Assembly (NCBI RefSeq): GCF_030704535.1
Contig: NC_081810.1
Coordinates: 7,946,501 to 8,010,500 of the forward strand
DNA from: Vitis vinifera
Taxonomy: Eukaryota > Streptophyta > Magnoliopsida > Vitales > Vitaceae
Length of the DNA: 64,000 nt
Reading direction: 5' to 3'
The position numbers were made by a program, and so were the translations under genes. Each line of letters starts with the position of its first letter. Position 1 is the stretch's first letter. Below, one piece after another: positions 1 to 64,000 of the stretch. Below the pieces are notes generated by a model, which was given only the letters and a program-made list of their open reading frames with translations, was not told the DNA's origin and ran no database searches.

Positions 1-2356
<2,356 letters not shown>

Positions 2357-3519
2357 TAGCATGGGGTCAATATTCTTGGTATGTCCTCCAGGCATAGTTT
2401 TTATACAAGTTCAGTAGATGTGACTTTGATTTTGCAGTTTAATCTCTCTTATTAGCCTTTATGCTTAAAGATTCATGTTTTGATTTCTGGTGTTTCTTTA
2501 CCATTACTGAGTTGCAAACTGTATGCTGTGGGCTGGAATTTGGATAGACTAGATCGTTTTGATTAGCTAAAATCTGTCCTGTATTTTGTTTTGTGATGTT
2601 GGACCTTTTTTTTGTTCTCATAAGGAATATCTACCTTGCATTTGCAGCTTTTATCATTTTAATGACTAATGTTGCTTGTTTTTCAAAGCTAGGGTATTGA
2701 ACCTTTTTGTCATGGTTCCATCCATTTAGCTTTGACATCATTTCCATATGCATGGGGTGTTTAACCTCTTTCTTTGCTTTGACATCATTTTAATGACTAG
2801 CCCATCTTTTATCAGCTTGTCTGCCATGTCCACCTAATGCCTTAACACATCTTCTGTGGCATACAAGGTCCCATCTTAAATTTCCATCTTAAATTTCTTG
2901 GATGACGTAGGTGAAGCCACAGTGGTGTTAAACCTCTTTCTTTGTCCAGGTCCTTTGCCATTTTGTTATTTTTATAGCAGCTCAACTAGTCATTGTGGCT
3001 GTGTTTAAAAGCAGCCAATGTGAGAGTTGAAAACCATATTGGCAAAGAAACCACCACCCAAAGGGCTTTCAGAGGAATGTTTAAAAATCAGGTATCCCTA
3101 AAAAACTAATATTGAAAATTGAATAGAAGCAAAGAACTGCTGAACGGTAAGAACTATTTCACCTCGATTGAAGAGTTGCTTGGCACCGAGCCTAAAATCA
3201 TAACAAGAAAATACTACCATAATTTCTTCAAGTTAAAAAATGTCATCACCACCCAATTCAGTTAAAGCAATGAAACCTTGTAGAAAGGAAACAATTATCC
3301 CAGAACAACCACCAAAGAAAAAGGCTGCGTTTCAATGTCAACAAAGAGGGGGAATAGGTATTGTAATATTTCATCATGCAAAAGAAAAACCCATTCCAGA
3401 AAGAACCACCAAATTCTTCATCGCCCATAAGAACTACTCCAAAACAAACGGCCTAACCAAATCCAGCTTAGCCTGCATTTCGACCCTAACCAAGACAGAC
3501 CTAATGCTGTGATTCTTCA
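2357..3519. other. Convergent spacer between RPS4 and ferritin
   Basis: This holds the 3' UTRs of RPS4 (+) and ferritin (-). A few short phrases recur around 2650-2960 (for example CTTTGACATCATTT and AACCTCTTTCTTTG), which suggests small local duplications. I see no gene. The open frame at 3240-3512 lacks any recognisable domain and runs through the expected ferritin 3' UTR. Confidence 0.6.
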
Positions 3520-6500
3520 TCATGCAGCAACCCCATGATTGAGGAGCATCTGATCGAAGTGCCAGACTCCTGCAAATTCATCATTAGAACTGCTTTTAGG
3601 GTCGATCAAAAAGAAAACAGAAGGGAAGAAAGACAGCCATGTATTAGAGCTAGATGAAAGATGGAGGGGAAAGGAAATGGGACGCCCAAGTTAACCAGAA
3701 ATTACCATATCCTTTGCCCAACCTTCTCAACTGAGCAACATATTCTGCTACTTTCTTGATAGATTCCACCTACATGTAAAAATATACATTAACTGTTGAA
3801 AGCCCTGCTTACAAATATTTGGTTGAACAATCCAAACAGATAAAGAGAACAAGAGAAGTTGCCTCACCTGCTCGGTCAAGAACTCACTTTCGATGAAATC
3901 CACCAAATGAGGGTCATCATTTTCAACAGCAACCTGTTAGTATTCAGGAAAGAGCAGACCTTAGAAGAAAAGCAGTGTGCTAGCTCACAAATGATGGTGT
4001 CAAAGCATGAAGCCTCAAACACCATAGCTTGGTACAGAGGGTAACTCAAAGCCCAGTTTACAAATCAAACAAACAGAAAAATCCAAGATAGAACATACAT
4101 TACTAAAGATGGAATAAGAGAAACACCATGGAGGAGGGTAAAGCAATTACTTTGTGCAAGTCCAGAAGTTTCTGAGTAGTTAACTTTTCCAGAGCCAATG
4201 CTAGCTCCATTGCTGCATTAATATTTGCAAATTAATACTACTATGCAAGAGATGAAATCAACCTCAAACCAATGTTTTACACTAAAAAAATCAATAACAT
4301 CTCAGACTAATTGCCTATTGTACTGATCACATTTTCATGAATTATAAAAGTATTGATAATACGCGAACATGCATCTCTGGTAAAAAAAAAATGTAAATAC
4401 TGCATCAAAATGCCCACACATAAATTTGCATTACAGAATCCCATGTGGATCCATTTGAACGAATATATCATTACTCTTAACATGCACAAGAATGATCAAA
4501 TGCATAGAAATCCAATGGCGCGTGATAACTCATTTAAATCACGTCCCAATTAGCACAAACACGCATTAGAGTAAAATGAACCGCTTCTAACACTGAGATC
4601 ATTAACAATAATAGTAAACAATGCAGTGAAATTTCCTACATTTTAGGGTCTCATCATCAACCTATCTCAAATAAAGATATTAGTATTATTCTACATAAAA
4701 TCGTGATTCTTCTTCCTTTCTGGGCCCAAAAAAACTGTCTGGGTATGCAAATGGGAACTTCCTCATGCATCCTAATGGCTGTTCCGGAGTCATCTATAAA
4801 CAAACAGGGGAGGGGGCATGGGAAAATCACATATACATTTCAGGAATTATCTCATCACGAAGAAGAGGACCAATTGATGAACCATACCATGCAATGCATC
4901 TCCCTTTTCATCATTATCGAATTCTGACGGTGGCCTCACTATGACCCGTAACTTCACTTTTCCTCCACGTTTATTCTAAAAATCCATAGAAATCAGCATT
5001 ACCACCCAATATATGTGTGAAGTTTAATGCAATGCAGCTAGCCAATACCTGGTATTCCATCAGTTTCTCAGCATGCTCTCTTTCTTCTGTACTTGATTCC
5101 TTGCAAAATCTACATGTAATCAAATAATGTGGTAGTCTAAACAAGTACAGCAACCAAGAAAGGTAGAAAGAGTTTTTGGTTTTGAAGAATTACTTGGCAA
5201 GGCCCTTGAGAGCAATATTATCTCTATCAAAATAGGCATACAGAGTATGATAGGCATAGGAGACATTGTATTCCACACTGTGATTGGTAGAACAAAGGCT
5301 AAGTTAGAAAAGTAAGCAGATCAGCATTATAAGGAAACCAGAAACCTAGCTGAAATTAAATAGAAGATGAAGAGGAAAGGAAATTGGATTTCTGTTGTGC
5401 ACTATTTGGTTCACATTTTGGAAGTACCTCTCTCACTTTAGAGTCTAGTTCAGGGTAACAAAACGGAAAATAGCAATCATGTAAGGATAAACATGAAAGA
5501 AGAATAAAAGCACGAAACACACACGCATACACACAAAAAAAAAAGGTTCAATATAAACAGTGGCTGCTTTGGTAGTCGTGAGACGTAGTCCTTTGTTGAT
5601 GAGAAAACATAGAAAAAGAAGAAAAATAAACATAAAAAAAAAAACCAAAACAATTGTATTCGAGCTAAGTTGATCAAGCTATTATGATGACAGGTCCATT
5701 TAATGTATGTTTGGTATCATTTTCCAAACTACAGTTCTCAACCTCTTAACAAATCGGAAAATGAACACTGCAAGAGCTTTGAGAATGCAATTTTTTACAT
5801 TCGTGTGAAAGAAAACAAAGAAGTCGATGCAAACCACAGCTTGGTGTTAGTGGAGGTTTAATTAAGAACCATCGATTTGAATGCATGTTTTATACCATTT
5901 TCCAAAAACAGCTTTCAACCTCTGCACAACTCCTAAAATGAACACTGCAAAGCCTTTTGAGAATGCAATTTTGACATTCATGTAAAAGACCTACAAAGAA
6001 GTGGAAACCATAACTTGATCTCGGTCTTATTCGCCTTGTTCGGATTCTAGCAACTCTTCTCTCTTTCTCTAAACATTTTTCTGAAAATCCTTCATTTTCT
6101 TTCACTTTCTCAACAAGCAAACAGAGAATAAGAAGAGAAAAAACAAAAGAATCCTCAAAAAATAGTCTCTATTCAACATTTACAACAACATTGAAGATTA
6201 GAAACATGAAAAACTCTAGACATGAATAAAGTACATAAAAAAGAGAAAGATGAATTTCTCTCTCTCTCTCTAAACATTTTTCTGAAAATGCTCCATTTTC
6301 TTCCACTTTAAACAAACAAACATGGCATAAGAAGAAAAAAAATCCAAGGAAGCATCTACAAAACAGTCTCTTATCTAACACTAGAAAGGAGAAAAAACTT
6401 TTCTGAATATGCTTCATTTTCTTCCACTTGCTCAAGAAGAAAACAAAGTATAGGTAAGAAAGAAAACACTAAGAATCATTGAAAAAAAAGAGTCTCCATT

Positions 6501-6894
6501 CAACACCTTAAACAAAAATGAAGATTAGAAACATGAAAAACTCTAGACTAGAATAAAGTAAATAAAAAGTGAGAGAGATGAACAAATCCGACTTGATCTG
6601 TTCATTGATGGCTGTTTCACATGGACTGGAGAACTTCAGACGAGCGAGAGAATCTTGAGGACAAGTCGGGACGACAAGACGCTCCTTCTTCACTTCCTCG
6701 AATGGATCGAACCAAGCGCCTAAAGTTGATGCCTTACCGGACTCCTTGGAAGCCTTAATCACAAACTTGCCGCCAAAAACATTCTCATTCCTCCATGGAA
6801 ATTGTAGAACAGTTGAAGAATACGCGTTCTTACGATCACCAATGAACGAAGCGGAGGAGGAGAGAGAGAACGAAGCAGACGACTTGAGCAGCAT
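3520..6894 (-). CDS. FER: Ferritin, plastid iron-storage protein
   Basis: Ferritin forms a 24-subunit cage that oxidises Fe(II) and stores iron in plastids. Eight exons, in gene order, are 6593-6894, 5194-5277, 5049-5109, 4888-4975, 4151-4212, 3868-3933, 3706-3769 and 3520-3569. All have GT-AG borders and give 777 nt or 258 residues. Eight exons is the usual plant ferritin structure. A Ser-rich transit peptide fills about the first 48 residues. Next come the plant extension peptide (DPFEEVKKE) and the four-helix core. Ferroxidase residues are kept: Glu103 (VEYN), Glu138 and His141 (EEREHAEK), Glu187 (LALEK) and Gln221 (TEQ). The C-terminus is [15 protein letters not shown]. Intron 1 (1.3 kb) holds decayed local duplications. 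The promoter carries two IDRS copies, so iron-responsive expression is likely. Confidence 0.96.
5700..6590. repeat. Decayed duplications inside ferritin intron 1
   Basis: Intron 1 is built partly of repeated blocks. About 140 bp at 5700-5843 recurs, diverged, at 5880-6023 (shared AAAATGAACACTGCAA and TTTGAGAATGCAATTTT). A second block around 6060-6150 recurs at about 6266-6340 and 6399-6470 (TTTCTGAAAATGC followed by CATTTTCTTCCACTT). The stretch at 6155-6235 recurs at 6488-6570 (GAAGATTAGAAACATGAAAA). The copies carry substitutions and indels, so the duplications are not recent. Confidence 0.7.
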
Positions 6895-7009
6895 TGTTAG
6901 TAAAACGAGAAAGCTGAGGGAAACTGAGAGAAGTGGTGATTGAAGAACGAAAATGAGAGTGGCATTGAAAATATGAGAACGCCAGGGGTTTAGTCCGTTG
7001 AGGATGAGA

Positions 7010-7015
7010 CACGTG
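7010..7015 (-). promoter_or_regulatory. G-box, proximal copy
   Basis: CACGTG within ACACGTGG, 116 bp upstream of the ferritin ATG. G-boxes of this kind bind bZIP and bHLH factors. It lies in the first copy of the duplicated block. Confidence 0.5.
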
Positions 7016-7048
7016 GACGGTTGTGATTGCTATAGTGGGAGGGGGCGC

Positions 7049-7062
7049 GTGGTGGCCTCGTG
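7049..7062 (-). promoter_or_regulatory. Iron-dependent regulatory sequence (IDRS), proximal copy
   Basis: Read on the minus strand this is CACGAGGCCACCAC. It fits the IDRS/FRE consensus CACGAGNCCNCCAC known from maize, Arabidopsis and soybean ferritin promoters, where it represses transcription when iron is scarce. It lies about 155 bp upstream of the ferritin start codon, in sense orientation. Confidence 0.85.
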
Positions 7063-7147
7063 CTTCTCGTGACGTCGCTTATGGTAATGTGTTCAAGATG
7101 CAACTGTAATTGAAGAACGCCAGGGGTTTAGTCCGTTGAGGATGAGA

Positions 7148-7153
7148 CACGTG
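7148..7153 (-). promoter_or_regulatory. G-box, distal copy
   Basis: The same CACGTG element, 138 bp further upstream, in the second copy of the duplicated promoter block. Confidence 0.5.
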
Positions 7154-7186
7154 GACGGTTGTGATTGCTATAGTGGGAGGGGGCGC

Positions 7187-7200
7187 GTGGTGGCCTCGTG
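7187..7200 (-). promoter_or_regulatory. IDRS, distal copy
   Basis: A second CACGAGGCCACCAC, identical to the proximal element and 138 bp upstream of it, about 293 bp from the ferritin start codon. It arose with the block duplication. Confidence 0.82.
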
Positions 7201-7249
7201 CTTCTCGTGACGTCGCTTATGGTAATGTGTTCAAGATGCAACTGTAATT

Positions 7250-8331
7250 CGGTGAAAGGAATATTCGTAATTTCGTAAGCATTTTTACCTTTTTTTAAAA
7301 AAATAATTTTATTCTGTTTTTATTTTGAATTTTTTAAGACATCAGATTGGTAAATTACGGTTATTATAAAAATTATCATAAATAATTTTCTAATTATATT
7401 TTCAATTCTAATTTTTTTAAATAGAAAATAAAAACATATTAGATAATCATATAACAATAAATAAAAGATCTATAATTCAAAATTTTATTTGTAAAAACAA
7501 AATGGATGATGCTAAATACATTCTCTTATGTCCTCCCATTTAATTGCCATTTTCAGAATACATGTAAGTTTAATTTAGCTTACTTGAATAGCTAAATCAA
7601 TTTCAATTAATTTCAATTTACTCGAAACCAATCCACTTTAGTAATTCTTGGACTGATCAAGAATCAATTCAACCGCATGTTTACATTTTTGTTTTATTTC
7701 TAAGGAATCAAACGCAAGAAAGTCATTTCTTTTCTTTTTATTTTTAACAAAACCTGGAAAAAAAGTATGGGATGTACCTAATTTTAAGAAATCTCATTTT
7801 CCCCCAAATGGAAAAGTTAAAAGGGTGTTGTTACTTGTTATTGAGGAGGAGCTAGTTCGTGATCAGTGAGTGACAGGAAAAAACATAGGGTATCATGATG
7901 CTCTTACATGCGATTATTTAAATCAAATTTTATAACTAAAACAATGAAATATTAAATAATAAATTAGTACTAAAAAATTAGGTAGACAAAATTGAAGGTA
8001 CTGTAATTCATGTAAGGATTCAAAATTCTGGTCTTTTCTACAAAGGTCTCAGAAAACAGAGAATTGCTTTCACCATCACCTTCTTAATGCGACTGGGGCA
8101 GAACTTGTCAACACAATTGGAAAACAACTCCAAACAGCATCATGTTTTCTTGATGCCGACCTCTTATCAACTGTTCACGGAGCAAAGCTAACGAAGAGGG
8201 AAAAAAAGGTAAACAAATGTACATAAACAGAAACTTTCCCATAAGATTTAGAGGTATTCGGGAGATGATCTTCATCCTATCCTAGCGTCCGATGATCTTG
8301 AAATCTAGTTATTCCAACACCTGCTGAGAGC
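7250..8331. other. AT-rich spacer between ferritin promoter and FLX-like 3' end
   Basis: About 7290-7990 is strongly AT-rich with no recognisable gene. From about 8030 the sequence becomes mixed again and probably includes the 3' UTR of the FLX-like gene, which is on the same strand as ferritin. I see no mobile element with clear ends. Confidence 0.5.
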
Positions 8332-11300
8332 TTATCTATGTGCATGGGGTCGTTGCATGTCATAAAGATCAAGTGGCACTGCTCCAGCACCATACTGAGG
8401 ACCGGCATCAGGGCCTCCATGAGCCTGAAATTTAGAGCAAACAGAATCAACAGATGTATATTAAAGGTGCCTAACAAAGAGTTGTGTGCTTTCTGAAGCA
8501 ATTGACATAGGGAAAGCGGCTTAGTTGATTGGGAGGCTGACTGAGAGGATTGCCTAGCTAAGGTGAACAAACAGGACTGAAAGACAAACTCCTAAACATT
8601 GACCCAAACCATCTATGAAATCCAACAAAGTAAGAACAAACCCCTAAGGGATCCTACACCAATCCAAAAAGGATCTGAAGGAAAAGGCTTTAAGGGCCTG
8701 ACCTAAACTCTCTTTTTCTCTGAAAATCCTTTAATTGTGCACACTCCATAAACATCAAAATAAATAAAGAGAGTCATCCTCCAGACTATTCTCCACCTTC
8801 TTCTCACTCCCTTATGATGCTACCTAGGAAAACCTCACTAATGGGAATTAGAAACACCCATGACAACCTGAACAAAGCAAGTAAAAGGAGCCAAAGTATA
8901 CAAGTTTTAGTGCAATGAATTAAGATATAATTCTCTCATTAAAAAAAAAAATAAGATATGATTTGCTGACTCTTCCTTAACCTTGCACAAAAAAATCTAT
9001 TCACTAAAAGTCAGCCGCTGTTCATTGGTTGACTGATCATCAGAATCTTCTCCCAAGTAGCTTCCCAAGCAGAAAAGCACACCCTCAGAGGGGCCTCCCC
9101 AAATATCCAACAAGACGCATGCTATTTCAGCGCACAAAATTCACTAGACAAATTTATTCTGTGGCTAATGCTATGTACAAGAATTTTCACAACATATAGA
9201 ACCCCATATTATGTTGACTTAGGATATTTTTGTTCTCATAAAATAAGAGTCTGTTTAGAGGTGATTTTGAGAGGACTAGAAATGAGGAGTTTGGCTCTGT
9301 TAATAAAAAGAAAAAGGGAAATGAGGAGTTTTCCAAACCTTTAAAAATCACTTTTAAGTGATTCTTGGACAATTACTCGGTATGTAATTCTTCCAAGAAT
9401 TACTTTTTTGTTCTACAACATATTACCAAAAACACTACCCAAGCACCATTTTTTTTTTGTTTATATCCAAACACCAGGTGATTTTCCTAACTTTTCTAAC
9501 AGAAGTGCTGTTATAAAAGCACAACTGACTGAAAGAGTTTTAACCAAAATCACTCCTAAATGAGCTCTAAGAAAAAGAATGGCTTCAGAGAAATATATTC
9601 TTTAAAAAAAACACAAAACTAGTCTACCTAGAACTTCATTACATGGACAGAAAAATAAATAAAGGAAAACAATAACAGTTTTGGGGAATTCCACGAACAT
9701 CATGGTCACAATCCCCAGTCTGAAACAGTTCAAAAGTTCCAAAGGTGCGATTCAGTCACCAAACCAGACAACAATACATTCAAACTTTGATCTCTTAATA
9801 TATATACCAGCAATTAACAACCATTGTTCTTAATAGGAGAAATACTAAGGTCATAATTTCATGGAAGTCAAGTTGACATGGCTAGTGGACTAGAAACACC
9901 ATAAAACAATCACCAAGAAGATCAGACAATGTTCTAATAATCTGGAGAAGAATATGATAAGATCTGGACACCTCAATGTAGCATCTTCCGATCTAGGATT
10001 AGTTGCAACCATTTAAGCATCAGATATAAAGCCTATGAAAAATAGAGTTCCAACTATAGACGAAGGTTCTGTATGCAGATCAAGATTATCATAGGGGGAA
10101 CATGGATATACATGGCTACACAACTTGGTGATCAAAGGAAGTTGATCCCCAAAAAAGGAGACTATTATTAAAGTACTCCTAATGAGCAGTGGAACAAATA
10201 AAATTGCATCCCCTAAAAGATAGCTCTTCTGAAAAGGATAACAGAACAAAGCTGGACATGACAAGAAAAGGAATACGACTCTCTCCCCTTGTATAATTTT
10301 TCCTTATAGTACACTCCGTTGTATGATCAAATTGGCAAAAATCTTTGGGTACCAAGCCTTGATGGGAAAGGAGACACTATCTTTTAGTACAATGTGAAGT
10401 AGTCTACTCCACAGATTTCAGTGACTAGAACTGAAAATGAAATTTATTTAAAAGAATAGGGCATCAACAAAGGATCTGACAAAACTTTTACACCTTTCTA
10501 GATCATTTACTTTTCTTTCAGTGACTGATTGGATCAATGATAACAAGAATGGTTTTGTTTGCACAAACTATTGACAAAAGAAAGTCTAACCATCTAAGAC
10601 AAGACAAATTGCAGAACAGTTTATTATTTTACGTTCATTACTTATTCATCAGGGAGGATGAACCAAAACTTCACAGTTTGCAACCTATGCACTATTTGAT
10701 AAAAGTTTAACCAAGGATCCAAATATTGGCATTGAGTGATATATATCACTCTGGATACTTGGCAATATCTATGGAAACATAAAAAAAATATTGATAAAGA
10801 AAATTCTTTTAGATGTCAAGTATTTTAAGCTAAAAACAAAAACAATGAAATACAAGCAAGTACTGAATTTTCCGACCATTAAAAAAAAGTACTGAATTTA
10901 CAACAGGTCCACAAAAAAGTACTGAATTATTATGTAGGGTGTGGTAGTCCGATAAGAGATATCAAAGGAGAGGGCAAGGAAACTAGGAAATAACTTTTAA
11001 AAAAAGAAAAATAATAAAAAGGATACATCCCTTTTTATGGTTCAAATATTGCTAAACAAATAAACATTGTGTTTATTTCTCACAAGATCTCATTATTTAT
11101 AACAATTTATCATCAAAAGTTGAAAAAACAAAAAATCAGAGCTGAAGTTGGAAAAGATAAATGAGAAACAAGATGCAAAAATGGGGAATTTGTTTCTAAA
11201 GGGAAGGGATGATTTTCCTTTCTATCATTGAAATATTACTTTATCTCACTATTTATTGCAATATTTTTGCAAAGTTCGGCAAAAATAATAAATATTAAAA

Positions 11301-14098
11301 AAAATCATTTATTTCATAAAATACATGCAGAAATATATAATAAGCAGACACAAGATCACACACAAGATCCACACATAATCTTTTACTCAGCCAAACGTCC
11401 CCTTCAGTCCAGTGTCCATTTCATCCTTAAAAATTCAACCAAATCAACCGCTTCTCTCTGCCACAAACCCTACATGTTTTCATTTTTATATAATTTTTAC
11501 AGTCTAGAATTTTATTCAATTGAATTTTACAAACCCTAGTTGTCCTAACCCTCCCCATCTTCGTCTTGCTGTTTCTCGTATTTACCTCGTTTTTTGGTAA
11601 GTAAATAGGTAAATTTTATAAAAATCAAACAAGGATGCTATACACCAAGGTATATAGGACGTACACAAAGGGTACCAAAAGGCATAACCCTAAAGGGAGA
11701 GGACCAACAAAAATAACCACTCCCTCTCTCAACAAGAACACATCCAATCCACAAAATCACCTCATTGATTACTCTCACAAATTGAAGCCACACAATCCAA
11801 CATGAAGATTCCAGCTGCTTTATCTCTTTGGCTCACAACACTCCAGTGATAGTGGTGACTTCGTCCTTTATATTGTCACAAAACTCACTACCCCATCTGA
11901 GAAACAGGCCTACACCTAAGCAGAGAGGGTCCCCGGTTCTCTATTGATTTCAAACTGCACCAATAGCTCACACCAAAATCAAGTGTCCTAATTTGACATG
12001 ATTAAAATATTTTTCCAGAAAAAGAAAATAAAAACCAAAACAAAACAAAAACCCTAAATAGTCACTCTAACAAAAGGAGTTGCAATTAATCCTATACATA
12101 AATTAAACAAAAAAAATCCAACAAACAAAAAGAAGGCAACAGCTACATGAATTATCATCTGCCAACTCTTTATTTTGATATGTGAAGATATACTATGGAA
12201 GAATGAGAAGTAACCTAATTTCTAAAGAAAATAAAGAAGAAGACGACGGAAAAACTAAAAAGAGAAGCAACACGTCTACCTCCAACCTTGACATGCAGTG
12301 TAAGTATCAAAAGCTCCATTCCACAACATACACAAAACTTGTACTTCCAAAGTATATATTACTAATGAATCAGCTAGCATATTTAGTCATTGTAGTTAAA
12401 GTTTTAAGACACTAAAAGGCATTGTTCTAAGATCCAAGGATAATAATTTAATACATATTAGCGTCAACATGATTGAATAACATCGGCATTGCATTGGAAG
12501 TCTCAAAATTGAAAAAGAGATTAAAAAGCGTAAATACCTGATGCATGGCATAAGGATCATGATAAAAACTTCCTCCATATCCCATATCAGAATTTCCATA
12601 GCTAGCAGCATATGCATGAACAACGGGACCTGAATACAAACAACTCAAAAGTTTAGCAGTTCAGCTTTGATAAAACTCTCAAATTCTGCAGATGTTGAAT
12701 ACAGAAAACAACCTTAGCTATAGAATAACAAACTATTTAAGATGACATACTTGGGTTTGCTGCTGCAGCTGCTGCGGCTGCTGCTCTCGCTCTCTTCTCT
12801 GCATTAGCAAGCTCAGCACGTAACTTTTCAACTTCATGAGCCATGGCCATCATATTTTTCCCCATTGCTTCACTTTGCTCAAGGTTATTAGAATGTGTCT
12901 TTTTCTCATACTCAATAGCAGCCCTATTCACATGCAAAAGAACAGAACAGTGTGATGACTCAGATTTTTAAAAATAAAGTTGTATAATCTTCCAATGACT
13001 AATATAAACCACTGAATGGCTAAAAGACTGCTGATGAGCCGAAGGCAACCAAGAAATTATGCAATTTACAAATATATCAATGCAGATGGATATGGGATTG
13101 GGTAATGATGATATATAGACAGTAAACTACATTACACATTGGCACCAAAAGCAAACCCAATCAGTTAGACAATTATAAGTATGAAAATACCTACTGACTA
13201 CCACCTAACAGAACAAAGAGGGATTATAGATTGGTTCTTCCATGGAGATAAAAACCTAGATTACATTTAATTTTTAAAAGCTCAAACATAAAATGAATGT
13301 ATTACTAATCTAGTTTCCCTTAACAGTAGGAGGGTATTTGAATGCATGCGCAGATTCTACAATTTCTCAATTTTCATTTTCAAATTCTGAGTGTTTGAAT
13401 GGCATGGAAAAGGATATTAATGTCTCCATTTTCATAGGATATCAAACATGATCTATGCCCATTACATGGTACTCTTGCCGAAACAGGAAATGTATAAATA
13501 GAAAATTTTACCTTCCTCTTTGGAGCTCCTTACGCATGTTCTCGATTCCATCCTTAACCGCTTGCACCTCCTTCAACTCTGAGCGTGAGACGGAGAGATC
13601 GGTATTGATCGTCTGCAACTGCGCAGCGAGCTCCTGCCTTGAAGCGCTCAGTTTCTGAACATCAGCCCTAACCTGAGCCAACTCCGCATTAAGAGCATCA
13701 ATCGAACGGACCTCGGCCTCCATCTTCAGCGAGCGCTCGTAGACCTCCCGCACCTGAGCGTCTCTCTCGGCCTTAACGCTAGCGGCGGCGGCAGATAGGT
13801 GACTTATCTCCTGCTGAGCGGCGGCCAGCTCTTGCTTGAGCGCCACGTGTGTCGCGGCCAGCCGTTGATTGTCCCCGAGGAGGGTCTGGATCTCACGGTG
13901 CTGGATGACGATGCGCTCATCAATGACGGCCGGGTGGTAGCGCCCTGCGGACACCGGAATTGGGCCGCTGCGGTGGCGGTAGCGATCCTCTTCGATTAGG
14001 GCGTGGTGATTGTGATGAGAAGGGTATGGTGCCCTTGTTGATGACACTTCTCGAATTTTCAAGGCATTTGGTGGAGGAAGGTGGTTTCTTCCAGCCAT
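8332..14098 (-). CDS. FLX-like coiled-coil protein (FLOWERING LOCUS C EXPRESSOR family)
   Basis: FLX and FLX-like proteins are plant coiled-coil proteins. In Arabidopsis, FLX works with FRIGIDA to raise FLC transcription. Four exons, in gene order, are 13512-14098, 12751-12923, 12538-12629 and 8332-8424. They join in frame (945 nt, 314 residues). The start is the Met of MAGRNHLPPP; an upstream in-frame Met (MRDRDKEK) lacks the family's N-terminus. Residues about 60-250 are a long Glu/Gln/Leu/Ala-rich coiled coil with the family signature DNQRLAATHVALKQEL. Exon 2 supplies AAIEYEKK and EVEKLRAELANAEKRARA followed by a polyalanine run. The tail is Gly/Tyr-rich (MGYGGSFYDPYA). Intron 3 is 4.1 kb and holds transposon remnants. 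A TATA box lies 121 bp upstream. I cannot decide between FLX and FLX-like 1. Confidence 0.92.
9247..9568. mobile_element. Possible MITE in the large FLX-like intron
   Basis: About 320 bp is bounded by imperfect inverted ends of some 24 bp. The left end reads AGTCTGTTTAGAGGTGATTTTG and the right end, reversed, AGCTCATTTAGGAGTGATTTTG. The interior is AT-rich and non-coding. A flanking TAAG on each side may be a short target duplication. The family is not identified. Confidence 0.4.
11586..12000 (-). mobile_element. Possible 5'-truncated LINE 3' end
   Basis: The stretch opens with a T-rich edge (TTTTTTGGTAAGTAAATAGG) of the kind seen at the reversed 3' ends of plant L1-type elements. It continues as about 400 bp of non-gene sequence of higher complexity. 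No coding domain is visible. The call rests on a remembered sequence style only. Confidence 0.25.
12758..12785 (-). repeat. GCN triplet repeat coding polyalanine
   Basis: A GCA/GCT/GCC/GCG run in exon 2 of the FLX-like gene encodes nine consecutive alanines between the coiled coil and the Gly/Tyr-rich tail. Mixed codons make it more stable than a pure triplet tract. Confidence 0.85.
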
Positions 14099-14218
14099 GG
14101 CCCTCTCTCTCACTCTCTGAAGAGTGTTTGCTTCTCTTCTCTTCTCTTTGTCTCGGTCCCTCACTCTCGCTTTGCCTGCTGCGACAGTTTCGTGCGTGTG
14201 GAAGTTTGCCTGTCAAAC

Positions 14219-14225
14219 TTATATA
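14219..14225 (-). promoter_or_regulatory. TATA box of the FLX-like gene
   Basis: On the minus strand this reads TATATAA in the context ACTATATAAG, 121 bp upstream of the chosen ATG. A leader of about 90 nt would follow. Confidence 0.55.
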
Positions 14226-14226
14226 G

Positions 14227-15174
14227 TACTTGGCCTACCGACCGCCGATAATAGCAATTTTCTTTAATTATTATTCCTTGTTATGATATGTAACGGGAAT
14301 TTTTACCAAGGTGCAATTGGTCTAGCCCAACACCACCAGCCTAACCTGACTTCGGCCTTAGATCATGGGGATCAAGATCAAGATTCGGATGATCCAAACT
14401 TAACTCCATCTTGATCGAATAATTTTGTAATATTTATAAAATTACATTTTCTTAAAATGTGATGATTTCATGATTTTTTTTATGTAACTCTAACCCTCAT
14501 TTTTCTTAACCTTGTTTTAGAGGATTATTTGGGATTGAACACATGTTACAAGCGGTTGAGTCATTTTTGCGCTTTGTAGTGCAATTGGTTAAGGTAGGAA
14601 GGAATCGGTTAAGGTACATTTTTATATATTATATCTCTTTCAACCAATTGATATGTTATGATGCTAAGCCCTAACCGTCATTTGTTAGTACAATTAATGC
14701 ATCATGACGGTAAATTGATTGAACTATTATGTGATCTATTAAGTTTTTGTAAGGGTTTTGAGGATTTAGAATTAAAAACATGTCAATATAAGTGTTTAAG
14801 AGTATTTTTGTACATGACACTCATCGCATTCAATTGTTAATCCATCTAATTCTCTCACTCAAAGTTCTTACAAGCGTATTTCTTCTAAAACTCATTGTTT
14901 TTTCAAACGCACCTTCAAGTCCTTCTAAGCTTCCAATTGTATTAGGAGTTTTACTTGTTATACTAAGATTGAAGGTTTCATCTTAGTGCACATTCATTTC
15001 GTGATAAGTGATTTTCAAGCAAGGTAAATTACTTGAAGTATTTGTAAATGTCTACTATAACATTGGAGTCTAGGTATAGACATTATAGTTTTGAGGTTCA
15101 AACTTTTAAGTTAATAGAACCCTCATGATATGAGTTTGAAGAAAGTGTATGTAGGCGAATTATTGGACTACTAT
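14227..15174. other. AT-rich spacer before the MULE
   Basis: No gene is visible. Short open frames here lack recognisable domains. It ends at the left target duplication of the MULE. Confidence 0.5.
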
Positions 15175-15183
15175 AAAAGAAAG

Positions 15184-15466
15184 GGGAATTTATGTAACCA
15201 TATACCAATGGGCAAAATTTTGCCTTTTGAAAACTTTACTTTTTACTTTTCAAATTCAGTGGATTTTATAGAAAATAAACGACCTTTCATACACTGTAAT
15301 AGTGATGTTGAGGCCCTTCCAAAAATACCCTCCTATAGTTTGACATCTCTCCTAGTTGGATAAGTTGTTTGGAAAAGCCACATAAGCAAGGTCCAAATCA
15401 GTTATCCACTTAAGCCAATGACATGACTCAGTTACATGTCACCGGCCAGCTAGACACTCCACATGG
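15184..15466 (+). repeat. Left terminal inverted repeat of the MULE
   Basis: It matches the reverse complement of 23029-23279 across most of its length (shared GACCTTTCATACACTGTAAT and CTTAAGCCAATGACATGACT). It carries about 35 bp absent from the right copy. Both inner ends close on CCACRTGG. Confidence 0.88.
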
Positions 15467-15954
15467 ATTGATTTTTTTAAAAATATTTACCCCCAAATGT
15501 CTTCTTCTTTCTTCAACCAAACCCTAACACCAAAAACCCATGTTCTTTCTTGTTCGTTCACAGGCACAACCCGTCACAAGGCGAAAGGATCCATAAAAAA
15601 TATGGTAGGTTCTCAAATCGCGATAACCCATCAACCCCAAACGAACCTCCAAACTTGATCTCTTATTTTGTTTCTCCTCCATCACCATAAGGAAGACAAC
15701 ATCTTCATTTTCCCACCAAACATCAATCTGAAAACAAAAGTCCAAGTGCGAACCCCCTAACAAAGGCCAGGTAGACAAAAAAACTCATTTCCTTATTCTT
15801 ATTTTAGGACTGACAGTCATTTTTCTCCTGGTTATACTTCCTATTTTGTTTTTACATCGAAGAAGGAAAAAGAAAGCAATTGAGAGAACGAGAGAACGAA
15901 GAATAAAAATATTGTAGTTGCATTTGACTTTTAAAGCAAGGGTTTTTCCAGGTG

Positions 15955-15980
15955 ATATATATATATATATATATATATAT
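15955..15980. repeat. (AT)n microsatellite
   Basis: Thirteen uninterrupted AT units within the MULE, probably variable between individuals. Confidence 0.9.
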
Positions 15981-16810
15981 GTTATTAAATTTTGTAATAA
16001 CTTCATATTTTGATTTGTCATTTTGATTCTTTAAGATTTGAATAATGTCATAGTTATGTGATTTGTGCAATTTTGTGATTTAAACTTGATTATAATGCAT
16101 ATTTCTACATGTTCAATGTCCATTAATATTGTATCTAAATTTATATTTTAATTTATTTAGGGTTTATTTGAAATGAAATATGGCTTAAATTTTGATAAAT
16201 GATGGGAAACTGAGATGGTGGTAGGCTATATTGATTTTATTTTAATTTTTGAATTGTTGTGTTTGTGTTGTATGTGGTTGTTGGGAAGAATACGAAAAAG
16301 AGAAGAAAAACATGACTATTACATGTGAAGGGAATACAATTTTTAGGAATGTTTAAACAATTTGTTGTTTAATGTTGTTTATATGAGATTCCAAAATGAG
16401 TAATTTGAATGATTTTTTATAGTTGTTAATTGGTGAATCTAATGCATAGGAAAAGAATTCATGTTTAGTTATGAGTAGATGAGTATAAATTTTAAAAATG
16501 ACTGGGATTAAAGTTTGAATAAATTTCTTAATAAAACTTTTGAATTTGTAATGAATGAGGGTTGAATTGAAGAAGAAAATAAAACAAATTTAGTAAAGCA
16601 GACATGAATTTATGTGGGAATTAGGGAAAATAGTAGTGGAGCCTTAGGTTCAAAATTGATGGTCACAACCACAAATATGAAATTTGTTTTGTTTATGTGT
16701 ATAGTAGTCATAGTAAGGGTCTACCCTTGGATGAAGGGGCTGACCGTAATTCAGTTAATGACATTTGGATGAAATTATTGTTTTCGTAAGAGGTTGTAGT
16801 AAGTGAATTA

Positions 16811-17145
16811 AAGGTCGGCCCATGTGTTTGGAGGTAGGCCCTTAGTTGTAAACATTGTTGTGGTTTAATATGGGCAGTGGGCAAAATAAAGGTTGACCCA
16901 TTTGTTTGGAGGTCGACCCTTGGTTGTAAACATTGTTGTGGTTTAATCTGGGCAGTGAGCAAAATAAAGGTTGACCCATTTGTTTGGAGGTCTGCCATTG
17001 GTTGTAAACATTGTTGTGGTTTAATATGGGCAATGGGCAAAATAAAGGTTGACCCAATTGTTTGAAGGTCGACCCTTTGTTGTAAATATTGTTGTGGTTT
17101 AATCTGGGCAGTGGGCAAAATAAAGGTTGACCCATTGTTTGAGGG
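16811..17145. repeat. 78-bp minisatellite inside the MULE
   Basis: Four full copies start at 16811, 16889, 16967 and 17045, with a fifth partial copy from 17123. Each unit contains TTGTAAACATTGTTGTGG and GGGCAAAATAAAGG. The unit is 26 codons long, so it stays open in several frames and produces repetitive translations on both strands. That is a by-product of the length and not evidence for a gene. Confidence 0.92.
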
Positions 17146-17540
17146 GGTGGCCCGAAGAGAGTGACATTAGCACAATTTGGCTTGAAGAGTTACCAAAACA
17201 ATGGTTGGCCCATGAATTGAGAGGTTCACTCTCTAACTTATATAACATAGCAAATTACTACCAAGTAAAATAGAATAATTGCAATGTTTAATGTTAAGCA
17301 TATACTACGCATGTCTATATTAACACCATTAATTGTAGACCATGAAATGTAAATGAAGCTCGTTTGTAAAGTTTCAAAGATAAACGATGTATTAATATAT
17401 GATGGTCATATGCGCGATAATCAGTTTTGTTATAAGTAAGTTGGTTTAGGTAGTGTTATTAAGAAATTAGTTAATTATTTCAGCTTGACTAAAGGTTCAT
17501 GCTTCTAAACAGGGGCTGCACATGATCAATTAGCATTTAA

Positions 17541-17887
17541 ATGGATCCAAGTAATACAATTTATTGTTATTTGCACATTGGAGGAGAGCTGGTAAGGGAT
17601 GAACATGGCAATGTGGAATATATGGGTGGAAGATGAGAGAGTCTAAGTTTTGAACGATCAATGACATATAATGATTTTGTTTCAAGGATTTTTGGGAAAA
17701 TGAACATCAATATAGTGGGACCAACATTTTCATATACTTTCCCGTTTGATTTATATGCACTTCAACCATTGAAAAATGATGAAGACTTGACAAACATGTT
17801 TCAATTTAGTGACCGATTTGCACATGTATATATATGTTTAGCATCAACAGTTGAAGATGATGAAACGATTAAGAATGGAGGACAAGG
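17541..17887 (+). pseudogene. MULE protein N-terminal (PB1-like) domain remnant
   Basis: From the ATG at 17541 the frame reads MDPSNTIYCYLHIGGELV and, further on, MTYNDFVSRIFGKMN, FDLYALQPLKNDEDL and FSDRFAHVYICLAS. This resembles the PB1-like N-terminal domain of plant Mutator-type proteins. An in-frame TGA at 17634-17636 (codon 32) interrupts it. It ends at a plausible splice donor (GGTAAGTT). No downstream transposase exon with a DDE core or zinc knuckle was found, so the protein is truncated. The family call comes from memory of grape MULE proteins. Confidence 0.6.
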
Positions 17888-18309
17888 GTAAGTTATATAA
17901 AAAAAATATCTAATCTTAAATGACTCCGTGTATTTATTACAAATATAGTTTTACTCATAATTTGCTACAATATAAAAAAAAATTATGAAGTCCTAATATT
18001 TTATAACTTAAAATTAATTTGATTAGATAAATGATTAATAATTTTAATTATTTAAAGAAAATAATGTTAATAGAAAAATTGTCACCACATATTTGTAATA
18101 AATTTTTAGAAATCATATCTCAAATCAAATATTTGATATAAATCAATTTAGTTTTTATTTAAAATGTAATAAAATATGTTTTAATAAAAGTATTTTTTTT
18201 AATTTTAAAATAAATCACTTAAATTTATTAAATGAATTTATGCTAATTTTTTTATAAAACTTTAATAAACATTATATTTAATTGTACTTATATCAATTAT
18301 ATATCTTAA

Positions 18310-18311
<2 letters not shown>

Positions 18312-18356
<45 letters not shown>
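18312..18356. repeat. (AC)n-(AT)n compound microsatellite
   Basis: About fourteen AC units run directly into eight TA units, at the left edge of the fold-back array. Confidence 0.92.
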
Positions 18357-21300
18357 CAAATTTTGCAAATGATGTACAAATGGTTCCAAAGTGTGTTTCG
18401 AGGTGGGGATCAACCACGAATCCCTTCCTTATGGGTTTCCAAATTGAATTATGGTCCATCCATATTTAGATGGGGGTCCCAAAAGCACTAAGATCGAATG
18501 TACCAAATTTAATGAAAGATGTACCAAATTTTGTGAAGGATGTACCAAGGGTCCGAAAGTGCATTCCGAGGTGGGGATTGGTCTACAATCACTTTGTTAT
18601 GGGTTTCTAAATGAAATTATGGACCATCCATGTTGAAATGGGGGTCCTAGAAACAGTCGGATCGGATGTACCAAATTTAATGAAGGATGTACCAAGGGTT
18701 CCAAAGTGCGATCTGAAGTGGGAATCGACCCCAAATCACTTTGTTATGGGTTTCTAAATGAAATTATGACCCATCCATGCTCAGATGGGGCTCCCGGAAG
18801 TACTAGGTTCGGATGTACGAAGGGTCCAAAAATGTGTTCCGAAGTGGGGATCAACCCCAAATCACTTTGTTATAGGTTTCTAAATGAAATTATGGCCCAT
18901 CCATGTTCAAATGGGGGTCCCGGAATCACTAGGCTCGGATGTACCAAATTTAATAACGGATGTACCAAATTTTGTGAATGATGTACCAAGGGTCCAAAAG
19001 TGCGTTTTGAGGTAGGGATCGACACCCAATCACTTACTTATGGGCTTGTAAATGAAATTGTGGACCATCCATGTTGAAATGGGGGTCTCAGAATCTGTTA
19101 GATCGAATATACCAAATTTAATGAAAGATGTACCAAATTTAATGAAGAATGTACTAAATTTTGTTAAGGATGTACCAAGGGTCTGAAAATGCGTTCCGAA
19201 GTGGGGATCGAACCCAAATCACTTTGTTATGGGTTTCTAAATGAAATTATGACCCATCCATGCTTAGATGGGGGTCCGGAATCACTAGGCTCGAATGTAT
19301 CAAATTTAATGAAGGATGTACCAAATTTTGTTAAGGATGTACCAAGGGTCCGAAAGTGCATTCCAAAGTGGGGATATACCCCCAATCACTTACTTTTGGG
19401 TTTCTAAATGAAATTATGGACCATCCATGTTGAAATGGGGTCCTAGAATCTATCGGATTGGATGTACCAAATTTGGTACATCCGAGCCTACTGCTTCCAG
19501 GACCCCCATCTGAGCATGGATGGGTCATAATTTCATTTAGAAACCCATAACAAAGTGATTTGGGGTTGATCCCCACTTCGGATGGCACTTTGGAACTCTT
19601 GGTACATCCTTCATTAAATTTGATACATCCTTCATTAAATTTGATATATCCTTCATTAAATTTGGTACATCCGATTTGACTGCTTTCGGGACCCCCATTT
19701 CAACATGGATGGTCCATAATTTCATTTAGAAACTCATAAGTAAGTAATTGGGTTCTGATTCCCACCTCGGAATGCACTTTTGGACCCTTGGTACATCCTT
19801 CACAAAATTTGGTACATCCTTCATTAAATTTGGTACATCCGAGCCTAGTACTTATGGGACCCCCATTTGAGCATGGATGGGTCATAATTTCATTTAGAAA
19901 CCCATAACAAAGTGATTGGTGCCGATCCCAACTTTGGATCGCATTTTCGGACCCTTGGTACACCCTTCACAAAATTTGGTACATCCTTCATTAAAGTTGG
20001 TACATCCGATCCGACTGCTTCCGGGACCCCCATTTCAACATGGATGGTCCATAATTTCATTTAGAAACCCATAACAAAGTGATTGGGTGTCGATCCCCAC
20101 CTCGGAACGCACTTTCGGACCCTTGGTATATCCTTCTCAAAATTTGGTACATCCTTCATTAAATTTGGTACATCCGAGCCTACTGATTCCGGGACCCTCA
20201 TCTGAGCATGAATGGGCTGTAATTTAAGTTAGAAACCCATAAGGAAGTGATTTGGGGCCGATCTCCACTTCATAACGCATTTTTGGACCCTTGGTACATC
20301 ATTCACAAAATTTGGTACATCATTCATTAAATTTGATACATCCTTCATTAAATTTGGTACATCCGAGCCTAGTGATTCTGGGACCCCCATCTTCACATGG
20401 ATGGGCCATAATTTCATTTAGAAACCCATAACAAAGTGATTTGGGGTCGATCCCCACTTCGGTACGCATTTTCGAACCCTTGGTATATCCTTAACAAAAT
20501 CTGGTACATCCTTTATTAAATTTGGTATATCCGAACCTAGTGCTTTTGGGACCCCCATCTGAGCATGGATGGGTCATAATTTTATTTAAAAACCCATAAC
20601 AAAGTGATTTGGGGTTGATCCCCACTTCGAATTACACTTTGGAACCCTTGGTACATCATTCACAAAATTTGGTACATCCTTCATTAAATTTTGTACATCC
20701 GATCCGATAGATTTTGGAACCCCCATTTCAACATGGAAGGTCCACAATTTCATTTACAAACCCATAAGTAAGTGATTGGGTGCCGATCCCTACCTCGGAA
20801 TGCACTTTTGGATCTTTGGTACATCCTTCATTAAATTTGGTATATCCTAGCCTACTGATTCCAAGACCCTCATCTGAGCATGGATGGGTCGTAATTTAAG
20901 TTAGAAATCCATAAGGAAGTGATTTGGGGTCGATCCCCACTTCGGAACGCATTTTCGAACCTTTGGTACATCTTTCACAAAATTTGGTACATTCTTCATT
21001 AAATTTGGTACATCCGATCCGATAGATTTCGGGACCCCCATTTCAACATGGAAGGTCCACAATTTCATTTAGAAACCCATAACAAAGTGAGTTGGGGTCG
21101 ATCCCCACTTCGAAACGCACTTTCAGACCCTTGGTACATCCTTAACAAAATTTGGTATATCATTAAAATTGATACATCCGAGCCTAGTGATTCCGGGACC
21201 CCCATCTTCGCATGATGGACCATAATTTTATTTAGAAACCTATAACAAAGTGATTTGGGGTTGATCCTCACTTTGGAATGCATTTTCAGACCCTTGGTAC

Positions 21301-21690
21301 ATCCTTCACAAAATTTGGTACATCCTTCATTAAATTTCGTACATCCTTCATTAAATTTGGTACATTCGATCCGACAGATTTTGAGACCCCCATTTCAACA
21401 TGGATGGTCCACAATTTCATCTAGAACCCCATAAGTAAGTGATTGGGTGTCGATCCCCACATCGAAACGCACTTTCGGACCCTTGGTACATTCTTCACAA
21501 AATTTGGTACATTCAAGCCTAGTGATTCTGGGACCCCCATTTGAGCATGGATGGGTCATAATTTCATTTAGAAACCCATAACAAAGTGATTTGGAGTCGA
21601 TCCCCACTTCAGAACGCATTTTCGGACCCTTGGTACATCCTTCACAAAATTTGGTACATCCTTCATTAAATTTGGTACATTCGATCCATA
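18351..21690. repeat. Giant inverted satellite array (fold-back) in the MULE
   Basis: About twenty units of 125-190 bp share a core (GTGGGGATCGACCCCAAATC, then TTATGGGTTTCTAAATGAAA) and variable numbers of a short GTACCAAATTTAATGAAGGAT module. Seven units (18351-19471) run on the plus strand and about thirteen (19472-21690) on the minus strand. Units fall into two types that often alternate: one has ATGTTGAAATGGGGG and ends CGGATCGGAT, the other has ATGCTCAGATGGGGG and ends CTAGGCTCGGAT. This gives a dimeric higher-order period of about 330 bp. A transcript would fold into a hairpin with a stem of about 1.1 kb. Confidence 0.93.
19460..19483. repeat. Perfect 24-nt palindrome at the array centre
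   Basis: The sequence around GTACCAAATTTGGTAC is its own reverse complement over 24 nt with no spacer. It is exactly where the satellite units switch strand, so it is the fold-back axis. Confidence 0.95.
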
Positions 21691-22409
21691 ATTTAATATA
21701 TGTTAAAAATTTTTTACATTATGGTAAGAATGATTGTCCTAACATATTCTTCTTATAGAACATGACATGTAAATATTTCAAAATTAATGATGGTTGGAAT
21801 ATATTCCTCCTATAACATTACATCAGGTATATGTACATAGGGTTCCATATATTGTGGGAATCTGGGCAGGAATATATTCCTAACCTACACTATGTAAGTC
21901 TTATGTACCAAACAGTTGTGCATGGAAACCTATTTGAAAGGAATATATTCTCCTTATGTGTAAGATAACAAGCCATTGTCTCATTAGTAGGAAGGAGAAG
22001 GTTGTGGACGTACATATGGATGTGAAAGGAGTAAGTGGAAGATACGGCTTGCAATGACTTTGTCACGACTAAATAATACCAAATGGATAATCAATTATAT
22101 GCATGATAAAAGTGTATAAAATGGGTGAGGCAACAAATAGTTCATTCCATATGTGAAACATTTACAAAGCAGCACACATTTGGAGGAAAAATTTGGAGCC
22201 TTGCTTAACGAACTCCACACCGGAAAATAGTTCAGTTTGGTAGGGTAGGTGGTGGTTGAATGTGTTTAAAAATTGTGTTTGAATGTTTGTTTTGTGTCAA
22301 TATTATAACATATGATTCGTAGCTCTTGCAATCATGTCAATCCACTTTGTTCATGCCAAAACCGTAATTTGAAATGAATTATTCTTATTTTGCAATTATT
22401 ACGAATGGC

Positions 22410-22600
22410 TAATGATGTATATTATGTAGTTTTCGTTGGTTGAAAAAGAGGTATTTACAATTCAAGGCCAGAATGTCAAGAACAAGTGGTTGGGTACAAA
22501 GGAAATGTGTATAAGTAGTACAAAACATTCGAAGAGGCTAGACGGGCTTAGGTGTTCTATGAAGCAAGGGTGAACTGTATGGAAAGCACATCTACGCCAA
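22410..22600 (+). pseudogene. Fossil of an RNase H1 N-terminal / viroplasmin-like domain
   Basis: The plus strand shows the order VYYVVFVG, KRGIYNSRPECQEQVVGYKG, YKTFEEARRA and VFYEARV. This is the small domain shared by RNase H1 N-termini and the caulimovirus transactivator. Related domains occur in plant transposon proteins, so it is probably cargo or an exon of the MULE and not a virus insertion. It is broken by a few changes and is not functional. Confidence 0.55.
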
Positions 22601-22799
22601 ACCTTGGAGATGAGGTGAATTTCCCAACTCTGATGGAACAAAAAGGGGATAAGGGAATGCATTGGGCAAAACATCAACCTTTCATAACTCTTTTCATTAT
22701 GGGTTGCGTTTACACAATTGTTTTTATGTGGATAATATAAAAAATTTGAAAAATAAAAATTGATTTTAGGTCCTTCATGTAATATACATGTACTGCAAA

Positions 22800-22980
22800 A
22801 TAGAAGGGATTTAGGGTTTGGTTCAAGAGAGAAGAAGGGATTTGGGGCTTGGTTCAAGAGAGAAGAAAGGATTTGGGGGTTTGGTTTGGTTCAAGAGAGA
22901 ATAAGGGATTTGGGGGGTTTGGTTCAAAGAGAGAAGAAGTGATTTAGGGTTTTGATTCAACACAAAAGAAGGGATTTCGG
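22800..22980. repeat. Subterminal minisatellite of the MULE
   Basis: About five imperfect units of 35-45 bp share AGAGAAGAAGGGATTTGG and GGTTCAA. They lie just inside the right inverted repeat. The left arm has one related segment near 15500-15540 in opposite orientation, so the unit probably belonged to the inverted end and expanded on the right only. Confidence 0.75.
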
Positions 22981-23028
22981 GTAAATCTCACTGTTATATT
23001 TTAGTAAATATTTTTTTTTTAAATATTG

Positions 23029-23279
23029 CCACGTGGAGTGTCTAGATGGCTGATGACATGTAAATGAGTCATGTCATTGGCTTAAGTGGAACATGGCTTT
23101 TCTGAGCAATTGATTATGTCAAAGTACATGAGGGTATTTTTGGAAGGGCCTCAATATCACTATTACAGTGTATGAAAGGTCGTTTATTTTCCACAAAATC
23201 TACTGAATTTGAAATGTAAAAAGTAAAGTTTCCAAAAGACAAAATTTTGCCCCTTGGTGTATGGTTACATAAATTCCCC
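23029..23279 (-). repeat. Right terminal inverted repeat of the MULE
   Basis: Reverse complement of the left repeat, ending CCCC at 23279 next to the 9-bp target duplication at 23280-23288. Confidence 0.88.
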
Positions 23280-23288
23280 TAAAAGAAA

Positions 23289-24397
23289 TTGTATTTCATT
23301 TTTTCGATCTCTTACTTTTGCTCGTTATCTTGTATCATCTTTTTTCTCTACTTTTTCTTAATTGAGTTATTTAAAAAATGATCAACACCCAATTCATTCC
23401 CTTCTTAGGTGTATAATTAGGTTTAAATTAGTTTTTCTTTATCAACTTAAGAATAATTTAGCTAAAAATCATTAAAAATCTTTAAATATTAATTCTTAAA
23501 TTTGATTAAGTGCCCTATTACACTATATATTAAGTGAAAAGTAATTTCATGTAATCAAACTTAGAATAGTTTCCTATAATTTACTTGCAATGGTAATGAG
23601 ACAAGTTTTATCAAGGACCCACCTCACTCTTAATGAGACAAGTTTGGTATTAAAATAATTCAATTAAAAGTGAGTTTGAGATTTTTTTTCTTTTTTTTTT
23701 AGAAATTCAAGTTTAAGGCCGGTTAGAAGTAAGTTTGAGATATTTTTTTAAAATTTAAGCAAGTTTAAGACATGTTTAAGTATTGCTTGGCCTCATTGCA
23801 AACTCATTTGATTATTTATTATGTGTATATATAATTAAATCAAAAAAGTTTAATTTAGAGTTTTAATTTTTAAATTTTTTTTTAATACATAAAAAATAAT
23901 ATAAAAGAAGATACTTTTTGACAAAATGGTCATAGAAAATTATAGTATTTATTTTTAATGTAATAAAATAAATAAATAAATAGGGTGGAATGGGACAAAC
24001 ATGAGAGATTCTGATACTTCAAACGGGACGATGTTGGAATTAGCTGTGGGAGGTTGCGCCCGAACTCGCCTCGTTGCAATCCCCACGTTTTTATCTTCTA
24101 TAATATGAAATATGATACTTCGTGTAATATTTTTTAGGGAGGGAGTCATTTGTCATCGAAGAAATTTTCATGGGCGGGTAAGTTAGCCATCGATTTCAAA
24201 TTTTTGGTACAAGGAATTGGTTTTAAAAAGAAAACACATTCCTTTCTCTGACATTTTCTTTTCAAAGCCATCAGAACTCCCTTTAGCCGGGGAATCGGGT
24301 CTTTATCTCTGATCTAAATCCAGCCGCCGGAACCCTACAAAACATGCCATAACTATTGGAGAAGGAGAGAGGGATTTAAATTGCTATTTTCTACCTC
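23289..24397. other. AT-rich spacer between MULE and PPR gene
   Basis: Mostly AT-rich sequence with T and A runs to about 23960. The last 150 bp probably hold the PPR leader. No clear TATA box and no other gene are visible. Confidence 0.5.
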
Positions 24398-26473
24398 ATG
24401 GCCTCAGCCCCAAAATCGCTCTCTCCAAAGCGAGTTATAAAGCTCCTCAAATCGGAGAAAAACCCTCACTCAGCTCTCTCTATATTCGATTCAGTGACTC
24501 GCTTCCCGGGTTATTCCCACACGCCTTACGTCTTCCACCACATCCTCAAGCGGCTCTTCGACCCCAAACTGGTCGCTCACGTAAGTCGAATTGTGGAACT
24601 CATTCGCACCCAGAAGTGTAAGTGTCCGGAAGATGTTGCATTAACGGTGATTAAGGCCTACGCGAAGAACTCAATGCCTGACCAGGCGTTGGATATTTTT
24701 CAACGAATGCACGAGATTTTCGGGTGTCAACCAGGAATAAGATCTTACAATTCACTTCTCAATGCCTTAATTGAGTCGAATAAGTGGGACGAAGCCGAGT
24801 CATTTTTTCTCTACTTTGAAACGATGGGTTTGTCTCCAAATTTGCAAACCTATAATATTTTAATCAAGATTTCTTGTAGGAAGAAGCAATTTGATAAGGC
24901 CAAGGAGCTGTTGAATTGGATGTGGGAGCAGGGTTTTAGTCCTGATGTTTTTAGCTATGGTACTTTGATCAATTCTCTTGCCAAGAATGGTTATATGTCA
25001 GATGCGTTGAAGTTGTTCGATGAAATGCCTGAAAGAGGGGTGACCCCTGATGTGGCGTGTTATAACATTTTGATTGATGGGTTTTTTAAGAAAGGTGATA
25101 TTTTGAATGCTAGCGAGATTTGGGAGAGGTTGTTGAAGGGGCCTTCTGTTTACCCGAATATTCCTTCTTATAATGTTATGATTAATGGTCTTTGTAAGTG
25201 TGGGAAGTTTGATGAAAGTTTCGAGATTTGGCATAGGATGAAGAAAAATGAGCGAGGACAGGATTTATATACGTACAGTACTTTGATACATGGATTATGT
25301 GGGTCAGGGAACCTAGATGGGGCTACAAGAGTGTATAAAGAAATGGCTGAGAATGGGGTGTCTCCTGATGTGGTTGTATATAATACAATGCTTAATGGGT
25401 ATTTGCGAGCAGGGAGGATTGAGGAATGTTTGGAGTTGTGGAAGGTAATGGAGAAGGAGGGTTGCCGTACTGTTGTTAGTTACAACATACTAATCAGAGG
25501 GTTGTTTGAGAATGCGAAGGTGGATGAAGCAATTTCAATTTGGGAGCTTTTGCCAGAGAAAGATTGCTGTGCAGATTCCATGACTTATGGGGTCTTGGTT
25601 CATGGATTGTGTAAGAATGGCTACTTGAATAAGGCTTTATCAATCTTAGAAGAGGCAGAAAATGGTAGAGGTGATTTGGATACATTTGCATATTCATCGA
25701 TGATTAATGGATTATGCAGAGAAGGAAGATTAGATGAAGTGGCTGGTGTCCTTGATCAGATGACTAAACATGGCTGTAAACCAAATCCTCATGTTTGTAA
25801 TGCAGTCATTAATGGCTTTGTCCGAGCTTCAAAACTTGAGGATGCACTTCGGTTTTTTGGGAATATGGTCAGCAAGGGTTGCTTTCCTACTGTTGTCACC
25901 TATAACACACTCATAAATGGCTTATCCAAAGCAGAAAGATTTAGTGAGGCCTATGCCCTTGTGAAGGAAATGCTGCACAAAGGATGGAAGCCAAACATGA
26001 TCACATATAGCTTGTTGATGAATGGCCTTTGTCAAGGCAAGAAGCTTGACATGGCCCTCAACTTGTGGTGCCAAGCCCTTGAAAAGGGGTTCAAGCCGGA
26101 TGTGAAGATGCACAACATTATAATTCATGGACTTTGCTCTTCAGGAAAAGTTGAAGATGCTTTGCAGCTATATTCAGAAATGAAGCAACGGAAATGTGTT
26201 CCAAATCTTGTAACCCACAATACTCTCATGGAGGGGTTCTATAAAGTAAGAGATTTTGAAAGGGCATCAAAGATTTGGGATCACATTTTACAGTATGGAC
26301 CACAGCCAGATATCATCTCCTATAATATTACCCTCAAGGGCCTTTGTTCTTGCCACAGAATATCAGATGCTGTTGGATTCTTGAATGACGCAGTAGATCG
26401 TGGAGTTCTTCCAACTGCTATTACATGGAACATACTTGTCAGGGCTGTACTTGATAATGGGGCTTTGACATGA
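24398..26473 (+). CDS. P-class pentatricopeptide repeat protein, At3g09060-like
   Basis: A single uninterrupted exon encodes 691 residues. P-class PPR proteins bind organellar RNA, one base per 35-residue repeat, and act in RNA stability, splicing or translation. The N-terminus (ASAPKSLSPKRVIKLLKSEK) matches my memory of Arabidopsis At3g09060, whose length of about 687 is close. From about residue 75 the protein is a near-continuous tract of some sixteen repeats, each with a core such as TYNILI, SYNVMINGLCKCGK or TYSTLIHGLCGSGN. It closes with TAITWNILVRAV. No E, DYW or SMR domain is present. A mitochondrial or plastid target is expected, but I cannot call which. Lack of introns is typical of the family. 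The ATG at 24398 is the first in frame. Confidence 0.96.
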   Translation: MASAPKSLSPKRVIKLLKSEKNPHSALSIFDSVTRFPGYSHTPYVFHHILKRLFDPKLVAHVSRIVELIRTQKCKCPEDVALTVIKAYAKNSMPDQALDIFQRMHEIFGCQPGIRSYNSLLNALIESNKWDEAESFFLYFETMGLSPNLQTYNILIKISCRKKQFDKAKELLNWMWEQGFSPDVFSYGTLINSLAKNGYMSDALKLFDEMPERGVTPDVACYNILIDGFFKKGDILNASEIWERLLKGPSVYPNIPSYNVMINGLCKCGKFDESFEIWHRMKKNERGQDLYTYSTLIHGLCGSGNLDGATRVYKEMAENGVSPDVVVYNTMLNGYLRAGRIEECLELWKVMEKEGCRTVVSYNILIRGLFENAKVDEAISIWELLPEKDCCADSMTYGVLVHGLCKNGYLNKALSILEEAENGRGDLDTFAYSSMINGLCREGRLDEVAGVLDQMTKHGCKPNPHVCNAVINGFVRASKLEDALRFFGNMVSKGCFPTVVTYNTLINGLSKAERFSEAYALVKEMLHKGWKPNMITYSLLMNGLCQGKKLDMALNLWCQALEKGFKPDVKMHNIIIHGLCSSGKVEDALQLYSEMKQRKCVPNLVTHNTLMEGFYKVRDFERASKIWDHILQYGPQPDIISYNITLKGLCSCHRISDAVGFLNDAVDRGVLPTAITWNILVRAVLDNGALT

Positions 26474-28149
26474 TTATTTGGGCATGAAATATCTTGGGAG
26501 TAAGTTTTTAGCTTCTTGTGTTTTTTCTTTTCACATATATATGCCAACATTGCTGCTTCTGGTTATATTCTGCATAGAATGAAAAACCTATTAATGACCA
26601 TAATATAGGCTTTCATTCTCTTTTCAGATTCTGTTTGGGGTTAGATTTGATGTGACAAGACCTTGCCCTAAAGGGATATATGGAACCAGTCTTTGTACCT
26701 GCATCCATGAAAGGAAATCCGGGTATGCAAATGAGATATTTTGGGTTTGTAAGTTTATGTTCCTCTTTTCACAAGTTTTCACGCCTGCATCCATCCCAAA
26801 GAATAACTGGTGGGGATATTTGGACTTGAAAGCTTATGTTTTTCATTTTTAAGGTTTGTGACAAGCTCTCAAGTCCCCTTGATGTTCAACAGCCTGTTCT
26901 CTGCTTATTTTTAGTTTCGGAGACTCTACGGAAGTCATTTCCTAATTTTATGTGCATTATTGCAGGTTGAATTTGATATTTTGGACATTTTTGTCAAATA
27001 TTAAGAGTCGATACTCCAATTCATCCAGTCGATGAAATGATCAGTCAGGTGAGATAGTCGGTCTGCCAAAACAAGACTAGTGCTTGGCTCTCATTGAATG
27101 TCATTCATGTAAGTCTAGGTATCACCAGAAGCTCAATGGAAAATCATTCTTTGCTTAAATGAATTGGAATGACAAATAGAGTGGTATGTGTACTTGCCTG
27201 CAGTTGTGCATTCTCCGTCCAGAAGCCAGGTAAAGATTAGGGGCATCTACCTGGTCTTATAAACTGCATGGATCTCTAACATGAACAGTGTTATGTTTGG
27301 GTGGGGAGGAAGGACTTGGTGGTAGGAGTGGGTGTGGGAGATATACCTCATTCTGAGGTTTTAGTTTCATGACAGAGACCTCCTTATTTTTAAAAAAATA
27401 CATTAAGTAATCTAGAAATGAAGTGCAACTATGTCATATACCTTTTTCATAACTTTATATTGTTTGTTCTCTCATATGAATGATTTATCCAGAGGTAAAA
27501 GGGTTATTAATTGAAAATAAAGCATGGCATCAACAATTTCCGTTAATTTAAGTGACAGTTGATGAAGGGGAGATTGCTGCAACTGTAACTAAGCCTCAAG
27601 GAAGGGGAGAGTGCTCTTTTTATAATTGAGGGAGGTCCCTAAAACTCGACTAATTTCACCAAACAGGGGTGTATTTTTGGGGTAGCTTGAAATAGCTTGT
27701 CAACTTGGATATCTCAGGTAGAAAGCATTATGCTTTTATTTGGTATTTGGATGAGATGCAGAAAATCTACATGCAATCATGTAGCTTGTCCACACTAAAA
27801 AAAGGTGTCAGAAGAATATAAATATGTATTTAAATCTCTTTGCATCAATCTCTAGATTGTTCTGCCCACTGAAAACTGATATATAAGCTTAAGTTATTTC
27901 TCCCCTTTTTTTTCAATATAACGATGAAGCGGAATTCATCATTAAGCATCATAATGTGGTAACCCAATTACCTGGGTTTTGGTGATTGTAGAGATATCAC
28001 CAAGATCAAATCTTGATGATGCAAAAGCTAAGTGGCCTGATGTATCAAACCCAAGAAGTGAGATTTTGGTTGGGTTTATTAACTCATGCTATATTGATCC
28101 AAGATGGTGAAAAATGATTTATTAGAAATTAATTTACAGTAGAGTCAAT
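26474..28149. other. 3' flank of the PPR gene
   Basis: Probably the PPR 3' UTR followed by spacer. Scattered short open frames show no recognisable domain. I see no repeat with definable ends. Confidence 0.45.
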
Positions 28150-28565
28150 AAAGGACTTTACTTTTTCTCTTCCAGTCTTTTCCTTTTCTGTTTTTTCTGT
28201 CTCTGATGATATCCTCAGCTCATAGATGAGTCTCAAAGCCACTAAAATTGCCCCCTGAACTGCAACTTTCAGCCAATCAGATGGACAAGAGATCAAGTGT
28301 CAGCAATCCCGATGACTAGCATGACAACTAATGCAAGGTAAATGTTACTTCTGATTTTTGATATAGAATTTTCTTTGGTAAGCTCTCTAATCTTCTCAAT
28401 TTCCTCCTTAGTTTCTGCTTTTTCTTTAGGTGTTCTTTGCCTCAGGTTCTTGAAGAACAGCCCTTCATTCTGGTCTTTCTTGATTTGAACTTCAAAGTCT
28501 ACTAAATTCATCTCACTCCACTCATACAAAAAAATTAAATTAATGGCGCTTCTAAATAGTGTCAT
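28150..28565 (-). pseudogene. Broken copy of an unidentified small membrane protein gene
   Basis: On the minus strand a frame reads KKDQNEGLFFKNLRQRTPKE, then EEIEKIRELTKENSISKI, then a hydrophobic segment (IYLALVVMLVIGIAD). After one base shift near 28290 it continues SDWLKVAVQGAILVALRLIY and ISSETEKTEK. The pattern is a charged coiled-coil region, two membrane spans and a charged tail. I do not recognise the family. The lack of introns suggests a processed copy, but no poly(A) tract or target duplication is evident. Confidence 0.45.
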
Positions 28566-30165
28566 TATTTATTCCTCAAAATGGCTATTATTGGCACTTG
28601 CACGTCCTTGGCACTTTGTAGGGAGAAACAATGATGCTTTTTAAATAAGGGCGTTTTTAGAAGTGTTATTGTACAATGAATTTTAAATAATTGTGCTTCT
28701 GTAAGCTTTGTTGTAGGAGAAGCTTAACCTTTTTCACACTTTAAAAGCACCACCTTCTTTTTATTTTAGAAATACCTTTACTTCCAAATTACAAGAAAAT
28801 ACAAACAGTCCCCACATTCAGGCCATGTAGTCCCAACACTCGGTACTTGATATCCATATTCAACTCCCATTGGCAAGTCCTCCTCTGACTCAACCAGTAA
28901 GCTACGGCCGATCTTACACTGGGAAAGTGCACTCACCGCTCTATTGCACTTTTTAACCATTTCTTGATATTGATGTATTCACTCTAGTTATTCTATTTCA
29001 AATATGTTTATTCAATTCGTGGGCCAGTTTTTTCCATTAAAGTTGAGCCTTCTTATAATCATTCTCTGATTACAGTTTGGAGGAAATATTCTCAAATTTA
29101 GAGGATGAGAATCATGTACAATGACAAAAAGCATTGACACCATCTCTGAAGAGCAACCACCTTGGTTTTGTCAAATCATTTTGGGAAGTAAATCCCTTAC
29201 ATGCATAAATAATGCCTTTTGGCATGTTCTGACTATTTGATACTTGATAAGTCGGTCTTTAGGATATTGTGTTGACCTTTTATTTTCTGATGAAACAGAA
29301 GCACTCTGGTGCTTTATTTGTAAACAGAAGCACTCTTCCTCAATCTGACTAGAAAGCCTGTATTTGTAAGATTTGATTACATCAATCCTGTTGAACGTAA
29401 TAGCACATTTAAATAATATAAGAACATACTAACTTTGTTGTAGGAATCACCTATGCCTTAAAAATAATCATGTTTTATTTTTATTTTTATCAGAAACAAA
29501 ATATTTGTTTATTATGGTTAAAAGGAACATGAGAAGGATGAGGAGTCCGCCCCACAGTTACAAAAATGTGATCATAAAAATAATCATTCCTTTTTCACAG
29601 AGCTTATTTGAATCTCGCTGGTCCAAGATTGCTATTGAAAGTCATCAGGTATCTCTCTATCTTTGTTCATTTATTTTGTTCAACAAGTTCATGATATTTA
29701 TTATAAATTTGAATTTAGTTTTTTTTTTATTGGAATTTATCTCAAATAGTTGTGGTATAACTTGGATTTTCTGAACTTGTCGTAAATAATTATGCTCTCT
29801 TGTTCATCATTCAGGTAAATTTGTATGTGAGTTACTGTGTGCATGATTACATGTCCAAGTTGGAAATAGTTTTCATATTTATTTTTACTGTGGCAGTGGC
29901 TTAGGTTGTTTCAAGATGCAATTGTTGCCTTTCTGATTTACGAAATTGATTTTTTATTTCTTCCAACTCGAACTAAATTGTTGCCTTTTCAACCCTGTTT
30001 CTGCTGTGAGTTGTTAATTCGATCCAGACCATGTCATCTAGACTTAAAAAAAAAAGGAGAATAAATTCATTTTCAAATTTAAGATTGTCAGTGGATGAGT
30101 TTATATAATTTCCTTCAAAATGATTAGTTTATCTAACTTCAAATTCGAACCGTACATGAATTAGT
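28566..30165. other. Spacer without identified genes
   Basis: An open frame on the minus strand at 28778-28960 has no recognisable domain. A short plus-strand frame at 29514-29774 ends in T-rich sequence and looks fortuitous. I see no defined repeat. Confidence 0.4.
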
Positions 30166-30437
30166 GTGAATTTTATCTTGAGGAGGAGCAATGGTTTTGG
30201 CGGATGGAGGTGTTGTCTGCATTGATGAGTTTGACAAAATGAGTAGACGACAGATAATTTAAACTAGAATGGATCTTGATACCACTCTTTTTCCTTTTAC
30301 ATCATCGTAGTTACGTAGTTCTGACAAGTTCATCTTTATGTGGTTCAGAGTTGCCATTCATGAAGCCATGGAGCAGCAAACCATATCCATTGCCAAAGCA
30401 GGAAGAGCAACTGGGCCTAATTCTAGAACTTCAGGGA
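30166..30437 (+). pseudogene. MCM5 gene fragment (replicative helicase)
   Basis: Two short exon-like pieces match the MCM AAA+ core. The first, about 30166-30245, reads EFYLE, then after a one-base loss GGAMVLADGGVVCIDEFDKM, which is the Walker B region. The second, about 30349-30437, reads [18 protein letters not shown] and then NSRTS. The intervening 100 bp ends in a splice acceptor, so an intron was retained. That points to genomic duplication and not to a processed transcript. EFYLEGG and [18 protein letters not shown] fit MCM5 better than the other MCM subunits. The rest of the gene is absent, so it cannot encode a helicase. Confidence 0.75.
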
Positions 30438-31738
30438 TGATCTTAAGGTCCATGGCTCCTTTCTTGCTCAAATTGTTCTTTATTTCTTTTTGAGATGAAG
30501 AGAGCACTTTGAATATCCAACTAGTGCTGCAATATGAAGAACACTTCTTACATCTTATGTGCCTGTTCTTCGGTAACAATAATAATTCATCCTTTCTTTT
30601 AAAGAAAATTAATTTTCATATTTTCAGGATGGAAAGGCTTCTTGTTTCTATTTCCCTTGATAGACTTTTTCCTTTTTCACTGTCAAAAATTCATATACAG
30701 CTTTTGGTCATGGGTGTCAAAAACTCCTTTCGTCCAACAATCAATACCCGTATGGGATCTTTGTCTCCGATGAACCATCGAAACCTTCTGAATACATGCA
30801 CAAAAATGAGAGGAGGAGAGGGATTTAAATTGCTTTTTATTTGTTTCAACTTTCAAGTTTAATTTTTTAAAACTTTAATTAATTAATTAATTATAATATC
30901 TTTATAATATAAAGAGTAAATTAAAATTTTAATTTTCTATGTATTTATTATTTTATTTAATGTTTTAATTATAAAATATTTTATACATTTACGATGAAAT
31001 ATATAACATTTTACATAGTTATTTAATTTTTTAAACATATTTATAATTTAAAAATATATTTAAAAAAAATTTAATATATAAAATTAATAAATTTGTAAGA
31101 GTTAAATCAATAAAAAATGAGTTAAGCCAAAATAGGATTAATTTGACATGATTAAGTGGGTGTTAGGTAGAACTTAATACTTATTATTTAACCATTTAAG
31201 TTGATTTTAAGTTAAATTATTAATTTGAAATTTATTATTTAATTCTTATTTTTAAGTATTAAAATTGTTTGATAAAATTAACTTAAAATTTATTTTAAAT
31301 CATCAAATTGATATATTTATCTTTATAAATTAAAATTTGGATAAAGAAGATCAAATAACAATGGAAGTTGTGGAATAGTAAAAGAGATCGTGAAAGTAAT
31401 TATGACAAATAAGAATAAAAAAGTAAAATAAAGATATAAATTTAAGAATAAATTAATTATTTTTATTTATTATTTAAAATTATTTTTTACTTTAATTCAT
31501 ATAATTAAAATATTTGATCAAACATACTTGATTTACTGCTGTGGTGCCGCCCCATTGAATTACATATTCTCAACTAATCAACTTTACAAGACAGCCAAAT
31601 TGGGCCTTGGACCAACTAACTCGTTTTTCAAGTTCGAACTCCATGCCCACAAGACACTAAGCCTACCGGGCAGGGCCCAATTAGATCTCCATTTAAATGC
31701 ACCCAAATCCAAAATCTCAACCGCCAATTCCCTCGCGA
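30438..31738. other. AT-rich spacer and DFO promoter
   Basis: About 30850-31520 is extremely AT-rich with no gene. From 31530 the composition changes. TGGGCC near 31597 and GGGCCCA near 31673 resemble the site II elements of plant housekeeping and cell-cycle promoters, upstream of the DFO start. No TATA box is evident. Confidence 0.45.
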
Positions 31739-34700
31739 ATGTCAGAGAGCGTCTCGCAGCAATTCTCTCTCTTTCGCTCCCAGATCAAGAGCAGAAGGTT
31801 TATTTTCTATGAATTTCTATCTTTCAAATTTTTCATCTCCTTTCGGAACCAAAATAACTTTTTATGTTTGCAGATTCGACGATGGAACTCTACGAATTCT
31901 TGAATCCGTTTTGGTTTCCAAGGACGTGAGATCGTTCCTTGAAGTACGATCGAGCTTGCGAGAGTTCATGAGATCTGAATCTCTCTCTGTTATTCGTGAA
32001 ATTGCAGAGAAAAACGTTGAGCACAAGATTTTGATTCTTGATTTTTTCGTTCGTGCTTTTGCTCTTGCTGGCGATGTTGAGGCAAGAAATTTCTACTCTG
32101 CACTTTTATAACAGATTATATAATTTTAGAAATTGATGTTGTCAGTTTCTTTTTCTTTCTTGGAAAAATAATTTCGGCAGTATAAATAGCAGATTCTCTC
32201 TAATTAGGTGTTTGCTTGATCAGATGTTTATAGAGGAGCAGATTTACGAGCGTTCATTGTGAATACTGTATGTGTTCTGAAATAAAACTCCATTGTGGCC
32301 CTGGAATTTATTGGTTAAGTGACAGTGGTCTGTTAACCGTTGATTGTGCTATGATGATTTCTTATTGTTACTGTCATTATTTTGAAGGTTAATTTTTCAA
32401 ATAATGATGGTATAAATAATTCCAAACTCATTAAAATTATAAAAAACTGCTTTCTTGTTTGCAGATTTGGTAGTTTGCATTTTCTTCTCTATAATAATTT
32501 TTGGTTATGCATGTATTGTATTGCAAATTACTATGCCATCGTAAAATTTTTGTGCCATTAAATCTAAATGTGTAGAGTTTTACACTAATATTTATTGCTA
32601 AGAGGTTTGTGTTTTACTTGATTTTAGAGTTGCCTGGCTTTGAGATATGAGGCCTTAGTTTTGCGGGAGCTCAAGTCCACAAGTTACCAATGGCTGCAAG
32701 TTTCACATATAGAATGGCTGACCTTTGCAGAGCAGGCACTAGATAATGGTTTTTATTCAGTTGCTGCAAAGGTAATTTCTTATTGTGGGATGCTCAAAGT
32801 TGAAAAAGAAAAGTATTCCTTTTATGTGAATGAATTTGTTGATATTATGTTGTTTACAGTATAAAAAACTATGAGTGCTTTGTGAATCCAATAGATTATA
32901 CACTTGTTGTAGGTTTGACCAACCCTTTGCCGATACACCTGTAGCTTATTCTCTAGATTAGTTCTCCTCTCTTCAAGCCCTTTTGAGATCCTTGAGCCTT
33001 GAATGACTATCCATTCCGAGCTCACTGTCAAGGTCTGTACTTCCAAAGTTACTGCAAATTCAATTTGGAGGACTTAGGAGGGCAACTTAATGTTTGACCA
33101 TTGTTCCCTTTGGCACCTTCTAGGATCCTTGAGAAGAGGGCCCTTCCTAGGCAGCCATCACCAAGGTGGCATCCACTAGCATGAGCAATAAGAAGCCTTG
33201 GAAGGTGGCATCACCAAGGAGTGGGCTAATCTGCCAAGGTGCCACAGTCCCTAGAAATAGGATGGCATAGAACATTTTTGATAGGGATGAGTACCTTTCA
33301 AGATGTATTCAAGAAAAAAGAAGGAAATGAAATGAAAAAAAAAAAGAAGAAGAAAGTTTTATAATTTGGGAAGTTTTAGAATTCTCCCTAAAAAATGTGA
33401 AAAAAATCTTAATTTCCTAATATATATATATATTTTTATCTTAAAGTTATTATTTTGAATCTCTAGGATCTAGAAGTCTTTTTTCTTAGAAATTTTATTA
33501 TTAAAAGTTTATAGAAAGTAAGTTTTTAATTCTACAAAGAAATTTTCTGATTTTTTAAAAATATTTAATAGTTTTAGCCTTTTAGTAAATGAATAAGAGT
33601 CCTAATTTGTTACTACATAGGTTAGATTTAATTTTTCATAGTTTTATTCAAACTATAGTGTCTTCTAAAGCCTATAAATAAGACTAATTGATGTATAAGA
33701 GATTAAGTATTGATGATAAATATTATTAATATGCTTATTATTTTTTGCATATCTTATAATTCTTAATGGTGAGACTCTATTGATTTTCTTCTAGCTAGGA
33801 TTCCTAAAAGGTTTTAGTAAGATTCTCTCGTTTCTCTCCTTAAACCCTAAAATATTGAAACCCTAGTTCATCTGTTTCATTGTAGACCAATATTCTAGGG
33901 TGTTTTCTTATATTAGTTTTGGTATCAGACTGAAAGTTCTTGACTTGAAGGTGCATGTAACTAAGGAGTGGGACAAATTATTCGAACATAAGTTCTAAGA
34001 GTCTAACTAATTAAAATGCTATTGCAACACGTTTAGAGGAAATTTATGCTACACAACATTCTCAACAAGAGGCCGTCATAAGAATCAACAACCAATTAGA
34101 TGAGATTGTGAGATTATTGGAAAGAAGTCAAGAAAAACCATCCATTAAAGATGAAGGTGGGAGTCATCACTGGGACCAATCACCCAATAGAGGACGTGAA
34201 TAGCGAAGTAGTTTTATGATGGGTAATTGACCTAGGGGTACACTAGGAGATATCCATCGTAATATGGATATAGAGAGACTTGCAAACTTCAAGTAAAATC
34301 GTGACAAAAAAAGGTAAGCATTGAAGTTGCTGAATTTTCAGGGAAATTGAATGCAAGAACTTTTCTTGATTGCCTCAAGTGTTCTTCATGTTCTTCGTGT
34401 GATTGACTATAAAAAAGAATGTCATCAAAATAAATAAATAACAACAAATTTCCCAATAAAATGACATTGTACCTCATTCATAAATCACATGAAAGTGCTT
34501 GGTGTAATTGGTTAAATCCAAAGGGCATGAGAAACCATTCATATAGTCCATCCTTGGTTTTAAATGCTTTCTTTCATTTGTCACCCCACCAAATACGTAT
34601 TTGGTGATACCCATTTTTAAAATCAATCTTTAAGAAGATCATAAATCCCACCAACATATCTAGTATATTGTCAAGCCTTAGAATAGGAAATCTATACTCA

Positions 34701-37700
34701 ATTGTAATTTTATTAATTGCACGACTATCCACACACATTTTTTATGATCCATCCTTCTTAGGAGTTAGTAACTCATCAATCTAACTTTTCAACTCTATAT
34801 GCTTTGTTGGGGCATTCGGTAAGATGGTAAATTTGGTAATGATATGTCAGGAACCAGATCAGTAGCATGTTGTATATCATGCAGCGGAGGAAGTTCATTA
34901 GGCAAAGACTTAAGTTTGAAAAATCAACAAGGTTGGTTTTTACTTTGTCCAAAAATTCTTTTATTTATTTATTTAGGCTCATCCATTGCCCAAGTCAGTA
35001 AAGTGAAAATGATATAAGTCTTCCTTTTCAAATTGACACTTGGTAAACCTTTTTTTTATTGTTCCTCCTTTAACTTCTTAAATGGTGGAACTTCTTTCCT
35101 TGGACGGAGAATTTTCTTACACCTCTTCTGTACAAGTGCGTTAAATCTTTTGGTAGTCATCAAGTTGCACTCTTTGATAAAAAAAAGCTATGGTCTTCCA
35201 AGCAAGATATGAACAACTTTCATGAATGGAACATCGCGCCATACTGTTTGTTCAAAATTATTACCAATGAGGAATATAACCAAACAATGAGATCTTACTG
35301 GAACAAATGTATCATTCACCCATGCTAGTCGATATGAATTTGGATGCATTTCATTTTTAGATTAAGCTTTTGAACAAGTTCTTGTGAAGAGATAGTTTGA
35401 AGTGCTTCTTCCATTAATAATTAAGGTGCATAGTCATCCTTAGTAACAAACACGAGTGTAGAAGAAGTTAGTTCATCACCAATCTTCTTCCTTTTTGATA
35501 TTAGAACAACCGATAGATGCCACATTACAAGGCTATGACCTTTAGTTAAAGCATTATAATAATCACCTTCTTCTCCGAGTTGCTCTTTGTTGTGGCTCTT
35601 AGTTTCCTTTGGATCAACTTTGGATTCAAGTTCTAAAGATTGAATACAAAAGTGTAGCCCTATACTTAGACAAACAATAGCATAATGACCATGTCCCCCA
35701 CACTAGAAGCATAATGGAGTTGTACCAACCCTTATAGGAGCTTTCCCCTTATTCCCTTAGCCACATTCGACCATTGTTGATTGCGGCCTCCACCATTCAC
35801 ACAATGAGGAGTGTTATTGTTTATTGTATTTAAGGGTTTATTTGTAGTTCGATTAGAGAAAGACCATCCACTTTGTGACCTCATCTCATTCCATGTGTTT
35901 GTAGGCAGTTGGTTAGTTCTATCGAGTTTATTCAATGTTATGCCACAAAAAAAAGAAAAAAACACATTGTGACTTTTAATTTTGCCTTCACAAAATGAAC
36001 CTTGATATTCTTGAGCATAGCATACCATTCAAAGCAATCCTCCATAGACATAAGTCAATTAAGAAAAGCTATTGGATTCAATTTTCTTGAAAATTCAACG
36101 ACTTCAATGCATACCTCTTTGATCGCATCATGATCTTGCTTGAAGTTTTTGAATTTCTTCATACCCGTATTAAGATGAATGTCTCCTATTATGCACTTGG
36201 CAATCATAAAATTACCTTGCTCTTCATGTGCTCTATTATTAGGTGATTGGTCATATTGATGGCTTTCACTTCATTCTTCAATGGATTGTTTTTCTTGACT
36301 TTTTGCCAATAGCCCTACTATCTCATCTAGTTGATTATTGAGTTTTATGATGGCCTCTTGTTGGGATTGTTGTGTAGCAAAAATTTTCTCTAAACATGTT
36401 AGAGTAACATCTTGATTATTAGGACTCTTGGAACTCATGCTTGAATAAATTACTCCACTCCTTAGTTGCATGCACCTTCAAGCCAAGAACTTTTGCTCTA
36501 ATACCAAAATTGATGTAGAACAACCTTAGAATGGTTGTCTACAATCAACTAGGTGGGCTAGGGTCCGAATCTTTTAGGGTTTTAGGAAAGGAACAAGGAA
36601 TAAAAATTTATGGTAGTAAAAAAAAGTAAAATAAAATATAAGGAAAGAAAAATAATAAGAAGAGATAGAAATTTAGAATCTCACTAAAACCTTTTAGGAA
36701 TATCACCTAGAAGAAAATTAATAGAATCTCACATTGAGAATTGCAAGGTATGCAAAAGAAACATAATATCATTGATCATCAATACCTCATCCTGTTTACC
36801 TCAATTAGCTTTATTTATTGACTTTAGAAAACTCTAGAATTTGAATAAGAGTATGAAAAAATAAAAGCTAATTTATGCTGTCTCTTAATCCTTTCCTAAA
36901 AGTTATTTTTCTTTTCATTTTGAATTATTTTTGTATGCATGGTTCATACTTCTTCCGTAATGGATCTTCATGTCTTAGATATTCTAATGCAAATTAATGT
37001 GGCCTAGTGCTTTTGTGACCCAATCTTACTCTCTACCTATTGATTTTGTAGGCATGTGAAAATGCACTTTTATCCCTGCAGATGAATGATATTGCTGAGC
37101 ACAGAGCTGACGAGTTATCTGGAAATGTGCAAATTATTGAAAAAATTAAGAGACTCAAGGATGTAGCTCTGGCTTCAGTTGTTTCACTTTCTGGTATGTC
37201 CTATTTAGTGCATTAGTCAGCTGTAAATCATTTGGGGGAGTGAGAGATCCCAATTTCCAGATCTCACATGGTTTGCAGTGAGTAAAGGTTTAACTTCTAA
37301 TGGTGGAAAATAATTTCATGAAAACATAATTTCCTGTGTCATCATTGTCCATCTACTTATTAGCCTATGCTTGCAAAACATGATTTGAACCACATGACCT
37401 AATGATGCATTAGTAGTCTTGCATTAACTGGTATTCATCTATCCATTAGACAAACCCAGGATTTATGCTGAATTACTATGGTGCGATCTCTTGAAGACAC
37501 CTATGCGTTGTTCAGATCTTTAATGGCATTACTTATTAGTGTCATCCCCTTTAAGACTCCCCTTGTCCATGAATCAAATGCTTAATCTCTCAATTGGAAA
37601 TTAAATTAATGTAGAATCTGCACCTATTGGTAATGATTTATATTTCATTTCTCCTGAAACTGGGCATCTTCTATTCTCCCAACTAACTCATACCATCGCC

Positions 37701-38871
37701 AATCCCATTCTGGCATGTAGGGAATCAAGTTTATTGGATTTTTTAGTTAAATAACTACTGCTTATGAACTTCCTCATGTATGTGCAAAAAGAAAAAGGAA
37801 GAAGGAAGAAAATATAACAAGCTTAACAACTTCCTGTACCTTTCTTGGTTTAGAGGTTGAAGTTTGGACCTTAATGGCTTAGATTTTGGTGGTGATAGGA
37901 GAAACAGAAGTAAAATTTCCAAAGATTATAGTTGTGATATAATAAGCTTAAGCGTATTAGCATGGAACTTCATATGGGGGAAAAAGAGGGCATCTCATGT
38001 TATTTCTCAAACTCCATGGCTTCTGAAACACCTTCTTATACTGTAATATTCATTTTAGAAGCCATGCAGAATAGGCTATTTGACCTGAGATCAGGTTCAT
38101 TCTCAATGAGGTAAAAACATGCAAACCTGATTCTTGGTATTGCATCAAGGTTGTAATCACCAAAGTTTATTTTTTTACAGTAGTAGTTATGCTGTTAATT
38201 TGACACTACCTTTGGATTCTGTACTTTAATGTATCATAAAGGAAGAACTGTACACTAAGTAAATGGCACAACTAGATGGATTTGCAAATCAAATGAATGA
38301 ATCCCCTTTGGCATAATGCTTTTTTCAGTCCTGTTATGATATTTCCTTGAATTCATCTTTGATCCAAGTTGTATGAGATGACATTGCAGTTGAATTTGTT
38401 AGGAAAACACTGAAGCAACTGAAAGCATTCTGTAAAAAGGACTTCAAATTATTTATAAATAAACCAGTTTCAGACCTCATTAGGATGAGTTTTATTGGTA
38501 GTGGTCAATAATTAGGTAATCTGGATTTTTGCAGATCTATATTCATTTGGTTAAGATATGTGTTGGCATTTCTTTTTCTCTTTGCAAATATTGTTCATAT
38601 TGAAGATTTGTTTCAGAATGTTTTAGATGGGATATATGGCCAATGTGCGTGCGTTTCTGATTATTGCAAATTCTCTTTGCTGATGTTATCAGTTCAGGCA
38701 CAGGCAACAGAGCATTTGAAGAAGAAAAATCAGAAGAGCAAAAAGAACTTTTTGTTCAATAAAGGAGCACACTGTTTAGCAAGCACACTGTTCACAAGTG
38801 GAATTAAGAAGCAGAATGCTCGAAAATTGCTTGAACACCAAAGGCTGCAGCCGTTTACTTATCAATCTTGA
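31739..38871 (+). CDS. DFO: DFO, protein required for meiotic double-strand break formation
   Basis: Arabidopsis DFO is a plant-specific protein needed to make meiotic DNA double-strand breaks. Five exons, 31739-31797, 31874-32081, 32628-32771, 37052-37193 and 38693-38871, join in frame to 732 nt and 243 residues. The product starts [16 protein letters not shown]. It continues [63 protein letters not shown] and [14 protein letters not shown], and ends [14 protein letters not shown] recognise the family from the N-terminus and the [11 protein letters not shown] block. No catalytic domain is known. Intron 2 has a GC donor (GAG|GCAAGA). Intron 3 is 4.3 kb because of an old gypsy fossil. A possible further 3' exon lies at 39275-39343, so the true C-terminus is uncertain. 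Confidence 0.85.
33440..36890 (-). mobile_element. Fossil Ty3/gypsy LTR retrotransposon with inverted ends, in DFO intron 3
   Basis: Minus-strand remnants include a gag start near 36.3-36.5 kb, a nucleocapsid-like stretch near 35.7 kb and reverse transcriptase sequence near 34.3-34.6 kb ([18 protein letters not shown]). At the left edge, about 33.6-34.28 kb, the LTR, primer-binding region and gag start of the same family occur again on the plus strand. They match the reverse complement of about 36.2-36.87 kb. Two 5' ends of related elements therefore face each other. It is heavily broken with many changes and is an old insertion. Outer edges are approximate. Confidence 0.75.
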
Positions 38872-39274
38872 CGTCCTTGCCAGTTCTCCTTTTGCACATG
38901 GGAGCTTATCTGACAAAAAAATTGCGGGCTATCCCTAGATGCAAGTCTGTGATGCTGGAATTGTGGACATCCTTTTGTATATATTTCAAAACACTTACCT
39001 AACCAAAGAAGATAGCAATTTTCCCACATGGATGGCTGGCATTACTATACCCTATTGTACCATGACTGGGACACTTTTTCTCAGAGATGGGTCACACCTT
39101 TATCTCCTCCTGCCCAAAAACAATCCGCTCCATTTTGTTACTGTTTTCTGACTCCCACGTGATTTGTCACTGTTTTGAATCTAAACACCGGCTAATCAAA
39201 AGAGGGTAGTTGTATCATGAATGGTCATGGATCATGATTGTCTGCTTCTGCTAATGTTGATTTCTTTTGCATAG

Positions 39275-39343
39275 GAGTGCCTGAGAGCGGCCCAAAGAAT
39301 TGTGTCGATGAGCATAGCAAAGCTGGGCCAAGCATCTCTTGAG
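39275..39343 (+). other. Candidate alternative 3' exon of DFO
   Basis: A 69-nt open stretch is bordered by a strong acceptor (TTGCATAG) and a GT donor. It reads ECLRAAQRIVSMSIAKLGQA and then SLE, 23 codons with no stop. It looks like coding sequence rather than chance. I find no canonical donor in the last visible DFO exon that would join to it in frame, so its use is unproven. Confidence 0.35.
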
Positions 39344-42300
39344 GTATAAGATTGTATCTGTGTGTATATATAAATATTTATTAATGAATAATGGTGATTA
39401 TAGTATGAGGTAATTAATTATAAAATTTAGCATTACCAAGCTGGATGGACTTGAATTTGTAGAGTTTATAAGCCCTTGCATTGGTGCCAATGTGACACTG
39501 CCAAACCTATCCAATGTGCAGGCGGGTGTACACTGCATTTCTTTTAATATATGAGCACCTGACATGATCCTCTGCAATGAGAGATTCTCTAATTTATATT
39601 TCATAAAGAAAAGTACTTCTGCAACAACAAATTAACATGGGGCTGTGCTCTGATCACGTGCCTTGGACTCTCTCCTACCCCAACCTTCTCTGCACTGAGA
39701 CGATAACGATGACTTGCAACCCAAATAGAAATTGCCCCTGCATTGGAAATCCAACGCTGTTCTCTTCAAGCAATTGAAGTTCAGGTCAGTTGCCACATCA
39801 ACCCTTTTCAGTTTTCCCCTACTAGACAGGTTGGTTGGCTTTGTCAAACATTACTTCTAGTCTCCACCGCTTTTGATTTGAAAACCATGCACATCTCAAA
39901 ACCCGATCGAATCTTCCATATTACCAAGTGCATTCAATGCTTGCATTGGAGCTTGCATGTTTTTATTTTCTCTAGGATGATGAAAGATGTCTGTTTTTTC
40001 TTCTATTTTATTCATTAATTTAAACCAACACAGCAAAACAAAGTTTACAAGGTTCCTTTCCTGTCTACACCGTCTCTTATTCCTAGGGTAAAGAGGTTTG
40101 AAAATGTAGCTACGCGGTTTGTGAGGTAATACACCTAAGGAAATTCAACCAGAGGCTCTATTTTTTTATTAATTAGCAAATAAGATTAGGTTCTTAACAG
40201 AAAACATAGACTTGGTTTATAAGACCAGTGCATACAAAAATGGATATATAGAAATGGGATGACAACTAGGGAAAGAGAGCTGTTCTCCTCGGAATCGAAG
40301 ATTAGAAGCTTGGAATCATGTGGAGGACATTAAATGAGGAGAGTGGGAATAAGTCATAGGGTTCCCCACTCCTACAATTTTAGTTTCAAATTGGTTTCCT
40401 TTTAATAGTCTTTAGACTCTTGCTTCATGTCGGATCTATTAACTGGTTCACATTAATTTCTTGGTGGGTTACTGCTACTATTATAATAATAGCTAGGTAG
40501 AGATCATGAGACGACAATTTACAAGTTTGGCAGCATCTTTGGTCCATTGATCCAGATAAAAAAAAGGGAAAAAAAACATCATGGGTAATTCCTATAGCTA
40601 GAAACCTGGGGTTATGTGTTTGATTGAATAGAAATGGAAGTTCTGAAGTTGGGATTGGAATCTTTCGTCCAGTTTAGTAATGATTTTTTAGAAATGGAAT
40701 TCCATTTAGGAATTCAAATATGAAAATAATTTTTTTAAAGTATTCTTTATGAAGGTATACTAAAAACAGTTGAAAACATTTTAAAAAGTTGCTCTAAACA
40801 AATTTTCAAAATGTTTACTATTATCAAGCATGATTTCTAAATTTGAAAAGTGTTTTCTTGTCCAAAGAATGAAAAGCGTTTTTAAAAACAGCTTTCAAAC
40901 GGATCCTTCACTTCCAATTTCTTGGTTTTTTTATATACCAAAGGATTTGGAATGGAATTTAGATTTTTAGATACCGAAATCTAATTCTCTTGTAAAGCAA
41001 AACTTTCTGGTACAGTTTGAGTTCTGCACGTGATAAACCAAACTCATTCAAAACTCCTACATTCCTCAAAATCTTGGTTGTCACAAACTCATGGTATGCC
41101 TTTAAAGCAATAATCATATTAACACATTTCCAGCTTTGCAGACGTTATTGATTTGGATGCGATTTACCTAACATGCCCCCCACCATACGATGATTAGCAA
41201 AAATCAATGCAAAAAAATAAAATAAAATCGGTTTTATGTTGTTAACAAAGTCCTTAATCATAATTTAATGAGATGGAGGATTTAGATTTCTGCCTTAATT
41301 TTCATTTTCACTGTTTACCAACGGCGGACGGTTGAAAATATGAGCAGATGGTCATATCCGTGTTTGGTTTTTGTGGATGAGTGAGGATTACTTCATTGAC
41401 CAGCGGATGCATGTGTGAATGCATCCATGTCTGGGAACATGTATAATGTATTTCCCTATTCTACACTATTAACATGCTAGTCTCTAGATGGGTACTTGCA
41501 TGTTTTTTATTTTATTTCCTAATTAATTGTATGAATCAGCGATCATAGACATAGACATAGAGACTCAGGCATGTTAAGACTATAGATCATTAGCCAATTC
41601 ATGATAATTGTACATAAAAAATGAAAGCTAGAACTAAAAGCATCAAATCTAGTATTTCCCTTTTCATGTTTTGTGTTTTTTTATGGTTCATGTGGTAAAT
41701 AAAGGTTAAAATTTTAGTTGTGATTTAAGGAAACATTTTTAATTTTTTTAATACTTGAAATTTTTTATCTTTTTAAGTATTATAAATGTTAATAATACTT
41801 ATTACAATCATTGTCAAACGCACTTTAAATTTCACTTTTGAAATTTGGAAAATATACTTCTTAAAATTTTATAAAAAATCTATTTAACTTTTGTTAAAAC
41901 TTGATGACTCAAATTCTATTTGATTCAACCTAAAAAGCTCGTAGTGTGATATATGCGGTGAAGAAAAATTATGAGATTTTTTGGGGGTTTGTAGGATTTT
42001 TATGTAAATTGTTGTATTCTTATTTTGTTTTATATTTTATTATCTATTCTCGTTCTTTCATCACAATTTTGAAAAAAGAGTTGAGTAAAAATAAAAAAGA
42101 TAAAAATGATATTTGATGAAATCTCGAACTAATAATAGCCAAGTGTATTTAATCAAACTCCTGGTTGTGATTATCAAACAATGAGTTCATCAAGGATGGC
42201 TTGTGCTTCATGGTATTGGGTTGTGATCATCACCATTCATAATGCAATGTTTATTGGCAGGAGATGTATATTTCCACGTGAATGTTTCGCCAACCAACAT

Positions 42301-42362
42301 TCATGTCCACTCCACCTCTTGGTCCGGGTTAGGGTCCCACATCGATCTCCGCTATATTAATA

Positions 42363-42376
42363 AAACCCTAACCCTA
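42363..42376 (+). promoter_or_regulatory. Telo-box-like motif upstream of LBD12-like gene
   Basis: AAACCCTAACCCTA, two units of the plant telomere repeat, 514 bp upstream of the LBD start codon. Such boxes in plant promoters bind telobox factors and can recruit Polycomb. A functional role here is only a guess. Confidence 0.35.
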
Positions 42377-42748
42377 GTTGCTCCTGGCTTTGAAATTAAT
42401 TGCCTCACTCTACCCAGCATTTAAATAATACTACCCTTACCAGTGTAGAACATGGAAATCAAAGAGTGTATGTGGTAACACAAAAACGAAAACAAAAAAT
42501 AGTCAAAAGGCAACGTGGAAACTAGACCTGCATGAATATATTGACAACCTATCACGCGCCGAGGCGGTGGTCAACCCTCTCAGCAATATTGGCTACTTGC
42601 CTTTTCCAAATTCCACGAATATCCAAGTCTCGCACACAGACAACCCGGTTCATATTGTTTGATTATGATAACCTAATGACTTTTTTTTCCCTATATCATA
42701 TATAATATATAGATCCATTCTTCACTAGGCTAGCACCTTCTTTACCAT

Positions 42749-42756
42749 TATAAATA
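42749..42756 (+). promoter_or_regulatory. TATA box of the LBD12-like gene
   Basis: TATAAATA, 134 bp upstream of the ATG, followed by a CT-rich leader with a TTCTTC run. Confidence 0.6.
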
Positions 42757-42889
42757 TGCGTCCCAAGCTCATTCCCTTCAACACTACGCTTGTGTTCCCA
42801 GTTATATTTCCCTATATCTTCTTCTTTTTCTTCTTCTTCCTCCTGCATAGAAGAGAATCCCTCTTTTTCCAGGTGGTTTTCAACACAAA

Positions 42890-43503
42890 ATGGGCGGATC
42901 TTCTCCCTGCGCTTCCTGCAAGTTGTTGAGACGCCGCTGCGCCAAGGACTGCATCTTTGCTCCTTACTTCCCTTCCGATGACCCTCACAAATTTGCCATT
43001 GTTCACAAGGTTTTCGGTGCTAGCAATGTCAGCAAAATGTTGCAGGTATCCATCTTCTCTTCGTCCAATCCATCTTCAGTTCCTCCACTGGTTTGATAGC
43101 TTAAATGGAACCTCAGTGTAAACTAGATTTTCTTTTTTCTTTTTCTTGTTGTTTGTTACATATACAGGAGCTTCCCGTTCACCAGAGGATAGATGCAGTG
43201 AGCAGTTTAGTTTATGAAGCAAATGCAAGAGTGCGAGACCCGGTTTATGGATGTGTTGGGGCGATTTCTTACTTGCAGAATCAAGTATCTCAGCTACAAA
43301 TGCAGCTGGCAGTGGCTCAAACCGAGATACTTTGCATCCAGATGCAGCAAGAGGAGCCTGCCTTACCAACTCAGATGGATCAAGATGAGAAATCGCTTCT
43401 TCTATCCAATAACAGCTTCAACAACCTTCAACACTACCTCAGCTTTGCTTCTTCCAGCAATGTAATCCAAGATCCTCTAAAGAGAGAGTCTCTTTGGACC
43501 TAG
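42890..43503 (+). CDS. LBD12: LOB-domain transcription factor, LBD12-like
   Basis: LBD proteins are plant-specific DNA-binding regulators of organ boundaries and lateral organ development. Exons 42890-43045 and 43168-43503 join in phase 0 to give 163 residues. The LOB domain is complete. The zinc-binding CX2CX6CX3C motif uses Cys7, Cys10, Cys17 and Cys21 (CASCKLLRRRCAKDC). The GAS block includes FGASNVSKMLQELP. The leucine-zipper-like coiled coil runs VGAISYLQNQVSQLQMQLAV, which makes it class I. The N-terminus MGGSSPCASCK and the tail after AQTEILCIQMQQEE fit LBD12 better than LBD4 or LBD11. The single intron after the LQ codon pair is the usual LBD position. A TATA box lies upstream. Confidence 0.95.
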
Positions 43504-46500
43504 CTAACTTGCTTACATATATTTCTAAAGAATTGCTTGTCTTGACTCCTCTTGTTTCTTAATCTATATATAGTGTTTGAATTTGGTGTGTACCATAGAG
43601 ACTGGGAGATGATCCTTGGTTTATATATACACACCATTTTCCAAAACTAGAAGAGCCGTCTTGTTCCTGCTGTTATGATTTTGAAAATGACAAAATTTGT
43701 CAACTAGACTCAGGTCTGCTTTTCCAAAGATACACTGACATAGATATATCTTCCGTAACTGTTTTTAAGATTAAAAGTACTTATGAACTGTCTATCTAGT
43801 AGAAGCCATCTCAAGAATTTATTGAAAACCTGCAATATGAATCCACCATCGACTGTGATAAAAATCTTCAGATTAATCTATAATCTTATTCCTGGTGCTG
43901 TGTGGCAGATGGGATCCATTAGGCAGATGGAATTCTTACCCCAAACCAGTGGGGGTACTCGTCGGGTTACAAGCCTAGCTCCAATTTAAAAGGCATCGGC
44001 ATTCCAATTTGAATTCTTTGTAGAGGGAGCTTGACCGGAAGGGCTATTCTTTGAGTAGAGTTTGTCTATACAATTATATTAATATCCCAAATTAAGAGTG
44101 GAGTAGCAGTTAAGTACCTTAAATAATATACTGGGATAATGTCAAACAATGCCTTTGCGGGAGAAACCATCAAACCCTAAAGAGACACCCTGTCCTACAT
44201 GGTTTTAGTATTTTTCTTTTTCTTTTAAAATTTTGGAATCTTAGCCTCTAGGTTTTAAATTCATGTTACTGGAAGCCAACTAATTTATGACCTAATTTAG
44301 AATCGTTTGCTAATTTTCTTAGTAGGTATAGCATATATATACATATAACTGGATTATGATATTCAGGTCTGCCCACCACATCCTTGGTCTTGTCATGTGG
44401 TGGGAACTGTTCAGGAAGGTGCTTGGTTCATGGAAAGAATCTAAGTTAATACTCAATAATATCACAATAATCACTCTAATTTCTACTTTCATTCAATTAG
44501 TCTGTCCGTGATTTTTTGTCTCAGATCAAGTAAGAGTTGCACCAGCCTGAACGAAGAGCTGAAAGTACATACCACACGTGTATATTGATTCACATATCTA
44601 AAAGTTAGATGGAAGTCATATCGCCTTGGTGCTTCCGTTCTAGTAGCAAATTGTTTTCAAAAGGGTTTTTAACTCAGAAAACAGTTTTGAGAAATTTTTT
44701 GGCAATTTAAAACATATCTTAGGTATTTTTTTCGGTTACTTTTTATAAAGCATTTTGAGTAATAATTGAAAATATAAAAAATATTTTAAAAACATTTATA
44801 TGGGTATCTTTACAAAATGTAATCATGAAAATTGTTTTTCATATTTGAGTTTATAAATAGAATTTTATTACCGAAAACAATGGAAAGTTGGTTTTATGAA
44901 TAGTCCTTAAAAATAATTTTCAAAAACATTTTCGGGCCTTAATTCTTGATATAAGATCAATCTCACTATAAATTGGTTTACAAATTTTCGAACAAATTAA
45001 CAATCTATTTCAGCAACATCCTTTAAATAGGCTAATGTTCAAGAAACATGGATTCTTTATAGATTTGAGTTTCTAAAGGGAATTTTTTATCACTAAAAAT
45101 AATTAAGAACTGTCTTTTTCTGAAAACATTTCCAAACTAGCCTTTAGCTGTTTAATCAAAAGTTCATTTGGAATACAAATTTTCAAACAAACAATCTATT
45201 AAGCCACTTCCCTAAAACAAGCTTTTCTCTTTTGACATGTGCTCCTTTGGAGTCATTTGTTGACTTGGGCAGATCGATGTTATGATAGCAGCTACATCAT
45301 TTTCCTAAGAGGCACACAGCTTGGCACAGACCATTTATTCAAAAACCCGTGGCAGGAATGGAAAATATGATCACCTGACTAGTCTACCCCGCGGTATTGC
45401 TTCTTCCATCTTGACTAGAGAATCCATGAAAGAGGCCTATCATAGCATTGGTGAGGTGACTTCCAATGTCGGTTCTTCTAACATACTAATGAAAAGATCA
45501 CAAGGACTAATTAAATATTCTCTTTAGTTGATATAGTGAAGAAAAATTCCTCAGCTAAATGTACAATAAAATCTAAATTGTGAGGTGATGACACAAGTAT
45601 TCAAGATTAAAAGATAAAATAAACTAGATTATAACATAAAAGGATGAGATCAAATTACAAAATTATGACATCCAATTTAGGTACACAAAATAACGAGGCC
45701 GAAAGTATACATATGATACGATATGATTTATAGGTACCTAATTGATATTGTAATGGACTTATACCATAATTACCATTGCTCACATAACAAAGAAAAACAT
45801 GAGCATAAAGCGTGCACATCGTACGATATGGTTTATCTTGTTCTTTGATATGTATCCCCACTAGTAACAACAAAGAAGAACGTGGTACATGAACCCATTA
45901 ACATAAAGACACATACCTTTATGTGGTGCGCCATATTATTGATATCCCAATCAGCTTGACACCCATGATGAACCAAAAATGCACCATGAGAGTGCTGTTT
46001 TGTCGGTGAATGAACTCAAAATTGTCGGATCAAACAACAATATGCCACAAAGTATAATGAATCTGGATGCAACCTTGAAATTAAGTGGGTAATCACAAAA
46101 ATTGTCACTAAGTGTAATGCTTTCTAAAAAAATTTGTCCTTTTAATTTCCTGCCTTTAATAGTACTGGCCTCTGTAGCAATTCTATTCTTCATGTCCTAC
46201 GCAAAGAATCAGCCTTTGGAATTTGGAGGAAAAATGAACAGCATTATTATTCTAGAGAGGGGTGAAAGTGGAGAACTTGCCTGCGCTTATACCTTTCAAA
46301 TTGTTTGATGCTGATTGGCACCCACCCATTTTCATGCCCCACCCACATACCAAAAAGACTTCCCTTTATGATTTTTATCGATATTTTCCAATCACGTGCC
46401 TCTTGATACAAACATTTCAACAAGGAAACTTGGGCCCCTCCTAGCTGGAGTCTTTCAGCCTATGAGGAGAAGTAGGCCATGAACCAACCAATGGGGGGAG

Positions 46501-46642
46501 GATAAGGTACCACGTCAGATGACAGCAAAAGCAAAAAATGAAAAAAAAAGAAAAAAAGAAAAAGATTTATTTTATGATTTTCAGCTGCTCATTTGTTATA
46601 TTCAAATTGCCATGCATAGAGAGACAAAGGTAGGGAGAAAAG
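43504..46642. other. Spacer between LBD12-like and CCT genes
   Basis: No supported gene. About 44650-45150 is AT-rich with repeated AAAACA/TGTTTT phrases that may be an old dispersed element. Around 45.7-45.85 kb a short phrase (ACGATATGGTTTAT and relatives) occurs twice. The last 150 bp is A-rich and should belong to the CCT promoter and leader. Confidence 0.45.
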
Positions 46643-47709
46643 ATGATGAGGTACAACTCTTTGTTAATTAGCCCAAAGAAGGAAGAGCAGCAAGTGCCAG
46701 ACACCATCCTCACCAAATTCTCTGATGCCAAACAGGTTTACGGCCATGAAGACATGGATATTATGGAACTGGAGGGCTTTCTGGGCATTGATGAAGAAGA
46801 CGAAGAAAAGATTCCAGGAAAAAGTATGTGCGGTGCTGGTCACCTTAATTGGGACTTCATGGACTGGGAAGAAGAATTCCCAGTTGGAGAAGAAGAAGAT
46901 GAGCAACTAGGAGAGCAGAAGTTCAACGAAGAAAACCATTATGGGAAAGTCATAAAAAGAGAGGATTTTGGGTCTGGGGATGGTGATGAGAAGATGATGT
47001 CTCTGAACTTAAACTTGAACTATCAAGAAGTCTTAGAAGCCTGGTCCGATCGTGGGTCTCTTTGGGCTGATGATTGCTCTCTTTCCTTCAAAAACACTAG
47101 CTATGTTAGTATTCGATTCCTACTCCTCTGTTCTTCTCTTCAATTTTCATTCTCCCCCACTTCTGCTCAGTCTCTCAAATTCTCTCCATTTAGATTTACC
47201 TAAGTCTTGTTGAAAAGAGTTGTTTCCACTTGTGAACAACATCAATATTGGGAGGGTGAGCCACTGAACTTTCTTGAGAAACAAACAGTACTGAAATTAT
47301 AGAGGTGTGGTTTTACTTTTAGCTATGTGGATTCTTTCTTTGAATTTAAGATCATTTACTTATTGATTTACAGATGGGAGAGGTGCCCGTAATGGAAGAA
47401 GAGAAAACCAGAAGAGAAGCCAGTGTTCTCAGATACAAAGAGAAGCGCCAAACCAGATTGTTCTCCAAGAAGATAAGATATCAAGTGCGCAAACTCAATG
47501 CAGATAAAAGACCCAGACTCAAGGTTTTCTTGTCCTCTCTCTGACTTTCTCAATCCATACATTTATATGTCCAAAGAAAATCATTCTCTGACAGACAATA
47601 TCACATGCTTAATAATATTATTACTTGCTATTGAACTGACAGATTAATATTCCTTTGGTTGCAGGGTCGATTTGTGAAGAGGGTTCCAGAGAAGATGCTG
47701 AAAACATGA
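46643..47709 (+). CDS. Small CCT-domain protein (CMF type)
   Basis: CCT-domain proteins act in transcription with NF-Y factors, in flowering, light and sugar responses. Exons 46643-47104, 47374-47523 and 47665-47709 join in phase 0 to 657 nt and 218 residues. The N-terminal two thirds is acidic ([25 protein letters not shown]), a possible activation region, and contains [16 protein letters not shown]. The C-terminal CCT motif spans exons 2-3: [46 protein letters not shown]. There is no B-box or pseudo-receiver domain, so it is a CCT-only (CMF) protein, near the CIA2-like and ASML2 group. Intron 1 starts GTTAGT. The double ATG at the start gives MMRYNS. Confidence 0.9.
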
Positions 47710-47996
47710 TCAGAACTCTCAAACTTGTGAAATATCTCACAAAAATATCTCAACTAGCTGTGGACTTTTGCTAATCTTTGTGCTTTGTCTCTCAATGAAA
47801 ATATCTCTCATTCTCTCTCGAAGTTTTTTCTATGGCGCCTTTTTGTGGAGCTTTACATGGTGCAAGTGAGGTGTATCATGGGTCAATTGACCCTACCGTG
47901 CATACTCTGACATGGGTCTATCCTCTCTCTTTGCTCTATTGTGATGGCCCCCCAAAGAGTTTAACCAGCAGTGATGAGCTTGGCTGTGGTCCATTG

Positions 47997-48031
47997 ATGG
48001 TGATGGTGATGGTGGTGGTGGTGGTGGTGGT
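47997..48031. repeat. (GGT/GAT)n microsatellite
   Basis: GATGGT units followed by about seven GGT units, downstream of the CCT gene. Confidence 0.88.
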
Positions 48032-49657
48032 CCTCATTCATGTCTATCCACCACCGTTTTCATACAACTCTGTTTTTTTCTTTTCCCTTTTATGAGGTTT
48101 AATGGCTATAGTGTCTTTTTTTCCATAGCCTCCAGCTTCTTCCAGAGAATTGTCATTATTAATTTTATTTTGCATGGTAAAATATTTTCTGAGGACAATT
48201 TTCTTTCACTCGCTATGTAAATTATTTTGTATGAATCTTGTTCACTTTCTTTAATTTTCCTTTCATTTGATGAGATAGATGGTCAGATAGTTCAGAACAA
48301 ATAACATAGAAGTTTCTAAATTATACTTCATATTTTTTTTATTATTATTCAAAATATGATATGAAAATATAAATAAAAACACCTTGAATATATTCCAAAA
48401 AATAACATTTTTCACAACAAATTTTTAAAAATATGTTTTTTTGTCAAAAAAATTATTAAAAAAAATTCAAAATCAGTTTCTAACCAACTTTTTCAAAGAA
48501 AATTTAGTAGTTAGTACTTAGATTTTGTTTTTATTTTTTGGGGGGGTCAGTAACGTACTGGCCATGGCATTGAAAGTGTGTCACGCATTGGTTGAGACTT
48601 GAGAGAAAACGGGATTTATATTCCATAGAAGCCAAATAGAGGGAACCCCACTTAAAAAATTTCCAACCTTTTGGTGGATTGGTAGATATTTTTGGGAGAC
48701 ACTTTCTAACTAATTTTGGACCTTTTCAAGGTGGTCCTACAAAAGGGATGGGAGGAGAGTCAGGAGACACAGTATGCAATTATGGGATGTAGACTAGAAC
48801 TTTTTGTGGGCATTTTGAGAAGGACTGATGTTGATGCCTTCCTCTGGTTGGGTAATTTGGGCCAGCACAAAGGGACTACCAAAATTGCTGAATGGACATG
48901 CCTCCCATTCCATGGAATTTTGGGTCCAGTTGGTCCTTTACCTATAGGCATGTATGTATTCAAATTATTTTTTAAAATCATATTTTAAAAATATGATTTT
49001 TTTTTTTATAGAAATTAGAAACCCATAATTTCAAAATATGATTTCTAAATGTCCATTAAATCCATTATTTCAAAATATAAGATAAAATATAACATATAAA
49101 AAATAAATAATAAATGATAAATAGTATAAATAGTAAATAATGTTTTCAAAATAGAATCAATGAATTGAAAAAATTATTGATTTATAGTTCATTAGTCAAA
49201 TCATGATTAAATTGTAGTATAATCGTGATATCATAAATATATTATTAAAATTAAAATTAATTATAAATTTTAAAAAATATATATAAATAAATTAAAAATC
49301 AATAATATTTAATTTTTATCTTATGCATAATTACAAATATATTAATATTTTAAATTTTATTAAATGAAATATGCATAATATTTAAATTAAATGTGAATAT
49401 ATTGAAAAAAAATAAAATTTAGTTATTTAATTTTAACCAATTTTATAATTTAAAAAAAAATTATATTATGTTTATTTGTTTTTAACAAAAAAATATATTC
49501 TTTTTGCTATATGATACAATAAATTGGATGTAGCCGAGTGGTGTTTCAACTCATTTTACGTCACATCTTTTAGGTGAGATTTTGAGTTAAAAACATTAAA
49601 CATTTAAATCAAATAGAAATTGTTTAATTGGGCCTTGGGCCTTTTAATGATCAAAAA

Positions 49658-49679
49658 GGGGGGGGGGGGGGGGGGGGGG
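49658..49679. repeat. Run of 22 G
   Basis: Twenty-two consecutive G. A roughly 24-bp segment beginning GGGCC and including TTTAAT-ATCAAAA lies on each side, at about 49638 and 49696. It can form a G-quadruplex and is also a typical place for sequencing error. Confidence 0.85.
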
Positions 49680-51225
49680 CAGCTGGGGGTTGTCAGGGCC
49701 CATTTAATTATCAAAAGGGAGTGGGCATCTAGGAGGTGACATTCTAACAGTTGGACCGAACCCGACCGGAAAGGTCACCGGTCGGCGATTGGACCGATGG
49801 TCCAGTCCGATTTTCCAAATACTGATAGTAAGATGATATAAATATTGGTACTTTTCTAATGCGATAGAAATTTTCTTTTTAAGTTTTAATAATCAATGAC
49901 ATGAATATTCCTTAATTAGACAAAATAGTTTGATCATCAACAATACCAAGTTCTTCAAATAGATTTTTTTTTTTTTAAGAGACAATATTGAATACTTTTC
50001 ATGTTGTCAAAAGTAATATAAAGGAAATAATTTAAAGAAGTTGGATCTAAAGTCAAAAAATTAATGACATGTACTGGAAAAATAAATGCTGAGACTGATT
50101 GAAAATAAAAATTATTTGGGTTGGTTGGCTATGTCTTAGGATCAATTATTTTTCCTAATGAATAGTCTATTTGGTTTGTTGGGCCAACCACATCAAGGTG
50201 GTCTTCATGGACTTGACCACTCAGGCCAGGCCATGTGAGATAGAATTGAAACACAGTTGCAAAATGGAAGAGCAGACAACCTATAATCAATTCTCCCAAA
50301 AATGCAGGTGTGTGTCAGAAATTTAAGGTACAAAATGGTAAGTCTCCCTTATATGCTGTGTCAGAAACGAAAGGGATACCCTAGAATATGCTACATCATC
50401 CCACCTTCAAAAATCAAAATTATCCCACTTCAATTATTTCACTATCAGTAACATCATACAAAAAATCTAGGCCTGTTTTGAAAAGCATTTAGTATGATTC
50501 GGCAAATTACTTATATTGTAAATTAATTTAATTAAAATCATTTTTAATTTAATCAATATAAATTTAATGATTAAGATTTTATTATTATTATTCAATTTAA
50601 TGCTTGAAAAATGGAGACAAGATGACATTTGTTATTTTGTCCCAAGTAGAATATATTTGATTTTTTTTAATACACTTTTTTTATTATTTTAAATTTTCTC
50701 CGTCTGAATAAAAATCTGTTAAAAAGCATACTCTCTATTTTCGGATTCTCTGCTAAAAGTTATTATAAAACAAAAAAAAAAACGCCTAAAAACACAGGTT
50801 CCTTATGGTTAAACTTTCGGGAGTAATCCATTTGGGCCAAATTTCGAGAAGTTGGCTTCGATGGGCCCAAATCTTGAATGCACCTAATTCAGCAGCAGAC
50901 GGTCCACTGTGGAGCTACACGTGGCCTGGCCCAAATAGCAGTTCGAGAACCAGACAAAGCGCACAAAAAAAAAAAAAAAAAAAAGAGAGACAGGGGATTT
51001 CCATTCAAAATTTAATTCTCTCACCCACCAGGAAAGGGTCCAAACTTAAGGGGCCATGGGCCCAGCCCAAAGACCAAGCCGGTTTGACTGTCGTGGCCTG
51101 AGGGAGATTTGTGAAAAAAAAAAAAGGGGTGGTACCTTCATAAATCATAAATCATCCTCTGCAACATCATTGTAGCGTGTGGTTCTCCTATCGCAATCGG
51201 TAACAACGGTCAGACAGTGGCGGAT

Positions 51226-52695
51226 ATGGATTCCGGCGACGGCAAACGGACCACAGGTTGCCACGTGGTGGCCATGCCTTACCCAGGTAGAGGCCACGTC
51301 AACCCCATGATGAACCTCTGCAAGTTACTAGCTTCAAGACAAGATGATATCCTCATCACCTTCGTTCTCACTGAAGAATGGCTCGATTTGATCAGCTCCG
51401 AGGATAAGCCGGAAAACGTACGCTTCGCAACGATCCCCAATGTGATTCCTTCGGAGCAAGTTCGCGCGGCGGACTTCCCCGGCTTCGTCGAAGATGTCTC
51501 GACGAAAATGGAAGCTCCTTTCGAGCAGCTCCTGGATCGGCTTGAGCCGCCAGTTACTGCTCTCATAGCTGATACTCATGTAATGTGCGCCTTCGTCGTC
51601 GGGAACCGGAGGAATATCCCAGCGGCGTCGTTGTGGCCGATGTCGGCGACGATGTTTTCGGTGTTCCACCATTTTGATCTGCTCATTCAAAACCAACATT
51701 ACCCAGTTGATTTGTCAGTTATTACAAAACGAGAAGGTCTCAAATCTCAAATCTCGTTATATAGATTCTCCATTTACTGATGAACAAGTGTGGATGTGAC
51801 AGAAAGGGGCGAGGAGCGAGTGGGCTACATTCCTGGAATTTCTTCAACGCGCATATCTGATCTTCCGACAGTCTTCTCCGGCGACGGCCAGAGAGTCTTG
51901 AATCGGATTCTGGAAATGTGCTCTTGGGTGCCTAAAGCGCAGTATCTTGTGTTCACTTCTGTGTACGAGCTTGAACACGAGGCGTTGGATGCTTTGAAGC
52001 GAAAGTTTTCGTTTCCCGTCTACACACTTGGTCCTACTATACCTTACTTCAATCTGGGAGACGAGTCCAAAGTTGCCACCACTCACAGTGACCTTAACTA
52101 CATGAAATGGCTGGATTCTCAGCCGAAGGCTTCCGTCTTGTACATCTCACTGGGAAGTTTTCTTTCTGTTTCGAGTGCCCAAATGGATGAGATTGCAGCC
52201 GGGTTGCGGAGCAGTGGCGTCCGGTTCTTGTGGGTGGGGCGTGATAAAGCTTCCCAGTTGCAGGAGGGTTGTGGGGATGGAGGATTGGTGGTGCCTTGGT
52301 GTGACCAACTGAAGGTGCTGTCCCATTCTTCTGTAGGGGGGTTTTGGAGTCATTGCGGGTGGAATTCAACTCTGGAAGCTGTTTTTGCAGGCGTCCCAAT
52401 GCTGACATTTCCTATATTTTGGGACCAAGTCCCCAACAGTAAGAAAATTGTGGAGGATTGGAAGATTGGGTGGAGAGTGAAGAGGGAGGTGGGATGGCAA
52501 AATTTGGTGACCAGAGAAGAGATTAGTGGGCTTGTGAAGAGGTTTATGGATTTGGAAAGCATTGAGGTGAAAGAGATGAGGAAAAGAGCAAAAGACCTTG
52601 AGGAGGTATGTAGAGGAGCAATAGCAAAAGGTGGTTCAACTGATACTAATCTTGATGCCTTTCTCTCGCACATTTCACAATCCCGCCGCCGCTGA
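51226..52695 (+). CDS. UGT87A: UGT87A-type UDP-glycosyltransferase, copy 1, altered splice donor
   Basis: Family 1 UGTs move glucose from UDP-glucose to small molecules; the acceptor is unknown. Exon 1 starts at 51226 (MDSGDGKRTTG) and includes the catalytic His in PYPGRGHVNPMMN. Exon 2 is 51803-52695. Its PSPG box runs from WCDQLKVLSHSSVGGFWSHC through NSTLEAVFAGVPML to FWDQ; the final Gln suits UDP-glucose. In copies 2 and 3 exon 1 ends TCN G followed by GT. Here position 51718 is followed by TT, so that donor is lost. The nearest in-frame substitute is GT at 51737, which adds six residues and leaves a 66-bp intron (467 residues). Without splicing, two in-frame stops follow. It is expressed only if the substitute donor works. 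Confidence 0.85.
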
Positions 52696-54670
52696 TCACA
52701 CAGCTCTGAATTTGGCCTTCGGAGGTGAAATTTTGTTTTCACGTTGAAGGCCACACAAAAATTTGATTTCTGTGTGGATTTTCTCTTCGGTTTCCTCTTG
52801 GAATTAAAATAAAATTGCCATGGATTATGGATTATGGATTATCTTGAGGAATTTTTTTTATATTCTAGAAAAAGGGGAAATAGGCAAACCCCACCTTAGT
52901 AGTCTTAACTCTTACGCAAGGGTTTGGAGTCTGGACGACCCAATTCAATTGGGGAAAAGCTGACTATGCATGCTGTACTCTATTGGGCCAAGTTGGTTGT
53001 CCCATGTGGCCCCACTGGACTATTATTATATTGACTGGCAATATTTAGTGGCCATGTGAATGAATGTTTTTGTTGTGGGATAATTTTTGGGTGTCATACT
53101 GAAAAGTAGTCACCAATCATTGTACCTTAGCCTATATTCAAATCTGTACTTGGATCATGAAGTTCTGTATATCACCTATTGGGAGCAGAAGCATTTTCCT
53201 TTGGTCCATGTTACATCTTTAGCCTGTGAAAAAATTGACTTTAACCATACTAAATTTTGCTTTGTTATAATCATAAAACACATGAAAACTTGTTGAAAGG
53301 AAAACTATTGGCAGGCCCCAACCCACATGAATTGGGCTTTGTTGGACCTGAATTTCTCATCTCATTGTTTTGGTGGTGATATCAAGCCCCACGTTTACAA
53401 ATTGGCCCCCAACTTGTGGGCTCGGTCTAGCCCAAAGCTATTACGCTGATGAGTTAGGGTATTTCTCATGTGCTGTAAAGCTCTCTTCTCGTCACTTTAG
53501 GCGACAGTCGAACAAAATAAGCGATACCATCTTTTCCATAAGTTGAGTTTATTAATGAGCAACTTGCAAAAATTTTAATTTTCAATTAAATTAAGAGAAA
53601 ATTAATATAAATGATTAAATATAATTTTCTAATAAAAAATATATTTTATTTTTATTTTATATAAATACAAAATTAAAAGTTTTAATAAAGTAAAATATTA
53701 GAATCACAACCAAGTTTTTATATATTTTTTAAATTAAAAATATTAAAAATTTTAATTTTAAAAAATTACAATTACATTAAAGTAATCATAAGTAAAAAGT
53801 TTAAAAATTAGGATAATTGATTTTAATTTTCACATGAAATTTTTTATAAAAAATATAAGCAATAAAATAATATAATAAATATATTTTTATTTAATTAGTA
53901 TATGATAAATATTTTATTTAATATGAATATATAAAATCTTATGTTTTAAATTTCCAAAATTATTTATTATATATTAATGTTTATTTATTTATTATTATTA
54001 TTTTATATTTAAAGTGTATATTAATAATTAAAATCAATAAATATGAAAAGATCAAATGGTAAACGAGAATAAATTTTTTTTAAAATGTATTATTTTCTAG
54101 GTAAAATGAAGAAAGAGGAAAAATAATGTCACATGGTTAGTAATGTGTGAAACAAGTACGTATGATGGAGTTTTTTTTTGACTTATTATTTTAAGGTTTT
54201 AAAAAAATAAAAACATATGGAATAGTCGGGTAACAGAGAGAAAAGTAGGAGGAGAATTTTAAAATTTGAATGATGTTATATGTTTATTGAATTATTTTGT
54301 AATAATTCTATTTTTGGATAACGTACCGTTACCATTACATGATTCACCCTTTTAAGTTTGGTTGGAGTGCGAAGAACCGTCATCACCTTCATTGTTTACT
54401 GGACCCACCTTCGGGATGTGGGCTTTGTTGGGCTAGATATCTCATTCGGTTATTCAGCCCAACACTCCACACATTAAGAGACGTGGTGAAACAGCAGTCT
54501 GAAAGCTTTTTCGGCTGGTCTGTGCCGCACAAGTAGCCATCAAATGAAGGAATTCTATCTGAAATTGAACTGCGTGGAAACTCAGGAAAAAAGGGAAAAA
54601 GAAAGAGCCATCAAGGTGGTGGCTGCGGGGACTTTTCTTATTTCAGTGTCTTCCACAGAAGAAGCCTGGT
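52696..54670. other. Spacer between UGT copies 1 and 2
   Basis: 53530-54110 is almost purely A and T. No gene or clear element is visible. The last 330 bp forms the upstream region of copy 2 and includes a short upstream ATG frame (54544-54735) overlapping its start. Confidence 0.5.
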
Positions 54671-56755
54671 ATGGACTCCGGCGACGGCGAAGCAACCACT
54701 GCATGCCACGTGGTGGCCATGCCATACCCAGGTAGAGGCCACGTCAACCCCATGATGAACCTCTGCAAGCTACTAGCTTCAAAAAAGGACGATATCCTCA
54801 TCACCTTCGTTCTCACTGAGGAGTGGCTCGGCTTGCTCGGTTCCGGTGATAAGCCGGATCAGGTGCGGTTCGAAACGATCCCTAATGTGATCCCTTCGGA
54901 GCGAGTTCGCGCAGCTGACTTCCCTGGCTTCATCGAAGCCGTGTCAACGAAGATGGAAGCCCCTTTCGAGCAGCTCCTGGATCGGCTGGAGCCGCAGGTG
55001 ACTACTATTATAGCCGATAGTAACCTGCTGTGGCTCGTGGGAGTTGGACAGCGGAAGAATATTCCGGTAGCGTCGTTGTGGCCGATGTCGGTGGCGGTGT
55101 TTTCGGTGTTCCATCATTTTGATCTCCTTGTTCAAAACCAACACTTCCCAATTGATCTGTCGGGTACGTTAGGCGACATCTGTACTGAACGAAACATTTC
55201 ATATGAGCCAAAAAATAAGATTCTTAAAGTACGATTTGGTAAAGAAACTTTCTAGACAGTTGGCTTAGGTTTGATTTTTTATAATTATTCAAAATTTCTT
55301 GTTTAAATATTACAACTTTTTAATGATTTTTAAAAAGGTTATTAAGTAATAAATTATTTAAAAAGATAAATTAGCATGTAAAATTATTATGAATTGGATT
55401 TTTAATAATAAAAAAACTATGAAAAGTTTAAGAGGAAACAATATTTCAAAAATAATTCTTAAAAGACAGCTTTAAAGAATAATTTTTTTATCATGACTAA
55501 AATTTATTGGAGAATTTAAATATAAATAATAGTTTAGATTTGTTTGAAAAACCCTTTAGAAAACAATTTTGAAAAACTATCTTGTTGAAAGCAATTTTTG
55601 AAAATATTTTCTAATATTTTTTAGAACAAAAATCCACTTAAGAATTAAAAAAAAAAAATTATTTTTTATTTTTTTTATTTTTTATGTTTGAAAACTAATT
55701 TTATTTTTAATCTTTCTTAATATGCATATTAAGTAATTTTCTATTTAATTTATCGGAGAAATGATAATTACCGTGATAAAAGAATAAAACTTCAGTTTGG
55801 TAGGGCATATAGATTTCAAATGCCCAATATCAATGAACTTTGCTTTGCTTGTGCATGCGGCTCTATGGCAGAAAGGGGAGAGGAGCGAGTGGAATACATC
55901 CCGGGAATTTCCTCAACGCGCATATTAGACCTTCCGTCAATCTTCTACGGCAACGGCCGACGAGTTCTGCATCGGGCTTTGGAGATCTGCTCTTGGGTGC
56001 TTAAAGCACAGTATCTTCTGTTCACTTCTGTATACGAGCTTGAACACCAAGTTGTGGACGCTTTGAAGTCAAAATTTCCATGCCCCATCTACACGGTTGG
56101 CCCTACCATACCTTACTTACGTCTGAGAGACGAGTCCACAAGCCCCACCACCCACAGTGACCTTGACTGCATGAAATGGCTAGATTCCCAGCCTGAAGCC
56201 TCTGTCTTGTACATCTCACTGGGAAGTTTTCTTTCAGTCTCGAGCGCCCAAATGGATGAAATTGCTGCTGGGTTGCGAAGTAGTCGCATAGGGTTCTTGT
56301 GGGTGGCGCGCGAGAAAGCTGCTCAGTTGCAGGAGAGTTGTGGGGATAGAGGCTTGGTGGTGCCTTGGTGTGACCAATTGAAGGTGCTGTGCCATTCTTC
56401 TGTAGGGGGTTTTTGGACCCATTGCGGGTGGAATTCTACTCTAGAAGCTGTTTTTGCAGGCGTTCCAATGCTGACACTTCCTATATTTTGGGACCAAGTC
56501 CCCAACAGTAAGAACATTGTGGAGGATTGGAAGATCGGGTGGAGGGTGAAGAGGGAGGTAGGATGGGAAAATTTGGTGAGCAGAGAGGAAATTGCTGGAC
56601 TAGTGCAGAGGTTTATGGATTTGGAAAGCGACGAGGGGAAAGAGATGAGGAACAGAGCAAAGGAACTTCAGGAGATGTGTAGAGGAGCAATTGCAAAAGG
56701 TGGTTCTTCCCACACTAATCTTGATACCTTTATCTCCCACATTTCACAACGTTAA
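54671..56755 (+). CDS. UGT87A: UGT87A-type UDP-glycosyltransferase, copy 2
   Basis: Exons 54671-55163 and 55872-56755 join at TCG G|AA to give 458 residues, the normal length for the subfamily. The intron is 708 bp with clean GTACGT and CAG borders. The N-terminal acceptor half has the catalytic His24 in PYPGRGHVNPMM and a likely partner Asp116 (IIADSN). The C-terminal half has the PSPG box at about residues 330-373 (PWCDQLKVLCHSSVGG, THCGWNST, IFWDQ). All usual PSPG landmarks are present, so it should be active. Exon 1 is closer to copy 1 than to copy 3. Arabidopsis UGT87A2 affects flowering time and stress responses; the substrate here cannot be read from sequence. Confidence 0.95.
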
Positions 56756-57129
56756 GCCTAGTGTTGTTCCATTATTAATTTATTATTATTAGTCTCGTGC
56801 AATTATGTATTCCCTCAAGTGGGTCCCTGGAGGCCATTATCTTCTATAAGGCGGCCTATATTCCAGTTGAGTTCGTCACACCCCTAATACTAGTCTTATC
56901 AAAAGGCTGTGATTTTAAAGAATAATGGTAATAAAATATTTAATAATTTGACACATTGCTCAATTGCAAGGTGAAAGTTGAATTATTGTATTGTACTACA
57001 GCTGGGGTAATTCCTGTGAATTCTCTATTAAATAAGCCCTTGTTAGCAAATTGGTCAGTCACGATCTTCCTCTACTACTTCCTCTATTTTGGCATCTGCT
57101 CTAGGGACTACGTTACGAAACCGGAAAAC
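56756..57129. other. Spacer between UGT copies 2 and 3
   Basis: Only 374 bp separate the stop of copy 2 from the ATG of copy 3, so the promoter of copy 3 must be short or overlap the 3' UTR of copy 2. No other feature is seen. Confidence 0.55.
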
Positions 57130-59212
57130 ATGCCTTCCAGCAACGTCTCACGGTCCAGATCATGCCACGTCGTGGCCATGGCCGTCCCCGGAAGAGGCCA
57201 CATCAACCCCATGATGAACTTCTGCAAGTTGCTGGCTTCAAGAAGAGATGACGTACTCATCACCTTCGTCGTCACGGAGGAGTGGCTGGGGCTAATCGGC
57301 TCCGACAGTAAACCGGATAACATCCGCTTCGGCACTATTCCCAACGTGACCCCCTCGGAGAGAGTTCGCGCCACCAACCTTCTTGGGTTCTTGGAAGCTG
57401 TTATGACGAAGATGGAAGATCCGTTTGAACAGCTCCTGAAGCGGCTTGAACCGCCGGTTACTACAATACTAGCTGATACCTTTCTATTCTGGGCGGTCAG
57501 CGTCGGGAATCGAATGAGTATTCCGGTAGCCTCGTTCTTTCCGATGTCGGCATCGGTGTTTTCCATGTTCCACCATTTCGATCTCCTTGTGCAGAACGGC
57601 CATCACCCGATTGATATCTCAGGTGGGTAACTACAGTCAGCAAAGCATTCCTTTCCACACTTTTTTTCCCTTTTTATTTTTATTTATTTATTTTTAAAAT
57701 TACACACACGTGATAATTTTAATTTACTTTTTGAAAGATTTTCTAAACAATAACGATAACAAACTTATTGAATATTTTTGTGTATGATAAATCACAGCCG
57801 TACAACGGTTTTTTTCAATGTTGTCTTAAGTTTCAACTTTCAACCGCCTACCACCCAGGAATGCATAACAGTCAAAAGGAGGTGTTTGGCAATTGTTTAA
57901 TTATTATTGTTTTACTAAATATAATTCATTAAAAAATTATTAAGAGAAAAATGATTTTTAAAAATAAATTTAAGATAAAAAATTAATTGAAAAAATAAAA
58001 AATTTAAGCCAACAAATTTGATTGAATATTTAGAAATCCTTATTTTCCATATTCTTAAGATAACTTACTAGGAAACAAAGAAAATAAGTTCTCATTTGTA
58101 GCCGCTTTCAAATTCAATTTGATACTAATTCTTTAAAAAAAAGAAGAAGAAAATTAATTATTTTAAAAAACAAAATGATTAGAACTCAAATATGAAGAAA
58201 TAGTTTTAAATTTTCTTCTTCACAAAAATCTAATTTTTTAGAATGGGTTTGAAAAATTGCCAAACAGCTAGTCCAAAGTTTCTCATGCAGCTGATACATT
58301 CTTAGTTGTTGCATTATGGCAGAAAGGGGAGAAGAGCGCGTGGACTACATCCCTGGACTTTCTTCAACCCGCATCGCAGATTTTCCATCATTGCTCCACA
58401 GGCAAAACCCAGCTTTGACTCGGTTCGTACAAGCATATTCATGGCTGCCCAGAGCTCAATGTCTTCTCCTCACTTCCGTCTCTGAGCTAGAACCCCAAGT
58501 CATCGACTCTTTGAAATCAATGTTCTCATTCCCCATCTATCCCGTTGGCCCTGTATTACCTTATTTCAACATCAGAGATAGTTCGTCTGTGACTATTGGT
58601 TCTGATAACCTCAACTACTTCCAATGGCTGGACTCCCAACCTTGCAACTCGGTGCTGTACGTCTCCTTCGGAAGCGTTTATTCGGTTGCGAGTGCACAGG
58701 TGGATGAAATTGCAGCTGGGTTGCGCGACAGCGATGTTAGGTTTTTGTGGGTGGCGCGTGGGGAAGCTTCTCGGGTGAGAGAGGTGTGTGGTGAGATGGG
58801 GTTGGTGGTGCCTTGGTGTAATCAATTGAAGGTGCTGTCACATTCTTCTATAGGCGGATTCTGGACGCATTGTGGATGGAACTCCACCGTCGAAGGCCTT
58901 TTTTCTGGGCTTCCTTTTCTGACTTTTCCGCTAGGAATTGATCAAGTTTCAAACAGTAAGGCAGCTGTGGAGGATTGGAAGATCGGGTGGAGGGTGAAGG
59001 GGCAGGCGGGAGTCGAAACTTTGGTGAAGAGAGAAGAAATATGTGGGATTGTGAAGAGGTTTATGAATTTGGAAAGCAATGAAGGGAAAGAAATTAGGAG
59101 CAGAGCGAGAAAACTTCAGAAGATTTGTCAAGAAGCAGCTGCAAAAGGCGGATCCTCGGAAACTAACGTGGATGCTTTTATCAGATATATCACACAACTT
59201 CCCAGCCATTAA
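57130..59212 (+). CDS. UGT87A: UGT87A-type UDP-glycosyltransferase, copy 3
   Basis: Exons 57130-57622 and 58323-59212 join at TCA G|AA to give 460 residues. The exon 1 length, 493 nt, equals that of the other two copies. The start is the Met of MPSSNVSRSR; the open frame extends upstream without another ATG. It has catalytic His in VPGRGHINPMMN and the PSPG box WCNQLKVLSHSSIGGFWTHC through NSTVEGLFSGLPFL to GIDQ. It is the most diverged of the three (GLPFLTFPLGIDQ against GVPMLTLPIFWDQ), so acceptor choice may differ. All key residues are present. A Ty1/copia element begins roughly 300 bp downstream. Confidence 0.95.
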
Positions 59213-59518
59213 ACAGATTCCGACTGCGTATCGAAGCTTGCCTATTACCCTGAAAATATTTCATGGATGACTATTTCATATATCTTGTTGATGAAAAGAC
59301 GTTTGCCTTGACATTTGAATGGTTTGGACATGAGTCCATCTTCTTGATCCATAATTTTAATAAGGTCCGCTGAATGACTCCTAGGTTTTTATAGTAAAGC
59401 CATAGTTGTTATAAGCTTAAATAAGTTCATTTTAAATGTAAAAGATGGTACACTTGAGCTAATAATGGTTGTCACGTAACGTTCAAACTTCATACATACG
59501 ATGTTTGAACCAAGTAAA

Positions 59519-62500
59519 GATGTTTGAATGCATATGATGGTTCTGATAGACGATACCTAGCTGATCAACAAGAAAGTAACTGTCCGGGGTCAGCTGCAAC
59601 AAACCGAGATCAGGTGCAACAAACCAAGGTTAGCTGCAACAAACAGAAGCCGGTTAAGAACGTCTTGAAGAAGGAAGTTAGTTATTTAGGTTGTTGTAGA
59701 TATAAATATAAGAAAACGTTAGTGTACAAAGATGGATCACCTTTTCTAATGGACAATGAGAAATATTGGTTTTTCTAAACCCAGTTTCTAAAACTTTCAT
59801 GGTATCAGAGCTTTGGTATTTTTTTTTTACAAGACTTCTTCTTCTTCTTCATATCAGTTTCAGTTCTTTGTAGATAACCTCCATTCTATTCATGATGAGT
59901 TCAACACAGTCATCAGGGTTACAAGCTGGTACCCTACCTTCATCTACCGGTGCTACTCAAACAATGCAGATGCTGAATCATGCATTGTCGATCAAACTTG
60001 ATAGAAACAATTACATTCTTTGGAGAACAAAAATGGAGAACGTTATCTTTGCCAATGGTTTTGAAGATCGTATTGAAGGTCTGAAAATTTGTCCACCTCA
60101 GAAAACAAGTTCTGGAGAAACAAACCCAGATTTTGTTATGTGGCGACGATTCGATCGCATGATCCTTAGCTGGATCTACTTCTCACTCACTCCTGAAATC
60201 ATGGGTCGGATAGTTGGCTATCAATCCTCTCATGCAGCCTGGTTTGCTTTAGAACGAATCTTTTCGGCTTCTTCAAGGGCTAGGGTGATGCAACTACGCC
60301 TAGAGTTCCAAACCACAAGGAAAGGATCATTGACAATGATGGAATACATTCTTAAACTAAAGAGTTTGGCCGATAATTTGGCGGCCATTGGAGAACCTGT
60401 GACTGATAGAGATCAGATCCTCCAACTTCTTGGAGGTCTTAGGGCAGACTACAACTCCATAGTAGCCTCTCTTACAACACGTGAAGATGAGATGTCTCTC
60501 CACTCTGTACACAACATTTTACTCACCCATGAACAACGACTTAGCTTTCAGAATTCAGTTGCAGAAGATAACGTCATCTCTGCTAATCTTGCTACACCAC
60601 AATATCAACATTTGAACAATAAAAGATCCTCTGGTCAAAATAGGCAGTCTGGGTTCAACAAAAGAAGAGGTACAAATGGTGGGCGCTCACAATCATCTCA
60701 GCATCGACCATAGTACCAGCTTTGTGGCAAGTTTGGCCACACCGTGGTTCGCTGCTACCACAGGTTTGATATTAACTTCCAAGGCTACAACCCTAATATG
60801 GACACTGTTCAAACCAATAAACCAAATGCCAAGAATCAAGTGCAAGCTATGATGGCATCTCCTTCCACTATATTTGATGAGGCATGGTTTTTTGACACTG
60901 GTGCTACACATCACCTATTACAAAGTGTTGATCCACTCTCAGATGTACAACCATACATGGGTAATGGCAAGGTGATCGTTGGGAATGGTAAGCACCTTCG
61001 TATTTTACATACAAGCACTACTTTCTTTCCTTCCTCTTCTAAAACCTTTCAACTGAGACAAGTACTTCATGTTCCTGATATTGCTACTAATCTCATTAGT
61101 GTCTCACAGTTTTGTGCCGATAATAATACTTTCTTTGAGTTTCATCCTCGATTCTTTTTTGTCAAGGATCAGGTCACCAAGAAGATACTTCTTCAAGGAA
61201 GTCTTAAACATGGCTTATATAGAATTCCTGCCAGATTTGTGCCTTCACCTGCAGCTTTTGTTTCTTCTAGTTATAACAGGTCTTCCAATCTTTCTTTAAC
61301 AACCACAACTACACTTTGGCATTCTCGGCTTGGACACCCTACTGATAATATCTTGAAACACATTCTTACCTCTTGTAATATTTCACATCAATGCCATAAA
61401 AACAATGTCTGTTGTGCTTGTCAATTTGTAAAAAGCCATAAATTGCCTTTCAATGTGTCTGTTTCTAGAGCTTCTCATCCTTTAGCTTTACTTCATGCTG
61501 ATCTTTGGGGCCCTACTTCCATTCCGTCCACAACTGGTGCATGCTACTTCATTTTGTTTGTTGATGATTTCTCTCGTTTCTCTTGGATTTATCCATTGCA
61601 CAACAAAGATCAAGCATTATTTGTATTCATAAAGTTCAAAAGTCTAGTTGAAAATCAGTTTAATTTTCGGATACAATGTTTACGGTCTGATAATGGTGGT
61701 GAATTTAAAGCCTTCTCTTCATATCTTGCTACGCATGGTATTAAAAGTTAGTTTTCTTGTCCATACACACCTGAACAGAATGGTCGAGCGGAGCGCAAAT
61801 TACGACATATAATTGAAACTGGTCTTGCTCTATTAGCCACTGCATCCTTACCTTTCAAGTTTTGGCTATATGCATTTCATACAGCTATTTTCCTTATAAA
61901 TCGGCTACCTACTAAGGTTCTCAATTATCAATCTCCCTTTCAAATTCTTTTTGGCAAATCACCAAATTATCACATCTTTAAAATTTTTGGTTGCTTATGC
62001 TACCCTTATATTCGACCATACAACAAAAATAAACTCTCTTATCGCTCCAGTCAATGCGTTTTCCTTGGCTATAGTTCCAATCACAAAGGCTATATGTGTC
62101 TTGACCCATTGTCAGGCCGTCTCTATGTTACTAGGCATGTTGTGTTTCATGAAACAGTGTTCCCATTTCAGTCTACTTCGAATCAATCCTCATTTGTAGT
62201 TACTGTCCCCACTCCAGCCCTTCTTCCTTGCTCATCTCCTCTTGTGTCCTCACTACCTTCCCATACAACTCTTTCCACCTCAAGTCGACTGTTAACTAAT
62301 ATGCCTTCCTTCACTACTTCTTTACCAGACCTGATACAAGTTCCTTTTGCTGACATCTCCACTTCTAAACCTCACCCTACTAATCAGCATCCCATGGTCA
62401 CACGTGCAAAGAATGGCATCAGCAAGAAGAAGGTCTACTTCTCATCTCACATCTCTGAACCTACTACATTCACACAGGTTGTTAAAGATTCAAATTGGGT

Positions 62501-64000
62501 TCTTGCCATGGAAAAAGAGTTTTCTGCTCTCCAAAGAAACAACACATGGCATTTAGTTCCACCACCCTCCAATGGCAATATAATTGGTTGTAAATGGGTC
62601 TACAAACTCAAATATAAACCCGATGGAATAGTTGATCGCTATAAGGCTCGGTTAGTTGCACAAGGATTTACTCAAACTCTGGGTCTCGATTATTTTGAGA
62701 CTTTTAGTCCAGTTGTCAAGGCTTCTACTATCCGCATTATACTTGCAGTTGCACTCTCATTTAATTGGTCAGTTCACCAACTTGATGTTCAGAATGCCTT
62801 TCTCCATGGAGATCTTGAAGAGCATGTGTTTATGCATCAACCCCTGGGCTTTATCAATTCTCAATTTCCTTCTCATGTTTGCAAGCTTAACAAGGCTTTA
62901 TATGGCCTTAAGCAAGCCCCCCGGGCATGGTATACCAAACTCAGCACTTCACTTCTTGGCTGGGGATTTCAAGCTTCTCGAGCTGATAGCTCGATGTTTA
63001 TTCATCATTCAACACATGATGTTCTTATTTTACTCATTTATGTAGACGACATACTAGTAACTGGCAGCAATTCAGCTCAGGTTTCGTCATTTATTACTCG
63101 GCTCAATTCTTCTTTTACTCTTCGTGACCTGGGCTATGTCAATTATTTTTTGGGCATTGAAGTAGTTCGTTCTGGTACTATGTTTCATCTCAGTCAGCAC
63201 AACTACACACGAGACCTCTTATCTCGCACAACCATGTTAGAATCCAAGCCTGCTACTACTCTAGGATTGTTAGGACAAACATTATCTCATCTTGATGGTG
63301 AACCTCTCTCGGATGCCACCTTATATCGCAACACGGTTAGTGTGCTTCAGTATTTTACCCTTACCAGACCGGACATTTCTTTTGCTGTTAATAAAGCTTG
63401 TCAATTCATGGCTACACCCACTACTACTCATTGGCTTGCTGTGAAACGGATTTTGCGATATCTCAAAGGCACTTTATCCTATGGCATTCAGATGCAATAG
63501 TCCACCTCGTTGGATATTCATGGATATACTGATGTCGACTGGGCATCTTGTCCAGATGACAGAAGAAGCACCGGTGGCTATGACATCTTCCTTGGTTCGA
63601 ATTTAGTGTCACGGTCTTCCAACAAACAGAAGGTTGTGTCTCGCAGCAGTGCAGAATCTGAGTATCGTGCTCTTGCGTCTGCTACTTCAGAGATTATTTG
63701 GATTCAATATGTTCTACAAGAACTTTGTCTCTCTTCCTTCTCTCCACCTCTACTTTGGTGTGATAATAAAAGTGCAGCTCACTTGGCTGCAAATCCCGTG
63801 TTCCATGCTAGGACCAAACACATTGAAATGAATCTTCACTTTATACGGGATCATGTTCTTTGTAAACAGCTCGTCATTCAGTATCTTCCTTCCGCTGAAC
63901 AGGTTGCTGACATTTTTACTAAACATATTTCAAGCTCCCAGTTCCTTAGTTTTAGAACGAAGCTTTCTGTTGTTCCCTCTCCTGTGAGCTTGCGGGGAGA
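59519..64000 (+). mobile_element. Ty1/copia LTR retrotransposon, right end beyond the window
   Basis: Parts in order: 5' LTR to 59799 (left edge approximate, with an internal ATATAAATA); a tRNA-Met-type primer-binding site at 59800-59811; gag from about 59.9 kb; zinc knuckle near 60.72 kb (CGKFGHTVVRC); protease near 60.89 kb (WFFDTGATHH); integrase about 61.3-62.0 kb (HSRLGHP, DLWGP, RSDNGGEF); reverse transcriptase about 62.5-63.2 kb (KWVYKLKY, LLIYVDDIL); RNase H about 63.5-63.9 kb (SAESEYRAL, FTKHI). The integrase-before-RT order defines copia. A purine-rich GCGGGGAGA at the very end looks like the polypurine tract, so the 3' LTR should start just outside. Nearly full length with about three breaks; a fairly young fossil. 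Confidence 0.93.
59800..59811 (+). other. Primer-binding site of the copia element
   Basis: TGGTATCAGAGC, complementary to the 3' end of initiator tRNA-Met, directly follows the CA end of the 5' LTR. Confidence 0.85.

Follow-up and report, generated by a model that had tools for sequence, protein, structure and literature searches.

The putative iron-regulatory block upstream of a predicted ferritin gene of Vitis vinifera occurs twice in exact tandem in the 64,000-nucleotide stretch of DNA that was analysed (the window), and the reading preferred here, to which a probability of about one half is given, is that a fairly recent duplication in tandem gave this gene a second copy of its proximal iron-regulatory module, both copies lying upstream of one core promoter. 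The presence of the 136-bp tandem duplication in the assembled sequence is confirmed, and its parts are the following.

6976 to 7111, minus strand: proximal copy of the 136-bp putative regulatory block (repeat search, string test, paralogue alignment)
7112 to 7113, minus strand: two-base junction between the copies, TC on the transcribed strand
7114 to 7249, minus strand: distal copy of the block, identical to the proximal one (repeat search, string test)

The perfect identity that the original prediction had read by eye is borne out by a repeat search and a string equality test, in which 6976–7111 equals 7114–7249 at 136 of 136 positions; the start-to-start period is 138 bp, the number of copies is two and two bases lie between them. 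The 401 bases from 6900 to 7300, compared with the 495.6-Mb assembly, gave a single full match, which is the locus itself, in addition to a 35-bp match on sequence C5. The repeat is the sole tandem array of the window with a period of at least 50 and a match of at least 95%; TRF applied to the window and to 12 further loci, which are a non-random sample, detected three arrays of this kind, of which one has a period of at least 100; the other two have periods of 52 and 56. The window also contains, at 18357–21694, long arrays of units of about 126–189 bp with a 21-bp subunit (GATGTACCAAATTTAATGAAG), whose consensus switches strand near 19.47 kb, so that two arrays face each other.

The repeat is located upstream of a predicted ferritin gene on the minus strand, whose structure is given below.

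3520 to 6894, minus strand: predicted ferritin gene, 8 exons, 258 aa, with GT-AG introns and an uninterrupted frame
6894–6593, 5277–5194, 5109–5049, 4975–4888, 4212–4151, 3933–3868, 3769–3706 and 3569–3520, minus strand: exons
6593 to 6894, minus strand: exon 1 with the start codon

The predicted protein matches PF00210 with an E value of 1.8e-33 (residues 95–237, profile positions 3–141 of 142) and its best PDB match is "Ferritin-4, chloroplastic" (3a68; residues 56–255, E value 1.7e-93), as is characteristic of a plant ferritin including the N-terminal extension; the N-terminus, read from the translation, is serine-rich. Five intron-bearing ferritin loci were detected by a protein search of the genome, namely the C6 gene described here, three consecutive ones on C8 and a single one on C13, and each of the four paralogues on C8 and C13 matches the query in eight pieces. 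In the consulted part of PMC6002507, grapevine ferritins are assigned three to chromosome 8 and one each to chromosomes 6 and 13, the chromosome-6 gene being VIT_06s0004g07160, and the predicted gene at this locus fits it. A C13-type ferritin, VIT_13s0067g01840, is lowered in the roots of rootstock 101.14 under iron shortage (excerpt of PMC5214570). The search of the genome with the ferritin Pfam family gave no match at E<=0.001 among the 5 candidates scored, presumably because the exons are scored separately. The protein search also retrieved intronless ferritin fragments on C7, on C18 (five) and at C6:13.745M; the five on C18, at 19.11, 19.45, 19.54, 19.65 and 19.73 Mb, are spread over about 0.6 Mb and score alike (query residues 67–180, 51% identity, stop-free frames of 153 aa). 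These intronless copies were considered as a record of the ferritin 5' end and set aside, since, in the three copies compared at the DNA level (those on C7 and at C6:13.745M and one of the C18 five), every match starts within the coding region.

Each copy of the block carries an IDRS 14-mer, a CACGCGCCC stretch and a G-box.

7049 to 7062, minus strand: proximal IDRS, CACGAGGCCACCAC, 168 bp from the ATG (motif scan)
7187 to 7200, minus strand: distal IDRS, CACGAGGCCACCAC, 306 bp from the ATG (motif scan)
7010 to 7015, unstranded: proximal G-box CACGTG
7148 to 7153, unstranded: distal G-box CACGTG
7041 to 7062, minus strand: proximal extended ferritin module CACGAG-N5-CAC-N-CGCCC-N-C (C6:7953541–7953562)
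7179 to 7200, minus strand: distal extended ferritin module CACGAG-N5-CAC-N-CGCCC-N-C (C6:7953679–7953700)

The motif scan thus agrees with the original prediction of two IDRS elements and two G-boxes in front of one ferritin gene. Both IDRS sites are exact matches to CACGAGNCCNCCAC, which we take to be the IDRS consensus; a 14-mer upstream of a start is weak when considered alone, and, with up to one mismatch allowed, CACGAGNCCNCCAC occurs twice in the window, where 100 shuffles give an expectation of 0.03. In the whole genome, the IDRS 14-mer is present at 11 sites (2 here and 9 elsewhere) against 32 for the reversed control, and it is therefore ruled out as ferritin-specific in itself; genome-wide the 14-mer is unremarkable, and the ferritin signal resides in a longer module. 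The extended pattern CACGAGNNNNNCACNCGCCCNC occurs at six sites in the genome, all six before ferritins (both copies at this locus, one site for each of the three C8 genes and a single site on C13), and the reversed control gave none. Since the pattern was derived from these same promoters and about 0.9 chance sites are expected at even base composition by our own arithmetic, this clean result is supportive rather than strong. The module being found once before each other ferritin and twice here, the doubled element is a ferritin module. The heptamer CCTCCAC, given as the IDRS core in the excerpt of PMC8207140, is absent from the transcribed strand of the block, which reads CCACCAC.

The other ferritin promoters indicate which copy is the additional one. 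In each of the four paralogue promoters a single proximal IDRS-like site, with 2–3 mismatches, lies 198–213 bp from the ATG, and one C8 locus has a further IDRS-like site with 3 mismatches nearly 4 kb upstream; the proximal copy of the block, at 168 bp, is the nearest to this position and the distal copy, at 306 bp, is thus the extra one. The 136-bp block aligns with the C13 promoter with a score of 34, which none of 500 shuffles attains; its alignment with a C8 promoter is weaker (score 24, attained by 4 of 500). A G-box lies within 400 bp of the ATG in three of the four paralogues, the C8 genes, with another spacing from the IDRS, and in C13 there is none. The extended module is conserved in all four, the pattern having been made from them. 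The C8 and C13 genes are therefore similar to the gene described here in having CACGAG-N5-CAC-N-CGCCC-N-C before the coding sequence; in contrast, they have one proximal copy each and a diverged IDRS core (CACGAGCTCGCCAC, CACGAGGTAGGCAC). One copy per promoter, as originally supposed, is a usual but not a defining trait of IDRS-controlled ferritin promoters of the AtFer1/ZmFer1 kind, and the promoter with two departs from it. Upstream of one C8 ferritin start, at about 400 bp, a 56-bp AT-rich tandem duplication with 100% match is present (L039:5004–5109), which does not contain the module.

The position of the core promoter determines whether the duplication doubled only regulator sites or also a transcription start. 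The candidate sites are listed below.

6968 to 6975, minus strand: CATATTTT, possible core-promoter position immediately outside the repeat; a weak candidate, with 3 mismatches to TATAWAWR, at a distance from the ATG similar to that of the C8 TATA-like sites
6963 to 6970, minus strand: TTTCAATG, overlapping CATATTTT, 2 mismatches to TATAWAWR
7027 to 7034, with a twin at 7165 to 7172, minus strand: TATAGCAA, rival TATA-like site inside the block, 2 mismatches

The scan, which covered three promoters, reported sites with up to 2 mismatches to TATAWAWR, a threshold that CATATTTT exceeds; as it listed none with fewer than 2, it discriminates poorly. In the C8 and C13 promoters the TATA-like sites are 80–102 bp from the ATG, downstream of the module, and this distance falls outside the repeat here; we infer from it that the core promoter is located at about 6975–6940, with two modules and one start. 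The designation of the repeat as a ferritin promoter block is accordingly adequate for a proximal regulatory block and too broad for the promoter as such, as the paralogues place the core promoter probably just outside. In a different arrangement, TATAGCAA would be a functional TATA element within the repeat, giving rise to two core promoters with starts 138 bp apart and to a longer leader holding an IDRS, a G-box and an upstream frame; TATAGCAA, 140 and 278 bp before the ATG, has indeed 2 mismatches to TATAWAWR and is a better match than CATATTTT, but neither it nor the TATAGC of the block is kept in the alignments with C13 or C8, whose own TATA-like sites are downstream of the module, and either start would set a 22-codon upstream frame before the ferritin ATG, which makes this arrangement unlikely. 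The upstream ATG at 6965 opens this frame, which terminates a few bases upstream of the ferritin start codon (6894–6965); a start inside the block would include both in the leader, and the frame matters only if transcription starts upstream of 6965. An isolated stretch of C5, C5:24426678–24426729 (L033:4679–4730), resembles the ferritin leader over about 50 bp, between about 6940 and the ATG; no match to the ferritin coding sequence follows it, and parts of the surrounding DNA recur on C7, C18 and C19. This match may hint at the transcript start.

As regards the origin of the repeat, the junction on the transcribed strand reads CGTTCTTCAATTACAG, and the junction word CGTTCTTCAAT (7109–7119) recurs in the leader at 6939–6949 with a spacing of 170 bp. 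Because of this recurrence, end joining or template switching at short homologies is proposed: a 170-bp duplication joined at AAT could have been followed by the loss of 32 bp between two CGTTCT, or a single event with two template switches could have produced the same arrangement. This history was fitted after the junction was seen, and it would be simpler to assume a 136-bp duplication with 2 filler bases, an alternative indistinguishable from either of these courses of events.

Perfect identity had been taken to mean a very recent event, conversion or an assembly error. Zero differences in 136 bp set a 95% upper age bound of 1.7–4.4 My at assumed rates of 6.5e-9 to 2.5e-9 per site per year, which conversion or constraint would lengthen; the age is thus bounded, and the event need not be very recent. 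The identity would also be expected if a single copy existed in reality and the second were an assembly artefact, but the 138-bp period is far below the length of long reads, the 21 contigs for 495.6 Mb suggest a finished long-read assembly, and the two copies have different flanking sequences on either side, so that an artefact is highly improbable.

The function proposed for the doubled module is based on what is described for other plants, according to the consulted parts of the sources. The IDRS is required for the repression of FER1 at low iron (PMC7247011, PMC3744851), ILR3 with PYE represses ferritin (PMC7247011) and bHLH factors of the ILR3/PYE group bind to regions that contain E- or G-boxes (PMC6345679). 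Deletion of a ZmFer1 G-box left the iron-excess response unaltered, and the rice response to excess iron was not accounted for by the IDRS, despite the enrichment of this element upstream of genes of the iron-storage type (PMC8207140). By extension from Arabidopsis and maize, the local tandem duplication would have copied the IDRS, the CACGCGCCC stretch and the G-box, placing two modules 138 bp apart before one core promoter, the second of which would add binding sites for regulators and no second start. At low iron, the gene would be held down by a repressor that acts via the IDRS, together with ILR3/PYE-type bHLH repressors, and iron would release both. The doubled module would most likely deepen repression or widen the response range modestly; such a modest effect is judged the most likely outcome, and neutrality nearly as likely.

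The copied stretch counts for a regulatory module, all six extended-module sites being located before ferritins. Short tandem duplications are common mutations, and the duplication may instead be neutral, in which case regulation would still depend entirely on the proximal copy, and the distal one, 138 bp upstream, would have no measurable effect. This is quite possible, if tentative: such mutations are frequent, the 12 additional loci contain two further arrays at or above 95% match (periods 52 and 56), of which one is about 400 bp upstream of the start of a C8 ferritin, and the identity of the copies shows no sign of selection; on the other hand, the copied part is the very stretch common to ferritin promoters, with its motifs intact. 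A bolder proposal is that the repeat is a promoter copy-number allele, which deepens the iron response of ferritin or shifts its set point and varies among grapevines with iron-chlorosis tolerance or leaf iron; this is doubtful.

Among known systems, the AtFer1 and ZmFer1 promoters (Petit et al. 2001, via excerpts of PMC8207140, PMC7247011 and PMC3744851) are similar in having an IDRS 14-mer upstream of a plant ferritin; in contrast, the module is present twice in exact tandem at the locus described here, and two copies are not described for AtFer1 or ZmFer1 in the same excerpts. In cucumber, an IDRS-like site lies 199 bp from the ATG and is similar to that of AtFer1 (excerpt of PMC3744851). 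The G-box near the IDRS, a trait of promoters of the AtFer1/ZmFer1 kind, is found here once per copy. In the open-licence literature searched, seen in part, no report of two IDRS copies in one promoter was found, which is no proof of novelty. A parallel is the repeat allele of the apple MYB10 promoter, reportedly described by Espley et al. in 2009, in which a promoter segment carrying regulator sites is multiplied in tandem as well; unlike the single extra 138-bp copy of this promoter, it is said to be a short minisatellite with autoregulation, for which a phenotype has been demonstrated.

The duplication is an ordinary kind of mutation, small and fairly recent, at a meaningful place and with a putative function. 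For locating promoters of this type in this genome, CACGAG-N5-CAC-N-CGCCC-N-C is a better handle than the 14-bp IDRS. If the second module is without effect, the repeat is an ordinary recent tandem duplication; if it alters expression, one- and two-copy haplotypes would be a clean natural test of how the number of IDRS elements and G-boxes affects the iron-storage response, in a crop for which iron chlorosis is a real problem.
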